Shown piece after piece: positions 1 to 64,000 of a stretch of DNA of 64,000 nucleotides. Below the pieces are notes generated by a model. It had not been told where the DNA came from. It saw only the letters and a list, made by a program, of their open reading frames with translations, and ran no database searches. The translations under genes and the position numbers were made by a program. Within the stretch, counting starts at the first letter, position 1. Every line of letters starts with the position of its first letter. Source of the stretch: Chryseobacterium gleum (lineage in GTDB: Bacteria; Bacteroidota; Bacteroidia; Flavobacteriales_F; PHOS-HE28); NCBI GenBank assembly GCA_945872795.1, contig CAMCAZ010000002.1, forward strand, positions 1 through 64,000, read 5' to 3'.

Positions 1-1110
1 CTGGCCCTGCTGGCAGCGAACAACATCTGCGCAAGCCTCGATGTGGCCGGTGCAGCCTTCAACGTGGCGGACCCGAACGCGGGTACGCTCAGCGGTGGAA
101 GCGACGTTTGCCTCAGCGGTGCTGAAGCAGTGCTGACCGCTACCCCGAACGGTGACAGCAACACGCCCGCTGGTTACAGCCTGGCCTACGTGCTGACCAG
201 CGGAACGGAGCTCACCATCCAGCAACTGGGTGCTGCTCCTTCCTTCACAGTAACGAGCGGCGGCCTTTACACCATCCACACCTTTGTGTTCCCGAGCGAT
301 CTGGACCTGAGCGTGGTGGTTCCCGGCACGACGACCGGTGGTGATGTGCTGGCCCTGCTGGCAGCGAACAACATCTGCGCAAGCCTCGATGTGGCCGGTG
401 CAGCCTTCAACGTGGCGGACCCGAACGCGGGTACCCTGAGCGGTGGCTCCGATGTCTGCCTGAGCGGCGACGCAGCGACCCTGACCGCCACCCCGAACGG
501 TGACAGCAACACGCCTGCTGGTTACAGCCTGGCCTACGTGCTGACCAGCGGAACGGAGCTCACCATCCAGCAACTGGGTGCTGCTCCCTCCTTCACGGTG
601 ACGAGCGGCGGCCTGTACACCATCCACACCTTCGTGTTCCCGAGCGATCTGGACCTGAGCGTGGTGGTGCCTGGCACGACCACCGGTGGTGATGTGCTGG
701 CCCTGTTGGCAGCGAACAACATCTGCGCGAGCCTGGATGTGGCTGGTGCAGCCTTCCAAGTCACAGAGTGTCCGACGGAATGTATCGCCGATGCAGGTGA
801 TATCACCCCATCCGACTTCATCGTTTGCCGCCAGGGTGGTTCTGCCACATTGGTCGGTGTGCCCGCAGGGAACGATGTGGTGCCTCCCGGTTACCAGACC
901 CTCTACGTGCTCACACGTGGTCAGGGTCTTGTGATCCGCGCTGTCAGCGCCACCCCGTCCTTTGTAGTGGGTCCGTTCGGTCTGTGGCGGATCCACACCT
1001 TGGTCTATGATCCTGCAACGCTCGACCTGAGCGGTGTGGTGTTCGGTCAGACCACGGGCTTTGATGTGAATGGCTTGTTGATCCAAGGTGGTGGTGAGAT
1101 CTGTGCCAGC
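1..1110 (+). repeat. 348-bp tandem coding repeat (116 aa); copies begin near 1, 349 and 697, the last one diverged
   Basis: 'ctggccctgctggcagcgaacaacatctgcgc' recurs at 1 and 349, and with one change at 697. Period is exactly 348 bp. Confidence 0.9.
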
Positions 1111-1548
1111 CTCGATGTACAGGGAGCACCCTTCATCGTGGTCGGTCCGTTCCTCTGCAACATCCTCGGTGGGCTCAACAATGGTCTTGCTCCGCAGGAT
1201 CCAGCCGAACTGAGCGATGTGCTGAACGGCATGGGCCTGAACATCGACTCCGAGGAACAGCTCTTGAGCACCATCGAGAACGATGCGCCCATGAGCATCA
1301 TGAACGTGTTCCCGAACCCGACCCGCGACATCATCAACCTCGACCTGATGATGTTGGTGGACGCTGAACTGGAACTGAGCATCCTGAACGCCCTCGGTCA
1401 GGAGGCGCTGCCTGGTACGTCATTGAACGTTGGTCAGGGCGCGAACCGCAGCACGTTGGATATCTCCACGCTGCCAGCCGGTTCATACTTGATCCAACTC
1501 ACCACCATGGATAAGGTGGTAACCCATCGGTTCACGAAGGTGGACTGA
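1..1548 (+). CDS. T9SS type A sorting domain-containing repeat protein (5' truncated by the window edge)
   Basis: Frame 1 is open from base 1. Near-identical 116-aa repeats. C-terminus NVFPNPTRDIINLDL...LPAGSYLIQLTTMDKVVTHRFTKVD is a T9SS type A sorting domain. Confidence 0.85.
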   Translation: MALLAANNICASLDVAGAAFNVADPNAGTLSGGSDVCLSGAEAVLTATPNGDSNTPAGYSLAYVLTSGTELTIQQLGAAPSFTVTSGGLYTIHTFVFPSDLDLSVVVPGTTTGGDVLALLAANNICASLDVAGAAFNVADPNAGTLSGGSDVCLSGDAATLTATPNGDSNTPAGYSLAYVLTSGTELTIQQLGAAPSFTVTSGGLYTIHTFVFPSDLDLSVVVPGTTTGGDVLALLAANNICASLDVAGAAFQVTECPTECIADAGDITPSDFIVCRQGGSATLVGVPAGNDVVPPGYQTLYVLTRGQGLVIRAVSATPSFVVGPFGLWRIHTLVYDPATLDLSGVVFGQTTGFDVNGLLIQGGGEICASLDVQGAPFIVVGPFLCNILGGLNNGLAPQDPAELSDVLNGMGLNIDSEEQLLSTIENDAPMSIMNVFPNPTRDIINLDLMMLVDAELELSILNALGQEALPGTSLNVGQGANRSTLDISTLPAGSYLIQLTTMDKVVTHRFTKVD

Positions 1549-1753
1549 TATTGGAGGTCCGGTGAAGGCGGGGCTCGGGGAGCGACGGCGAAAGCCTGAG
1601 CGACCCGGGCCTCGCTGATTTCCACCCTTAACTTCTGTGATCAGGGGGTTGTTGCAGTTTCGTGACGGAAACGGGCTCATTTGCCCGATCTATTGCGGCT
1701 GCGCCTTGTTTGAAGGATGTTGTTTTGCACCTCCATCAGAAACTCTCCAGACA

Positions 1754-2998
1754 ATGAAGCTCAGTACACTGTCGATGTTCTCGCTCCTCTCGCTCACTAC
1801 CATCGCACAGCCCGTAACCGTTTCCACGGGTCCTCAGGCTCTCCAGCAAGTGCGGTACCGGCTGATCGATGATGCCCAGACCATGGCAGCACTTACCGAT
1901 TGGGACATCGCCTTTGAGATCACTGGCATCACAGGCAGTGTATTGGTCAATACGGCCAAAGGCATGCGTGTCTTCAAAGCACCCTATACCTTGGCCCAGT
2001 GGGCAGAGCTGGATACCGCTGGCTTGGCAGCAAATTGGCCAGAGCAGCACAATAGCGAGACCAACTGGAGCTCAGGAGCACTTAACCAAGGGCTCACGGC
2101 GAACCCGTTCGACCTGGGTTGGGGTATCTACAATTTCACCACGAACAACGTCGCTGGCGATAGTCTCTTCGTGCTTGCGATGGCCGATGGTCAATACAAG
2201 AAATTCGCCGTGAACGGATTTGCATCGGCCACCAACAGCTTCACGTTCACGCTCGCCGCTTTGGATGGTTCCAACGAACAGGTGGGAAATTTGGTCCGTA
2301 GCGATTTTGCTGGAAAGAACTTCGGCTACTGGTCCTTCACAACTGGGGCCGCTGTAGATCCGGAGCCGCTGGCTTCTGAATGGGACCTGCTGTTCACAAA
2401 GTATTCGGCTTTTGTTACACAACCCTTTCCGGCCTATTACCCGGTGGTTGGGGCGCTGCAGAACCGCGAGGTGGAGGCGTTGCAGGTGGATGGCGTTCCC
2501 TCCGTTGATGTCCAATGGACCAACCAGACCCTGGGCACCGATATGAATATTGTTGGGTACGATTGGAAGAACTTCAACATGACCACCTTCCAGTGGGAAT
2601 ATGCACAGGATCGCACCTATTTCGTGAAGGACCGCGCAGCGAATGTTTGGAAGCTCGTATTCACCGCCTATGGGGGAAATGCAACGGGGAACATCACCTT
2701 TACCAAGGAGCTCATAAGTGCCACGTCCGTGGCAGAAGGACAGACTCCACAAGCCTTTATTCTGGCACCCAACCCGGCATCGCAGGGTAATGTGAACTTG
2801 GTGATCGACACGCAGGTGCCTCAACTGTTGCTCAACATCCACGATGCCAGCGGTCGCTTGGTGCGCGAGGAATTGTTGACCGGTTTGGGAGGCCTTGTGC
2901 AGCGCACCATCGACCTGAATGGTCTTGGTAAAGGGCTTTATGTGATTCGCTTGCAAGGCGAAGGGCTTAGCTCCTCCAGCCGTTTGGTGATCGAGTGA
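1754..2998 (+). CDS. HmuY-like protein with T9SS C-terminal sorting domain
   Basis: HmuY-type features (WDIAFEITG..., SEWDLLFTKYSAF, IVGYDWKNFN). Signal peptide MKLSTLSMFSLLSLTTIAQP. C-terminal FILAPNPASQGN...GLYVIRLQGEG. Start moved from the ORF call at 1637 to the ATG at 1754. Confidence 0.7.
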   Translation: MKLSTLSMFSLLSLTTIAQPVTVSTGPQALQQVRYRLIDDAQTMAALTDWDIAFEITGITGSVLVNTAKGMRVFKAPYTLAQWAELDTAGLAANWPEQHNSETNWSSGALNQGLTANPFDLGWGIYNFTTNNVAGDSLFVLAMADGQYKKFAVNGFASATNSFTFTLAALDGSNEQVGNLVRSDFAGKNFGYWSFTTGAAVDPEPLASEWDLLFTKYSAFVTQPFPAYYPVVGALQNREVEALQVDGVPSVDVQWTNQTLGTDMNIVGYDWKNFNMTTFQWEYAQDRTYFVKDRAANVWKLVFTAYGGNATGNITFTKELISATSVAEGQTPQAFILAPNPASQGNVNLVIDTQVPQLLLNIHDASGRLVREELLTGLGGLVQRTIDLNGLGKGLYVIRLQGEGLSSSSRLVIE

Positions 2999-3069
2999 CC
3001 GGTCGCTGGCAGTGAACGGGAGATGTTGCATAGGGTACCAGAATTCTCAGGAGAAGGCGTTACATCGTT

Positions 3070-5382
3070 ATGACAGTTAACGGGACCAACTCCCGTTATC
3101 TTGAGAAGGTGATGGTTGTATTGTTCAAAAGGTGGTTCTTGCTCGTCGGCATCGGTGTCTGTTCACCGCTGGTCATCAGTGCCCAGTTGCACCTTACCGT
3201 GCGCGATACCACCACGGGCGATGCTCTTCCGTTCGCCCACATTACGGTTGACCGTGCGGGTGAAGAGCAGTTGCACTTTGCGACCAATGCTCAGGGCAGC
3301 GTGGTTGTCCCGAGCGGTGCTTCCATCGCCTCGCCAGCCATTATCCGCATCAGTTTCGTGGGTTACGGTACCGTGACAGATACCGTTGTTCAACCCGGTG
3401 ATCGGGTCTACTTGCTGAAGCGCAAGGCGGTGGGTCTGGGTGAGGTAGTGGTTACCGGACAGTACGCGCCGACTACCGCCGATGCCGCGGTGCATCGGGT
3501 CCGTATCCTCGATCAACAGACCTTTCAGCGGATGGCCGCCAACAATCTGGGCGAAGCGTTGCGCAACGAATTGAACATCCGCATTGCGCAGGATAACGTG
3601 TTGGGTAGTTCGCTGAGCATGCAAGGCATGGGTGGCCAGAACGTGAAGATCCTGGTGGATGGCATCCCTGTGATCGGCCGGCAAGATGGGAACATCGACC
3701 TGGGCCAATTGGACCTGACCGGTATCGATCGTGCCGAGATCGTGGAAGGGCCCTTGAGCGTGAGTTATGGCACCAATGCATTGGCGGGCACCATCAATCT
3801 GATCACACGTAAAGCAGGTACGGCGGCGTCATCGATCCGGCTATCCACTTACGCCGAGCACATAGGGCGGCTCAATACCACCTTCGCTGTCACCCGTTCG
3901 TGGGGGCGCCATGGTCTACTGCTGAACGGTGGCCGGAATTTCTTTGCGGGTTGGGATCCTTCGCGACCCGGCTTACCGGAGCTTTCGCCTACTCTTGCTG
4001 ATACCAACCGCTACCAACAATGGAAGCCACGCGAGCAGTACTTCGGAAGGTTGAACTATCGCTGGAATGGCGATCGTTGGACCTTCGGATACAAAGGCGA
4101 AGTGATGCACGACATGATCCTCGCACGCGGCCTACCACGGAGTCCTTATTACGAGACCGCTTTTGACGAACGCTTCACCACCCTGCGGTTGGATCAAGCG
4201 GTCACCGCGCAAACAAGGTTCGGGAAAGCGTCCCACCTCAATGCTTTCTTGGCGCACAATCGCTATAGCCGGGTCCGCAACACCTGGTTCCGCGACCTTA
4301 CCACATTGGAAGGTGTCCTGGTGGATGCCCAGGGAACGCAGGACACGTCACGCTTCGACCTCACGAACCTGCGTGCTGTGTACGCTTCTGCTCCGGATAG
4401 TTCCAAGCTTTCCTGGGAGGGGGGGGTGGACCTGGTGCAGGAGACCGGTTCCGGGGAGCGTATCGTGAGCGGTCGCAGGGAGATCGGCGACTATGCTGGC
4501 TTCGTTAGTATGGAGTACCGCCTGACGGAGCGCGTCATCCTTAGGCCTGGGGTGCGGTATGGCTACAACACGCGGTTCGCAGCACCAGCCATTCCTTCCA
4601 TCAATCTCCGGTGGCAGCTGGGTTCTACGTTCACACTGCGCGCCTCCTATGCCGAAGGCTTTCGGGCACCTTCGCTCAAAGAGCTTTATTTCCTGTTCGT
4701 GGACGTGAACCACGATATCAACGGCAACCCTGATCTACGTGCCGAGCGTTCGCGCCATGGTACGCTTGCGCTGGCCTTTAGAAAGACCAGTAACGAACAC
4801 ACCTACACGAGCGAGATCAACGTGTTCTACAACAGGCTCCGGGATCAGATCGCTCTGGCGCAAGTAGGCCTTACCGAATGGACCTATGCCAACGTGAGCG
4901 ACTTGCGCACGGCAGGCGGAAGCACAGGCGCAGCATGGGCCAATGGGGTGTGGTCCCTTTCTGTGGGTGCAGCGATCACCGCCCGTTTGGATGATATTGC
5001 CATGGCCCATGACGAGCCTTGGTTATGGACACCGGAAATGCGGGGTAGCCTGAGCCGGCAATGGGAGAAGAGCGGGTGGTCCGCTTCGCTGTTCTGGAAG
5101 TACACAGGGCAGCAAGTGAACTACGCTCTGCTCAACAATGTTGAATTGGTGCGTGGGTACATAGCGCCTTTCCACATGGTCGATGCAACGGTAAGCAAAC
5201 GTGTCTGGGCAGGTCGTATCACCCTTTCCGGTGGCTGTAAGGATCTCTTTAACGTGCAGAATTTGAATGCCAGCTTGGCCGGGGGTGTACACAATGCTGG
5301 TGGAAATAGCGTACCCATGACCACCGGTCGAACGGCGTTCTTGCGGGTTGAATTCGATCTGATCCGGAAACGCGAAGGATGA
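3070..5382 (+). CDS. TonB-dependent outer membrane receptor (putative heme/iron receptor)
   Basis: CarboxypepD_reg-like N-terminus, plug domain (VKILVDGIPVIGRQDGNIDLGQL...IDRAEIVEGPLSVSYGTNALAGTINLIT), C-terminal beta-barrel. Lies between two HmuY-like genes. The true start may be 3112. Confidence 0.85.
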   Translation: MTVNGTNSRYLEKVMVVLFKRWFLLVGIGVCSPLVISAQLHLTVRDTTTGDALPFAHITVDRAGEEQLHFATNAQGSVVVPSGASIASPAIIRISFVGYGTVTDTVVQPGDRVYLLKRKAVGLGEVVVTGQYAPTTADAAVHRVRILDQQTFQRMAANNLGEALRNELNIRIAQDNVLGSSLSMQGMGGQNVKILVDGIPVIGRQDGNIDLGQLDLTGIDRAEIVEGPLSVSYGTNALAGTINLITRKAGTAASSIRLSTYAEHIGRLNTTFAVTRSWGRHGLLLNGGRNFFAGWDPSRPGLPELSPTLADTNRYQQWKPREQYFGRLNYRWNGDRWTFGYKGEVMHDMILARGLPRSPYYETAFDERFTTLRLDQAVTAQTRFGKASHLNAFLAHNRYSRVRNTWFRDLTTLEGVLVDAQGTQDTSRFDLTNLRAVYASAPDSSKLSWEGGVDLVQETGSGERIVSGRREIGDYAGFVSMEYRLTERVILRPGVRYGYNTRFAAPAIPSINLRWQLGSTFTLRASYAEGFRAPSLKELYFLFVDVNHDINGNPDLRAERSRHGTLALAFRKTSNEHTYTSEINVFYNRLRDQIALAQVGLTEWTYANVSDLRTAGGSTGAAWANGVWSLSVGAAITARLDDIAMAHDEPWLWTPEMRGSLSRQWEKSGWSASLFWKYTGQQVNYALLNNVELVRGYIAPFHMVDATVSKRVWAGRITLSGGCKDLFNVQNLNASLAGGVHNAGGNSVPMTTGRTAFLRVEFDLIRKREG

Positions 5383-6350
5383 AGAACAGCGTATCCATCT
5401 TGTTGCTGACGCTCCTCCTGACCACGGGATGCATGCGCGAGGAGCTGGCAGTGCCCGCCCGCCAACCTGGCTCCGCGGTCACGCGCGAGCTGTGTTTGGA
5501 ACCCGGTTACGAGAATCAGCTCTGGTACGACATCGGGACCGGCAGTGTGATGGCTTCCAACGATAAAACGGCGTGGGACCTATCCTTCGAAAGCGGAGAG
5601 GAAGGTTGGCGTGTTCGCTTGAACGGTTCGCGCATGATGTGGGCGTGGGATCGTGGTGCCATGCCGATGGATCAGCCAACAGATACGCTGGGTATGGGTG
5701 CCGCGCGCAAGTACGATCGCCCGAGCGGCCACGCGGATAGCACTGCCATTGGCGATTGGCGCAATGGGGACCATGTCTATGTGATCGATATGGGTGCGGA
5801 TCAACAAGGGGCTTCCATGGGTTATCGTAAGCTGCAGGTCCTTTCCGTTGACGCCAGCAGTTATCTCGTGTCCACCGCGCAATTGGATGGTTCGGGACTA
5901 GCGCAGTACACCGTGGTAAAGGATCCGTTGCGGGCGCATACCATGTTCAAGTTCGATCAGGGTGCCACGATCATCGAACCCCTGCACCGTACGTGGGATA
6001 TCGTACTCACCCGGTATACCACGCAGGTCTACCAGCCCATTTATCTCCCATACTATCAAGTCACTGGATTCCTCGCCAGCTCAGGTGCTCGAGTAGCTCG
6101 CTTACAAAATGCCGACTACTCCGCTGTCACCCTTTCGGATACTTTGCAGCATGCCTTCAGCAGCAACTGGGATGTTATTGGTTACGACTGGAAGACCTAC
6201 TCGTTCGTTACCAACTCCTACACGGTGGACCCTTCGATCGTTTACATTGTGAACGATGCGGAAGGCTATTTCCACAAAGTGCGTTTCCTGGAATATTACA
6301 ATCAGGTAGGGGATGTCGGCTGCCCCCGGTTCGAAGTGGTCACGTTCTAA
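5379..6350 (+). CDS. HmuY family lipoprotein
   Basis: Lipobox LLLTTGC. WDLSFESGEEGWRVRLNG, WDIVLTRYTTQVY and VIGYDWKTYS match the HmuY-like pattern. Overlaps the receptor gene by 4 bp. Confidence 0.7.
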   Translation: MKNSVSILLLTLLLTTGCMREELAVPARQPGSAVTRELCLEPGYENQLWYDIGTGSVMASNDKTAWDLSFESGEEGWRVRLNGSRMMWAWDRGAMPMDQPTDTLGMGAARKYDRPSGHADSTAIGDWRNGDHVYVIDMGADQQGASMGYRKLQVLSVDASSYLVSTAQLDGSGLAQYTVVKDPLRAHTMFKFDQGATIIEPLHRTWDIVLTRYTTQVYQPIYLPYYQVTGFLASSGARVARLQNADYSAVTLSDTLQHAFSSNWDVIGYDWKTYSFVTNSYTVDPSIVYIVNDAEGYFHKVRFLEYYNQVGDVGCPRFEVVTF

Positions 6351-8857
6351 AAATCTCCCTCGCCGCCAACGCCCGGATCCCGTTGTTGATCCCGCTTCCT
6401 CCGGAACATCGAGGCGTTCTGCTCCCCGAACTTCCAGGTCAGTGTGAAGCGCACGAATCGCATCTCGCGGCGACGGTAGTTCTCCTGATAGAGGAAGGGC
6501 GTGTCCACGATGTTGCCCCAGCGCCGCGTGAAGAACACATCGTTCACCGACACCACGGCCGACCATTGACGGTTGAACTCACGGCCCAGTGACAGGTCCA
6601 CGCCGTATTGCTCCAGCGATCGGCCCTGTGGCTGTATCTCCGGTGCCTCATATTCACCGTTCACTTGGGCGTTCCAACTGCCCTTGTTACCGAAGCGATA
6701 GTTCACCAGCAGCTTGGCGTCCCAGGTTGTGCCTTCGTTCCGGGCACCGCCCTGTGCGCTCGCCAGGGCAATGTTCGTGTATTGCAACGTGCCGCTCAGG
6801 GTGAACTGGAGCTTGTCCAATGGCTCGATCTTCACCACGTTCTCCCAGCCCGCATTGAAGCTGTTGTCACCGTTCACGAAGGTGCTCAGCAGAATATCCG
6901 GATCCGAGGGCAGGGGCGTGGCGAAGCTGGTGATCACGTCCTCGGTATACCGCCCGTAAAGGCTCGTGAGCCAGGTGCCCTTGCCTTTCATGAACGGCAA
7001 CAGGTGGTTCACCTCGGCGATATTGCTGAACTCCGGAGAAAGCACCGGATTGCCGATCCGCACGTTGCGGCTGTCGCTGAACATGATGAAGGGCATGATC
7101 TGCCAGAAGCGCGGACGCTCGATCTTGCGGGAGAAGTTCACCTGTACTTCGCGCAGCGTACCCTCCCATTTGCGCGAGAGGTACAGGGCCGGGAACAAGG
7201 CCTTCGGCAGGTTCTCCGTGCCGTCCGGGTACTTGTAGCTGAAACGCTGCTCCTTGCCCACCAGCTCGGTCTCGAACCAGGTCTGCTCGAAGCGTATTCC
7301 GGCCTGTGCAGACCAATGCGTGTTCAGTTTACGCGACCAGTTGATGTAGGCCGCGTTGATGATGTCCGTGATGGCGTAGTTGTTCGTGAGCGAGCTGTCC
7401 AGAACCGCGTTGCCGATGCTGGGTGAGGTGACATACACGTCCAGAAAGGTGTTGTCCAGTTTGTAGCTCCCCTTCACGCCCCACTCCAGTTTGTTCCGCT
7501 CATTGATCGGGTCCACCACATCGGCCTGCACACTGATCTGGTCCAATTTGGAACCGCCGATGTTGTCCTGCAGTCGTGGGCTGTCACCCAGAACCCCGCC
7601 ATCCGTGCCGTAGGTATACTGGTCGAAATCGGAGCGGCTGTCGCGGTCCCAGTGGTTGTAGGTCACATCCGCGCTCCATTCCTTGCCTTCCTTGGGTGCC
7701 TTGCGACGGAAGGCCAGTTGGGTGGTGTAGCTCACATTGTCCGTGACCGAGCTGTTGAGCTGTGCTCCATAATCGGTGATGGATCCGAAGGCATCCTGCG
7801 ACACGAAGCGCTGCTCGTCGGTGCCGTCCATGGACCGCACCCGGAAGCTCTGTGAGAAGCTCAATGAATTCCGGTTGCTCAACTGGTGGTCGAAACCGAA
7901 GCGCCCGCCGTGCATCAGACGACCCGAGCTGCTCTCGCTCTCCTGCTCGAAGCTCCCGATGCGTTCACCGTTGTTGAGGTCCAGACGTTGCGTGTTGCCA
8001 TCGGTGAGGTTGTTGCCCGTGTTGAAGTTGTAGGACAGGTTGAAGCCCCAGCGGCCCTCCTTCGCGTTCAGGTTCACGCCGGCCTGGTAGCGGTCGTTGG
8101 TGCCAGCGCCGCCCTGCACCTGGCCGCTGTAGCCGGGCTTGGTGCTCTTCTTCAGCACCACGTTGATGATGCCCCCGGTGGAACTCGCATCAAAGGCCAC
8201 GGAAGGGTTGGTGATCACCTCCACGCGGTCGATCTCCTCTGCGGGGATCTGGTCCAGTGACATCGATGTGGGGCGACCATCGACGAGCACCTGGGGGTTG
8301 GAGCCGCGCATTTGCACGTTCCCGTCCACATCCACGCTCAGGCCCGGCACGTTCTTCATCACATCCACACCGGTGCCACCCTGCGTGCTCATGTCCTTGT
8401 CCACATTGAATACCCGACGGTCCACCTGCATCACCATGGTGCTTCGATCCCCGATCACCTCCACCTCGTTCAACAGTTTACGGTCCGGCTGAAGCATCAG
8501 GTTGCCCAGGTCCTGTTCCATGCGTTCGCGCGTCAGGATCACCTCCTGTTGCAGGGGGATGTAGCCGATGAAGCTGATCACCACGCGGAGCTTCCCCAGG
8601 GGCAGCTTGTCCACGGCAAAATCACCGTTCGTGCGCACGATGCTTCCACCCACCAAGCTGTCCTTCATCACATGGAACACGGCGATGGTGGCGAACTCCG
8701 CAGGTTTTAATGTGCCGGCGTCCAGCACCTTCCCGTAGATCTTGGCGGCATTGGGCATTCCACCGGGCCACTGGGCCTGGCTGGTCACCAAGAGCAGCAT
8801 GGCGGCAAGCGCTGCGATGTAGCGGAGAGGGAGCATTCTCATCAAGGAAACGAGCAC
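6347..8857 (-). CDS. Outer membrane beta-barrel / TonB-dependent receptor family protein
   Basis: Carboxypeptidase-regulatory-like N-terminus, plug (VDVMKNVPGLSVDVDGNVQMRGSNPQVLVDGRP), long C-terminal barrel. Confidence 0.8.
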   Translation of the reverse strand: MLVSLMRMLPLRYIAALAAMLLLVTSQAQWPGGMPNAAKIYGKVLDAGTLKPAEFATIAVFHVMKDSLVGGSIVRTNGDFAVDKLPLGKLRVVISFIGYIPLQQEVILTRERMEQDLGNLMLQPDRKLLNEVEVIGDRSTMVMQVDRRVFNVDKDMSTQGGTGVDVMKNVPGLSVDVDGNVQMRGSNPQVLVDGRPTSMSLDQIPAEEIDRVEVITNPSVAFDASSTGGIINVVLKKSTKPGYSGQVQGGAGTNDRYQAGVNLNAKEGRWGFNLSYNFNTGNNLTDGNTQRLDLNNGERIGSFEQESESSSGRLMHGGRFGFDHQLSNRNSLSFSQSFRVRSMDGTDEQRFVSQDAFGSITDYGAQLNSSVTDNVSYTTQLAFRRKAPKEGKEWSADVTYNHWDRDSRSDFDQYTYGTDGGVLGDSPRLQDNIGGSKLDQISVQADVVDPINERNKLEWGVKGSYKLDNTFLDVYVTSPSIGNAVLDSSLTNNYAITDIINAAYINWSRKLNTHWSAQAGIRFEQTWFETELVGKEQRFSYKYPDGTENLPKALFPALYLSRKWEGTLREVQVNFSRKIERPRFWQIMPFIMFSDSRNVRIGNPVLSPEFSNIAEVNHLLPFMKGKGTWLTSLYGRYTEDVITSFATPLPSDPDILLSTFVNGDNSFNAGWENVVKIEPLDKLQFTLSGTLQYTNIALASAQGGARNEGTTWDAKLLVNYRFGNKGSWNAQVNGEYEAPEIQPQGRSLEQYGVDLSLGREFNRQWSAVVSVNDVFFTRRWGNIVDTPFLYQENYRRREMRFVRFTLTWKFGEQNASMFRRKRDQQRDPGVGGEGDF

Positions 8858-9017
8858 TGATGCATGGAGGGTAAAGGTACCCTATCGTTCCAGAGGCTCT
8901 TTGTATCCGACCCTTCCGACCGGCGAAGGTTGAATGGATCAACATCTTTTCACATCTGCTCGCTCAACGGCCCACACATGAGCCCTGCTGCAGTTCCGAC
9001 CGGGATGGCCCTCCGAA

Positions 9018-9052
9018 AACGAAAGAACCCCCCGATCGCTCGGAGGGTTCCC
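9018..9052 (-). terminator. Putative intrinsic terminator of the RRM protein gene
   Basis: On the minus strand GAACCCTCCGAGCGATCGGGGGGTTC is followed by TTTCGTTTTC. Confidence 0.6.
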
Positions 9053-9070
9053 TTGGGGTATCTGTTGGTC

Positions 9071-9493
9071 CTAGTACTCGTCACGACGGTATCCGCCACG
9101 GTCGCTTCCGCGATCGTTGCCACCGCGGTAACCACCACGGTCACCACCGCGATCGCCGCCACCGCTGCCACCACGGTATCCGCCGCGGTCACCACCGCCA
9201 CCGCCGAAGCCACGGCCTCCGCCGCCGCCGAAGCCGCCGCGATCACCTTCGGTGCGAGGACGGGCCTCGTTCACCACCAGGTCGCGACCGTGGAAGTTCT
9301 TGCCGTTGGTGCCTTCGATCGCCGCACGACCTGCATCATCGTTGGCCATCTCCACGAATCCGAAGCCGCGGCTACGGTTGGTGGCTTTGTCCATGATGAT
9401 CTTGGCCGAGGTCACCTCTCCGAAGGGGGAGAAGAGGTCGAGGAGATCCTGGTCCTTCACTGAGTAAGGCACGTTGGCGACGTAAATGTTCAT
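9071..9493 (-). CDS. RNA-binding protein: RRM domain plus RGG/glycine-rich tail
   Basis: MNIYVANVPYSVKDQDLLDLFSPFGEVTSAKIIMD...RGFGFVEM carries RNP2/RNP1 motifs. Tail is repeated DRGGYRGG. Start set at 9493 rather than 9682. Confidence 0.85.
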   Translation of the reverse strand: MNIYVANVPYSVKDQDLLDLFSPFGEVTSAKIIMDKATNRSRGFGFVEMANDDAGRAAIEGTNGKNFHGRDLVVNEARPRTEGDRGGFGGGGGRGFGGGGGDRGGYRGGSGGGDRGGDRGGYRGGNDRGSDRGGYRRDEY

Positions 9494-9648
9494 GAGTTCT
9501 ACTGACTGTGTTTTGTTTGTCCTTGCCTGTACCCCCGTGGTCTCGCCAAAGCACAAGGGGGCCTTTGGGCGCAACGAAAGTAGGAGGAAAAGGGATCCCG
9601 TCAAGAGGGGCCGCCCGAAATGTTCGATCCCGTGGTAATGCCCCACGG

Positions 9649-11754
9649 TCACTGTGCTGACCGCACGATGCGGTGCTTCCACCGCTCATTCCCTTGGGAA
9701 AGTTCCAGCAAATAGATACCCGGGGAAAGGGTCCGGAGGTCCAAGGAGGCCTTTCCACTTCCACCGTGCCAAATTCCCCTGCCCAGCACCGATCGGCCGG
9801 CAAGGTCAAGCACATGGGCTGTGACCCGACCGTTGGACAGACCGTACAGAGGTATGTCGAGCAGTCCTGTGGTGGGATTCGGAAAGGGAGCGGCGTTCCG
9901 TAAGGCCTCAGACCCATCGGCGACCGCAGCGGAAATGCACTCACCGGGGATGGAGCCGTCCAGCCATTCCAAGCGGGCGGCGATGAAAGCCTTGAGCTCG
10001 TCGATCTCGCCGGCGTAGGAGCTGGGGATGGGCGAGGGGTTGGGCCAGACATATGCGCCCAGGATGGGCCAATTGCTGAAATTGCGCGCCTGTGCCTCAT
10101 CCAAGCGGGTGGCCATGGAGTCGCAGTAGGTGTGCAAGGCGGCCAGGCTCAAGGTCCCTCCGCGCAGGGTGTTCCAACGGCACCGCAGTTCGTTCCGGAA
10201 CGAGGCATCCTCCAGCAAACGCTCCCACCAGAAGGGGACCTGCCAATTGTCGCCCCCGCAGACCTCCCCGAACTGATAGGCCCAGGTGTTCGCGTCACTG
10301 CCTGAACAGTAGTCGGCGTTCCCGTAGGCCAGGTCATGGTCCCAGATCGGCCCGATCTTCAGCTTGCCACCATTGCTCGCCTTGTCCTTGTGCAAAAAGG
10401 TGCTGATCCGGTAACCGTCCACATTGCGCGCAAGCTCGTTCAGGATGAAATGGTCGATAAAGGATGAGGCGTCGATGTAACGCGCATAACCCAGGTCAGG
10501 GTCCGCGAATTCCGATCCCGCCAGCGCGGTCTCAAAACTGTCCACGTACGCTTGTATGTAAGCCGCCTGCTCCGGTACAAGGTCCTCCGGTGAGGGATAT
10601 TCATACTGGAAATAGATGGTCTGTCCATATTCAGCGCTCAGTGGTGCCTGGCTTGAGGTCCATCCCGCCCCCGTGCCGCCCGTGGTCTTGTCGACCTTGA
10701 TGATGTACCCGCCGCTCAGGTCATCGCCGCTCACTTCGTCCGTGTCCAAGCGCGCGATATCCACACGTTCGCCGTCCCGCTTGATCTTCTCCATCAGCAC
10801 ATACACACCGATGTATGCCCCGTCCAACAGCACCTCCACATGCTGGTGGCGTGATGCATAGCGACCCATGCGTTGCGAGAGGGTGTAGGTCAGCGTGTTG
10901 TTCAGCAGGGATTTGTCCGAGTAGCTCGCTGAGAGGATCCAATCCGACTCTTCAGGCATGCCCAACAGGGACACGTTGATATCAGCGCCCAACAGGTCCC
11001 AGGTCTCGAAACCATAGGATTTCTTGGGGAACATCTGCGAACTGGAACCGCGTAGCTCGATCCCGATCTTGCCATCATAGCCGTTGGGCGCGTCGGTCGG
11101 GGTGTTGATCGTACCAGGGCCATTGTCGATGATGCGCATGTCGGCCATCACCTTCGGGTCATCGGGGATCGTCTGTCCGCCAGTGTTGATCAGGACGATG
11201 GGCAGGTTGGAACTGACGAAGGGTGTGTACGAAGCAGGGTCGGAACCGAACTGCAACGACCACGAGAGCAGCTCGCCCGCATCGGCAAATGGCCAGACAT
11301 CCTGTACCACCAGTTGCCATTCACCATTTCCCGAAGCGCCATCGTTCACCAGCCCCAGGGGCATCTGTGGACGGAATACACCGGTGAAGGGCGCACCGCC
11401 GGAGGTGATCGATGTGGAGGCATCGCCCCGGAAACAGGTACTGATGTACCCATCCCCGTCCCCACCGTTCCCTGCAGTGAGCAGCACGGTCGTGCCCTGC
11501 GGTGATATCAGGCGGATCTCGAGGTCGGCAACCCAGCTATGGGGAAGGTCGATGCAGACCGCCTCCAAACCGAACTGGACCGTGTCAAGCACCTGCCCCA
11601 GGCCTGAGACCGGCAGAACGAAGGTCATAGCAGGGCCATCGTCGGGTATGGCCCCCCCGGTGCCGTTGAAGGTCTGTGCAGCGAGTCCCGAGTGGAATAA
11701 GGGAATGAGGACAATGGATAGGAGGTGGGACGTCCGGCTGCGGCGTGATGACAT
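9649..11754 (-). CDS. CotH kinase family protein with proprotein convertase P-domain and T9SS sorting domain
   Basis: CotH core (KKSYGFETWD...LLNNTLTYTLSQRMGRYASRHQHVEVLLDGAYIGVYVLMEKIKRDGERVDIARL...IWDHDLAYGN), upstream P-domain-like segment, C-terminal PFPNPTTGLLDIPLYGL...GIYLLELSQGNERWKHRIVRSAQ. Confidence 0.8.
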   Translation of the reverse strand: MSSRRSRTSHLLSIVLIPLFHSGLAAQTFNGTGGAIPDDGPAMTFVLPVSGLGQVLDTVQFGLEAVCIDLPHSWVADLEIRLISPQGTTVLLTAGNGGDGDGYISTCFRGDASTSITSGGAPFTGVFRPQMPLGLVNDGASGNGEWQLVVQDVWPFADAGELLSWSLQFGSDPASYTPFVSSNLPIVLINTGGQTIPDDPKVMADMRIIDNGPGTINTPTDAPNGYDGKIGIELRGSSSQMFPKKSYGFETWDLLGADINVSLLGMPEESDWILSASYSDKSLLNNTLTYTLSQRMGRYASRHQHVEVLLDGAYIGVYVLMEKIKRDGERVDIARLDTDEVSGDDLSGGYIIKVDKTTGGTGAGWTSSQAPLSAEYGQTIYFQYEYPSPEDLVPEQAAYIQAYVDSFETALAGSEFADPDLGYARYIDASSFIDHFILNELARNVDGYRISTFLHKDKASNGGKLKIGPIWDHDLAYGNADYCSGSDANTWAYQFGEVCGGDNWQVPFWWERLLEDASFRNELRCRWNTLRGGTLSLAALHTYCDSMATRLDEAQARNFSNWPILGAYVWPNPSPIPSSYAGEIDELKAFIAARLEWLDGSIPGECISAAVADGSEALRNAAPFPNPTTGLLDIPLYGLSNGRVTAHVLDLAGRSVLGRGIWHGGSGKASLDLRTLSPGIYLLELSQGNERWKHRIVRSAQ

Positions 11755-11902
11755 AAGGATGACGTTAATGCAATGTTACGCAACGGTGAAGACCTGCCGC
11801 TTGTTCCAAGACCAGGCCATAAGGTCCAACGGCTGCAAGGATCGGCACAGCGGCCTCCCAAGGGGCGACATCGATCAGCCTCGCGGTCAGGATGCCGGAA
11901 CG

Positions 11903-11910
11903 TACCTTTG
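11903..11910 (+). promoter_or_regulatory. Bacteroidota-type -7 motif (TACCTTTG) upstream of the desaturase
   Basis: Matches TAnnTTTG, 28 bp before the ATG at 11938. Confidence 0.5.
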
Positions 11911-11937
11911 CGGGCCGACGAACCGGTGTCACGTTCC

Positions 11938-13014
11938 ATGTCCCAACCCACTTTTGCCAGAACCGCTCCCGTTTTCTTCCAACGCCTCCGCGAGGTCACC
12001 GAGGCCTACTTCATGGAGAACAATATCGCCAAGACAGGTGACCATCGTCTCTACTGGAAGACCGCCATCCTGCTGACCGCATTGGTTGGACTATACACGG
12101 TCCTGGTGTTCTTCACCCCTTCGTCCGTCCTGCTTTCACTGGCCCTGTGCGCCCTCCTGGGCGTGGTGCTGGCCAGTGTGGGGTTCAACGTGATGCACGA
12201 TGGCGCCCATGGCAGCTACAGCCGCAAGCAGTGGGTGAACGAGATGATGGGGCACTCCCTCAACCTGCTCGGCGGTAGCGTCTATTTCTGGAAGCTCAAG
12301 CACAACGTCAACCACCACACGTTCACCAACGTGGAGGGCATGGATGACGACATCGACATCAAGCCCTGGGTGCGCGTGCACGAGGGCCAGCCAAAACATT
12401 GGTTCCACCGCTTCCAGCACATCTACAGCCTGCTCCTTTATGGGCTCACCTACCTGTTCTGGATCTTCTACAACGACCTGAAGAAGTACTTCACCGGCAA
12501 GATCGCGGACAACACGCAGATGAAACCGATGAGCGTGAAGGAGCACATCATCTTCTGGGTGACCAAGGTCACCTATGTGGCGGTGTTCCTCGTGTTGCCC
12601 ATGTTCTTCGCTGGCGTCGTTCCCACCCTTGTGGGTTATGGTGTGATGGTGTTCGTGACCGGGGTCTTCATCGCCGTGGTGTTCCAGCTCGCCCATGTGG
12701 TGGAGCATACGGACTTCGTTCACCCCGAGACCGACGGCACGCACATCGAGGCCGAATGGGCCGTGCACCAGGTGGCCACCACGGTGAACTTCGCCACGCA
12801 CAACAAGGTCTGGAACTGGCTGTTCGGCGGGCTGAACTTCCAGGTGGAGCACCACCTGTTCCCCCGCATCAGCCACGTGCACTACCCCGAGATCAACAAG
12901 CGCCTGAAGGAGGTGTGCGCCGAGTTCGGCATCCAGTACCGCGAGTACCCCACGATGCGCAGCGCCTTGTGGTCGCACCTGTTGCATCTGCGGCAGGTGG
13001 GGATGGCGGCTTAA
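11938..13014 (+). CDS. Acyl-CoA / fatty acid desaturase family protein
   Basis: Three histidine boxes: HDGAHGS, HNVNHHTFTN, QVEHHLFP. Start set at 11938. Confidence 0.9.
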   Translation: MSQPTFARTAPVFFQRLREVTEAYFMENNIAKTGDHRLYWKTAILLTALVGLYTVLVFFTPSSVLLSLALCALLGVVLASVGFNVMHDGAHGSYSRKQWVNEMMGHSLNLLGGSVYFWKLKHNVNHHTFTNVEGMDDDIDIKPWVRVHEGQPKHWFHRFQHIYSLLLYGLTYLFWIFYNDLKKYFTGKIADNTQMKPMSVKEHIIFWVTKVTYVAVFLVLPMFFAGVVPTLVGYGVMVFVTGVFIAVVFQLAHVVEHTDFVHPETDGTHIEAEWAVHQVATTVNFATHNKVWNWLFGGLNFQVEHHLFPRISHVHYPEINKRLKEVCAEFGIQYREYPTMRSALWSHLLHLRQVGMAA

Positions 13015-13021
13015 GATGTGA

Positions 13022-13097
13022 TGTGTGAGTGAGGAGTTGTGAAGTGTGATCGGCGCCACTTTACAGCTCACAAGTCACACTTCACCACTCACAATTC
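13022..13097. repeat. Imperfect inverted repeat between convergent genes
   Basis: TGTGTGAGTGAGGAGTTGTGAAGTGTGA pairs with TCACACTTCACCACTCACAATTC. Confidence 0.6.
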
Positions 13098-13109
13098 GTT
13101 CAGCCCATC

Positions 13110-14738
13110 TCACTCCAGTGCCACCGTCATGTCCTTCGGGTGCTTCACCGTGTAGCTGAAACCGAGCTTCTTCGTGGCCTTCGGCGCCAAGGTGAAGTTC
13201 CAGGTCAGGAAGCCCTTTTGGTCATCGACCACCGCTTCCCCAGTGTCCTCCAGTTTCACCTCGATCTCGCTCTGTGGGCTCAGCGGGAACTGGTCGCGCA
13301 CCTCCAGGTCCACCGTCGTGCCCTTGGTGTTGCGCACAGTGAGGTCCCACCCGACGGTCACGGTGCGTTTTCCGCCCACCACGGCCTTTTGGTCCATGGT
13401 CTTGCGCTTCACCCGTTCCACCACTACGCCCTTGTCACGGCCCAGGCTGATGTCCAGGGTGTCCTTGGGCAGGTCCAGCTGCAGGAAGCTCTGGCCCACG
13501 AAGGTGCCTTCAAAGAAGACGTTCGCCTCGCCGGGCAGCAGGTTCAAGTCCTCCCAACCGGTGGTGCGCGCGTAGAGGAAGGCGTCCTTGTCCAACTTCG
13601 GAGTGGCGTAATGCTTGAAGGTGGCCGGAATGCTGTGGTTCTTTACCCCCACCATGTGCGGCACGCCATCGCTCGGTACGGTGAACGGGGTCTCGATCAC
13701 GAACTCCACGGTGGTGGTGCGGTAGGCCACGGCATTCGCCACGACCGTACTTGCGTCGAGATCTTCGTACTTTTCATCATCCATCGCAACTCCTCCATAG
13801 GCCACGCTCGGCGCTGGTTCAGACTTCCGAGAACGACTGCTGATGGTCACTTCCTGCAGGTATTGCGGGCGTGGAATGAACAGTGTCCACGGGTTGAGGC
13901 CGGGCATCACACCGCCCAATGTCGGGTTGCCACTGCTCAGGCTCAGGTTCACCTTGCTCCAATCCTCGCCCGTGTTGTTGGTCACCTGCGCCTTCATCAG
14001 CAGTTCAATGGGCTGGCCCACGGCCTTGGCACGCAGGTCATATGCCGGCGTCCACCCCGCATTGCCCACGAAATAGCTGAGGGTGAAACTGGCGCTCACC
14101 TCCACGGCACTGCTGATCTCCACCACCACTTCGCTCGTGGGGCGTGGCGCCTGGCTTTGTAGGGTGGCCAACTGTTGGCGCAGCTTGTCAGCCTCTTTGC
14201 CGATCGCCTGCTTTTTCTCCTCCTGTACCAGCCAGCCCACTTTCATGGCCTTCATGCGCTCGCGGATGTAGTCGTTCACGGCCTGCAACTGGGCGGCGGT
14301 GAGGCCGTTCTGCTGGCCACCCACCGTGCTGTTCTTCAGCAGCAATTGCTCCTCGTTGACCCATACCTGCTGTACGCCGTTCTCGATGTTATAGTCGTGC
14401 TCCAGCTTTTTGATCTGTTCCTGCAGGCTTTCCACCTCCTTCTTCTGGGGGCTTTCCGTCAGGTAGTTGATCCGGTGGTTCACGCTCAGGATGCTGTAAC
14501 CGCCCTTGCCCGTGACCTGGATGCTCTGTGGATCGATGCCTTGGGCGAGCCCCGTGAAGACCCACAGGGTGGTCCCCGCGGGGATGGTCGCCGAGGCACT
14601 GCGGCTCACCTGTGCACCGCTCAGGAAGACCTTGGCCTCCTGGATCTTGCTGGTGAGGGACCGCTCCCCTTCGGCCGCCATGGCCGTCAGGGAAAGTGTA
14701 GTGATCAGGGAGAGGGAGATGGCGCGAAGCAGGCCCAT
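13110..14738 (-). CDS. DUF4139 / mucoidy inhibitor MuiA family-like protein
   Basis: Signal peptide MGLLRAISLSLITTLSLTAMAAEG; KIQEAKVFLSGAQVSRSASATIPAGTTLWVFTGLAQGIDPQSIQV; C-terminal TVGWDLTVRNTKGTTVDLEVRDQFPLS. Confidence 0.75.
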   Translation of the reverse strand: MGLLRAISLSLITTLSLTAMAAEGERSLTSKIQEAKVFLSGAQVSRSASATIPAGTTLWVFTGLAQGIDPQSIQVTGKGGYSILSVNHRINYLTESPQKKEVESLQEQIKKLEHDYNIENGVQQVWVNEEQLLLKNSTVGGQQNGLTAAQLQAVNDYIRERMKAMKVGWLVQEEKKQAIGKEADKLRQQLATLQSQAPRPTSEVVVEISSAVEVSASFTLSYFVGNAGWTPAYDLRAKAVGQPIELLMKAQVTNNTGEDWSKVNLSLSSGNPTLGGVMPGLNPWTLFIPRPQYLQEVTISSRSRKSEPAPSVAYGGVAMDDEKYEDLDASTVVANAVAYRTTTVEFVIETPFTVPSDGVPHMVGVKNHSIPATFKHYATPKLDKDAFLYARTTGWEDLNLLPGEANVFFEGTFVGQSFLQLDLPKDTLDISLGRDKGVVVERVKRKTMDQKAVVGGKRTVTVGWDLTVRNTKGTTVDLEVRDQFPLSPQSEIEVKLEDTGEAVVDDQKGFLTWNFTLAPKATKKLGFSYTVKHPKDMTVALE

Positions 14739-14840
14739 GTTCAGGTGGTTTACGAGCGTGAAGGTACCGAGCCGGTACTTGCCCGACGGAAGGCTGTACA
14801 CCCTACGGGTCGTTCGGTTCAAGGACCACCTACAACGAAC

Positions 14841-14870
14841 AAGCCCCGACCTTCCGGCCGGGGCTTGCAT
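14841..14870 (-). terminator. Putative terminator of groESL
   Basis: AAGCCCCGACCTTCCGGCCGGGGCTT stem-loop just downstream of the groEL stop. Confidence 0.65.
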
Positions 14871-14890
14871 ACGTCAGTTGTAGGAACGGC

Positions 14891-16531
14891 TTACATCATG
14901 CCGCCCATGTCGCCCATGCCACCGCCGTGGCCGTGGCCTGCGGACTTCTCCTCGGGCTCCTCGCTGATCACGCACTCGGTGGTGAGCAACATGGCCGCGA
15001 TGGATGCGGCGTTCTCCAGGGCGACACGCGTCACCTTGGTGGGGTCGATCACACCGGCGGCGAGCAGGTTCTCATACTCCTCGGTGCGGGCGTTGAAGCC
15101 GAAATCGGCCTTGCCCTCACGCACCTTCTGGACGATGATGCTTCCCTCCAGTCCGGCGTTGGCCACGATCTGGCGCAGGGGTTCCTCGATGGCGCGGCGC
15201 ACGATGGCCATGCCCGTGGTCTCGTCGGCGTTGATGCCTTCCATTTTCTCCAGCACCTTCTGGGCGCGGATGTAGGCCACTCCACCACCGGGTACGATGC
15301 CTTCCTCTACAGCAGCACGGGTGGCGTGCAGGGCGTCATCCACACGGTCCTTCTTCTCCTTCATCTCCACCTCCGTGGCGGCACCGATGTAGAGCACGGC
15401 CACACCGCCGGCCAGCTTGGCCAGACGCTCCTGCAGCTTCTCCTTGTCGTAGTCGCTCGTGGTGCTCTCGATCTGGGCCTTGATCTGGTTCACGCGGCCC
15501 TTGATGTCGTCCTTCTTGCCGGCACCGTTCACGATCGTGGTGTTGTCCTTGTCGATCGTGATCTTCTCGGCCTTGCCCAGCATGCTCAGGTCGGCGTTCT
15601 CCAGCTTGAAGCCACGCTCCTCGCTGATCACGGTACCTCCGGTCAGGATGGCGATGTCCTCCAGCATGGCCTTGCGACGGTCGCCGAAGCCGGGTGCTTT
15701 CACGGCCACCACTTTCAGGGCGCCGCGGATCTTGTTCACCACCAGGGTGGCCAGTGCCTCACCGTCCACGTCCTCGCTGATGATCAGCAGGGGCTTGCCG
15801 GTCTGCACGCTCTTCTCCAGGATGGGGAGCAGCTCCTTCATGCTGCTGATCTTCTTGTCGTAGATCAGGATGTAGGCGTTCTCCAGGTCGGCCTCCATCT
15901 TCTCCGCGTTGGTCACGAAGTAGGGGCTCAGGTAGCCGCGGTCGAACTGCATGCCCTCCACCACTTCCACAGTGGTCTCGGTGCCTTTCGCCTCCTCCAC
16001 GGTGATCACTCCTTCCTTCTTCACCTTGGCCATGGCCTGGGCGATCAGGGCGCCGATGGTCTCATCGCTGTTCGCGCTGATGGTGGCCACCTGCTTGATC
16101 TTGTCGTTGTCCTCGCCCACGGTCTTGCTCATCTTCTTGAGCTCGGCGACCACGGCGATCACGGCCTTGTCGATACCGCGCTTCAGGTCCATGGGGTTGG
16201 CTCCGGCGGCCACGTTCTTCAGGCCGGCCGTCACGATGGCCTGGGCCAGTACGGTGGCGGTGGTGGTGCCATCACCGGCGATGTCGGCGGTCTTGCTGGC
16301 CACCTCCTTCAGCATCTGGGCGCCCATGTTCTCCACGGGGTCCTTCAGGGTGATCTCCTTCGCCACGGTCACACCGTCCTTGGTGACCTGGGGAGCACCG
16401 AATTTCTTGTCGATGATCACGTTGCGGCCCTTGGGACCGAGGGTCACCTTCACGGCGTTCGCGAGGTGGTCCACGCCACGCTTCAAACGGTCGCGGGCGT
16501 CAATGTCGAACTGGATGTTCTTGGCTGCCAT
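14891..16531 (-). CDS. groEL: Chaperonin GroEL
   Basis: [45 protein letters not shown]...C-terminal [15 protein letters not shown]. Confidence 0.98.
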
Positions 16532-16549
16532 TTTCTGCTTCTGTTTTGC

Positions 16550-16843
16550 TTAGTTCAACACAGCGTAGATGTCGCTCTCACGCATGATGAGATAGTCCTT
16601 GCCCTCGAGGCTGAGCTCCGTACCACTGTACTTGCCGTAGAGGATCTCGTCACCCACCTTCACGCTCAGGGGCGTCACCTTGCCATCGTCGGCGATACGA
16701 CCATTGCCCACGGCGATGATCTTGCCGCGCTGGGGCTTCTCTTTCGCCGTATCAGGGATGATGATGCCACCCTTGGTGGTCTCTTCAGCGGCTGCGGCCT
16801 GTACCAGGACGCGGTCCGCCAATGGGTTCACTTTCGTCGCCAT
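16550..16843 (-). CDS. groES: Co-chaperonin GroES
   Basis: [46 protein letters not shown]. Starts at residue 17 of the listed ORF. Confidence 0.97.
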
Positions 16844-17032
16844 AGCGTTGCTCGATTTGATTTGTTCGGTTAGTGCGGAAGTTCCTTCCACGCGCGCCCT
16901 TCGTCAATACGTATGCCACGCCTCCTTCCCGGCGGGAAGGCTGACAAGTTTGCCATGCAGGGTGAACGTGGCGGGATGATCGTCAGGGGCTAAGCTGCCA
17001 TCCTGACAAGGCCAAGGCCACTGTAGCGGGAA

Positions 17033-17353
17033 TTACTCCGCAGGAGGTGCCTCCTCGACCGGAGCATCTCCGCCCTCCACTGGGGCCTCGGTGCCTTCGA
17101 TCGTCGTGTCCAGGTCGTCCACGATGGCGTTACCGCTGTCCTGCAGACCTGCCGAGACCAGGCAGAGCACCATCAGCGCGGTGGCCAGCGTCCAGGTACC
17201 CTTCTCCAGGAAGTCGGCGGTGCGTTGCACGCCACCGATCTGCTGGGCGCCGGTGAAGCCGGCCGCCAAGCCGCCTCCCTTGGGGTTCTGGGCCAGTACG
17301 ACCAAGGCCAGCAATGCACAGATGATCAGGATGATGATGGAGATGGCGACCAT
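17033..17353 (-). CDS. secG: Preprotein translocase subunit SecG
   Basis: Two TM helices with QNPKGGGLAAGFTGAQQIGGVQRTADFLEKGTW. Confidence 0.9.
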   Translation of the reverse strand: MVAISIIILIICALLALVVLAQNPKGGGLAAGFTGAQQIGGVQRTADFLEKGTWTLATALMVLCLVSAGLQDSGNAIVDDLDTTIEGTEAPVEGGDAPVEEAPPAE

Positions 17354-17356
17354 GGC

Positions 17357-18493
17357 TTAGGGATTCAGTTGCTCTTCGAGCGATCGGGAAAGGGCGACAA
17401 AGTAAGCGCTTTTCTCCGGGTATTTCACAGCAAGCTTACGGTAGGCGTCGATCGCCTTGGTCAGGTTGCCCTGCTTCTCGTAGATCCGGGCCAGGGTCTC
17501 GGTGACCAGCCCCGCCGTATCGTCCAGGCTACGCTTGGCCGCCTGTTGAGGGGTGAAGAAGGCGGTCTTCTTGGCGGGAGCCGGGCTTTCCTGCTCGATG
17601 AAGCGATCGATGAGGTCCCGGCTCACCGCAGGGGCAACAGGCGGCTTCGCCACCGGGACCGTGTTCGATCCTGAGGGTTCCGAGGGCAGATCGGTGATCG
17701 CTGATCCAGTTCCAGACGCTTCGGGCTCCCCGGCCGTTTCGCTCAACCAGTCGGTGAAGCGCAGGCGCGACGAACGGGCCACCACAGGGCGTGGCGCAGG
17801 GTTGGCCGCGCCAGGCAAGACCTCCGGAATGGTCCTCGGCACGTTGACCGGGCTTGCCGCTGTCCTTGCGGGATCGGCAACGGGCTCGGTCACCTGCGGT
17901 GGGATGCGCGGCGCCGGTGCGTGCAGGGTCAGGTCGTAGGCGCTGGCCAACGCGGCCTCCAGGATCTGGCGCTCCAGTGGGTCCTCTTCGTCGGTCTCCT
18001 CCACTTGTGCCGCAACATCCGTGACCGCCAGTGCATCGGTGGGCTGTTCCACCTCTGGGATAACGGGAAGCGGGGAAGGGATCTCCCCGGCCGGCACCAT
18101 GGGCAATATGGCCTCCGCGGTGATCTCCACATGATCAAGCTCCGTGGCCGCGGGTGGGGGCGGAGCGATGGCCGGTGTGGCGGAAGGGCGACGGTCCTCC
18201 ACGATCCGAAGCGTAGCGATGGGGGCGGGAGCAGGCATCGGGTCGCGCTCCACCAGGTCGTACAGCACTTCACGCGAGGGCAGGTGCGCTGCGGTGCGCT
18301 GCAGGGTGGTGTCAAAGCCCACATCGCCCAGAGAGCGCTCACCGGCAGCGCGCAGCAACTGGGCTCCCGTGAACCAGGGCGAACGCTCGGCCAGGTCCTT
18401 CAGGCCCGCCAGGTCCTGACGTTCCACCGCCAAGGGGTCACGCACCAGTTTATCGAGCCGTTCGCGTTCCATGTTCACCTGTCCGTTCACCAA
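17357..18493 (-). CDS. TPR-like hypothetical protein
   Basis: C-terminal TETLARIYEKQGNLTKAIDAYRKLAVKYPEKSAYFVALSRSLEE. Located in the miaB-lptE-secG cluster. Confidence 0.6.
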   Translation of the reverse strand: MVNGQVNMERERLDKLVRDPLAVERQDLAGLKDLAERSPWFTGAQLLRAAGERSLGDVGFDTTLQRTAAHLPSREVLYDLVERDPMPAPAPIATLRIVEDRRPSATPAIAPPPPAATELDHVEITAEAILPMVPAGEIPSPLPVIPEVEQPTDALAVTDVAAQVEETDEEDPLERQILEAALASAYDLTLHAPAPRIPPQVTEPVADPARTAASPVNVPRTIPEVLPGAANPAPRPVVARSSRLRFTDWLSETAGEPEASGTGSAITDLPSEPSGSNTVPVAKPPVAPAVSRDLIDRFIEQESPAPAKKTAFFTPQQAAKRSLDDTAGLVTETLARIYEKQGNLTKAIDAYRKLAVKYPEKSAYFVALSRSLEEQLNP

Positions 18494-18978
18494 TTCCCCA
18501 ATGTCCGGTCGAAGATATCCTGTGCCAGCTGTTCACTGATCTGTTCCACCAGATTGTCTTCCACGCTCACCAGGTCCTGCGAGCTTTCGTAATCCGCGAA
18601 GCGGGAAAAGGTCGACTCGCTGTTCTTCTTGGGTTCCAAGGTGTTCACGTAGGTCACCTTCACCGTGAGGGTCAGGCGGTTCAGCGCCGCGGTCTCGTTC
18701 GCCTGGATGCTGACGGGCTGCACGTCATAGCCCACAATGGCGCCGCTGTACTGTACGTCACCCTCCTCCCGGGCCAGCTTCAAGGGGGTCTGGGCCAGCA
18801 GCAGGTCGCGCAGGGTCTCGGTGAAGACCTGTGCGCTCTGGGGCGTGGCCAGCGGACTGCGGGCCTCGAAGAGCTCCACACTGACCGTCCGTGCATTGCC
18901 GACATCACCTCCGGTGAACGAGTAGTTCACCCGGCAGCCCGCGGCCAGCACGATCAGGACGGCCAGGATCAGCCTCAT
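18487..18978 (-). CDS. lptE: LptE family LPS-assembly lipoprotein
   Basis: Lipobox VLAAGC; CRVNYSFTGGDVGNARTVSVELFEARSPLATPQSAQVFTETLRDLL. Confidence 0.8.
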   Translation of the reverse strand: MRLILAVLIVLAAGCRVNYSFTGGDVGNARTVSVELFEARSPLATPQSAQVFTETLRDLLLAQTPLKLAREEGDVQYSGAIVGYDVQPVSIQANETAALNRLTLTVKVTYVNTLEPKKNSESTFSRFADYESSQDLVSVEDNLVEQISEQLAQDIFDRTLGNW

Positions 18979-20179
18979 TGGATGTTGTATTCCTTGATCT
19001 TCCGGTACAGCGTGCGTTCGCTGATCCCCAGTTCCTGGGCGGCGTTCTTCCGTCGGTTCCGGTGCTTGGTGAGCGCCTTGCGGATCAGCTCCTTCTCCTT
19101 GGCCTCGATGCTCAAGGTCTCCTCCACCTCGGTGTGGTCCACATCCTCGTCCACATCGCCGGGCATCTGGATGCTCATGGTGCCGGGCGCCGCCGCAGGG
19201 GCGGCCATCATCAGTTCGTCCCGGTAGACCGGTGCCATGGTGCTGGGCATCGGCTGACCGCCGCTCAGGGCCTTCACCTGCTCCTTCAGGGCATTCAGGT
19301 CGCTCTTCATGTCGAAGAGGAACTTGAAGATCAGCTCCCGTTCGTTGATGCTCTCCATAGTGCCGCCACCACCTGTGCCGCCCACGGGGATCAAGGCACT
19401 GGTCTCCTCCGGCAGGTAGCTCCGGAGCGAGAGGGCGTCCACCTCGCGGTGTTGCTCGATGACGCTCATCTGCTCCACGAGGTTGCGCAGTTGGCGCACG
19501 TTTCCGGGCCAGCGGTAGTTGGTGAGCAGGGGCAGGGCATCCTCCCGCAACTGCAAGGGAGGGGCCTTGTACTTGGCTGCCGTTTCCTGCGCGAAGTAGC
19601 GGAACAGCAGGTGGATGTCCTCCTTGCGCTCCCGCAGGGCCGGCACCTGGATGGGGATGGTGTTCAAGCGGTAGTACAGGTCCTCGCGGAAGGTGCTCTT
19701 CTTGATCGCCAGCAACATGTTCACGTTGGTGGCGGCCACTACGCGCACATTGGTCTTCTGGGCCTTGCTGCTGCCCACGCGGATGAACTCACCCGTCTCC
19801 AGCACGCGCAACAGGCGCACCTGCGTGGTGAGGGGCAGTTCGCCCACTTCATCCAGGAAGATGGTGCCGCCATTAGCCACCTCGAAGTAGCCTTTGCGGG
19901 CCTCGTGAGCACCGGTGAATGAGCCCTTCTCATGCCCGAAGAGCTCGCTGTCGATGGTCCCCTCCGGAATGGCACCACAGTTCACAGCGATGTAGGGGCC
20001 GTGCTTCCGTGCACTGAAGGCATGGATGATCTGGGGCATCACCTCCTTGCCGGTGCCGCTCTCGCCCGTGATCAATACGCTGAGGTCCGTGGGAGCCACC
20101 TGCGCGGCGATCTCAATGGCCCGGTCGAGACCCGCAGAGGTGCCGATGATGCCGAAACGCTGTTTGATGGGTTGAACGT

Positions 20180-20183
<4 letters not shown>
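18975..20183 (-). CDS. Sigma-54 interaction domain (AAA+) Fis-family transcriptional regulator
   Basis: ITGESGTGKEVMPQIIH, GAHEARKGYFEVANGGTIFLDEVGELP, C-terminal HTH KNAAQELGISERTLYRKIKEYNI. Confidence 0.92.
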
Positions 20184-21637
<1,454 letters not shown>

Positions 21638-21708
21638 CGCGTGCTGTCAAAGGGGGGGCAAAGATACCCCCTGAACAGCATTTCTGCCAACATGGCAGTA
21701 GGTGCGCA

Positions 21709-22263
21709 CTATCGACCAGGCAGGTACTCTAGGCTGACCGAATTGATGCAGAACCGCAGTCCCGTCGGCTTCGGCCCATCATCGAACACGTGGCCGAGGT
21801 GGGCATCGCAGCGGCCGCAGGTCACCTCCGTGCGGACCATGCCGTGGGTGCGGTCCTCCGTGTAGACCACGCTGTTCTTGCGCTCGGGCTGGTAGAAGCT
21901 GGGCCAGCCGCAACTGCTGCTGAACTTGGCGTCGGCCTTGAACAGCACGTTCCCGCAGGCGGCACAGGCATAGGTGCCGATCCCCTCGAAGTCCCAGTAC
22001 TTGCCCGTGAAGGCGCGCTCGGTGCCCTTCTCGAAGGCGATATAATAGAGGTCCTCCGGCAGCAGCTTCTTCCATTCGCTCTTCGGCAGCTCCAAGCGGC
22101 TGGTGTCGGTGTGCGAATAGTGGGGGTTGTTGCTGTGGTCGTACTGGCTCATCTGGTCCATGGGGGAAACTTTCTTCTGCTGTGACTGTCCGTTGCTCTG
22201 CCCACAACCGGCAAGCATCAATGCCGCACTGAGCAGGAAGGGAAGGGTGGAGGTGCTGGTCAT
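21709..22263 (-). CDS. msrB: Peptide-methionine (R)-S-oxide reductase, lipoprotein form
   Basis: CAACGNVLFKADAKFSSSCGWPSFYQP, GHVFDDGPKPTGLRFCINSVSLEY; lipobox LMLAGC. Confidence 0.93.
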   Translation of the reverse strand: MTSTSTLPFLLSAALMLAGCGQSNGQSQQKKVSPMDQMSQYDHSNNPHYSHTDTSRLELPKSEWKKLLPEDLYYIAFEKGTERAFTGKYWDFEGIGTYACAACGNVLFKADAKFSSSCGWPSFYQPERKNSVVYTEDRTHGMVRTEVTCGRCDAHLGHVFDDGPKPTGLRFCINSVSLEYLPGR

Positions 22264-22476
22264 ACCGGGTGGTCGATCGACGTGCGCGTTCATTACAAAG
22301 GTCCATCAAGAACAGATGGAAGGGCTCCTTCGTTCGCTCCGGGTCCCCGAAGCTCGGGTCCCTCCCTGCTGTTGAAAAAAACTTTCCCCCTAAAGGGGAA
22401 GGGGCCGACCCGATGGAGGCTGTTGCACCGATCCGGTGAACATGCCCTTTTATTTGCGCCCCGAATACCTCAAGCC

Positions 22477-25074
22477 ATGTCCAAGAAGAGCAGTGGAGAT
22501 CTCGTCATCGTGGAGTCACCGGCGAAGGCCAAGACCATCGAGAAGTACCTCGGTGCCGGCTACACGGTGCTCAGCAGCTACGGCCACGTCCGTGATCTTC
22601 CCGAACGCGACCTCAGCGTGGACGTGGAACATGGCTTCGAACCCAACTACATCATCCCCGACGATAAGAAGGACCGCCTGCGCCAACTGCAACGCGAGGC
22701 CGACAAGTCCGCCACCGTATGGCTCGCGACCGACGAAGACCGCGAGGGGGAGGCCATCAGCTGGCACCTCAAGGAAGCCCTGGGCCTCACCGCCGACAAG
22801 GTGAAGCGCATCACCTTCAACGAGATCACCAAGACGGCCGTGATGAAGGCCATCGAGAACCCGCGCGAGATCGATATCCACCTGGTGGACGCCCAACAGG
22901 CCCGCCGCGTGCTGGACCGTTTGGTGGGCTACGAACTGAGCCCCGTGCTCTGGCGCAAGGTGAAGCCCGGATTGAGCGCCGGTCGTGTGCAGAGCGTGGC
23001 CGTGCGCATCATCGTGGAACGCGAACGGGAGATCCTCGACTTCAACAGCAAGAGCGCCTTCCGCGTCACGGCCGTGTTCACCACCTCCAACGGATCACAG
23101 GTGAAGGCCGAACTGCCCACGCGTTTCCCTGCTGAGGCGGAAGCCATGGCCTTCCTGCAGGGCTGCATCGGTGCGAAATACACGGTGAACGCCGTGGAGA
23201 AGAAGCCCGGCAAACGCACGCCCGCCGCGCCCTTCACCACCTCCACCTTGCAGCAGGAGGCCAGCCGGAAGCTCGGTTATGGTGTGGACCGCACCATGCG
23301 GATCGCCCAGGGGCTCTATGAGCAGGGGCACATCACCTACATGCGTACCGATTCGGTGAACCTTAGTGAAGGCGCCATCGCAGCGGCCGCCACGCAGATC
23401 ACCGCGCAATACGGCCCGCGCTACAGCAAGAGCCGCCGCTACACCAGCAAGAGCAAGGGTGCCCAGGAGGCGCACGAGGCCATCCGCCCGGCGGACATGA
23501 TGGTGCGCAATGCCGGTGCCGACCGCGATGCCGAACGGCTGTACGACCTCATCTGGAAGCGCACCCTCGCCAGCCAGATGGCCGATGCCGAACTGGAGAA
23601 GACCGTGGTGGACATCGCCATCAGCACCCGGCCCGGACAGGCCCTCAAAGCATCCGGTGAGGTGATCCTCTTCGACGGCTTCCTCAAGGTGTACATGGAA
23701 GGCAAGGACGATGAGGACAGCGAGGAGCAGGAAGGCCTGCTGCCCGATATGAAACAGGGCGAGGACCTGGGCATGCGCGAGATGACCGCCACGCAGCGCT
23801 TCGATCGACCCTCGCCGCGGTACACGGAGGCCAGCCTGGTGAAGAAACTGGAGGAACTCGGCATCGGCCGTCCGTCCACCTACGCGGCCACGATCAGCAC
23901 CGTGCAGAAAAAGAACTACGTGGTGAAGGAGGACCGGGAAGGCACCAAGCGCAACTACCGCATCCTTTCCCTGGCGAACGACCAGATCGCCGAGAGCACG
24001 GCCACCGAGAACGTGGGTGCCGAGAAGCAGAAGCTGTTCCCCACCGACATCGGCATGGTGGTGAACGATTTCCTGGTGGAGCACTTCCCCACGGTGGTGG
24101 ACCTCAACTTCACCGCCAAGGTGGAGGAGGAGTTCGACGTGATCGCCGAGGGAAAGGAGAACTGGCGGGAGATGATCGCCCGCTTCTACAAGCCTTTCCA
24201 CGCCACCATCGGCACGGTGAGCGAGACCGCTGAACGGGCGACAGGAGCACGTGAACTGGGCATTGACCCCGTGAGCGGCAAGAAGATCTATGCCCGCATC
24301 GGGCGCTTCGGGGCGATGATTCAGATCGGCGAGGCCGACGATGAGGAGAAGCCCCGCTTCGCCAGCCTGCGCAAGGACCAGAGCATCGGTTCCATCACCT
24401 TCCAGGAGGCCATGGACCTCTTCAAACTGCCCCGCACCCTGGGCGAGCACAACGGCGATGTGGTCTCTGTGGGCATCGGTCGCTACGGACCCTACGTCCG
24501 TATGGGCGACACCTACGCGAGCCTCACTCCCGAGGATGATCCCCTGGAGATCGACCTGCGCCGCGCCGTGGAACTGGTGGACCTGAAGAAGATCGCCAAC
24601 GCCACCCGCGACCTGGGCGAATACCAGGGCGAGATGATCGTGCAGGGGCGTGGCCGTTTCGGGCCCTTCGTCAAGCACGGGAAGCTCTATGCCAACGTAC
24701 CCAAGTCCGAAGACCCGGCCACCGTCACCTTCGAACGTGCGGTGGAACTGGTGGAGGCCAAGAAGGCCGGTGCACGCCAGAACGTGCTGAAGGAGTTCGA
24801 GGGCTCGGCCATCCAGGTGATCGACGGGAAGTATGGTCCCTACCTCACCGACGGCAACAAGAACGCCAACCTGCCCAAAGGGTCCACGGCCGACGACCTG
24901 ACCCTGGAGCAGGCGACGGCCCTGATCGCCGCCGCCCCGGAGAAGAAAGGTGGCGCACGCAAAGGCGGTGCCCGCAAGTTCGCCGCCAAGAAAGCCGCAC
25001 CGAAAAAGGCAGCGGCAAAGAAGGCTGCGCCCAAAAAGGCGGGGGCGAAGAAGGCTGCGAAGAAAAAGGCGTGA
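22477..25074 (+). CDS. topA: DNA topoisomerase I with Lys/Ala-rich C-terminal tail
   Basis: DLVIVESPAKAKTIEKYLG, HITYMRTDSVNLS, KAAPKKAAAKKAAPKKAGAKKAAKKKA tail. Start set at 22477. Confidence 0.97.
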   Translation: MSKKSSGDLVIVESPAKAKTIEKYLGAGYTVLSSYGHVRDLPERDLSVDVEHGFEPNYIIPDDKKDRLRQLQREADKSATVWLATDEDREGEAISWHLKEALGLTADKVKRITFNEITKTAVMKAIENPREIDIHLVDAQQARRVLDRLVGYELSPVLWRKVKPGLSAGRVQSVAVRIIVEREREILDFNSKSAFRVTAVFTTSNGSQVKAELPTRFPAEAEAMAFLQGCIGAKYTVNAVEKKPGKRTPAAPFTTSTLQQEASRKLGYGVDRTMRIAQGLYEQGHITYMRTDSVNLSEGAIAAAATQITAQYGPRYSKSRRYTSKSKGAQEAHEAIRPADMMVRNAGADRDAERLYDLIWKRTLASQMADAELEKTVVDIAISTRPGQALKASGEVILFDGFLKVYMEGKDDEDSEEQEGLLPDMKQGEDLGMREMTATQRFDRPSPRYTEASLVKKLEELGIGRPSTYAATISTVQKKNYVVKEDREGTKRNYRILSLANDQIAESTATENVGAEKQKLFPTDIGMVVNDFLVEHFPTVVDLNFTAKVEEEFDVIAEGKENWREMIARFYKPFHATIGTVSETAERATGARELGIDPVSGKKIYARIGRFGAMIQIGEADDEEKPRFASLRKDQSIGSITFQEAMDLFKLPRTLGEHNGDVVSVGIGRYGPYVRMGDTYASLTPEDDPLEIDLRRAVELVDLKKIANATRDLGEYQGEMIVQGRGRFGPFVKHGKLYANVPKSEDPATVTFERAVELVEAKKAGARQNVLKEFEGSAIQVIDGKYGPYLTDGNKNANLPKGSTADDLTLEQATALIAAAPEKKGGARKGGARKFAAKKAAPKKAAAKKAAPKKAGAKKAAKKKA

Positions 25075-25220
25075 TCCGACCGTCCGGCGAGCGTTGCCAA
25101 CACCGCTGTGTGAGCATCGGTGCTACGCGACGTGCCTGCCGTGCTCCTGTGGGGTGGAACTTCGCAGCAGAGCTCCCTCGTCCACGGACCATGTGAGAAG
25201 GGGGAGCAGCTACTCCGTCG

Positions 25221-26393
25221 ATGGATATCAGCATGTACTTCACGCCTTCGGAACGCTTCGGTGGCGGACGTCCGGAATGGTTGCCCAACAGCCTGGGCGA
25301 TCATGTGGTGCTCCACGCCAAAGGCCGTCCCTTCCCCGCACTGGAAGGTATGCAGGTGGCCATCCTGGGTGTGATGGACGATCCCGGTCATGCCCGTCCA
25401 AGGACCTGCGTGGAAGCCCCCGACACGGTGCGCGAGCAGCTGTACCAGCTCTACCTGCCGGCCGGTGGTGTGCAGATCGTCGATCTGGGCGACATCCATC
25501 CCGGTGCATCCGCGGCAGATACCCAGCACGCCGTGGCGGAGACCTTGGCCGAACTGATGCGGATGAACATCGTGCCCATCATGATCGGTGGGGGACAGGG
25601 GCATACCTATTCCCAGTACCTGGCCTATGAAATGCTGGAACGCACAGCCAACCTGGTGTGCATCGATCCCCGCTTCGACCTGGGCGAACCCGGACAGGGG
25701 CTTGCGGAGAGCAGCTACCTCAGCCACATCGTCCTGCGCCAGCCCAACTTCCTGTTCAACTACAGCAACCTCGGCTTCCAGACCTACCTGGTGGACCAGC
25801 CGGGCATCGAGCTGATGGACAAGCTCTACTTCGAGGCCCACCGGCTGGGCGAGCTCCGCGCGAACATGGCCGATGCCGAGCCGGTGATCCGCAACGGCGA
25901 TGCGTTGAGCGTGGACATGAACGCGGTGCGCCGCAGCGATGCTCCGGGCACCACCCGTCCTGGTCCCAATGGCTTTCATGGCGAGGAGATCTGCCAGCTG
26001 ATGCGCTATGCAGGCATCAGCGAGAAGATCACCACGGTGGGCATCTTCGAATTGGACCCGGCCAGGGACCAGGAAGGCACTACGGCACAGCTGGCGGCCC
26101 AGATGATCTGGTGCTTCCTGGACGGATACCGCAGCAGGACCAACGACCTGCCTTGGCTCGACCGCAAACGCTTCACCCGTTTCCGCATACCGGTCCGCGG
26201 GCATGACCAGGAACTGGTCTTCTACAAGAGCTCGATCAGTGATCGTTGGTGGATGGACATCCCCTATCGCGCTGAACAGGAGGCCCGCTTCGAACGCCAT
26301 CACCTGGTGCCCTGCAGTTATTCGGATTACCAGATGGCCTGTCGGGAGGAGGTTCCCGACCGCTGGTGGCGCACTTACCAGAAACTGGCCTGA
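25221..26393 (+). CDS. Formimidoylglutamase / arginase-agmatinase family protein
   Basis: Ureohydrolase-like fold cues: VPIMIGGGQGHTYSQYLAYE, LVCIDPRFDLGE, LSVDMNAVRRSDAPG. Confidence 0.8.
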   Translation: MDISMYFTPSERFGGGRPEWLPNSLGDHVVLHAKGRPFPALEGMQVAILGVMDDPGHARPRTCVEAPDTVREQLYQLYLPAGGVQIVDLGDIHPGASAADTQHAVAETLAELMRMNIVPIMIGGGQGHTYSQYLAYEMLERTANLVCIDPRFDLGEPGQGLAESSYLSHIVLRQPNFLFNYSNLGFQTYLVDQPGIELMDKLYFEAHRLGELRANMADAEPVIRNGDALSVDMNAVRRSDAPGTTRPGPNGFHGEEICQLMRYAGISEKITTVGIFELDPARDQEGTTAQLAAQMIWCFLDGYRSRTNDLPWLDRKRFTRFRIPVRGHDQELVFYKSSISDRWWMDIPYRAEQEARFERHHLVPCSYSDYQMACREEVPDRWWRTYQKLA

Positions 26394-26548
26394 GCTCTGG
26401 GGCCCTCCGATCGGAGTGGGATCCCTGCCCAGCCGGTTCCTCAGGAAATTTGGTGGGATCGGATTGTTGCTATATTGGCGCCGTGTTCGGCATGGTCGGG
26501 CGTTCGTGTCCGGTCTGGTCGGCAGTGTGAATCGAACAAACGAAACGT

Positions 26549-27481
26549 ATGAGGGGGATAATCACAGCAGCTGTTTGCGCTCTCCTGGGCGGTGCTTCAT
26601 TCGCCCAACAGGACCCGCAGTTCACACAGTACATGTTCGATCGTATATCGATCAACCCTGGTGTGGCAGGTACGTCCGGTCAATTCTGTGCCACGGCGCT
26701 TCTGCGCCAGCAATGGAGCGGCTTTGATGGCGCGCCCAAGACCGGACTGTTGAACGCGCAGATCAACGTCAAGAAGATCAGCAGCGGGATCGGCATCTCG
26801 TTCTTCATGGATGAACTGGGCCAGCAGAAGACCTCCTTCGGGAAGCTTCACTACAGCTTCCACCGCAAGCTCGGTGCCGGAACCTTGGGCATCGGCGTCT
26901 CCTTCGGGTTCCTTTCGACCTCATTGGGCAACAATTGGATCGCGCGTCAGGCGCCATCCCTGGATGAGGCCATCCCACAGGCAGGTGCAAATGATTTCGG
27001 TCTCGACCTCGGCGGCGGCCTGTACTATGTGGCCCCGACCTTCTGGTTGGGCATCTCCAGCACCCACCTCACCGAGGTGAAGATGGATGCGGTCAGTATC
27101 CAGACCCGGCGTCACTATTTCGTCCAGGCCGGTTACGACTGGGCCATCAACGGCGACAAGAAGTACGTGCTGCAGCCCAGCGCGCTGGTGAAGAACGATG
27201 GCAGTGGTTCGACCCAGTTCGACCTCACCGCCACGTTCCTTTATAATAACACGCTTTGGATGGGCGTTTCGTACCGGACGGAGGATGCCATCGCACCCCT
27301 CATCGGTTACCAGTTGAAACCCAACGAGAAGTCCATGCTCAAGCTCGGTTACAGTTACGATGTGACCACCTCCCGGCTGAAGAACTACAGCAGCGGCAGC
27401 CATGAGGTGATGCTCAACTACTGTGTGCTCCTGGAGAAGAAGCCCGATACGCAGATCTACAGGAACGTACGTTTCCTCTAA
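26549..27481 (+). CDS. Type IX secretion system membrane protein, PorP/SprF family
   Basis: QQDPQFTQYMFDRISINPGVAGTSGQFCATALLRQQWSGFDGAPKT, characteristic of PorP/SprF. Confidence 0.93.
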   Translation: MRGIITAAVCALLGGASFAQQDPQFTQYMFDRISINPGVAGTSGQFCATALLRQQWSGFDGAPKTGLLNAQINVKKISSGIGISFFMDELGQQKTSFGKLHYSFHRKLGAGTLGIGVSFGFLSTSLGNNWIARQAPSLDEAIPQAGANDFGLDLGGGLYYVAPTFWLGISSTHLTEVKMDAVSIQTRRHYFVQAGYDWAINGDKKYVLQPSALVKNDGSGSTQFDLTATFLYNNTLWMGVSYRTEDAIAPLIGYQLKPNEKSMLKLGYSYDVTTSRLKNYSSGSHEVMLNYCVLLEKKPDTQIYRNVRFL

Positions 27482-27597
27482 TCGTCCGAAACTCAACAAC
27501 CCCCACTGCCGTACACGACCTTGTCATAGGTGTTGCTTACCCTCACCGAACGACAAGGGTCCCTGCAAGGAGAACGGAACGGCATAAACGGAAGAAC

Positions 27598-28950
27598 ATG
27601 GAACGTCCCATTATATATCTCTGTGCCGTAGGCTTGCTGGCGAGCTGTGGACAGGGTGGTCAGGGGCAGCTCATTGGCGTTCAGGCCAGGCCCGGTTGGT
27701 ATCAGGTGGACCCCTACGGAATGAACTACCTCCCCATGGGTAGCTTCATCATGGGGCCCAGCGACCAGGACGTGCCTTACGCCATGGTGACCAAGAGCAA
27801 GACGGTCTCTGTACAGGCGTTTTACATTGACCAGACCGAGATCACGAATAACGAGTACCGTCAATTCGTGTTCTATGTCCGCGATTCCATCGCCAAACGT
27901 ATCCTGGGCGATGAGGATATCGGAGAACATGTGATCACCGAGGATGAGTTCGGGGAGGAGATCGACCCACCGGTGATCAACTGGCGTGAACGCATCAACT
28001 GGTACGGTGATGAGGAACGCGAGGCCTTGGCCGACATGTTCCTGAGCGAGAGCGAGCGCTTCTATCGCCGCAAGGAGATCGATACCCGCAAGCTTCAGTT
28101 CGAGTACTACTGGATCGACCTCAAGGAGGCCGCCCGCAAGGCGAACGATGCCCGTGATCTGGACCTGAGCTACACCAACGTCAAGGGTCAGAACAATGCC
28201 ATCCGTGGCCACAGCGATCGCAGCAAGTTCATCATCAAGGAGGTGATCAACGTGTACCCGGACACTTTGGTGTGGGTGCATGACTTTACCTACTCGTTCA
28301 ATGAACCGATGACCGAGAACTACTTCTGGCACCCGGCCTACGATGACTATCCGGTGGTCGGTGTGACCTGGGTGCAGGCCAATGCCTTCAACGTGTGGCG
28401 CACGCAGCTCATGAACAGCTGGCTGGAGCAGAACGGCGAGGCCTATGTGAACCGTTTCCGCCTGCCCACCGAGGCGGAGTGGGAGTACGCATCCCGCGGA
28501 GGACTGGACCAGGCTCCCTTCCCCTGGGGCGGCCCCTACGTGCGGAACCGTCAGGGTTGCTTTTTGGGCAACTTCAAACCCCTCCACGGCAACTACGTGG
28601 ATGACGGTGGATTCCACACGGTACCCGTGGACAGCTATACCCCCAACGATTACGGCTTGTACCAGATGGCCGGCAACGTGGCGGAATGGACGAGCACCGC
28701 GTTCGATGAGAGCGTGTACGACTTCGACCATGACCTGAACCCGGAATACAGCTATGACGCCTTGGCGAACGATCCGCCATCGCTCAAGCGCAAGGTGATC
28801 CGCGGTGGATCGTGGAAGGACATCGGCTACTATATGCAGACCGGTACCCGCAGCTACGAATACCAGGACACCACCAAGGCCTACATCGGCTTCCGTTCTG
28901 TAATGACCTACTTGGGTCGTGGCAAGGCGGTGGACGAAGAAGACCTCTAG
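27598..28950 (+). CDS. gldK: T9SS ring lipoprotein GldK/PorK
   Basis: FGE-sulfatase-like domain (PMGSFIMGPSDQDV...RLPTEAEWEYASRGG...GNVAEWTSTAFD...VIRGGSWKD), lipobox LLASC, followed by gldLMN. Confidence 0.95.
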   Translation: MERPIIYLCAVGLLASCGQGGQGQLIGVQARPGWYQVDPYGMNYLPMGSFIMGPSDQDVPYAMVTKSKTVSVQAFYIDQTEITNNEYRQFVFYVRDSIAKRILGDEDIGEHVITEDEFGEEIDPPVINWRERINWYGDEEREALADMFLSESERFYRRKEIDTRKLQFEYYWIDLKEAARKANDARDLDLSYTNVKGQNNAIRGHSDRSKFIIKEVINVYPDTLVWVHDFTYSFNEPMTENYFWHPAYDDYPVVGVTWVQANAFNVWRTQLMNSWLEQNGEAYVNRFRLPTEAEWEYASRGGLDQAPFPWGGPYVRNRQGCFLGNFKPLHGNYVDDGGFHTVPVDSYTPNDYGLYQMAGNVAEWTSTAFDESVYDFDHDLNPEYSYDALANDPPSLKRKVIRGGSWKDIGYYMQTGTRSYEYQDTTKAYIGFRSVMTYLGRGKAVDEEDL

Positions 28951-29041
28951 CCCTCAAGGATTCAACGACCGTTACGGAACCAGAACGGTCGCATTCATAG
29001 TTTCAGCTCTTAGACCAACCTCCAAAACGCAAGGAAGAACG

Positions 29042-29833
29042 ATGAAGCCCGGCAGCAAGAAGTGGAAGAACTTCATGGCTAAACTGTACGGTATCGGTGC
29101 AGCGGTCGTGATCATAGGTGCCCTGTTCAAGATCCAGCACTGGCCCTTTGCCAGTCTGTTCCTGATCATCGGCCTCAGTACAGAAGCGGTCATCTTCTTC
29201 TTTTCAGCCTTCGAACCTCCCCATGAGGATCCCGATTGGAGCCTGGTGTACCCGGAGTTGGCCACGGGCGAACGTTCCGAAGGTGACGAATTCCGCAAGG
29301 ACGACAACCGCTCTATCACTGAGCAGTTGGACAACATGCTGGAAAGCGCGAAGATCGAGCCCGAGCTGATCGCCAGCCTCGGTGATGGGATGCGCTCGCT
29401 GAGCGATCAGGCCAAACAGATGGGCCAGATCACCGGTGCCGCAGCAGCCACCAACGAGTATGCTTCCAGCCTGAAGGATGCCTCGCAGAAGGTGACCTCC
29501 CTGAGCGACAGTTACACGAAAGCGAGCGAGAGCCTCGTGGGCCTGACCAACAATGTGGATGCTGGACGCAATGCCGGCGAAAGCCTGCAGAAGATGAGCC
29601 AGAACCTCAGCGCACTGAACGAGATGTATGAGATGCAGCTCCGCGGCAGCCGCGAGAAATTGGAGGCAGCCAACCAGATGTTCGAGGGAATGGGTGAAAT
29701 GCTCACCAACTTGAAGAACTCGGTGGAGGACACCAAGCGCTACAAGGAGAACATCTCTGAACTGAGCGATAACCTGGCCAAGCTCAACACGGTGTACGGC
29801 AATATGCTGAACGCCATGACCGTCAGGGGCTGA
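29042..29833 (+). CDS. gldL: T9SS inner membrane motor protein GldL/PorL
   Basis: MKPGSKKWKNFMAKLYGIGAAVVIIGALFKIQHWPFASLFLIIGLSTEAVIFFFSAFEPPHEDPDWSLVYPEL. Confidence 0.96.
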   Translation: MKPGSKKWKNFMAKLYGIGAAVVIIGALFKIQHWPFASLFLIIGLSTEAVIFFFSAFEPPHEDPDWSLVYPELATGERSEGDEFRKDDNRSITEQLDNMLESAKIEPELIASLGDGMRSLSDQAKQMGQITGAAAATNEYASSLKDASQKVTSLSDSYTKASESLVGLTNNVDAGRNAGESLQKMSQNLSALNEMYEMQLRGSREKLEAANQMFEGMGEMLTNLKNSVEDTKRYKENISELSDNLAKLNTVYGNMLNAMTVRG

Positions 29834-29888
29834 TCCTTCGGGACCGACCTTTTGGATTCAAGGAACCAGCTAAACCTGTTGGAAGAAC

Positions 29889-31529
29889 ATGGCTAGTGGG
29901 AAACAGTCGCCTCGACAGGCGATGATCAATATGATGTACTTGGTGCTGACCGCACTGCTGGCGATGAACGTTTCCAAGGAGATCCTGGACAGCTTCATCA
30001 CGGTGAACAACGGTCTGGAGAACACCAAGCTCTCGCTGAACGACAAGATGTCCACTCAGTATGCCAGCTTCGAGGCTTTCGCCAAGGAGAATGAGAAGAA
30101 GTATGGTGCGGCCTGGAACGAAGCGAAGAAGATCAAGACAGCAGGTTCCGAGATCATCTCTTACGTGGACTCCATCAAGGCCAAGGCGATCATGACCGCT
30201 GAAGGGTGGCCGCGCGACAGCGTGGTCCTCGGTGACGGTCGGATCGTGGACTTGGCCAAGGTGACCAAGAAGGACAGTCACGATGAGCTCACCAACCTGC
30301 TGATCGGCGATGAACCTGCCAATCCCAAGGACGGTCCTATGTCCGCGACCGACCTGAGGACGAAGCTGGAGGCCTTCCGCGAATTGGTGAAGAACAGCCG
30401 TAAGGATGACACCGAGCTGTCCGCTTCCATGGACCGGGTGTTCAACTTCGATGACCGCAAGGATGCATCGGGCACCATGAACAACTGGCAGAGCATCAAC
30501 TTCTACCACGTGCCTTTGGCCGCCGGAATCACCATCCTGAGCAAGATCCAGGCTGATGTGCGTAACGCGGAAGGGGAAGTGGTGAAGCGGATGATGGACG
30601 CCGTGGAAGGAAAGAGCTTCAAGTTCAACAAGCTCACCACCATCGTGAAGCCGCTGAGCAGCTACGTGACCGTGGGAAGCAAGTACACGGCGGAGATCTT
30701 CCTGGGTGCTTACGATGACCAGAACGCCCCGGAGGTCTACATCGCCGGTCCTGGAGCTACGGTGGATACCGTGGCCAAGAAGATCAATGGCGAAGCCATC
30801 AAGTTGCCTATGAACGGCGCCAAGGCCGTGCTGGAGCGAGTTGCAGGTGGTGCCGGTCTGCAGACCGTGCGTGGCATCATCAAATTCAAGCCCGTGGGCG
30901 GTGAGGAGACCGTTGAATGGTTCGAGACCACCTACGAGGTGGCGGCACCTTCCCTTGTGGTCAGCCCGACCAAGATGAACGTGTTCTACCGCGGTGTGGA
31001 TAACCCTGTCAGTGTGAGCGTTTCCGGCTACAGCAACAAGGACATCATGGCAACGGCTTCCAATGGCACCCTGACCAAGTCCGCGGATGGTTACATCATG
31101 CGACCCGGGAAGGAGGCGGAAGCGACCATCGGTGCTACGGTGACCAACCCCGACGGGACCAAGAAACCGATGCCCGGCATGAAGTTCCGTGTGAAGAACG
31201 TTCCCAACCCGACGCCCTACTTCGCCGGCAAGAGCGTGAACGACGAGAACATCAAGAAGGCCGAGCTGACCGCTGCCGCCGGTGTCATCGCCAAGATGGA
31301 GAACTTCGAGTTCGACCTGAAATTCGAGGTGGTGGAGTACCGCGTGACCATGATCGTGAACGGTGTACCACTGGAGAAAGTGACCAAGGGTGCTGCCGTG
31401 AGCGGTGACATGAAGGAAATGTTCAAGAAAGCCAAGCCCGGACAGAAGATCTACATCGAGGGCATCAAGGCCCGCGGTCCGGATGGAACTGTACGGAACC
31501 TGGGTGGACTTTCGTTCAAGGTGGTGTGA
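29889..31529 (+). CDS. gldM: T9SS motor protein GldM/PorM (copy 1)
   Basis: MASGKQSPRQAMINMMYLVLTALLAMNVSKEILDSF... and DASGTMNNWQSINFYHVPLAAGITILSKIQADVRNAEGEVV. Confidence 0.97.
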   Translation: MASGKQSPRQAMINMMYLVLTALLAMNVSKEILDSFITVNNGLENTKLSLNDKMSTQYASFEAFAKENEKKYGAAWNEAKKIKTAGSEIISYVDSIKAKAIMTAEGWPRDSVVLGDGRIVDLAKVTKKDSHDELTNLLIGDEPANPKDGPMSATDLRTKLEAFRELVKNSRKDDTELSASMDRVFNFDDRKDASGTMNNWQSINFYHVPLAAGITILSKIQADVRNAEGEVVKRMMDAVEGKSFKFNKLTTIVKPLSSYVTVGSKYTAEIFLGAYDDQNAPEVYIAGPGATVDTVAKKINGEAIKLPMNGAKAVLERVAGGAGLQTVRGIIKFKPVGGEETVEWFETTYEVAAPSLVVSPTKMNVFYRGVDNPVSVSVSGYSNKDIMATASNGTLTKSADGYIMRPGKEAEATIGATVTNPDGTKKPMPGMKFRVKNVPNPTPYFAGKSVNDENIKKAELTAAAGVIAKMENFEFDLKFEVVEYRVTMIVNGVPLEKVTKGAAVSGDMKEMFKKAKPGQKIYIEGIKARGPDGTVRNLGGLSFKVV

Positions 31530-31553
31530 TCTAACCTGCTGAATCGAACCAAG

Positions 31554-32414
31554 ATGAGGAACCTGAAGAACATCCTGGCCATCGCGGCGATCGCTGCGAC
31601 AGGCGTGTGGGCGGCCCCAAAGGTCAATGCCCAGACCGTGCTCGATGGAGCCTACATCAAGGAGCACACCAAGACCAAACGTGTGGTCCCATACACCCAT
31701 ATCCGCGAAGCGGACGTGATGTGGGCCCGTCGCGTCTGGCGCACCATCGACCTGCGGGAGAAGATGAACCATCCGTTGTATTTCCCCACAGAGGCCATCA
31801 ACGACCGCAAGAGCCTCTTCGATGTGATCCGTCAGGGTCTAATGGTGGACGGTTCCATCACCGCCTACAGCGTGGGACCTGTGGGCACAGACGATGAGTT
31901 CAAGAAGCCGCTGCTCGCCAGCGAACTGAAGGAGCTCTTCACCCGCCTCGACACCCAGTACACCGAGAATCTCGAGAGCGGTGACATGGATATGGTGGTG
32001 CAGGAGATCAACCTGGAGAGCCGGGACATCATGATGTACAACATCAAGGAGGACTGGATCTTCGACAAGCAACGCTCCACGATGGACATCCGCATCCTGG
32101 GCATCGCGCCGATGCAGGAGAAGCGTGGTGAGGACGGGGAGATCAGGGGCTATTCGCCACTGTTCTGGCTGTACTACCCCGAGTGCCGCTATGTATTCGC
32201 CAACTGGGATGCCTTCAACCGGGAGAACGATGCGGAGCGCCGCAGCTTCGAGGATATCTTCTGGAAGCGCCAGTTCAGCAGCTACATCACCAAGTGGAGC
32301 AACGTTTACGATCGAGGCATCAATCAGTACAAGACGGGCCTGAACGCCCTGCTCGAAGGTGAAGAGATCAAGCAACAGCTCTTTGAGTTCGAGCACGACC
32401 TCTGGAACTTCTGA
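31554..32414 (+). CDS. gldN: T9SS protein GldN/PorN
   Basis: HTKTKRVVPYTHIREADVMWARRVWRTIDLREKMNHPLYFPTEAINDRKSLFDVI; C-terminus VYDRGINQYKTGLNALLEGEEIKQQLFEFEHDLWNF. Confidence 0.96.
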   Translation: MRNLKNILAIAAIAATGVWAAPKVNAQTVLDGAYIKEHTKTKRVVPYTHIREADVMWARRVWRTIDLREKMNHPLYFPTEAINDRKSLFDVIRQGLMVDGSITAYSVGPVGTDDEFKKPLLASELKELFTRLDTQYTENLESGDMDMVVQEINLESRDIMMYNIKEDWIFDKQRSTMDIRILGIAPMQEKRGEDGEIRGYSPLFWLYYPECRYVFANWDAFNRENDAERRSFEDIFWKRQFSSYITKWSNVYDRGINQYKTGLNALLEGEEIKQQLFEFEHDLWNF

Positions 32415-32433
32415 TCGGCACCGATCTTCATGG

Positions 32434-32466
32434 AAGCCCCTCGAGCGATCGAGGGGCTTCTTCGTT
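32434..32466 (+). terminator. Terminator of the gldKLMN operon
   Basis: AAGCCCCTCGAGCGATCGAGGGGCTT followed by CTTCGTTC. Confidence 0.7.
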
Positions 32467-32571
32467 CGCGCCATAGACGATTTCCGGACCATTGACGTTC
32501 CGGGTCCATGAACGTCAGTCCCGTCCGTGGTGTGGTAAGGGTCCTCTCGACCGCTGTGGTGGCCGTGGGCT

Positions 32572-32712
32572 AGATATGCGGCCATCCTGAAGGTTGGGAA
32601 CGCCATGGACCGGAGCACCGACGAATACCAGATCGGACTGGATGCACTGCTGGAGGCCGAGGGTGTCCGAGAGCAGCTCTAGTTGCTCCACTTCGACCTG
32701 TGGAACTACTGA
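32572..32712 (+). pseudogene. gldN/gldO 3'-end remnant
   Basis: Translation RYAAILKVGNAMDRSTDEYQIGLDALLEAEGVREQL*LLHFDLWNY* aligns to the GldN C-terminus SYITKWSNVYDRGINQYKTGLNALLEGEEIKQQLFEFEHDLWNF*. Internal TAG; no gldN N-terminus. Confidence 0.85.
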
Positions 32713-32739
32713 TCCGGACGGCAACCCGTTCAGGATGAC

Positions 32740-32747
32740 TACTTTTG
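32740..32747 (+). promoter_or_regulatory. Bacteroidota-type -7 motif TACTTTTG upstream of the ABC-F gene
   Basis: TACTTTTGCGGGC, 34 bp before the ATG at 32782. Confidence 0.55.
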
Positions 32748-32781
32748 CGGGCTTTTTCAGCCCAACAGGCGACTTCCAGCG

Positions 32782-34695
32782 ATGATCACAGTACAAGGCC
32801 TTACCCTGCATTTCGGTCAACGGCCGATGTTCGACGACATCTCCTTCTTCATCGGAAGCGAGGACCGCATCGGCCTGGTGGGCCGCAATGGTGCCGGCAA
32901 GAGCACGCTGCTGAAGATCATGGCGGGCCAGCAGCCCTTCGACAAGGGCACCATCGGGAAACCGAAGGAGCTGACCATGGGCTATCTGCCCCAGGAAATG
33001 GCCCACAACCTGGCCCTGACCCCCTGGCAGGTGGCGGAGAAGGCCTTCGAGGAGGCCATGACCCTCAACGCTTCCCTGGACCGCATCGAGCAGGACCTGC
33101 AAAAGGCCACCACCGACGAGGAGGCCATCGAGCTGGCCACCCTGCTGGCCCACGCCCATGAGCGCCTCAATGCCATCGGTGCCGCCGACCATGACATGCA
33201 GATCGAGCGCATGCTCAAGGGCATCGGCTTCATCGAGAAGGACATGCACCGCCTGATGAGCGAGCTCAGCGGTGGATGGCGCATGCGCGCCGAGCTGGCC
33301 CGCATCCTCCTCATGCAGCCCGACCTGCTGCTGCTGGACGAGCCCACCAACCACCTCGATCTGCCCGCCATCCAGTGGCTGGAGGACCTGCTCCGTTCCT
33401 ACCCGGCAGCGCTGGTGCTCATCTCACACGACAAGACCTTCCTCGATCGCCTGACGAAGCGCACGCTGGAAGTGAGCAACGGCAAGATCATCGACCGCAA
33501 GGTGCCCTGGAGCCAATACGTGGAACTGCGCAAGATCGAGCGCGAGCAGCAGTCCGCAGCGGCCAAGGAGCAGCAGCGCTACATCGACGAGACCGAGAAG
33601 CTCATCAACAAGTTCCGGGCGAAGGCCAGCAAGGCATCCTTCGCGCAGAGCCTGATCACGAAGCTGGAGAAGCTGGACCGCATTGAGGTGGAGGACGAGG
33701 ACCTGCGCAAGATGCTGGTGAAATTCCCGCCCGCCCCCAACTCCGGGAAGATCGTCTGCGAAGTGAAGGGCGTGAGCAAGGCCTACGGCGACAAGCACAT
33801 CTTCAGCAACGCCGAACTGACCCTGGCCAAGGGCGAGCACCTGGCCCTGGTGGGTGCCAACGGGACGGGAAAGTCCACCCTGGTGCGCATGATCATGGGC
33901 GAGGAACCCTATGAGGGAGAGATCAAGCTGGGCCACAACGTGATCATCGGCTACTACGCGCAGGACATGCCCGAGCGCATGACGCCGCAACGTACCGTGA
34001 TCGAAACCGCCGAGGAAGCGGCCAGCGAGGACAACCGTGTGCGGGTGCGTGCCATGCTCGGCGCGTTCATGTTCAGCGGTGAGGATGTGGACAAGAAGGT
34101 GAAGGTGTTGAGCGGCGGTGAGCGCGCGCGCCTGGCCCTGTGCTGCATGCTGCTCAAGCCTCTGAACTTCCTCATCCTGGACGAACCCACGCACCACCTG
34201 GACATCCAGAGCAAGGATGTGCTGAAGGAGGCGCTCAAGAACTACGAAGGCACCTTCCTGCTGGTGAGCCACGACCGTGACTTCCTCACCGGGCTCACCC
34301 ATCGCCTGTTGGAGCTCGACGATCTCCGGATCCGCGACCAGCACATGGACATCCTGGAACTGATCGAGAAACGCAAGGCCCTGCAGGGCGCGGACATCGG
34401 CAAGTCATCCGCACGGGTGAAGGAGGAGAAGGCCGCGAAGGGCAGTGATCAGCGCGACAAGCGCGACCGCGAAAAGGACAAGCGCCGCGTGCAGAACCAG
34501 GTGGAACGCCTGGAGAAGCAGCTCGCCGAACTGGAGGCTGAGGAGAAGGCATTGCAGGCCGTGGTCCTGAAAGGTGGCCGCTCCGACGAGGAGATGCAGA
34601 AGGGCTACACGCAGTTGGGCGACCTGGCCAAACGCATCGCCTCCGTCATGGAGGAGTGGGAGCGCACTTCCGCCCAGCTGCAGGAGCTCGCGTAG
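32782..34695 (+). CDS. ABC-F family ATP-binding cassette protein
   Basis: Two ABC cassettes (GRNGAGKST/LSGGWRMRAELARIL/LLLDEPTNHLD and GANGTGKST/LSGGERARLALCCML/LILDEPTHHLD), inter-domain linker, no TM region. Confidence 0.95.
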   Translation: MITVQGLTLHFGQRPMFDDISFFIGSEDRIGLVGRNGAGKSTLLKIMAGQQPFDKGTIGKPKELTMGYLPQEMAHNLALTPWQVAEKAFEEAMTLNASLDRIEQDLQKATTDEEAIELATLLAHAHERLNAIGAADHDMQIERMLKGIGFIEKDMHRLMSELSGGWRMRAELARILLMQPDLLLLDEPTNHLDLPAIQWLEDLLRSYPAALVLISHDKTFLDRLTKRTLEVSNGKIIDRKVPWSQYVELRKIEREQQSAAAKEQQRYIDETEKLINKFRAKASKASFAQSLITKLEKLDRIEVEDEDLRKMLVKFPPAPNSGKIVCEVKGVSKAYGDKHIFSNAELTLAKGEHLALVGANGTGKSTLVRMIMGEEPYEGEIKLGHNVIIGYYAQDMPERMTPQRTVIETAEEAASEDNRVRVRAMLGAFMFSGEDVDKKVKVLSGGERARLALCCMLLKPLNFLILDEPTHHLDIQSKDVLKEALKNYEGTFLLVSHDRDFLTGLTHRLLELDDLRIRDQHMDILELIEKRKALQGADIGKSSARVKEEKAAKGSDQRDKRDREKDKRRVQNQVERLEKQLAELEAEEKALQAVVLKGGRSDEEMQKGYTQLGDLAKRIASVMEEWERTSAQLQELA

Positions 34696-34778
34696 CATCG
34701 GTTCCGTTACCCGTCCGCCGGGCCCGCATTGGGGTTGTCGTACAGCGCACTGTCGCGCTGGCGAAACACCACCTTGCC

Positions 34779-36401
34779 ATGGCCAGTGCGCAGATGCCTC
34801 CCCGGCAGAAGATGATCAACATGATGTACCTCGTGCTCACCGCCATGCTGGCGATGAACGTGAGCAAGGAGGTGCTGGACGCGTTCGCCATCATGGACGC
34901 CGACCTCGTACGCAGCGAACGGGCGCATGCGCAACGCTCCCAGCTGGAATATGCCGTGTTCGCGGATGCCGCAGAACGCTTCCCGGAGAAGTTCGGAGCC
35001 ACGCACGCCCATGCCTTGAGGGTGCAGGCGCAGGCGGATTCCCTGGTGCGGGCCATCGACCGGATCAAGGGCGAGGCGATGGCCGAAGCCGATGGCATCC
35101 CCCTGCATGCCCTGCGTGGAGCGGATGCACAGGGTGGCGATACCCTGCGCGCCCTGATGGCCTTGGAGGCGAAGGATGATCGCGAGGTGCTCACCACCCG
35201 CATGATCGGCAGCGAACCCTCCTCCCCGCACCGGGCGGCGAACGGTGCGTATGACCTGAAGGTCCGGATCGGGCAGTTCCGCGATTCGTTGAAGAGCCTC
35301 GTGGGAAGCCGTGGTCCCGAGCTGGCGGCCTCACTGGACCTCCTCTTCGACCTGCAGGACCGGCGGGATGCCTCCGGCACGATGAACAACTGGGAGTCCA
35401 TCAACTTCTATGATGTGCCGCTGGCCGCCGGGGTGGCCACCCTGTCCAAGCTGCAGGCCGATATCCGCAGCGCGGAGAACGATGTGGTGCGGTGGTTGTA
35501 CCGTTCCGTGGAATCCGCGGACTACAAGTTCGGGACGCTGACCACGGCCGTGATCCCCCAGAGCAACCTGGTGATGGTGGGCGATTCGTTCCGGGCCGAT
35601 GTCTTCCTCGCGGCCTATGATCCACGCAACGCGCCGCTGGTGACAGTGAACGGTGGGGCACCGCTGCCCATCGGCACGGATGGCAAGGCGAAGCTGCGTG
35701 CCCGGGCCGATCGTGTGGGCGAGCATCTGGTGGAAGGCGTGATCCGCTTCGAAGGTCCGAAGGGCACCGAGGAGATCCCCTACTCCGTGTCGTACCAGGT
35801 CATGGCGCCGCTGCTCGTGGCCTCACCTACCAAGATGAACGTGCTGTACCGCGGCGTGGAGAACCCCATCGACCTTTCGGTTCCGGGCGTGCCGGCCGAA
35901 CAGGTGCAGGCATCCATCTCCAGCGGTCGCATCGTGCGGAATGGTAATTCCTGGGTGGCCAGTGGCATGACCGCCAGCACGGCCGAGGTGTTCGCCACGG
36001 TCACCATGCCCGATGGTTCCTCGCGCAGGATCGGCCCCGTCGTGTTCCGGGTGAAGGACCTGCCTGCCCCCACCGCCTATATCGCCGGGCTGGACCCCAC
36101 GGATACCAAGGCGCTCCGGTCGAAGCTGACCGCTTCCACCGGCATCGTGGCCAAGCCCATCGGGTCGGAGTTCGGTGATCCCTGGAAGGTCAAACGCTTC
36201 CAGTTGTCCATCGTGCGCCGGGGCGGTATGCCCGTCTTCCTCGATGCCACGGGAAATGCCTTCACGCATGAGATGCGGGAGGCCCTGAAGGCGCTTCGGC
36301 CGGGTGATCAGGTCTACGTGGAGAATATCCGGGGACAGCTGGCCAACGGCCAGGGACCGGTACGTGAGCTGGCGCCGATCGCAGTAAAGGTGCTTCCCTG
36401 A
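34779..36401 (+). CDS. Second GldM/PorM paralogue
   Basis: MASAQMPPRQKMINMMYLVLTAMLAMNVSKEVLDAF, DRRDASGTMNNWESINFYDVPLAAGVATLSKLQADIRSAENDVVRWL and SPTKMNVLYRGVENPIDLSVPG align with GldM copy 1. Start set at 34779. Confidence 0.92.
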   Translation: MASAQMPPRQKMINMMYLVLTAMLAMNVSKEVLDAFAIMDADLVRSERAHAQRSQLEYAVFADAAERFPEKFGATHAHALRVQAQADSLVRAIDRIKGEAMAEADGIPLHALRGADAQGGDTLRALMALEAKDDREVLTTRMIGSEPSSPHRAANGAYDLKVRIGQFRDSLKSLVGSRGPELAASLDLLFDLQDRRDASGTMNNWESINFYDVPLAAGVATLSKLQADIRSAENDVVRWLYRSVESADYKFGTLTTAVIPQSNLVMVGDSFRADVFLAAYDPRNAPLVTVNGGAPLPIGTDGKAKLRARADRVGEHLVEGVIRFEGPKGTEEIPYSVSYQVMAPLLVASPTKMNVLYRGVENPIDLSVPGVPAEQVQASISSGRIVRNGNSWVASGMTASTAEVFATVTMPDGSSRRIGPVVFRVKDLPAPTAYIAGLDPTDTKALRSKLTASTGIVAKPIGSEFGDPWKVKRFQLSIVRRGGMPVFLDATGNAFTHEMREALKALRPGDQVYVENIRGQLANGQGPVRELAPIAVKVLP

Positions 36402-36433
36402 AAAGAACTTGGGGTCCGTTCCCTAAGAAAGAC

Positions 36434-36441
36434 TACATTTG
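36434..36441 (+). promoter_or_regulatory. Bacteroidota-type -7 motif TACATTTG upstream of tRNA-fMet
   Basis: TACATTTGCGG immediately upstream of the tRNA. Confidence 0.55.
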
Positions 36442-36449
36442 CGGTCCAT

Positions 36450-36522
36450 TGCGGGGTGGAGCAGATGGTAGCTCGTCGGGCTCATAACCCGAAGGCCGCA
36501 GGTTCGAGTCCTGCCCCCGCTA
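36450..36522 (+). tRNA. tRNA-fMet (CAT), initiator
   Basis: TGCGGGG/CCCCGCT acceptor with unpaired 1-72, D stem GAGC/GCTC, anticodon arm TCGGG-CTCATAA-CCCGA (three G:C pairs), T arm GCAGG-TTCGAGT-CCTGC. CCA not encoded. Confidence 0.95.
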
Positions 36523-36525
36523 CGA

Positions 36526-36557
36526 AGAGCCCGGTGAGAGCCGGGCTCTTTTCTTTG
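36526..36557 (+). terminator. Terminator after tRNA-fMet
   Basis: AGAGCCCGGTGAGAGCCGGGCTCT + TTTCTTT. Confidence 0.85.
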
Positions 36558-36561
36558 TAGG

Positions 36562-36807
36562 ATGCCTCATTGGGTGTACGCGCTGTACTCACCTGTCCAC
36601 GACAAGATCTACGTGGTCGAGACCAGTGATCTGGACGACCGTTACAGGTCGCACAATGAACTGGCCACGAAAGGCTGGACGGTGCACTACCGCCCCTGGG
36701 TCATCCTCTACAAGGAAGAATGTATTGACCGAAAAACCGCTCGAACAAGGGAACGACAGCTCAAGTCCGGATCAGGTCGGGAATTCCTTCGCTCCCTGTT
36801 GGGGTAG
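36562..36807 (+). CDS. Small GIY-YIG nuclease family protein
   Basis: MPHWVYALYSPVHDKIYVVETSDLDDRYRSHN...GWTVHYRPWVILYKEECIDRKTARTRERQLKSGSGREFLRSLLG. Confidence 0.85.
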   Translation: MPHWVYALYSPVHDKIYVVETSDLDDRYRSHNELATKGWTVHYRPWVILYKEECIDRKTARTRERQLKSGSGREFLRSLLG

Positions 36808-36864
36808 CTCGTCGGGCTCATATCCGCCGTACGGCGGACGCAGGTCCGGGTCCTGCCCCCGCTA
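36801..36864 (+). pseudogene. Degenerate tRNA-fMet copy (anticodon-loop to 3' end)
   Basis: GGTAGCTCGTCGGGCTCATA and CGCAGGTCCGGGTCCTGCCCCCGCTACGA match the intact tRNA. The 5' acceptor half is missing, and the 3' anticodon strand is replaced by a palindrome. Confidence 0.85.
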
Positions 36865-36870
36865 CGAGCG

Positions 36871-36895
36871 AACCCGGCAAAAGCCGGGTTCTTTA
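36871..36895 (+). terminator. Terminator after the tRNA-fMet remnant
   Basis: AACCCGGCAAAAGCCGGGTT + CTTTAGTTT; parallels the terminator of the intact tRNA. Confidence 0.75.
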
Positions 36896-36918
36896 GTTTA
36901 GTACCGAACCAGTACGCC

Positions 36919-37794
36919 ATGGCACACAAGGCCGGATACGTCAACATCATCGGGGAACCGAACACAGGGAAGAGCACCTTGCTCAATGCCTTGCTGGGCG
37001 AGGAACTGGTGATCGTGAACCCCAAGGCCCAGACCACGCGACACCGCATCCTCGGCCTGCTGAACGGTGACGACTACCAGGTGGTCCTGAGCGATACGCC
37101 CGGCATACTCGATCCGCAGTACCCCATGCAGGAACGCATGATGGACGCGGTGAACGAATCCCTGAGCGACGCCGACATCCTGGTGGTGATGGTGGAACTG
37201 GGCCAGCGCCCGGAACGTTCGGAGGAGCTGCTGAAACGGGCGCGCTGGTTCAAGGGCCCCATGGTCCTGCTGGTGAACAAGGTGGATACCGGTGATGAGG
37301 CCGCCATCCTCGCGGCGCTGGAGACCTGGCAGCAGGAATTCCCGGAGGCCAAGGTGGTGCCGCTCTCGGCCCTGCATGGGCTTAACGTCGGCGAGCTGCG
37401 GGCCTACCTCATCCAACACCTGCCCGAACATCCTGCTTACTTCCCCAAGGATGAGCTGAGTGATCGGAACATGCGCTTCTTCGTGAGCGAGATGATCCGG
37501 GAAAAGGTCCTCTCGATCTACAAGCAGGAGATCCCCTACAGCACGCAGGTGGTGGTGAACAGCTACGAGGAAGCTCCGGACATCGTGCGCATCCAGGCGG
37601 ATGTGATCGTGATGCGCGACAGCCAGAAGGGCATCATCATCGGCAAGGGCGGTGATTCGCTGCGGCGCCTGGGAACCTATTCCCGCATCGCCATCTCCAA
37701 ATACATCGACCGCAAGGTCTTCCTGGACCTGAAGGTGAAGGTGGACCCCGATTGGCGCGATGATGCAGGCAAACTGAAGAAATACGGCTACTGA
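36919..37794 (+). CDS. era: GTPase Era
   Basis: GEPNTGKSTLLNALLGE, DTPGILDPQ, NKVD, KH domain IIIGKGGDSLRRLGTYSRIAISKYIDRKVFLDLKVKV. Confidence 0.97.
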   Translation: MAHKAGYVNIIGEPNTGKSTLLNALLGEELVIVNPKAQTTRHRILGLLNGDDYQVVLSDTPGILDPQYPMQERMMDAVNESLSDADILVVMVELGQRPERSEELLKRARWFKGPMVLLVNKVDTGDEAAILAALETWQQEFPEAKVVPLSALHGLNVGELRAYLIQHLPEHPAYFPKDELSDRNMRFFVSEMIREKVLSIYKQEIPYSTQVVVNSYEEAPDIVRIQADVIVMRDSQKGIIIGKGGDSLRRLGTYSRIAISKYIDRKVFLDLKVKVDPDWRDDAGKLKKYGY

Positions 37795-37838
37795 TGGTCC
37801 GCGCATCGCGCTGATCGGCTGGGCCACGCAAGAAGAAC

Positions 37839-39143
37839 ATGGGAAATATCGTCGCGATCGTAGGCCGTCCCAACGTGGGAAAGAGCACGCTGTTCAACCG
37901 CTTGATCGAGCGGAAGGAGGCCATCACGGACCCCACCGCAGGCACCACGCGTGACCGACACTACGGCAAGGCCGAGTGGAACGGTGTGGTGTTCAGCGTG
38001 ATCGATACCGGCGGCTACGTCACCGGCAGCGATGACGTCTTCGAGTCCGAGATCCGGAAGCAGGTCAACCTCGCCATCGAGGAGTCCGATTCGATCCTCT
38101 TCATGGTCGATGTGGCCGATGGCATCACCGCCATGGACGAGGCCATCGCCAAGATGCTGCGCCGTGCGAAGAAACCCGTGCTGGTGGCCGTCAACAAGGT
38201 GGACGAGCACAACCGCCGCATCGCCGCCACGGAGTTCTACTCCCTGGGCCTGGGCGAGGTCTACTGCATCGCCTCGGCCTCCGGAGCAGGCACCGGGGAG
38301 CTCCTCGATGAACTGGTGAACAGCTTCTCCAAACCCAGCGAGGAGGAGGAACCGGACATCCCGAAGTTCGCCATCATCGGCAAGCCCAACGTGGGGAAAT
38401 CGTCTCTCGTGAACGCACTGCTCGGTCGTGAACAGAACATCGTGACGCCCGTGGCCGGCACCACGCGCGATCCCATCAACACGCGATGGTCGGTGTACGG
38501 CTATGACGTGATGCTGCTGGACACCGCAGGGTTGCGCCGGAAGAGCAAGGTCGATGAGGACATCGAGTTCTACAGTGTGCTGCGCTCCGTGCGCGCCATC
38601 GAGGACAGCGACGTGTGCCTGCTGATGATCGATGCCCAGGAAGGGGTCCAGCAACAGGACCTGCACATCCTCTCGCTGGTCCAGAAGAACGGGAAGGGTC
38701 TGGTGGTGCTGGTGAACAAGTGGGACCTGATCGAGAAGGAGACCAACACCATGAAGGCCTTTGAGGCCGATGTGAAGAAACGCATCGAGCCCTTCACCGA
38801 TGTGCCCGTGCTCTTCATCTCCGTGCTGGAGAAGCAGCGCATCCTGAAGACCATGGAACTGGCCATGCAGGTGTATGAGGACCGCAAACGCCGCATCCCC
38901 ACCCGCAAGCTGAACGATGTGCTGCTGCCCATCATCGAACGCCAGCCGCCGCCGATGTACAAGGCCAAGCAGGTGACGATCAAGTTCATCACCCAGCTAC
39001 CCACCTACGTGCCTTCCTTCGTCTTCTACTGCAACCTCCCGCAGTACATCAAGCCGAGCTACGAGCGTTTCCTGGAGAACCGCCTCCGCGAGCATTGGCG
39101 CTTCACGGGCGTGCACATCCGCTTGTTCTTCCGGAAGAAGTAG
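37839..39143 (+). CDS. der: Ribosome biogenesis GTPase Der (EngA)
   Basis: Tandem G domains GRPNVGKSTLFNRL and GKPNVGKSSLVNALLG, C-terminal KH-like domain. Confidence 0.97.
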   Translation: MGNIVAIVGRPNVGKSTLFNRLIERKEAITDPTAGTTRDRHYGKAEWNGVVFSVIDTGGYVTGSDDVFESEIRKQVNLAIEESDSILFMVDVADGITAMDEAIAKMLRRAKKPVLVAVNKVDEHNRRIAATEFYSLGLGEVYCIASASGAGTGELLDELVNSFSKPSEEEEPDIPKFAIIGKPNVGKSSLVNALLGREQNIVTPVAGTTRDPINTRWSVYGYDVMLLDTAGLRRKSKVDEDIEFYSVLRSVRAIEDSDVCLLMIDAQEGVQQQDLHILSLVQKNGKGLVVLVNKWDLIEKETNTMKAFEADVKKRIEPFTDVPVLFISVLEKQRILKTMELAMQVYEDRKRRIPTRKLNDVLLPIIERQPPPMYKAKQVTIKFITQLPTYVPSFVFYCNLPQYIKPSYERFLENRLREHWRFTGVHIRLFFRKK

Positions 39144-39150
39144 GACCTCT

Positions 39151-40308
39151 CTAGATCCGCCCCAGTGCCTGCTCCAGGTCCGCGATCAGGGCATCCGCAT
39201 CCTCGATGCCGATGTACAGGCGGATCATGGTGAAGGGCAGTTCGGTGTAGTAGCCGCTGGGCCCTTTCAGCGCGCATACGGGCCATTGCAGGCTTTCATA
39301 GCCGCCCCAGCTCACGGCGATGAGGAAGCGTTCCGAGGAATCGCAGAAGCGTTCCACGGCGGCTTCGTCGGGCGCATCCAGTTCAATGGACATCAGCCCC
39401 GCCACACGGGTCATCTGCCGCTTGGCGAGGGCATGCTGCGGGTGGCTTTCCAGTCCGGGCCAATGCACGCGCTTCACCTTGGGGTGCGCCTCCAGGAAGC
39501 GGGCCACCTTCGCGGCATTGTCGGCGCTTCGGTTCACGCGCAGCTCCAGGGTCCGCAGTCCGCGCATCAGCAGCCAGGCATCATGCGGTGAGGGCGCGGG
39601 TCCGAGGGTCATGAACTCACGGGCCATCACCTGCCTGATGTGCGCATGGCTGCCCGCGAGCATGCCGGCCACCACATCGCTGTGTCCGTTCAGGTACTTG
39701 GTGGCACTGTGGGCCACCAGGTCGATGCCGTGGTCGATGGGGTTCTGGAACAGGGGACTGCTGAAGCTGTTGTCGCAGAGGGTGATGATGCCGTGCTCCT
39801 TTGCGATCGCCGCCACGGCGGCCAGGTCCTGCAGTTCGAAGGTGAGCGAGTTGGGGCTCTCCAGGATGAAAAAGGTGGTGTTGGGCCGAAGCGCACGGCG
39901 ATAGTTCTCCGCATCCGTGCCATCCACGAAGCTGTGCTCCACCCCGAAGCGCGACAGCAGTTCGGCCAGGAGCTTCTTCGTCCAGCTGTAGGGTTTGTGC
40001 ACGCACACGATGTGATCCCCGGCCTTGGTGAAGCTCATCACCGCCGCGGCGATGGCGGCACTGCCACTGCTGAAGACGAGGGCATCCTCGGCATGTTCCA
40101 GCGCGGCGAGCTTCTTCCTCAGCATGGCCACCGTGGGGTTGAAGCCGCGCGTGTACAGCGGCCGGTCGAACTCTTGCTGCACCGTGGCGCGCATGGCCGC
40201 CACCGTGGGATAGGTGAAATTGCCGCTCTGCACGATGGGCGGTACAACAGCGTCGTAGCCGAGCTCGCGCTCTTCGCCGAGGTGGGTGAGGATGTGGGAA
40301 AGGTCCAT
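39151..40308 (-). CDS. Trans-sulfuration (Cys/Met metabolism) PLP-dependent enzyme
   Basis: PIVQSGNFTYPTVAAMRATV, YTRGFNPTVAMLRKKLAALE, VAHSATKYLNGHSDVVAGML (PLP lysine). Confidence 0.9.
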   Translation of the reverse strand: MDLSHILTHLGEERELGYDAVVPPIVQSGNFTYPTVAAMRATVQQEFDRPLYTRGFNPTVAMLRKKLAALEHAEDALVFSSGSAAIAAAVMSFTKAGDHIVCVHKPYSWTKKLLAELLSRFGVEHSFVDGTDAENYRRALRPNTTFFILESPNSLTFELQDLAAVAAIAKEHGIITLCDNSFSSPLFQNPIDHGIDLVAHSATKYLNGHSDVVAGMLAGSHAHIRQVMAREFMTLGPAPSPHDAWLLMRGLRTLELRVNRSADNAAKVARFLEAHPKVKRVHWPGLESHPQHALAKRQMTRVAGLMSIELDAPDEAAVERFCDSSERFLIAVSWGGYESLQWPVCALKGPSGYYTELPFTMIRLYIGIEDADALIADLEQALGRI

Positions 40309-40331
40309 GGTGCGAAGGTGGGGACAATTGA

Positions 40332-40358
40332 AAAGAGCGCTCCGAGGAGCGCCCTTTT
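40332..40358 (-). terminator. Putative terminator of the downstream T9SS protein gene
   Basis: Minus strand GCGCTCCTCGGAGCGC + TCTTTT. Confidence 0.6.
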
Positions 40359-40377
40359 TCCATGATCGGGTGAGGGT

Positions 40378-42198
40378 TCAGCGCTGGATGACGAAGCGGC
40401 TGCGGGCATCCATGCCAGTGCCTTGCAACCAGGCCGTGTAGGTGCCTGGAGCGAGGGTGCTGAGGTCGATGGTGCGGGTGCTCTGTGCAACGAGCTGGTT
40501 CAAGGACACCGTGGCAGCAACGCGGCCTAGAGCATCCAGGACGATCAGCTGTGCGTTAGCAACATCGGCACGGGTCCAGGTGATGTTCACCTGCCCATTG
40601 CTGGGCGAGGGGTGCATGCGCAGGCCGTTGTTCACGGTCACGGCATCGATGCCGGTGGGCAGTGTCACGGTGGTGACGGTCGTGTTGGTGAGCACCGGAT
40701 CGTTGTAGTCGAAGTAGATGTCGGCGCGGTTGGTGAGCTGATCGCCGAGCACCAGCGTGCTCTTTGGGGCCATGCGGTAGTGGAAGCTGCCGATGCTGCC
40801 GAGCGGGTCCACGAAGCTGTCAGGCAGGAAGATGTTGGCGAAGGTCCAGATGGCGACCTCGTTGTTGACCGTGACCGTGTAAGGATGTGTGGCGCCAACC
40901 ATCTCGAAGGTGCTCAGGTCCCAATCACCGTCCAGCGAGTCCTTGATCACCACGTTCACCGCAGGGGCGTTGCCGGTGTTCTGGAAACGGATGATGTACT
41001 CGAGGGGCTTTTGCTCCAGCACATCGTCCGGTGTGATGGTCCCTAGGTCCACGCGCTTGTCGTTGGGGTCGTAGGCCGTGGTGGCGATACCGTTGAGCAC
41101 ATCACTGTCGTTGGTGGCGTTGATGTCCGTCTGGATGGTGGCGATGGACACGGTGTTGCTCACCGGCTCGTTGGGTTCAGCCGTGATGGCAGTGAAGATG
41201 GTGACGGTGATGGTGCCGTTGGCGCCCGCGGGCAACGCGCCCAGGTCCCAGCTCACCATCTGGCCGCTCACGGAGGTCTCGGTCACCGAGGCCTCCACGA
41301 AGGAGAGCAAGGGGTCCAGGACGAGGGTCACCGTGGCGTCCGCGGTCTCGGTGCCGATGTTGGCGTAGCTGATGTTCAGCGTGGTGTTATTGCCGATCCA
41401 AGGATTCCAGCCCCAGAGCGCCACGCTGGCGTCATAGATGCCCGGTGTGGGTTGCAGCGCGAAGTCGAGGCCCGTGACCTGATCGCCCTGTGCGGCGATG
41501 GTGAAGCTCTGCGTGGCGGGCACCACGGTGTGGTACAGTGGTGGGTTGGGCACCGAAACGGTGTAGGTGCCCAGGTCGGAGCAGAAGGAATAGGGGTCGC
41601 TGCTGGCGGAACGGAACATCCCGCCTGGTTCGATCTGTAACATCACATCCACCTGGTCCTCTTCTGCTTCGCGCGTGCCATTGCTGTTGGCGTCGCTGTA
41701 GGTCACACCGGTGACCGTGCCCGCACATTCGCTCAGCTCCCAGTAGAAGGCATCGTCATCGAATGCGTCCACCCATACGATGTAGTAGGTCTCCCCAGCG
41801 GTGACCTGAACTTCAAGGAATGAAGCGAAGTTGTAATTGGGACAGCTGTTGCCACCCATGTCATCATTGTACCCGATGCAGGTCAACGCACCACATTCAC
41901 CCGTGAACACCTTCACGTAGGTGTCATCATCAAGATTGTTGTTGAGCGGATGGCAGCTGGTGATGGTGATGGCACCGGTGAAGGATGGGGTGTAGGTGTA
42001 CCAATCGCCATCCTGTCCACTACCGCAAGCAAAAATACCACCCTGGCCATCGCCACTATTGGGACCATCGGCCAAGTGCACCCCGGTTACGACCGAAAGG
42101 GCCGTGGTACACGTGTCGCCCTGGGCATAGCCGTTCAGGGTGAACAGCGATAGCAACAGGCAGGCCGAAAGAAGTTTGAGCGCGTAGGGTGCTTTCAT
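40378..42198 (-). CDS. T9SS type A sorting domain-containing secreted protein with DUF11-like domains
   Basis: Signal peptide; ATDSDVLNGIATTAYDPNDKRVDLGTITPDDVLEQKPLEYIIRFQNTGNAPAVNVVIKDSLDGDWDLSTFEMVGATHPY; C-terminal sorting domain. Confidence 0.85.
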   Translation of the reverse strand: MKAPYALKLLSACLLLSLFTLNGYAQGDTCTTALSVVTGVHLADGPNSGDGQGGIFACGSGQDGDWYTYTPSFTGAITITSCHPLNNNLDDDTYVKVFTGECGALTCIGYNDDMGGNSCPNYNFASFLEVQVTAGETYYIVWVDAFDDDAFYWELSECAGTVTGVTYSDANSNGTREAEEDQVDVMLQIEPGGMFRSASSDPYSFCSDLGTYTVSVPNPPLYHTVVPATQSFTIAAQGDQVTGLDFALQPTPGIYDASVALWGWNPWIGNNTTLNISYANIGTETADATVTLVLDPLLSFVEASVTETSVSGQMVSWDLGALPAGANGTITVTIFTAITAEPNEPVSNTVSIATIQTDINATNDSDVLNGIATTAYDPNDKRVDLGTITPDDVLEQKPLEYIIRFQNTGNAPAVNVVIKDSLDGDWDLSTFEMVGATHPYTVTVNNEVAIWTFANIFLPDSFVDPLGSIGSFHYRMAPKSTLVLGDQLTNRADIYFDYNDPVLTNTTVTTVTLPTGIDAVTVNNGLRMHPSPSNGQVNITWTRADVANAQLIVLDALGRVAATVSLNQLVAQSTRTIDLSTLAPGTYTAWLQGTGMDARSRFVIQR

Positions 42199-42245
42199 GG
42201 ACCGGTGGTTTGGAATCGAAAGCTAAAGGCCTGCACCTGAAGTTC

Positions 42246-43901
42246 CTACGGTTCCCTCCGGAAGAACACAAAACCGTTCTCCCGGCCCACCTCGGTCAGC
42301 GTCCGGACGGTGGCCACCTCTTCCGCCGCTGTGACCTTGCAGACCACATACACGGGCCGATCGATGTCACCGTACAGCAGCCACTCCTCATCGTGCGCCC
42401 GCGGATCCGTCACTGGCGGCTTACGCGTGTAGAAGAGGTGCGCGTAGCTCTTGTAGTTCCGGGTGATCACGTAGCACTCCTCCGCCTGGCGTTCCTCGAA
42501 GAAGGTGATCGCTGCACGCTGTGAATAGCACTCGATGCGGTTGATGAAGAAGAACAGGGTCACGGTGACGAACAGTGCCACGCCTCCGAACACAGCCACC
42601 ACCGCCTCGCGGTAGCGCGCCTTGCCATGCAGGTGGTGGCCACCCAGCAGGGTGCCCAGCAGCAGCAGACCGGCCACCATTTCCAGCCCGGTCCATCGCA
42701 CATCGGCATCGAGGTTCGCCTGGCCGAAGGGATCCTGGGCGAGCAATGGCTTGAGGACCTCGATGTTCATTCCCACCAGCGGTGCAGCGATGAAGATGAA
42801 AGCGATCAATGAGCCCAGGCCACCGACCAGGAAACGCGACCACCCGAAGGCCTCGCGCTTCATCCAGATCCGTTCCAGTTGCAGCGCAGCGAGGTAGGTC
42901 AGCGGGAAGTAGGCCATGCTGCTGTAGTGCACGATCTTGGTCTTCACGACGCTGAACAGGATGAGTACCACCCAGAACAGGATCACCATCCAGCGGCGGT
43001 GGTCGTTGCGGTCCGCATCACCGCTGCGTGTGGGTCGAAGCAGTTCCTGAAGGGCGAACACGGAAGCCGGGAAACATCCCAGGAGCAGCACCACGAAGTG
43101 ATAGCCGAAGAAGCCGCCATGACCGGCATCCTCCGTGGTGAGCATGGCCACCTGGCGCCAGAAGAACGCCACCATGAACTCCGGCCCGTTGCGCAGCAGA
43201 TCGATGACGGCCCAGGTGCTGATGGTGAGCACGGTGGACAGGGCGATGATGCCGATGTGCCGCCAGCGCAGGTAGGGTCTGAACCGGCCCCATACCCAGT
43301 ATACGCCCATGGCCAGACCGGGAATGAGCACGCCCACCGGACCCTTCGTCAGCACCGCCAGGCCCAGGAACAGCCCGGCCGCCCAGGCGTGTTTGCCATT
43401 ACGCGCATTGAGGGCGCCTTCGCTCCGTGCGGGATCGCACTGCACCAGAGTGACGATGGCGTGCAGCCCCAGGAAGATGAAAAGGTTGAACCACGGGTCG
43501 ATGATGCCGCTGCGGAAGTAGAGGTGCGGGAGGATGGAGCCTACATAGGCCAGCGCCCAGAGGAACCCGAAGGACCGTCCGCGCAACCGCTCACCGATGC
43601 GGAACAGGACCAACAGGGTGAGCAGTCCACAAAGCGCATTGGGCAGCCGTGCGGCGAACTCACCCACGCCAAAGGCGGTCATGCTCAGGGCCTGCAGCCA
43701 GATGAACAGCGGCGGCTTCTCGTGGAAGGGGAGGTAGTCGATCTGCGGTTGCGCCCAGTTGCCGGTGACGACCATCTCCCGCGCGATCTCCGCGAAGTTG
43801 ATCTCGTCCCAATCGAACAGGTGCACGGCCCCGAGACCGGGTATGAATAGCAGGGCCGCCAACACCAGGATGAGCACTTGGATGCGGCCTCGGGTGAACA
43901 T
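42246..43901 (-). CDS. Glycosyltransferase family 39 / ArnT-like membrane protein
   Basis: LFDWDEINFAEIAREMVVTGNW, YLPFHEKPPLFIWLQALSM, many TM segments. Confidence 0.88.
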   Translation of the reverse strand: MFTRGRIQVLILVLAALLFIPGLGAVHLFDWDEINFAEIAREMVVTGNWAQPQIDYLPFHEKPPLFIWLQALSMTAFGVGEFAARLPNALCGLLTLLVLFRIGERLRGRSFGFLWALAYVGSILPHLYFRSGIIDPWFNLFIFLGLHAIVTLVQCDPARSEGALNARNGKHAWAAGLFLGLAVLTKGPVGVLIPGLAMGVYWVWGRFRPYLRWRHIGIIALSTVLTISTWAVIDLLRNGPEFMVAFFWRQVAMLTTEDAGHGGFFGYHFVVLLLGCFPASVFALQELLRPTRSGDADRNDHRRWMVILFWVVLILFSVVKTKIVHYSSMAYFPLTYLAALQLERIWMKREAFGWSRFLVGGLGSLIAFIFIAAPLVGMNIEVLKPLLAQDPFGQANLDADVRWTGLEMVAGLLLLGTLLGGHHLHGKARYREAVVAVFGGVALFVTVTLFFFINRIECYSQRAAITFFEERQAEECYVITRNYKSYAHLFYTRKPPVTDPRAHDEEWLLYGDIDRPVYVVCKVTAAEEVATVRTLTEVGRENGFVFFRREP

Positions 43902-43926
43902 GGGCTGAAGGTAGCGGCGCAGCGGT

Positions 43927-44673
43927 TCAGCGCTTGCCCAGCAGGGCCCAGCCCATCAGCCCGGTGCGCGCCAGGAAATAACGGAAGCTCACGTTCAGCA
44001 CGCCGAAACCGTAGGTCATGCTGCGGCTGAAGTTGATGCTGCTGGCCTCGTCGAAGTACTTGGTGGGGCAGGTGATCTCGGCGATCTCGAAGCGGTGCCA
44101 GAAGATCTGCCCGATCATCTGGTTGTCGAACACGAAGTCGTCCGAGCACAGGTGGTAGGGGCAGGCGTCCAGCACCTTGCGGTGGAAGGCACGGTAGCCT
44201 GTGTGGTACTCGCTGAGCTTCTCACCCATCAACAGGTTCTGCGTGAGCGTGAGGAAACGGTTGGCAATGTACTTGTACATCGGCATGCCCCCCTTCAATG
44301 CGCCCCCGCCCAATATCCGCGAACCGAACACCACGGGGTAGACGCCGTTGCCGAGGAGCATGATCATGCTGCCGAGCAGCTTGGGGGTGTACTGGTAGTC
44401 GGGGTGAAGCATCACCACGATGTCGGCCCCGAGCTCCTTGGCCTTGTCGTAGCAGCTCTTCTGGTTGCCACCGTAGCCCTTGTTCACGTCATGCACCACC
44501 ACGTGGCGGATGCCCAGTTGCCGCGCCACCTCCACGGTGTTGTCCGGACTTTTGTCATCCACCAGCACCACATCGTCCACGAGGTCGAAGGGGATCTCGT
44601 CATAGGTCTGTTTCAACGTCAGCGCCGCCCGGTAGGCAGGCAGCACCACGATCACCTTCTGGCCTTGATACAT
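43927..44673 (-). CDS. Glycosyltransferase family 2
   Basis: VIVVLPAYRAALTLKQTYDEIP...VVLVDDKSPDNTVEVAR...VVMLHPDYQYTPKLLGSM. Confidence 0.93.
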   Translation of the reverse strand: MYQGQKVIVVLPAYRAALTLKQTYDEIPFDLVDDVVLVDDKSPDNTVEVARQLGIRHVVVHDVNKGYGGNQKSCYDKAKELGADIVVMLHPDYQYTPKLLGSMIMLLGNGVYPVVFGSRILGGGALKGGMPMYKYIANRFLTLTQNLLMGEKLSEYHTGYRAFHRKVLDACPYHLCSDDFVFDNQMIGQIFWHRFEIAEITCPTKYFDEASSINFSRSMTYGFGVLNVSFRYFLARTGLMGWALLGKR

Positions 44674-44706
44674 GGCGCAAAGATGTGGCAGCCAGGGCTT
44701 CGCTGG

Positions 44707-45609
44707 TCATCGGGCGCGCTCGGCGACGCTCACGATGTAGACGCCGCTGAGCACCAACGCGATCATGGCGAGCTGCTGGAACGCGATGGATTCACCGTCC
44801 AGCAGTCCCCAGCCGATGGCCACCACCGGCATCAGGTAGGTCACCGACGAGGCCCGCAGGGCCGAAGTGCGCTGCAGCAACACGTTCCAAAGCACCAGGG
44901 CCACGGCGGAGCTCATCACCGCCAGCACGGACACGTAGCCCAGTGCCTTCCAGGCCCCGGGAACGGTCCTCAAGGTCTCCGGCAGCCCGCTGGTCAGGGC
45001 CAGCACGATGCTCACCGGACCCACGAAGGTGAGTGCCAGCGCGGCGGTGGCGATGGGAGGCAGGCTGTAGAGCTGCCGCTTCACGATGTTGCCGCTCAGG
45101 CCATAGCACAGCGTGGCGATCACCGGCATCAGGGCGTAGATGGACAAGGTGAGGGGACCGTCGTCCCTGTTCGAGAAGATGAGCCCCACGGCCCCCACGA
45201 GGCCTACCACGATGCCGATGAGGTGGATGCCACGCGCCCGGGTGGCGAAGAACAGCACGCCGGTGAGCAGGGTCATCAGCGGCGTCAGGCTGTTGAGCAT
45301 TCCTGAGAGGGAGCTGTCGATGCGGCTTTGGGCCGTGGCGAAAAGGAAGGCCGGTATGCCGTTGCCCAGCACCCCCGTGCCCAGGAGCGGCAGCGCGTGT
45401 GTCCGCAGGAAGCCGTAGTGGCGCAGCAGGAAGGGCGATAGCGCCAGCCAGGCGATGGAGAGCCGCACGGTGGCCAGCTGCCAGGCGCTCAACATGGGCA
45501 CACCATCCTCGTACAGCCCGCGTTTCATCAGGATGAAGGAGCTGCCCCAGACCAGGGCCAGGATGATCAGCAGGGGCCAGACAAGCGGGGTGGGCCGTTC
45601 ACGTTCCAT
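44707..45609 (-). CDS. DMT family (EamA) transporter
   Basis: About 10 TM segments; LVWGSSFILMKRGL; SVTYLMPVVAIGWGLLDGE. Confidence 0.9.
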   Translation of the reverse strand: MERERPTPLVWPLLIILALVWGSSFILMKRGLYEDGVPMLSAWQLATVRLSIAWLALSPFLLRHYGFLRTHALPLLGTGVLGNGIPAFLFATAQSRIDSSLSGMLNSLTPLMTLLTGVLFFATRARGIHLIGIVVGLVGAVGLIFSNRDDGPLTLSIYALMPVIATLCYGLSGNIVKRQLYSLPPIATAALALTFVGPVSIVLALTSGLPETLRTVPGAWKALGYVSVLAVMSSAVALVLWNVLLQRTSALRASSVTYLMPVVAIGWGLLDGESIAFQQLAMIALVLSGVYIVSVAERAR

Positions 45610-45682
45610 GGCGGTGAGAACAGCCGGCGGGGCGGTCCGTTCGAAAAGGGACGACGAAAGTACCGCAGGGCCTTTGTTGAAT

Positions 45683-45690
45683 TACTTTTG
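45683..45690 (+). promoter_or_regulatory. TACTTTTG motif upstream of the HMA-domain gene
   Basis: Matches TAnnTTTG. Confidence 0.45.
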
Positions 45691-45741
45691 AAACCTCTTT
45701 GGGTGCCCGTTCGTCCCATGCATGCCAACACCGCATCGATC

Positions 45742-46272
45742 ATGAAACATCTTCTGCTCCTCCCCCTGGCCGCATTCGTCCTGATGGCGTCGTGCAGCAC
45801 TGCACCGGAGCCGGCCGAAGTGGCCGCTGATGCGGCACTGGCGGGCATTGAGCGTGTGGTGAACGAGGTGGCCATCACCAGCGGCACACCCGTCACCGTG
45901 GCCGACCTGAGCATCGATGGCATGAGCTGCGAGATGATGTGCGGCGGTTCCATCAAGAAGGCCCTGGCCAAGCTGCCCGGTGTGGCCGGGACCGACATCA
46001 CCTTCGTGGAGGGTGATGAACGCGATCACGCCATCGTGACCTACGACGAGAGCCAGGTCACCGATGCCCAGATGGTGGAGGCCATCCAGGCCCTGCATGA
46101 CGGGCAGTACAAGGTGCTGGCCGTCACCATCACCAAGCAGGTGCGTGGCGCGGGTGCCACCACCGACGAAGCGGCGGGGGACAAGGAGAAGAACGGTGTA
46201 AGCGTCTATGCGCCGTCCACCACCCTGCTGCCCAACGTGGTGTCGCTGCTCGCTGGTCTGCTCCGCGGCTAG
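45742..46272 (+). CDS. Heavy-metal-associated (HMA) domain lipoprotein
   Basis: Lipobox FVLMASC; VADLSIDGMSCEMMCGGSIKKALAKLPGVAGTDITF. Confidence 0.8.
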   Translation: MKHLLLLPLAAFVLMASCSTAPEPAEVAADAALAGIERVVNEVAITSGTPVTVADLSIDGMSCEMMCGGSIKKALAKLPGVAGTDITFVEGDERDHAIVTYDESQVTDAQMVEAIQALHDGQYKVLAVTITKQVRGAGATTDEAAGDKEKNGVSVYAPSTTLLPNVVSLLAGLLRG

Positions 46273-46364
46273 ATCTCGCGTTTCCTTCCTGCGCCGGCCT
46301 TGCGCGCCCCTTTTTCAGCGCCTCCCCGGTGATGTGCGAACCCTTCCCTGCATGTGGTGTTGGT

Positions 46365-46372
46365 TACTTTTG
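46365..46372 (+). promoter_or_regulatory. TACTTTTG motif only 8 bp before the ctaA start codon
   Basis: TACTTTTGCACACCGCATG. Confidence 0.5.
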
Positions 46373-46380
46373 CACACCGC

Positions 46381-47421
46381 ATGGTTCCAAGGGAAGCGTA
46401 TCCGCTCAGGCCGGTCACCTACTGGCTGATCTCAGGTTGTATCCTCATCGCGTGCATGGTGCTCATCGGCGGCATCACGCGCCTCACTGGCAGCGGCCTC
46501 AGCATCACCGAGTGGAAGCCCATCATGGGTGCCCTTCCTCCGCTGAATGAGGCCGAATGGCAGGAGGCTTTCGCCAAGTACCAACAGATCCCGGAGTACA
46601 CGCTGAAGAACCAGCACATGGACCTGGCGGGCTTCAAGGGAATCTTCTTCTGGGAATACCTCCACCGCAACTGGGGCCGCCTCATGGGACTGGTCTTCAT
46701 CATCCCCTTCGCTCTCTTCCTCCGGAAAGGCCTGTTGAAGGGCTGGTTGCTGAAACGCACGGTGGCCATCCTCATCGGTGGCGGATCGGTGGGTGCCCTG
46801 GGCTGGTTCATGGTGGCCAGCGGCCTGCAGGACGATCCCGATGTGAGCCACTACCGGCTGGCCATCCACCTTTCGGCGGCCTTCACGGTGTTCGCCTTGG
46901 TGCTCTGGACCGTACTCGACCTGCGGGAGGAGCGCCGAGCCATCGGTGGCGATGGTTCGCCTCAGGCCACACAGGTGCGCTGGCTGCTGGCGCTGGTGGT
47001 GCTTCAGATCATCTGGGGCGCCTTCACGGCAGGCCTGGACGCCGGCCGCATGTACAACACTTGGCCGCTGATGAACGGTGAGTTCATGCCCGCCAACGTC
47101 ACCGCCTTCGGAAGCCTTTGGAAGGACTTCACCGACCACCGCGATGGCGTGCAGTTCATCCACCGCAACCTGGCGTGGCTGGTGGCCATCGCTGTGGTGG
47201 CCTTCGCCCTGCGCTACCGGAAGGAGCCAAGTCTCCGCGGCGTCTGGACCTTGATGATCGGCATGGTGGTCGTCCAGTTCCTGCTCGGTGTGTTCACGCT
47301 GCTCACCCAGGTGCAGATCTCCCTTGGTGTGGCGCACCAGTTCGGGGCGCTCCTGCTCCTGGCGGTGATGCTGATCGCCCTGCACCGCACCGGTCGCGGG
47401 ATCACTGCCAGCGCAGCGTAG
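46381..47421 (+). CDS. ctaA: COX15/CtaA family heme A synthase
   Basis: GGITRLTGSGLSITEWKPIMGALPPLNEAEWQEAFAKYQQIPEY...FKGIFFWEYLHRNWGRLMGL. Start set at 46381. Confidence 0.94.
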   Translation: MVPREAYPLRPVTYWLISGCILIACMVLIGGITRLTGSGLSITEWKPIMGALPPLNEAEWQEAFAKYQQIPEYTLKNQHMDLAGFKGIFFWEYLHRNWGRLMGLVFIIPFALFLRKGLLKGWLLKRTVAILIGGGSVGALGWFMVASGLQDDPDVSHYRLAIHLSAAFTVFALVLWTVLDLREERRAIGGDGSPQATQVRWLLALVVLQIIWGAFTAGLDAGRMYNTWPLMNGEFMPANVTAFGSLWKDFTDHRDGVQFIHRNLAWLVAIAVVAFALRYRKEPSLRGVWTLMIGMVVVQFLLGVFTLLTQVQISLGVAHQFGALLLLAVMLIALHRTGRGITASAA

Positions 47422-47974
47422 TGGCCAGGTGCTGCATGTCGGCGCGGATGCGCTCCGTCACCGGTGCCAGCGAATCCGCGTTGGGGCGCACATCGAAATA
47501 GAGCGCGCCGTAGAGGAAGTTGTCCGTGCTGTCCGTGAGGTAGAACACGAAAGGACTGGCCACATCGCCCTCCACCTTGAACAAGGTCCCGAACACCCGT
47601 TCCTCCGGCCGCAGAACACGCTCGCTGCCGATGCGTGCGGCCTTGCTCTCATGGGTCTGTTTGAACACGTGTGCCCCTTCGATCAATTCACCCAGTGCAC
47701 CGTCCACCGGTGTCCAGGTGAGGTGTACGGTGGCGCGCAGCGCGCTGTAGCGCACATCGTACCACTTCGCAGGTGCTTCGCGTGTCCGCCTTTGTACACG
47801 TGCTGCGGTCGGGATCTCCGCAGCCATGACGCTGCTGTCCGCCCAGCTCACGTAGCTCTGTTCGGGCAGGTCGATGCGGAAGTAGCCCCGTGGCCGGGGC
47901 GTCGGCTCCTCGGCACAGCCCACCAGGAGCAGCAGGCCGAAGGCTAGGGAGATGAGCTCAACCCACAGCCTCAT
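47402..47974 (-). CDS. gldD: Gliding motility lipoprotein GldD
   Basis: LLLLVGCAEEPTPRPRGYFRIDLPEQSY; next to gldE. Confidence 0.9.
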   Translation of the reverse strand: MRLWVELISLAFGLLLLVGCAEEPTPRPRGYFRIDLPEQSYVSWADSSVMAAEIPTAARVQRRTREAPAKWYDVRYSALRATVHLTWTPVDGALGELIEGAHVFKQTHESKAARIGSERVLRPEERVFGTLFKVEGDVASPFVFYLTDSTDNFLYGALYFDVRPNADSLAPVTERIRADMQHLATTLRWQ

Positions 47975-49289
47975 CGCGCATCATCAGTTTCACGCGCCGC
48001 ACACGTTTGTTGTCCGAGGCCTCCACGACGAAGCTGTAGTTCTGGAGGTCCACGCGCTCGCCTTTCTTGGGGATGCGGCCCGTGAGTTCCAGGATGAAGC
48101 CGCCCAGGGTGCCGCTGTCGCCCTTGTTCTCCTCGAAGAGCCTGCCGTCCACACCCAGCACTCGGTACACATCGGGGAGCGGGGCCTTGCCCTCGAACAC
48201 CCAGGTGCGGTCGTCCAGCTTGCTGTAGATCAGGTCCTCGTCGTCGTACTCGTCGGTGATGTCGCCCACGATCTCCTCGATGACGTCCTCCAAGGTGATG
48301 ATGCCACTGGTGCCGCCATACTCATCCACCACCACGGCCAGGTGCACCTTTTCGCTCTGGAATTCCTTCAGCAGGTCGTCCAGCTTCTTGCTTTCGGGCA
48401 CGAAGTAGGGCGAGCGCATCAGGCTGTGCCAGTCCAGGTCCTCCTTGTCGATGTGCGGCAGGATATCCTTGATGTAGAGGATGCCCACGATGCGGTCCAG
48501 CGTATCCTCGTAGATGGGCACGCGCGAGAAGCCCGAATCGACGATCGAGGCCAGCAGCTGTTTGAAGGTGATCTCCTGGGCGAAGGCCACCACCTCGGTC
48601 CGCGGGCGCATGATCTGGCGCACCTCGAAGTTGCCGAACTTCACGATGCCCCGCAGGATCCGCTGTTCCTCCACCGTGGTGCTGGCGTCCTGGGTCAGTT
48701 CCAAGGCGTGCCCCAAGGCATCCACGCTGATGCTCTGCGTACTGCGTTTGGTGTAACGCTTCTCGATGAAGGTGGTGCTGCGGACAAGCGTCTCGCTGAT
48801 CGGTTTCAGGATCGTGCGCAGAATCAGCAGCGGCCCCGCCATGCCCTGCGCCACCCGCATCGGTGCCGTGGTGGCATACACCTTGGGGAGCACTTCGCCG
48901 ATGAGCAGGATCACAAAGGTCACCGCCAACACCTGGATGCCGAACACCACGTAGGTGGGCATCCGATCGAGTTCCAACAGGCTGTTCACCGCGTAGGTGC
49001 TCAGGATCACGATGCCCACGTTCACGAAGTTGTTCGCGATGAGGATGGTGGCCAGTAGGCGACGGGGTTTCGCCAGCAGGTCCAGCACCCGCTGCCCCGC
49101 GCTGCCGCCGCGCTCCTTCAGGTCGCGCAGCTGGGTGGGGGTGAGGGAGAACAGGGCCACTTCACTGGCGCTCATCGCCGCCGAGGCCACGAGCAACAGC
49201 GCGATCGCCGTGATTACCACACCCGTTACGGGGTCCAGTGCACGCAGGTAAAGGGCGATGGTGAACGGATATGCGGACGGAGGCTCCAA
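47958..49289 (-). CDS. gldE: Gliding motility-associated protein GldE (CNNM/CBS)
   Basis: SASEVALFSLTPTQLRDLKERGG, CBS domains, C-terminal transporter-associated domain; gldD-gldE-ssb-mutY order. Confidence 0.92.
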   Translation of the reverse strand: MEPPSAYPFTIALYLRALDPVTGVVITAIALLLVASAAMSASEVALFSLTPTQLRDLKERGGSAGQRVLDLLAKPRRLLATILIANNFVNVGIVILSTYAVNSLLELDRMPTYVVFGIQVLAVTFVILLIGEVLPKVYATTAPMRVAQGMAGPLLILRTILKPISETLVRSTTFIEKRYTKRSTQSISVDALGHALELTQDASTTVEEQRILRGIVKFGNFEVRQIMRPRTEVVAFAQEITFKQLLASIVDSGFSRVPIYEDTLDRIVGILYIKDILPHIDKEDLDWHSLMRSPYFVPESKKLDDLLKEFQSEKVHLAVVVDEYGGTSGIITLEDVIEEIVGDITDEYDDEDLIYSKLDDRTWVFEGKAPLPDVYRVLGVDGRLFEENKGDSGTLGGFILELTGRIPKKGERVDLQNYSFVVEASDNKRVRRVKLMMRDEAVG

Positions 49290-49321
49290 ACCGGCGGTGC
49301 TAGGTGGAAGGTGCGGTGGCC

Positions 49322-49771
49322 TTAGAACGGCAGGTCATCCGCATCGTCAGGTGCCTGGGTCATCGCTCGGTCGCTCACCGGTTGACCGGCTGTGGCGGGG
49401 CGCGGTGCGGTCATCGCCGGGCTGTTGTCACTGCCCGTGGGACGGTCCAGAAGGGTCATCTCATCGGCATGGATCTCCGTGGTGTACTTGGTGTTGCCGT
49501 CCTTGTCCTGCCATTGGCGGGTGCGCAACTTGCCTTCCACGTACACCTTGCTGCCTTTGCGCAGATACTTCTCGGTGATCTCCGCCAGCCCGCGCCAGGC
49601 CACGATGCTGTGCCACTCGGTCTGCTCGCGCTTCTCGCCGGTGGTCTTGTCCTTGTAGGTCTCGCTGGTGGCGATGCGGAAATTGGCCACGCTCGCGCCG
49701 TTCTGAAGGTGGCGCACTTCGGGGTCGGCACCCAGGTTGCCGATCAGGATCACTTTGTTGACTCCAGCCAT
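49322..49771 (-). CDS. ssb: Single-stranded DNA-binding protein
   Basis: [37 protein letters not shown]; acidic C-terminal DDADDLPF. Confidence 0.96.
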
Positions 49772-49807
49772 GACGTGTTCGATGAATGGACGAAGATAGG
49801 ACTTCGT

Positions 49808-50890
49808 TCAGCGTTGCTCATTCCCTCCGGTCTGCATCACGTGGCGCTCCAGCAACCGCGGCAGGGCGTGCCGGTCCAAGGCCTCCCGGTCCACGGACCT
49901 CCACTCCTTTGGCGTGCGGAAGCCCTTGGGTGGCAGCACCTGCCAGAACAGCGCCAGGATGTGCTGATGGCTCAGCACATGTTTCACAGGTCCTGTCATG
50001 GCCTGCAGGGTCCAGCCCTCACCGAACTCCTGCTTCAGGGCTGTCATGAAGGTGCGTGGGGTCAGTGGCTTTTCCGTTTCCAGAAGGGGCAGCTCATATA
50101 GGCCCTGCCAAATGTCCTTCGCCGTGCGTTTCCGCAGAAAGAGGCCGGTGCCGCGCTGGATGTGCAGGTAGTTGAAGTGGCGCGTCCGTATGGTGGTCCG
50201 GCCGGCCTTCACCGGTAGCGTGGCGATGCGGTCGGTGCGCAAAGCGATGCACTTCGAGGACAGCGGACAGTCAGCGCAACGGGGCTTCCTCGGTGTACAG
50301 ACCATGGCACCCAGCTCCATCACCGCCTGGTTATGGTCCCCCGGGTGTAGCGGGTCAAGAAGACCGGCGGCCAGTGTAAGGAACTGCTTGCGGCCCTCGG
50401 TGCTGTCGATGGGCGTATCGATTCCGAACACCCGGGCCAGCACGCGGTAGACGTTGCCGTCCACCACCGCTTCGGGGAGCCCGAAGGCAATGGAGCCGAT
50501 GGCCGCGGCGGTATATTCTCCCACGCCTTTCAGGCCTTTCAGCTGCTCATGGTCCTGCGGGAACTGCCCGCCGTGGATCTCCACCACCTGCCGGGCGGCG
50601 GTACGCAGGTTGCGGGCGCGGCTGTAGTAGCCTAGGCCCTGCCAGAGGCGCAGTACCTCATCCTCCGGGGCCTTGGCCAGGTCATGCACGGTAGGGTAGC
50701 GCTCCACGAAACGGTGCCAGTAGGCCGTGCCCTGGTCCACCCGGGTCTGCTGCAGGATCACCTCGCTGAGCCAGATGCGGTAAGGGTCCGCTGGACCGGC
50801 GGCCGAAGGTGCGGATCGGCGCCAGGGAAGGGGACGTTGGTGCTCCCGATACCAGGGTAGCAGAGCTTTGCTGAACCAAGCCGTTGACAT
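49808..50890 (-). CDS. mutY: A/G-specific adenine glycosylase MutY
   Basis: LQQTRVDQGTAYWHRFVERYP, LKGVGEYTAAAIGSIAFG, 4Fe-4S Cys cluster CTPRKPRCADCPLSSKC. Start set at 50890. Confidence 0.95.
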   Translation of the reverse strand: MSTAWFSKALLPWYREHQRPLPWRRSAPSAAGPADPYRIWLSEVILQQTRVDQGTAYWHRFVERYPTVHDLAKAPEDEVLRLWQGLGYYSRARNLRTAARQVVEIHGGQFPQDHEQLKGLKGVGEYTAAAIGSIAFGLPEAVVDGNVYRVLARVFGIDTPIDSTEGRKQFLTLAAGLLDPLHPGDHNQAVMELGAMVCTPRKPRCADCPLSSKCIALRTDRIATLPVKAGRTTIRTRHFNYLHIQRGTGLFLRKRTAKDIWQGLYELPLLETEKPLTPRTFMTALKQEFGEGWTLQAMTGPVKHVLSHQHILALFWQVLPPKGFRTPKEWRSVDREALDRHALPRLLERHVMQTGGNEQR

Positions 50891-50929
50891 GCAGGAGCAA
50901 AGATGGGTTGTGCGATCCACTGGAACGGC

Positions 50930-50937
50930 TATCTTTG
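50930..50937 (+). promoter_or_regulatory. TATCTTTG motif upstream of the HU gene
   Basis: TATCTTTGCCG, 30 bp before the ATG at 50960. Confidence 0.5.
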
Positions 50938-50959
50938 CCGCCCCAAACCGAAGAAGGGT

Positions 50960-51256
50960 ATGACGAAGGCAGAACTGGTCAGCATCATCGCTAAGCGCAC
51001 CGGAGTGGAACGCCAAGTGGTTTTGACGACCGTAGAGGCTTTCATGGAGGAGGTCAAGAACAGTCTGGAGAAGGGCGAGGACGTCCATCTCCGGGGGTTC
51101 GGGAGTTTCGTGGTGAAGCACAGGGCACAGAAGACCGGTAGGATCTTGGCCCGCAACACCACCATCATCATTCCGGCGCACGATGTGCCGGCGTTCAAGC
51201 CTGCCGACACCTTCGTCGACAAGGTGAAGAACCGTTCGCAGGGAGGTAAGCCATGA
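50960..51256 (+). CDS. HU family DNA-binding protein
   Basis: MTKAELVSIIAKRTGVERQVVLTTVEAFMEEVKNSLEKGEDVHLRGFGSFVVKHRAQKTGRI. Confidence 0.94.
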   Translation: MTKAELVSIIAKRTGVERQVVLTTVEAFMEEVKNSLEKGEDVHLRGFGSFVVKHRAQKTGRILARNTTIIIPAHDVPAFKPADTFVDKVKNRSQGGKP

Positions 51257-51744
51257 TGGGCTTGAAAAAGCCGCAGTTGTTGGCCCTCGCAGGGGCGGTG
51301 GTGGTGATCGTTCTTTTGGTACTGGCGCCCCGGACACCTTCCGGGAAACAGCAGGCAGCGGCCCCGGCCATGAGCCCTTCACAAGTGAAGACCGCAGAAG
51401 CGGTGGCACTGGTGCAAGGGGAGGACCCCATGCGGGGGATCATGATGCTGCGGGAAGTGCTGCAGGAGGACCCCGACAACGTGGAAGCACATTGGCACCT
51501 GGGGCTCTTCTCCATCCAGAGCGGTCAGTATGACAAGGCTTTGGAGCGGTTCAAGAAGGTAAGGGAGCTTGACGAAGAGGCCTTCCCCGACGTCTGGTTC
51601 TATCTGGGGCGCACCTATGCAACACTGGACAGCATCGATCAAGCGATCGCGTGCTTCGAAAAGTACAGGACATTGACCACGGACACGGCCATCATCAATG
51701 GGATGGACCGTTTCCTCATCGAGCTAGAGAACAAACAACACTGA
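51253..51744 (+). CDS. TPR-repeat membrane-anchored protein
   Basis: N-terminal TM; EDPDNVEAHWHLGLFSIQSGQYDKALERFKKVRELDEEAFPDVWFYLGRTYATLDSIDQAIACFEKYRTL. Confidence 0.8.
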   Translation: MMGLKKPQLLALAGAVVVIVLLVLAPRTPSGKQQAAAPAMSPSQVKTAEAVALVQGEDPMRGIMMLREVLQEDPDNVEAHWHLGLFSIQSGQYDKALERFKKVRELDEEAFPDVWFYLGRTYATLDSIDQAIACFEKYRTLTTDTAIINGMDRFLIELENKQH

Positions 51745-51750
51745 GGACCC

Positions 51751-51846
51751 ATGCCTTGCGGTAAAAAAAGAAAGCGGCACAAGATGGCCACGCACAAGCG
51801 CAAAAAGCGCTTGCGGAAGAACAGGCACAAGAAGAAGAACCGGTAG
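51751..51846 (+). CDS. 31-aa highly basic small protein, putative bS22/mS38-like ribosomal protein
   Basis: atgccttgcggtaaa...aaccggtag gives MPCGKKRKRHKMATHKRKKRLRKNRHKKKNR. Not in the ORF track. Followed by a terminator-like hairpin. Confidence 0.75.
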   Translation: MPCGKKRKRHKMATHKRKKRLRKNRHKKKNR

Positions 51847-51872
51847 GTCCTTCTGACGCCTGGCCCTTGCGT

Positions 51873-51901
51873 GGCCCCGAAGGCATCTGGTCTTCGGGGC
51901 C
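51873..51901 (+). terminator. Hairpin after the small basic ORF
   Basis: GGCCCCGAAG-GCATCTGGT-CTTCGGGGCC. Confidence 0.6.
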
Positions 51902-51964
51902 CTTGCGGCTTTATGCACGGCGTCATCACCGTCGCTTCATCCATCCTTCCATGCGGATCAACGC

Positions 51965-53515
51965 GTGAACATCGACCTGATCATCCGTTCAGGTGCCGGA
52001 GAGGTCTCCATTGCCCTGCTCAAGGACAAGGTCCTCGCCGAACTGCACCGCGAACGCACCGAAAAAGGCTTTGCCGTGGGCGATGTCCACGTCGCCAAAG
52101 TGCGAAAGGTGGCCCCTGGCCTCAACGCCGCGTTCGTGGACGTGGGCCATGAGAAGGACGCCTTCCTCCATTATTTCGACCTCGGGCCCCAGTACCGCAA
52201 CGCCTTCAAGTTCGCCAAGGGCGCCGTGTCCGGCACCTCCACCTCCAGCCTGCTGGACGATTGGAAGCTCGAACCCGACATTCCCAAGGACGGCAAGTTG
52301 GGCGATGTGCTCAGCGCCAGCCAGAGCATCCTGGTACAGATCGCCAAGGAGCCCATCTCCACCAAAGGCCCGCGCCTCACCGCCGAGGTCACGCTCGCCG
52401 GCCGATACATGGTGCTGGTGCCTTTCATCAACAAGGTCAGCATCAGCAGTCGCATCACCGATGAGGTGGAGCGCAAGCGTCTCAAGGAGCTGATGCAGGC
52501 CATCCGCCCCAAGAACTTCGGCGTCATCATCCGCACCAACGCGGCGGACAAGAAGACCGAGGACCTGGAGAGCGACCTCAAGACACTGATGCAGCGCTGG
52601 GACGTCATGTTCCACAACATGCGCAATGCCCAGCCGCCCAAGAAAGTGCTGGGCGAGATCGACCGCACCAACGCCGTGCTGCGCGACCTGCTCAACAAGG
52701 ATTTCACCAGCATCCACGTGGATGACGAGCTCCTGGCCGAGGAGATCTACCAGACCCTGGAGAAGACCGCCCCGGAGAAGAAGGGCATCGTCAAGCACTA
52801 CAAGGGTAAGCTGGACATCTTCGACAATTTCGGGGTCAACAAGCAGATCAAGCAGGCCTTCGGCCGGCAGGTCATGCTCTCCAGCGGTGCCTACCTCATC
52901 GTGGAGAAGACCGAGGCCATGCACGTCATCGACGTGAACAGCGGCAGCCGCAAGGGCGGCAACCAGGCCCAGGAGAAGAACGCCCTGGACATCAACGTGG
53001 AGGCGGCCCTCGAGATCGCCCGTCTGTTGCGCCTGCGCGATATGGGCGGCATCGTGGCCATCGACTTCATCGACCTCTACGAACCCGAGAACCGCCGCAT
53101 CCTCCACAAGACGCTGAAGGATGCCATGGAGGACGACAAGGCCAAGCACAACGTGCTGCCCCCCTCACGCTTCGGCGTCATCGAGCTCACCCGCCAGCGC
53201 GTGCGGCCTGAGACGGAGATCGACACCAGCGAGAGCTGCCCCACCTGCAACGGTACCGGCGAGGTGCAGGCCGCCATCCTCATCATCGATGAGATCGAGA
53301 ACACCCTGAACTACCTGCTCACCGAAAAGGACATGAACGGCCTTACCGTGAGCGTCCATCCCTTCGTCCACGCCTTCCTCACCAAGGGCCTGCCCAGTAT
53401 GCAGCACAAGTGGTGGTGGCGCTGGCGCAAATGGGTGAAGGTGAACCCCGATGGCGCCCAGCAGTTCCTGGCCTTCTCCCTCAGGGACGGGGAAGGGAAC
53501 GAGGTGCCGGTGTAG
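51965..53515 (+). CDS. rng: Rne/Rng family ribonuclease (RNase G)
   Basis: S1-like N-terminus, VIDVNSGSRKGG...ALDINVEAALEIARLLRLRDMGGIVAIDFIDL, SCPTCNGTGEV Zn-link motif. GTG start. Confidence 0.94.
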   Translation: MNIDLIIRSGAGEVSIALLKDKVLAELHRERTEKGFAVGDVHVAKVRKVAPGLNAAFVDVGHEKDAFLHYFDLGPQYRNAFKFAKGAVSGTSTSSLLDDWKLEPDIPKDGKLGDVLSASQSILVQIAKEPISTKGPRLTAEVTLAGRYMVLVPFINKVSISSRITDEVERKRLKELMQAIRPKNFGVIIRTNAADKKTEDLESDLKTLMQRWDVMFHNMRNAQPPKKVLGEIDRTNAVLRDLLNKDFTSIHVDDELLAEEIYQTLEKTAPEKKGIVKHYKGKLDIFDNFGVNKQIKQAFGRQVMLSSGAYLIVEKTEAMHVIDVNSGSRKGGNQAQEKNALDINVEAALEIARLLRLRDMGGIVAIDFIDLYEPENRRILHKTLKDAMEDDKAKHNVLPPSRFGVIELTRQRVRPETEIDTSESCPTCNGTGEVQAAILIIDEIENTLNYLLTEKDMNGLTVSVHPFVHAFLTKGLPSMQHKWWWRWRKWVKVNPDGAQQFLAFSLRDGEGNEVPV

Positions 53516-53544
53516 GGTTGCTTCAGGGGTCGCATCTTCGCCAC

Positions 53545-54012
53545 ATGCCCCACCCGCTGTCCACTGAGGAAGCCCTTGCCAAGGCCCGCGCCTACTGTGC
53601 CCGGCAAGAGCGTGCCCAGCAGGAGGTGCGCGATAAGCTTTACGCATGGGAGGTGCTGGGGAGCGAGGTCGAGGGCATCGTCAGCCAGTTGATCAGGGAG
53701 GGCTTCCTGAACGAGGCGCGCTTCGCTGAGCATTTTGCGGTGAGCAAGTTCCGGCAGAAGGGCTGGGGGCGCCGGAAGATCGAGCAGGCGCTGCGCCTGA
53801 AACAGGTGTCGGAGCCCTGCATCGCCTTGGGATTGAAGGGCATCGAAGAGGAGGAGCACACGGCCACCCTGGGGCGCCTGCTGGCCAAGCGTTGGGAGCG
53901 GGAGAAGGAGCCGGACCCTTACCGGAAGCGGCAGAAGGTCTTCCACTACTTCCTGGGCCGCGGATTTCCTTCGGAGGCCATCGACAAGGCGCTTCGTGCG
54001 CTGGAGCTGTGA
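53545..54012 (+). CDS. recX: Regulatory protein RecX
   Basis: ALAKARAYCARQERAQQEVRDKLYAWEV...VSQLIREGFLNEARFAEHFAVSKFRQKGWGRRKIEQALRLK. Start set at 53545. Confidence 0.9.
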   Translation: MPHPLSTEEALAKARAYCARQERAQQEVRDKLYAWEVLGSEVEGIVSQLIREGFLNEARFAEHFAVSKFRQKGWGRRKIEQALRLKQVSEPCIALGLKGIEEEEHTATLGRLLAKRWEREKEPDPYRKRQKVFHYFLGRGFPSEAIDKALRALEL

Positions 54013-54083
54013 GGGTGGCATCGCCCAAGCCCCAACATCATCCAACTCCCAACATCAACGACCCAACAACCCACCTCCCCCCG

Positions 54084-54091
54084 TACTTTTG
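54084..54091 (+). promoter_or_regulatory. TACTTTTG motif upstream of prfB
   Basis: TACTTTTGCGGCC, 28 bp before the ATG at 54120. Confidence 0.5.
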
Positions 54092-54119
54092 CGGCCCCGC
54101 TCCTCAAGCCGCCGTACAC

Positions 54120-55220
54120 ATGGTCACCATCGATAAGATCACCGAGCTCAACGAACGCCTGGAAGCCCTGAAAGGCTACCTGGACATCGAGGAGAAACGC
54201 GGCCGCATCCTGGAAGAGGAGAAGTACACCCTGGACCCCGATTTCTGGAACGACCAGAAGAAGGCCCAGCTGGTGATGCACAAGATCCGTGAGCTGAAGC
54301 GTTGGGTGGGCCTTTTCGAGGGGGTTCAACGCGAGATCGATGATTTAGGCGTGGTCTACGAATTCTTCAAGGCCAAGGACGTGCCCGAAGAGGAGTTGGA
54401 CGTGCAGTTCAAAAAGGCTTCGGAAGCCTTGGAAGAGCTGGAGTTCAAGAACATGCTGAGCAACGAGGAGGATCCGCTGAGCGCCGTGGTGCAGATCACC
54501 AGCGGGGCCGGTGGGACCGAGAGCAACGACTGGGCCCTGATGCTGCTGCGCATGTACCGCATGTGGGCCGAGAAGAGCGACTATACCGTGAAGGTGCTGG
54601 ACTACCAGGATGGCGAAGCGGCCGGCATCAAACAGGCCACGTTGGAGGTGAACGGTGAGTTCGCCTTCGGCATGCTGAAGGGCGAGAACGGCGTGCACCG
54701 CCTGGTGCGCATCAGCCCCTACGACAGCCAGGCACGGCGCCACACCAGCTTCGTGAGCGTGTACGTGTACCCCCTGGTGGACGAGACCATCGAGATCGAC
54801 ATCAATCCGGCGGACATCACCTGGGACACCTTCCGCAGCGGCGGTGCCGGCGGACAGAACGTGAACAAGGTGGAGACCGGTGTACGCCTTCGCCACGGGC
54901 CCACAGGCATCGTGATCGAGAACACCGAGACCCGCAGCCAGCTGGATAACAAGACCAAGGCCCTGCAGCTGCTGAAGAGCCAGCTGTATGAGGCCGAACT
55001 GGAGAAACGGCGCAGCAAGCGCAGCGAGATCGAGGCGGGCAAGAAGAAGATCGAGTGGGGCAGCCAGATCCGCAACTACGTGCTGCAACCCTACAAACTC
55101 GTGAAGGACGTCCGCACCGAACACGAGACCAGCAGCGTGGACGATGTGCTGAACGGCCATATCGATGAGTTCCTCAAGGCCTATCTGATGCAGCACGGGC
55201 AAAGCCAGAAGGTGGGGTGA
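54120..55220 (+). CDS. prfB: Peptide chain release factor 2
   Basis: GGQ motif RSGGAGGQNVNKVETGVRLRH; SPYDSQARRHTSF. Confidence 0.96.
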   Translation: MVTIDKITELNERLEALKGYLDIEEKRGRILEEEKYTLDPDFWNDQKKAQLVMHKIRELKRWVGLFEGVQREIDDLGVVYEFFKAKDVPEEELDVQFKKASEALEELEFKNMLSNEEDPLSAVVQITSGAGGTESNDWALMLLRMYRMWAEKSDYTVKVLDYQDGEAAGIKQATLEVNGEFAFGMLKGENGVHRLVRISPYDSQARRHTSFVSVYVYPLVDETIEIDINPADITWDTFRSGGAGGQNVNKVETGVRLRHGPTGIVIENTETRSQLDNKTKALQLLKSQLYEAELEKRRSKRSEIEAGKKKIEWGSQIRNYVLQPYKLVKDVRTEHETSSVDDVLNGHIDEFLKAYLMQHGQSQKVG

Positions 55221-55222
55221 AC

Positions 55223-55402
55223 CGATCAGAAGATCAGATGATCAGAAGATCAGATAATGGGGAATGCGCTCCTCCGGAAGTATCTTGGAGAGAAGGGTGG
55301 CTTAGTGCTCCTAGGCGGGTAGGTTCCCATGCTGTGCTGGGTCCTGCGGCATTTCGTCGCGGCTATGGTATTCAATTGTCTGATCGTCTGATCTTCTGAT
55401 CG
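55223..55402. repeat. 180-bp MITE-like element with inverted (TCTGATCN)n ends
   Basis: Left arm CGATCAGAAGATCAGATGATCAGAAGATCAGA (55223-55254); right arm TCTGATCGTCTGATCTTCTGATCG (55379-55402). Confidence 0.7.
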
Positions 55403-55419
55403 ACACATCTTGCATTTCC

Positions 55420-55767
55420 ATGCCCTCCTGGACCCTCTACCACAATCCCCGCTGCACCAAGAGCCGTCTGGCCTTGGAGCTGTTGCGGGAGAAGGGCATC
55501 GAGCCAGCGGTGGTGGAGTACCTGAAGGATGTGCCCACGGAGCGCGAGATGGAGATGCTGCTGATGAAACTGGGCATCAAGGCCGCGGACCTGGTGCGCA
55601 AGAGCGAGCCGATCTTCAAGAAGCAGTACAAGGGCCTGGAGTTGAACGAGCACGAATGGGTGAGGGTGATGCGCAAACATCCCGAGCTCATCGAGCGGCC
55701 TATCATTGTCCGGAACCACAAGGCGGTCATCGGCCGACCGATCGAGAACATAGAGGAATTGTTGTAA
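55420..55767 (+). CDS. ArsC/Spx family reductase (arsenate reductase-like)
   Basis: [37 protein letters not shown]...[23 protein letters not shown]. Confidence 0.9.
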
Positions 55768-55820
55768 GGTCCGGGGAAGGGCGAACGATCATCCGCCAAG
55801 ACCTGATAAAAGCGAAAACA

Positions 55821-57215
55821 ATGGACTACCGCATCGAGAAGGATACCATGGGCGAGGTGAAGGTGCCCGCCGACAAGTACTGGGGCGCACAGACCGAGCG
55901 CAGCCGCAACAACTTCAAGATCGGCCCGCCGGGCAGCATGCCGCGCGAGATCGTGCACGCCTTCGCCTACCTGAAGAAGGCCGCTGCGCTCACCAACATG
56001 GAGCTGGGCAAACTGCCACAGGAGAAGTGCGAGCTGATCGGCAAGGTGTGCGATGAGATCCTCACCGGCGCACTGGACGATCAATTCCCCTTGGTGATCT
56101 GGCAGACCGGCAGCGGCACTCAGAGCAACATGAACGTGAACGAAGTGGTGGCCTACCGCGCACACGTGCTCCATGGTGGCCAACTCACGGATACGGAGAA
56201 GGTGCTCAACCCCAACGACGACGTCAACAAGAGCCAGAGCAGCAATGACACCTTCCCCACGGCCATGCACATCGCGGCCTACAAGCTGACGGTGGAAGTG
56301 ACCATCCCCGGCGTGAAGAAACTGCGCGATACGCTGGCGAAGAAGTCGGAGGACTTCAAGGACATCGTGAAGACGGGTCGCACCCACTTCATGGATGCCA
56401 CGCCGCTAACCGTGGGCCAACAGTTCAGTGGTTACGTGCAGCAGCTGGACAATGGTATGCGTGCGGTGGACAATGCACTCGTGATGGTGCGCGAACTGGC
56501 GTTGGGCGGCACTGCCGTCGGTACCGGTCTCAATGCTCCCAAGGGATATAGCGTTCTGGTGGCGAAGAAGATCGCCGAGCTCACCGGCCTGCCTTTCGTC
56601 ACCGCGCCCAACAAGTTCGAGGCGCTCGCTGCGCACGATGCCATGGTGGAACTGAGCGGAGCCTTGAAGCGTCTCGCCGTTTCACTGATGAAGATCGGCA
56701 ACGACATCCGCATGCTCAGCAGCGGCCCCCGCAGCGGCATCGGCGAATTGGTCATCCCCGATAACGAGCCCGGCTCCAGCATCATGCCCGGCAAAGTGAA
56801 CCCTACACAACCTGAAGCGCTCACCATGGTCTGCGCGCAGGTGATGGGCAACGATGTGGCGGTGAGCATCGGTGGCAGCAACGGCCACTTCGAGCTGAAC
56901 GTCTTCAAGCCGCTGATCGCAGCCAACGTGTTACAGAGCGCGCGTCTGATCGGCGAGGCCTGTGTCTCGTTCAACGACAAGTGCGCCGAAGGCATCGAGC
57001 CCAACCGCCCGATGATCAAGCGTCATCTGGAGAACTCACTGATGCTCGTCACCAGCCTCAATACGCACATCGGCTACTATAAGAGCGCGGAGATCGCGAA
57101 GAAGGCGCACAAGGATGGCACCACGCTGAAGGAGGCCGCGCTAGCGTTGGGCCACGTGACAGCGGAGGACTTTGACAAATGGGTGGATCCGGCGGATATG
57201 GTGAGCGGGGGGTAG
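55821..57215 (+). CDS. fumC: Class II fumarate hydratase
   Basis: [48 protein letters not shown] signature. Start set at 55821. Confidence 0.97.
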
Positions 57216-57217
57216 GC

Positions 57218-58456
57218 TCAACGTCCTTTCCTGCGTTCGATGGTCCTCAGTGCCTTCTCGATCGCCTGCTCCAGCTTCTTCTCCTTGGGTAGTGTGATGC
57301 GGTACTCTCGGGCCATCACGCGGTTCGTAAGGCCGTTCAGCGAGTAGTGCGCCACGGCATCGTCGCGTTCGGTGCAGAGCACGAGGCCCACAGGCGGGTT
57401 TTCCTCCTCGGTCATCCAATGCTCCTGGGCATAGTTCAGGTAGAGGTTCATTTGCCCGGCATCAGCATGGGTGTAACGGCCCACTTTCAGATCGATCACA
57501 ACAAGGCAGCGCAGTCGACGGTGGAAAAAGAGCAGGTCCACACGATACCACTGTTTGCCGATGCGCACGTTGCGCTGGCGGGCCACGAAAGCGAACTCGC
57601 CACCGAGCTCCAACAGGAAGTGTTCGAGGTGTTGGATCAGCGCCTCCTCCAATTCGTTCTCGTTGTATTCGTCCTTCAGGTCCAGGAACTCCAGTACGAA
57701 GGGATCACGAATGGCGCTCTCTGCGTCATCCACTTCGGCCTTTGCACCCTTGCTCAACATGCGGGTCTTGTTCCTCGAAAGCCCCGTTCGCTCATAGAAG
57801 CGTGTAGCGACCTGCCGGTCCAACTGGCGGACAGTCCAGCCGTTGCGCAGCGCTTCTCTTTCGTAGAAGGCACGCGCCTTGTCGTCGTCCACAGTAAGTA
57901 ACCGAACGTAGTGGGACCAAGGCAAGGGGAAGGCTTCAGAGACAGCATGCAGGTGTGCGATCTGTTGGGCGCGGACATCGACGGAACTGTTCTTCTTCAA
58001 TTGCGCAGACACTGTCTGCGTTTTTCGTCCGCGTCCCGTCCCTTGCTTTCCGGATGACCCTCCGTCCTCCAATTGCGCAGACACTGTCTGCGCAATTGGC
58101 CACATGATGTAGAAGGCCCGCATCTGCTCGATGTTCCGCTTAGAAAACCCGCGTCCGAAGCGCTCTGAGAGGTCGAAGCTCAGCCGGGTGATGAGTTCCT
58201 CGCCATAGCCCGCCCGATGCTCGCCGCCCTGTTCATGGTGTACGATCCTGCGACCGATCTCCCAGTAAGAGCCGGTCATCAGCGCATTCACGGCACGCGC
58301 CGAGGCGTGTCGAGCACCTTCCACCAATTGAGCGAACTCGCGTAGTACGCGGCCATACGGGGCAATGCGCTTGGTAGGCTTCCGCTTTGTCGGTTTGGTG
58401 GCCTTTCGCACAGCCGCCTTGCCGGGAGCTTGCCTCTTGACTTTCTTCGTGCCCAT
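57218..58456 (-). CDS. DUF1016 (YhcG-like) PDDEXK nuclease domain-containing protein
   Basis: YWEIGRRIVHHEQGGEHRAGYGEELITRLSFDLSERFGRGFSKRNIEQMRAFY; LPWSHYVRLL; FYHRRLRCLVVIDLKVGRYTHADAGQMNLYLNY. Confidence 0.93.
   Translation of the reverse strand: MGTKKVKRQAPGKAAVRKATKPTKRKPTKRIAPYGRVLREFAQLVEGARHASARAVNALMTGSYWEIGRRIVHHEQGGEHRAGYGEELITRLSFDLSERFGRGFSKRNIEQMRAFYIMWPIAQTVSAQLEDGGSSGKQGTGRGRKTQTVSAQLKKNSSVDVRAQQIAHLHAVSEAFPLPWSHYVRLLTVDDDKARAFYEREALRNGWTVRQLDRQVATRFYERTGLSRNKTRMLSKGAKAEVDDAESAIRDPFVLEFLDLKDEYNENELEEALIQHLEHFLLELGGEFAFVARQRNVRIGKQWYRVDLLFFHRRLRCLVVIDLKVGRYTHADAGQMNLYLNYAQEHWMTEEENPPVGLVLCTERDDAVAHYSLNGLTNRVMAREYRITLPKEKKLEQAIEKALRTIERRKGR
57998..58099. repeat. Palindromic direct repeat in the DUF1016 CDS: 23 bp at 57998-58020 and perfect 31-bp palindrome at 58069-58099
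   Basis: CCAATTGCGCAGACA-C-TGTCTGCGCAATTGG, and a second CAATTGCGCAGACACTGTCTGCG 72 bp away. Confidence 0.95.
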
Positions 58457-59159
58457 GTTCCACGAATATCGGCGATCCCATGCATCCTTGGTGCTACTGA
58501 TGGCTTTGGGTGGATCCTCCGTTCAGGCACAGGTGATCGCCACCGGAGCCATGCGCCGCACCATGTGGGAAGGCCAACTCTCCGGCCTCATCGCCATGGA
58601 TTCGATCGCGAAGCCGGGTATGTTCGGCATTGGACCATTGGAGCACCTGCGGGGCGAGATCACCATGGTGGATGGTCGTTGTTTCGTGTCGTACGTAGTG
58701 AATGACGGCACGATCAAGGTGGAAGAGCGCAGTGATGTGAAGGCGCCGTTCTTCGTACGTGCCGCAGTGACCAGATGGGACCCTATTGCGCTTCCCTCCA
58801 CGGTCGTTGACCTACCCTCATTGGATAAATTCCTTACCGAATGGTCCATGACGAGAACCGAGCCGTTCACATTCCGGTTGCGAGGCCTTGTTATCGATGC
58901 TCATGTGCACGTCATCAACGTTCCACCAGGTGCGGCGATCAATGGACCCGACGAGGCTCATACGCACCAGTTGGTGGTTCAGGACAGTAACAATGAAGGC
59001 ACTTTGCTGGGTTTCTTCTCCACGGGACACAAGGCGGTGTTCACACACCACGACACCAATATTCATGTGCACTATATTTCTTGGGACAATAAGCTCATGG
59101 GCCATTTGGACCTACTTCGGGTCGATCCCACGAGGGTGGTCTTGGAGATAGGGCAGTGA
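58455..59159 (+). CDS. Acetolactate decarboxylase-like protein with N-terminal signal peptide
   Basis: FGIGPLEHLRGEITMVDGRCFVSYV, AVTRWDPI, GTLLGFFSTG, HVHY...GHLDLL metal-ligand pattern. Start set at 58455. Confidence 0.65.
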   Translation: MFHEYRRSHASLVLLMALGGSSVQAQVIATGAMRRTMWEGQLSGLIAMDSIAKPGMFGIGPLEHLRGEITMVDGRCFVSYVVNDGTIKVEERSDVKAPFFVRAAVTRWDPIALPSTVVDLPSLDKFLTEWSMTRTEPFTFRLRGLVIDAHVHVINVPPGAAINGPDEAHTHQLVVQDSNNEGTLLGFFSTGHKAVFTHHDTNIHVHYISWDNKLMGHLDLLRVDPTRVVLEIGQ

Positions 59160-59222
59160 ATCGTACGACCGTATGAAGAAGCCCGGTCGAATGCCGGGCA
59201 TTCGTGTTCATCGTGATCGGTC

Positions 59223-59504
59223 TCAGTTCGCTCGGAACGAGCCAGCGGTCTTAGTGATGTCGGTGTTCGATCTGGAAGCCACCTCTGTATATTCTGACGT
59301 GGAGACCGCCGTGACGTCATTGCTTTGTGGTGCTCTGCATCCATTCATGCCACAGCCAAGGTCGAACAGAGCTTGCACACCGAAGAAGCCACCGATCAGG
59401 AAGACCATGGGGTCATGCCCCGACCATCCCTGCCCGATGAACGCCACGGCCATGCCAGCGCGCAGCCAGCGCGACCAATGCCACCGACGTAAGGAAGCGA
59501 TCAT
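59223..59504 (-). CDS. YgaP-like/DUF2892 membrane protein
   Basis: MIASLRRWHWSRWLRAGMAVAFIGQGWSGHDPMVFLIGGFFGVQALFDLGCGMNGC. ATGA overlap with the rhodanese gene. Start inside the larger listed ORF 59223..59987. Confidence 0.6.
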   Translation of the reverse strand: MIASLRRWHWSRWLRAGMAVAFIGQGWSGHDPMVFLIGGFFGVQALFDLGCGMNGCRAPQSNDVTAVSTSEYTEVASRSNTDITKTAGSFRAN

Positions 59505-59812
59505 CCCTTGAGGGCGCGTACCGAGGTCCATGGCCCACCGTTGTAGCACTCGAAGCCGTTGCGCTTCAGCACATCGGCAGCCATGCCACTGCGTGCACCA
59601 CTGCGGCAGCAGGTGATCACCGCCTTGGTCTTGTCGAGCTTCCCACATTGGTTCTGGACCTTGTCCAAGGGGATGTTGATCGAGCCCTTCACATGGCCGG
59701 ACTTGAATTCCTCGGGCGTCCGAACGTCGATGATGGTGGCGCCTTCCTTGATCTTCTGCGCAAGGTCCACTTTGGGACCGCCGATACCGAACAGGGACTG
59801 AAGCAGGGACAT
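59501..59812 (-). CDS. Rhodanese-like domain protein
   Basis: IKEGATIIDVRTPEEFKSGHVKGSINIPLDKV...AVITCCRSGARSGMAADVLKRNGFECYNGG. Confidence 0.94.
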   Translation of the reverse strand: MSLLQSLFGIGGPKVDLAQKIKEGATIIDVRTPEEFKSGHVKGSINIPLDKVQNQCGKLDKTKAVITCCRSGARSGMAADVLKRNGFECYNGGPWTSVRALKG

Positions 59813-59907
59813 GGGATGGAGTATTGATGGGTGAATGACGATACAAAGGTCGACGCACTGCCTGGGCGTTTGCGGTGATACCGGTCACAGAGCTGCCGGT
59901 TCTGCGA

Positions 59908-61341
59908 TCAGAACACGTAGTTGATGATGAGGTCGGCGTGCACCATGTCCACCTTGTTGAAGGACTGCCGCTCGGTGAGCGAAGCACTTTCGATCGGCAC
60001 TTTGCCCAAGACCAGCAGTTGCATGGCCAGACCCTGCCAGCCGCCCTTGAAGCGGTACTGCGTGTTCACGTCGAACTGGGCGTACGACGGCATCGTGTAT
60101 TTGTTCAAGCGTGTATCGGTGATGGCAGGCATGAGGTAGGCGCCGCCGTCCAACTGGATCCGCCAGCCGCTCTTCTTATCGTTCCAGATCAGGTTCAGGG
60201 AGCTGGCGTGCACGTCGCCCATGCCCTCGTTGCGTTCGCGCGGCAGGAAGGTGAAGAAGGGGTCCCGGCCCCATTCCCGGGGCATCAGATAGCGACCATC
60301 ACCCGTGATGCGTGTGTAGTTCAGTTGCCACCGGAATTTACCGAGCACATTGCGCAGGCGGCCACTGAAGGCCCAGGAAGACTGCCCCTCGGGCATGTAC
60401 GCCAGGCTGTCCGTGGCGTGTTCGCCGGTGGCCGTCGGGTCCTGCCGGATGGCCATGCCCGATATGCTCCATCGGTCCTCCTGGTCGCCAGCGTTCACTT
60501 GCAAAAGCGCACTGTTGAAGATGTTCTCCGTGTACACATCCCATACTGTCACGCTTAGCTTTTTCCCCAATGATTGCTTTGCCGACAGCGCGAAGATCCC
60601 AGCGCTTTCCAGGATCTCGCCATGCATGGCCGACTCGCCATACACGTTACGTCCCACGGGATAGACGTCCATGCTCTCGGATACCGTGTACCATTCACTG
60701 GCGCCACGTGGCGCGACACGATAGAGCCAGCCACCTTCCAAGTTGGTGCCGTGTTTGCTCCGGTGCCTGGCCCACAGGCCCTCGAACAGGGTGGGATGCA
60801 TGCGGCCATCCTGCGGGTTGAGGAAGGGGGTGTTCAGTTCCTGTTTACCGAACACCAGGTTGGTGCGGCCACTGTGTGACAGCCAGTCCAGTTGGAACTC
60901 ATGCAAATAGGCCAGATCATTGGTGTGGCGCGGATCGTTCACATCGTACAGGCCGATCTCATAGCGGTTGGGCAGGCCTGTCACCGGGTCCAGTTGGGTC
61001 AGGTCCGAGGTGGCCAGATCAAAGGTGTAACCGCCGGCCAGTTTGAATCGTGTGCCATGCCATCGTTGCGATGCGAAACCCAACACACCGCCGAAAGCCA
61101 CCGCGTGGTAGTCGGAAGGAGCGCCGTCGTTGATGGTAAGCATGTTGTACTGGCGGAACCGGCCTTCCACTTCGCCCCGCTTCATCATTTCATAGAGGTG
61201 GCTGGCGCCTCGCAGACTGTCGTCCGAAGGGATGTCCTGCTCACTGTGCTGGGCACTGCCGATCAACGGCAGCAGGAGGGAAAGGGCAAGGGACAGGCCC
61301 CACCGACCAGTTCCCGGTCGGTCCATGAACAGGCTGTGCAT
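59908..61341 (-). CDS. OprD-like outer membrane porin
   Basis: Signal peptide ending GSAQ; RFRQYNMLTINDGAPSDYHAVAFGGVLGF...RTNLVFGKQELNTPFLNPQDGRMHPTLFEGLWAR. Confidence 0.65.
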   Translation of the reverse strand: MHSLFMDRPGTGRWGLSLALSLLLPLIGSAQHSEQDIPSDDSLRGASHLYEMMKRGEVEGRFRQYNMLTINDGAPSDYHAVAFGGVLGFASQRWHGTRFKLAGGYTFDLATSDLTQLDPVTGLPNRYEIGLYDVNDPRHTNDLAYLHEFQLDWLSHSGRTNLVFGKQELNTPFLNPQDGRMHPTLFEGLWARHRSKHGTNLEGGWLYRVAPRGASEWYTVSESMDVYPVGRNVYGESAMHGEILESAGIFALSAKQSLGKKLSVTVWDVYTENIFNSALLQVNAGDQEDRWSISGMAIRQDPTATGEHATDSLAYMPEGQSSWAFSGRLRNVLGKFRWQLNYTRITGDGRYLMPREWGRDPFFTFLPRERNEGMGDVHASSLNLIWNDKKSGWRIQLDGGAYLMPAITDTRLNKYTMPSYAQFDVNTQYRFKGGWQGLAMQLLVLGKVPIESASLTERQSFNKVDMVHADLIINYVF

Positions 61342-61344
61342 GAC

Positions 61345-61779
61345 CTAGAACCCGGCTTTGATGTAACTCCAGCCCTCCTCCTGTCGCTCCACAATGTGGA
61401 TGATCCCGGCCTTCACGAAACCGGCCTCTGGCACGATCTTGCTGCGGTCCAGCTTGCGCTCAGTGATGGTGTTCTCGCAGGCCAGGAACACGATGCCGCG
61501 CTCGCTGAAGTGCTTCACCTTATCGGCCACCATGCTGCGGTCGGTCATCAACAGGTCCATGCCCGGCCCGTGGCACACCACTTCCAGTTGCATCGTGGGC
61601 GCGGCTTCCAGCATGTTGCGCAACTGGCGCATAAGGCCCTTGTGTACAAGCGTATCGCCGCTCACCAGTTGCATCACGATGCGGTGCTTGCGGGGCTCGT
61701 TGGATCTCGTGGTTCCCTGCGCGTGGGATGTCAGAGCGCTTCCCAACATCAGTACGAAAAGGAGGATGAGCTTCTTCAT
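61345..61779 (-). CDS. DsrE family protein with signal peptide
   Basis: MKKLILLFVLMLGSALTSHAQG; HRIVMQLVSGDTLVHKGLMRQLRNMLEAAPTMQLEVVCHGPGMDLLM...ERGIVFLACENTI. Confidence 0.8.
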   Translation of the reverse strand: MKKLILLFVLMLGSALTSHAQGTTRSNEPRKHRIVMQLVSGDTLVHKGLMRQLRNMLEAAPTMQLEVVCHGPGMDLLMTDRSMVADKVKHFSERGIVFLACENTITERKLDRSKIVPEAGFVKAGIIHIVERQEEGWSYIKAGF

Positions 61780-61844
61780 GGTCTGTTGATGGTGCAAAGG
61801 TCCTTGGTGTGTTGGGCTTGGTTCAGTGACCTCGCTCACGGAGC

Positions 61845-63629
61845 TCAACGGAACTCGTAATCGTAACCTTCCAACTGGCTCAACAAGGTTTGTGGGGCAT
61901 CGGTGGCGGTGATCCGGCCCTCCACCTTGGGCGCCACCGGACTGAACTTGGCGAAGTACTCGCGCAGGATGGTGTGCATGGTGACGTTGGCGAGGCGCGG
62001 GTTCTTCACCTTGTCCAAGCGGCAGAGGGTGTCGTCCGGGTCGCCTTCGCGTTCGCAGGCGGCGACCAAGTAGCTCTTGTTCGGGTCGATGGGCTTGCCA
62101 CCGACCTTGATCCAGTTCACCCGCTTGCCCAGGTCGTTGTGCATGGTGAAGTTGGCCGTCATGCCTTTGAAGCGCACCACCCATCCACCGAAACGTTTGG
62201 CGGGGTCCTTTGCGAAGACATTGTGCAGCTCCTTTTCCAACCAGTCCCACAGCTGTTGACCGGTGGCCTCGCCGTACTTGGCGTCACTGTCCACGGGGAT
62301 CATGCTCCAGATGTTGTCGTTGGTGATCGGGGTCGGGGTCTTCCCATCGGCCACGATCGGCGGGCAGAAACGGAAGCCGTTGCTGATGGCCACGTCGGGC
62401 TTCAGCTTCCACATGATGGCATCCGTGATCAGGTTGTCCATCGGGTTCTCGATCACGTAGTAGCGCACCAGGGTGTTCTTCGTGCTACCCACCACTTTGC
62501 TCAGTTCTTCCTTGTAGGGCGCGCTCATTTCATCCACCAGTTGGAGCATGCCCTTGTCGGCAGGGTATTTATCCGGGTCCACGTCGAGGAGTTCGTAGTG
62601 GCTGTCCTTCACCTTGCCATCCTCCACCACCACATCCAAGCGAGCGAGGAAAGATCCGAAGGCACCCGGCTCCACAACCTTGCTGTACTTGGCTTCGATG
62701 GGTTTGCGGACGCGCTCGTGCGTGTCGGCACCGAGGATCAGGTCCGCACCCTCCACTTCGGGTTTGTTGGCCAGGTCCACCTGCTGGGCCAATCCCATGT
62801 GGGTGACCAGGAAGACCATCGCACACTGCTCATAGTCGCGCAGGATGCGGATGTACTTCGCCACGTTCATCTCAGGCTTGGTGAACTGAATGCCGAAGCT
62901 ATATGCCGGCGATTGGCGCTTGGGGGTGAGCGGATCGTTGTAGCCGATGAAGCCGATCTTGACGCCCGCCACACGCTTGGTCCAGTAGGGCGGGAAGATG
63001 AGCTCTCCCTTGAGGTCCGCGTTCACATCGTTGGTCGCACTGCCCTCGGGATAAGGCAGGTGGTACATGTTCGCGCAGACCTTGTCCGCCTTGTAGGCGC
63101 CGAGGTCTTTCAACATCATCTCCTTGCCGTACACCACCTCCCAGTTGCCCGGAAGCACCAGATCGTATCCAACACGGTCCATCAAGGGCACGATGGCGCG
63201 GCCTTCGCTCTTCGCGGCCACACCGCCACCTTGGAAGCAGTCGCCTCCGTCGATCACGATGGTGTTCTCCGGGTCCTCGTTGCGGAGCGTGTCCACCATC
63301 GTCTTCAGCACGCCGTATCCACCGCGCTTCTTGTAAACGGGCTTGCCGTTCTCCAGGAAGAACTCATCATGCGTGTGCAGCTGTGCATGGATGTCGCTGG
63401 TGAACAGGATGGTGAACTTGCCGGCCTTGCCGCTCTGCACGGTGCGGGAAGCGACCATGGCCTTGCGCGCCTGTTCATCCCCCAGCGCGCCCATGGCCAG
63501 TGTGGGACCGAGCGTGAGCCCGGCACCCAATGCGCCCAAGGAGCGCAGCGCCTGTCTGCGGTCCATCCCTTGGGGCAGTTCGTCATGTGCACCACACGTG
63601 CAGCCGGGTAGATGTTCGATGGTGCTCAT
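61845..63629 (-). CDS. Tat-signal 5'-nucleotidase/metallophosphatase, SoxB-like
   Basis: DRRQALRSLGALG Tat-like signal; TSDIHAQLHT, IDGGDCFQGGG, LPGNWEVVYG, VTHMG, GADTHE, ATGQQLWDWLE. Start set at 63629. Confidence 0.75.
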   Translation of the reverse strand: MSTIEHLPGCTCGAHDELPQGMDRRQALRSLGALGAGLTLGPTLAMGALGDEQARKAMVASRTVQSGKAGKFTILFTSDIHAQLHTHDEFFLENGKPVYKKRGGYGVLKTMVDTLRNEDPENTIVIDGGDCFQGGGVAAKSEGRAIVPLMDRVGYDLVLPGNWEVVYGKEMMLKDLGAYKADKVCANMYHLPYPEGSATNDVNADLKGELIFPPYWTKRVAGVKIGFIGYNDPLTPKRQSPAYSFGIQFTKPEMNVAKYIRILRDYEQCAMVFLVTHMGLAQQVDLANKPEVEGADLILGADTHERVRKPIEAKYSKVVEPGAFGSFLARLDVVVEDGKVKDSHYELLDVDPDKYPADKGMLQLVDEMSAPYKEELSKVVGSTKNTLVRYYVIENPMDNLITDAIMWKLKPDVAISNGFRFCPPIVADGKTPTPITNDNIWSMIPVDSDAKYGEATGQQLWDWLEKELHNVFAKDPAKRFGGWVVRFKGMTANFTMHNDLGKRVNWIKVGGKPIDPNKSYLVAACEREGDPDDTLCRLDKVKNPRLANVTMHTILREYFAKFSPVAPKVEGRITATDAPQTLLSQLEGYDYEFR

Positions 63630-63631
63630 GC

Positions 63632-64000
63632 CTATTTCTTTTTGGCTTCGGCAATGGGGCCGAAGGGGCCGAATTTGTGTTGTGTCTCCGGAAAGGTATC
63701 CGCGAACGGGCCGAAGGGATGGTCGATGGGCTTCTTGCTGATATCCGGCCAATCACCCGTGAGGTCCTTCACCGGCCGGTCCATGGTGTTCACATACGCG
63801 GCCACGTCCCAGGCTTCCTCGTCGGTGAGCTGCGGTGCATCCCACGTGGCGCCCAGGGGCATGTTGGCCTTCACATACCCCGCGAAACGGCTCATGCGGA
63901 ACAGTCCCGCACCTTGGTTGTAGCTGTGTGCTCCCCACAAGGGCGGATACTGATAGGCGCTGCTGTCAGCCTTCAAAATGCCCTGGCCATCGGCGCCGTG
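63632..64000 (-). CDS. c-type cytochrome, TsdA-like (5' truncated by the window edge)
   Basis: HGADGQGILKADSSAYQYPPLWGAHSYNQGAGLFRMSRFAGYVKANMPLGATWDAPQLTDEEAWDVAAYVNTMDRP...HKFGPFGPI. Frame stays open to base 64000. Confidence 0.7.
   Translation of the reverse strand, partial: HGADGQGILKADSSAYQYPPLWGAHSYNQGAGLFRMSRFAGYVKANMPLGATWDAPQLTDEEAWDVAAYVNTMDRPVKDLTGDWPDISKKPIDHPFGPFADTFPETQHKFGPFGPIAEAKKK

Follow-up and report, generated by a model that had tools for sequence, protein, structure and literature searches.

What does a genome that encodes one GldL need a second GldM for, and why is that second copy placed outside the gldKLMN operon? In the known motor, GldL and GldM/PorM make up a proton-driven complex of 5:2 stoichiometry, and in the window (the whole stretch of 64,000 nucleotides analysed here) a second gldM begins 84 bp 3' of an ABC-F gene and lies just upstream of a tRNA-Met (Table 1). 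Below, M1 is the operonic GldM1 and M2 is GldM2, D1 to D4 are the GldM domains, N1, N2 and N3 are the GldN classes, and M2+ and M2- are genomes with and without M2. The answer that we favor, with a probability of roughly one half, is that M2 draws on the single GldL to build motors, by itself or together with M1, and that its exchangeable tip determines what such a motor grips.

Table 1. Features of the gldM2 locus, with their positions in the window.
Feature	Position	Strand	Basis
porP/sprF-like gene	26549..27481	+	Pfam, NCBIfam
gldK	27598..28950	+	NCBIfam TIGR03525
gldL, sole full GldL in the genome; its ORF as listed starts upstream, at GTG 28919	29042..29833	+	NCBIfam, genome search
gldM1, operonic GldM, 546 aa	29889..31529	+	Pfam, NCBIfam, genome search, structure-element comparison
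gldN1, sole intact gldN of the genome	31554..32414	+	Pfam, genome search
3' relic of an N2-class gldN, in-frame stop TAG 32680-32682	32578..32712	+	tblastn E=5.5e-12, alignment
TACTTTTG, -7-like motif, candidate promoter of abcF-gldM2, upstream of abcF	32740..32747	+	Pattern scan, 16 loci; inference
ABC-F ATPase gene (abcF), ancestral neighbor, probably cotranscribed with gldM2	32782..34695	+	Pfam, synteny, promoter-pattern scan
gldM2, complete second GldM/PorM, 540 aa	34779..36401	+	Pfam, NCBIfam, BLASTP to M1, tree, AlphaFold2 model
M2 motor segment, aa 1-36, TM helix, Arg9/Tyr17/Glu31	34779..34886	+	Arg9, Tyr17 invariant in 61 GldM; alignment of N-termini
M2 D4, aa 429-538, hypervariable exchanged tip	36063..36392	+	Pfam GldM_4th; domain rates, tree conflict
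tRNA-Met, right boundary of the locus, conserved in M2+ and most M2- genomes	36450..36523	+	tRNA and synteny comparison

The first-pass annotation had recognized a complete second GldM in this gene, and this is confirmed. The reading frame is undamaged and its ATG is at the start position of the M2 orthologues, all four Pfam GldM domains are matched above their cutoffs, the NCBIfam model TIGR03517 gives 322 bits (cutoff 180; 331 bits for M1), and M2 aligns with M1 over its full length at 38% identity (BLASTP, E=4e-127). The AlphaFold2 model displays the full GldM architecture with a mean pLDDT of 85, most of D4 being at about 90 or higher, and the top structural and sequence matches are solved PorM/GldM structures (Foldseek against the PDB). 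The window genome (3.3 Mb, 102 contigs, completeness rated 100%) encodes exactly these two GldMs and one GldL. The claim that M2 is clearly diverged between its motor segment and its periplasmic signatures needs a refinement: identity to the M1 of the same genome is about 37-44% across D1-D3, and 27-39% for D4 (which rules out that the M2 D4 derived from M1), but M2 orthologues diverge from one another mainly in D4. A different periplasmic reach, also suggested for M2, found no support and a different shaft length is ruled out, since M1 and M2 are of nearly equal length and have their predicted secondary-structure elements in the same order. M2 thus shares its family, four domains, Arg9/Tyr17 TM segment and length with the GldM/PorM of the gldKLMN operon (F. 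johnsoniae GldM, P. gingivalis PorM; PDB 6YS8, 6EY4, 7CMG, 7SAU), but it is extra-operonic, has no GldL of its own and bears a D4 that is hypervariable and exchanged rather than conserved. By every sequence feature examined M2 is a GldM, and its novelty would lie in this variable, exchanged D4.

Gene order in the genus is porP-gldK-gldL-gldM1-gldN1-[gldN2]-[gldN3]-abcF-gldM2-tRNA-Met-era-der. A TANNTTTG motif, which is typical of Bacteroidota promoters, precedes abcF in most loci scanned, and none was seen in the abcF-gldM2 gap of the 13 loci examined, so that gldM2 is probably on one transcript with abcF. In one MAG (UBA2426, L075 3480-9000), abcF is in three pieces and more than 3 kb from gldM2, possibly by an assembly error; the very close relative G010 differs in this. 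On the right side of the window locus, an 81-aa GIY-YIG ORF (36562-36807, PF01541) comes after the tRNA-Met, and behind it the 3' half of the tRNA recurs in part (about 36805-36867); the segment 36450-36867 resembles a mobile GIY-YIG element associated with the tRNA.

Of the 45 genomes of the genus (nearly all genomes compared were MAGs), 22 have M2 or a part of it at a contig end, always between abcF and tRNA-Met/era. Seventeen M2- genomes have the gldN-abcF-era stretch intact, and a search between abcF and era in these 17 recovered no recognizable M2 remnant. The M2s form one clade (SH-aLRT 100), whose sister group comprises all M1s of the genus (support 92). This points to an old duplication and several subsequent losses; gain and loss amount to four to five changes on a GldK+ABC-F+Era+Der tree. 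M2 is therefore an old duplicate, vertically inherited from the base of the genus and lost several times. Recent horizontal transfer is ruled out, since M2 is monophyletic, sister to the M1s of the genus and syntenic.

The gldN relic reported between gldN1 and abcF is real. It reads AAILKVGNAMDRSTDEYQIGLDALLEAEGVREQL*LLHFDLWNY* (asterisks being stops) and corresponds to the final ~44 codons of a gldN, interrupted by an in-frame stop, so that the 3' end alone is left and no intact frame; it is nearer to the diverged N2 class of relatives (best L038_N2) than to gldN1. Extra gldN copies are exclusive to M2+ genomes (13/21 scorable M2+ vs 0/17 confirmed M2-, Fisher 6e-5), an association that keeps a constant direction with phylogenetically independent pairs, which are too few for significance. 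Eight M2+ genomes have a single gldN, part of the extra copies are later or recent tandem duplicates (L052, L043), and GldN2/N3 evolve fast, with 44-55% mean identity inside their classes vs 78% for N1. The idea of an old partial duplication of gldMN split around the ABC-F gene is retained in part: M2 is an old duplicate and extra gldN copies are associated with it, but the order gldN-abcF-tRNA-era also exists in M2- relatives, so that M2 occupies a separate position (M1-N1-[N2]-[N3]-abcF-M2), and some gldN copies are later tandems. With gldN and abcF adjacent in M2- genomes as well, a single duplication split by abcF is possible, not established. A comparable duplicated T9SS core subunit beside the operon is GldO of F. 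johnsoniae, a partly redundant GldN paralogue encoded next to gldN (PMC9127263), which the gldN2/N3 of the genus resemble; however, GldO is a ring subunit, whereas here the shaft is duplicated and the extra gldN of the window is a relic.

The N-terminal TM/motor segment was said to be kept in M2, and it is, both Arg9 and Tyr17 being present; they are invariant in 61 aligned GldMs, among them all M2s used. In the operonic motor, GldM Arg9 pairs with GldL Glu49 (PMC12239597), and a role of GldM Tyr17 has been described (PMC9127263). A second full-length GldL is absent from every genome of the genus searched, which yielded only short GldL_N-like pieces elsewhere, so that with a single GldL in the genome any M2 motor must share it with M1. 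Two small membrane proteins of the window genome (C55; L152 1132-1647 and 1817-2230) carry GldL N-terminal-like FKIxHWP repeats, with PF22827 in the first; weak matches to such proteins occur in many M2+ genomes and few M2- genomes (G018). Closer M2 pairs mostly have dN/dS values of 0.07-0.19, i.e., in the M1 range or moderately above, except for G009-G010 (0.36, caused by D4), and the most distant pairs reach 0.42-0.48, where M1 values are 0.32-0.57, all of these ratios being rough because many dS values are near saturation. No M2 is frameshifted among intact loci. As judged from these comparisons, M2 is under purifying selection and selectively maintained. A recent transfer, a disrupted TM helix and relaxed selection, which the first-pass annotation had itself named as arguments against its reading, were thus not encountered: M2 is old and monophyletic, its motor segment is intact, and selection on it is purifying.

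D4 behaves differently in the two proteins. In PorM, D4 alone suffices for PorN binding (PMC5790014), and among the periplasmic domains of the M1s of the genus D4 is conserved best (mean identity of 82% vs 77-79% in D2-D3); in the same genomes, the M2 D4 is the least conserved domain (46% vs 66-76% in D1-D3). In sliding blocks of 105 residues, the ratio of M2 to M1 divergence is 0.99-1.41 outside D4 and 2.3-2.4 in D4. Between close pairs of the same D4 type, dN/dS of the M2 D4 is about 0.10-0.15, from which this domain appears functional.

Replacement of the domain as a unit is best seen in G009 and G010, where M2 identity falls from 97% in D1-D3 to 39% in D4, the drop being at the D3/D4 border (FRVKDLPPP). 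At the DNA level, identity is mostly 96-98% in abcF and the D1-D3 part of gldM2, about 75-90% in the flanking operon, about 50% in D4 and about 80% in era. Comparison of L034 (5958-9200) with L035 delimits abcF and gldM2 D1-D3 as a recent recombination tract, mostly 96-98% identical in nucleotides between two species otherwise at about 75-90%. The D4 data reject the D1-3 clades (G009,G010), (BAC33,G012,USDE) and larger ones with p-AU values of 5e-5 to 4e-62 (including 4e-6 and 1e-16), which are only indicative because the clades were picked after the trees had been seen, and the D1-3 data in turn reject the D4 clades. In the MAG ACE_BAC33 (L063; one locus, on one 4.4-kb contig), M2 ends in a D4 of the G010 type and, about 100 bp on, past a hairpin-bearing spacer, follows the 3' half of another D4 (1370-1519; 76-78% identical to relatives, i.e., 76% in protein to MAG317 and 78% in nucleotides to L056), then the native tail and tRNA-Met. 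This downstream fragment represents an old, displaced tip. At least in part, then, the divergence of the M2 D4 is due to whole-domain replacement. No stand-alone donor D4 cassette was found in the genus other than the fragment of L063 and a D3-D4 protein of G005 with a signal peptide, and the donors are presumably the M2s of other strains. The G005 protein (L187, about 3492-4140, minus strand; ~220 aa) joins a signal peptide to GldM D3-D4 with the motor part absent, i.e., it is a free-standing GldM tip. As a control for recombination in M1, some M1 clades also conflict between D4 and D1-3 (p 0.002-0.13), the M1 D4s being nonetheless 87-99% alike in the pairs compared; exchange as such is therefore not unique to M2, and what is unusual is how different the swapped M2 D4s are.

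We infer from the above how M2 may work. With its TM engine and D1-D3 rod conserved, M2 would most likely assemble with the single GldL, as a homodimer or with M1, and this assembly would be a proton-driven motor in which gldM2 provides a working second T9SS motor shaft. The M2 D4, counterpart of the PorN/PorK-binding domain of PorM, would have been freed from the strict fit seen in M1, and its diversification would owe in part to recombination at the D3/D4 border that replaces the whole domain. M2 may in this way connect one and the same motor with outer partners that vary: a GldN of another class (N2/N3) in genomes that have one, or else a different partner in the periplasm or outer membrane. 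GldN2/N3 are candidate partners of the M2 D4, but GldN2 is not clearly the partner, as M2 is present in the eight genomes with one gldN and D4 does not track N2: D4 type is independent of N2 presence, and M2-D4 distances do not correlate with those of N2 (r=0.07, seven genomes).

The same lack of tracking of N2, together with a D4 that fits no conserved partner, would be expected if M2 were an idle or tuning subunit of GldL pentamers, mainly in M1/M2 heterodimers, whose tip does not grip the GldK/N ring and which leaves fewer or adjusted productive motors; D4 would then vary because no precise binding is required. The GldL common to M1 and M2, the retained motor residues and the asymmetrical engagement of the GldM dimer (PMC12239597) also fit such a role. 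We nevertheless consider it rather improbable, given the purifying selection on D4 between close same-type pairs and a domain that is predicted to be well folded and is swapped for other whole D4s, not lost.

Horizontally replaced and deeply divergent D4 types in a gene that is repeatedly lost also recall conflict, and a phage, bacteriocin or contact-delivered toxin might use the exposed end of M2, D4 being swapped to escape it. However, D4 faces the periplasm, no antagonist is known, and same-type pairs indicate purifying rather than positive selection, which makes this scenario unlikely. Little credit can be given either to M2 as an old redundant copy in slow decay, starting with D4, in which variability would result from relaxed selection and ordinary recombination. 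Repeated loss of M2 and N2 across the genus, the gldN relic and the recombination of M1 agree with it, but M2 diverges like M1 outside D4, close-pair dN/dS is low, intact loci hold no frameshifted M2, and D4 is replaced rather than eroded. That the swaps are chimaeras of MAG assembly, as the prevalence of MAGs among the loci and the short L063 contig might suggest, is very improbable, since the G010 genome is a single contig and its D4 is met again in another, separate MAG (L075), and the tree conflict spans several independent assemblies with intact frames.

Second GldMs also exist beyond the genus, about 7/23 family representatives outside it having two full-length GldMs per genome. In an unrelated family (f9), the second GldM, which stems from a separate duplication according to the tree and adjoins tex where its flank is visible (L150, L194), has identities of 68% in D1, 78% in D2, 66% in D3 and 44% in D4, compared with 81% in the D4 of its operonic counterpart. 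In another family (f2), whose genomes are large, at least five genera have a second gldM shortly downstream of the first (L143 4477-8966; G076, G082, G083, G085), with gldN between them in G035. The second copy is weaker in D3-D4 (34% vs 56-60%), a figure based on few sequences with three of five second copies extracted; this is a separate, conserved GldM pair with a D4 trend in the same direction as M2, though weaker. A further family (f12) is represented by one genome and thus provides no third replicate. One operonic-type GldM of f9 (L191, G069) is only 32% identical to its congeners in D1 and 74-85% in D2-D4, so that D1 also appears replaceable as a unit.

Additional GldM copies have been recorded before, as extra porM orthologues of F. 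johnsoniae are mentioned (PMC5790014) and are like M2 in this respect, but we found no study of a second GldM, its domains, its tips or their exchange in the literature searched (subscription papers being outside the scope of the search). A likeness to M1/M2 in another system is seen in Myxococcus, where AglQ and AglS are two MotB-like shafts that go with a single AglR and might be homo- or heterodimers (PMC9389320): two inner subunits have one common outer subunit, although AglQ/AglS belong to another family, bind peptidoglycan, and are not said to have an exchanged tip in that paper. The exchange genetics alone resembles the orphan C-terminal cassettes of CDI/Rhs systems, L063 likewise having a new C-terminal cassette and a displaced old 3' end downstream; M2, however, is no secreted effector, has no toxin or immunity gene, and its D4 is a Pfam GldM_4th domain followed by a tRNA gene.

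The T9SS motor shaft is commonly regarded as a single, conserved component. A second shaft that is maintained and has a variable, exchanged tip, a pattern repeated in an independent lineage, suggests that the driven target can change while the engine remains constant. Non-operonic GldM paralogues across Bacteroidota might even, as we tentatively propose, form a general class of retargetable shafts, in which engine and rod are conserved and the tip is a fast-exchanging specificity module. If such a class exists, one type of GldL motor would drive different outer-membrane machinery in different strains. The tips of G009 and G010 are natural swaps, usable to learn which part of GldM sets the coupling to the GldK/N ring in the rotary T9SS model.
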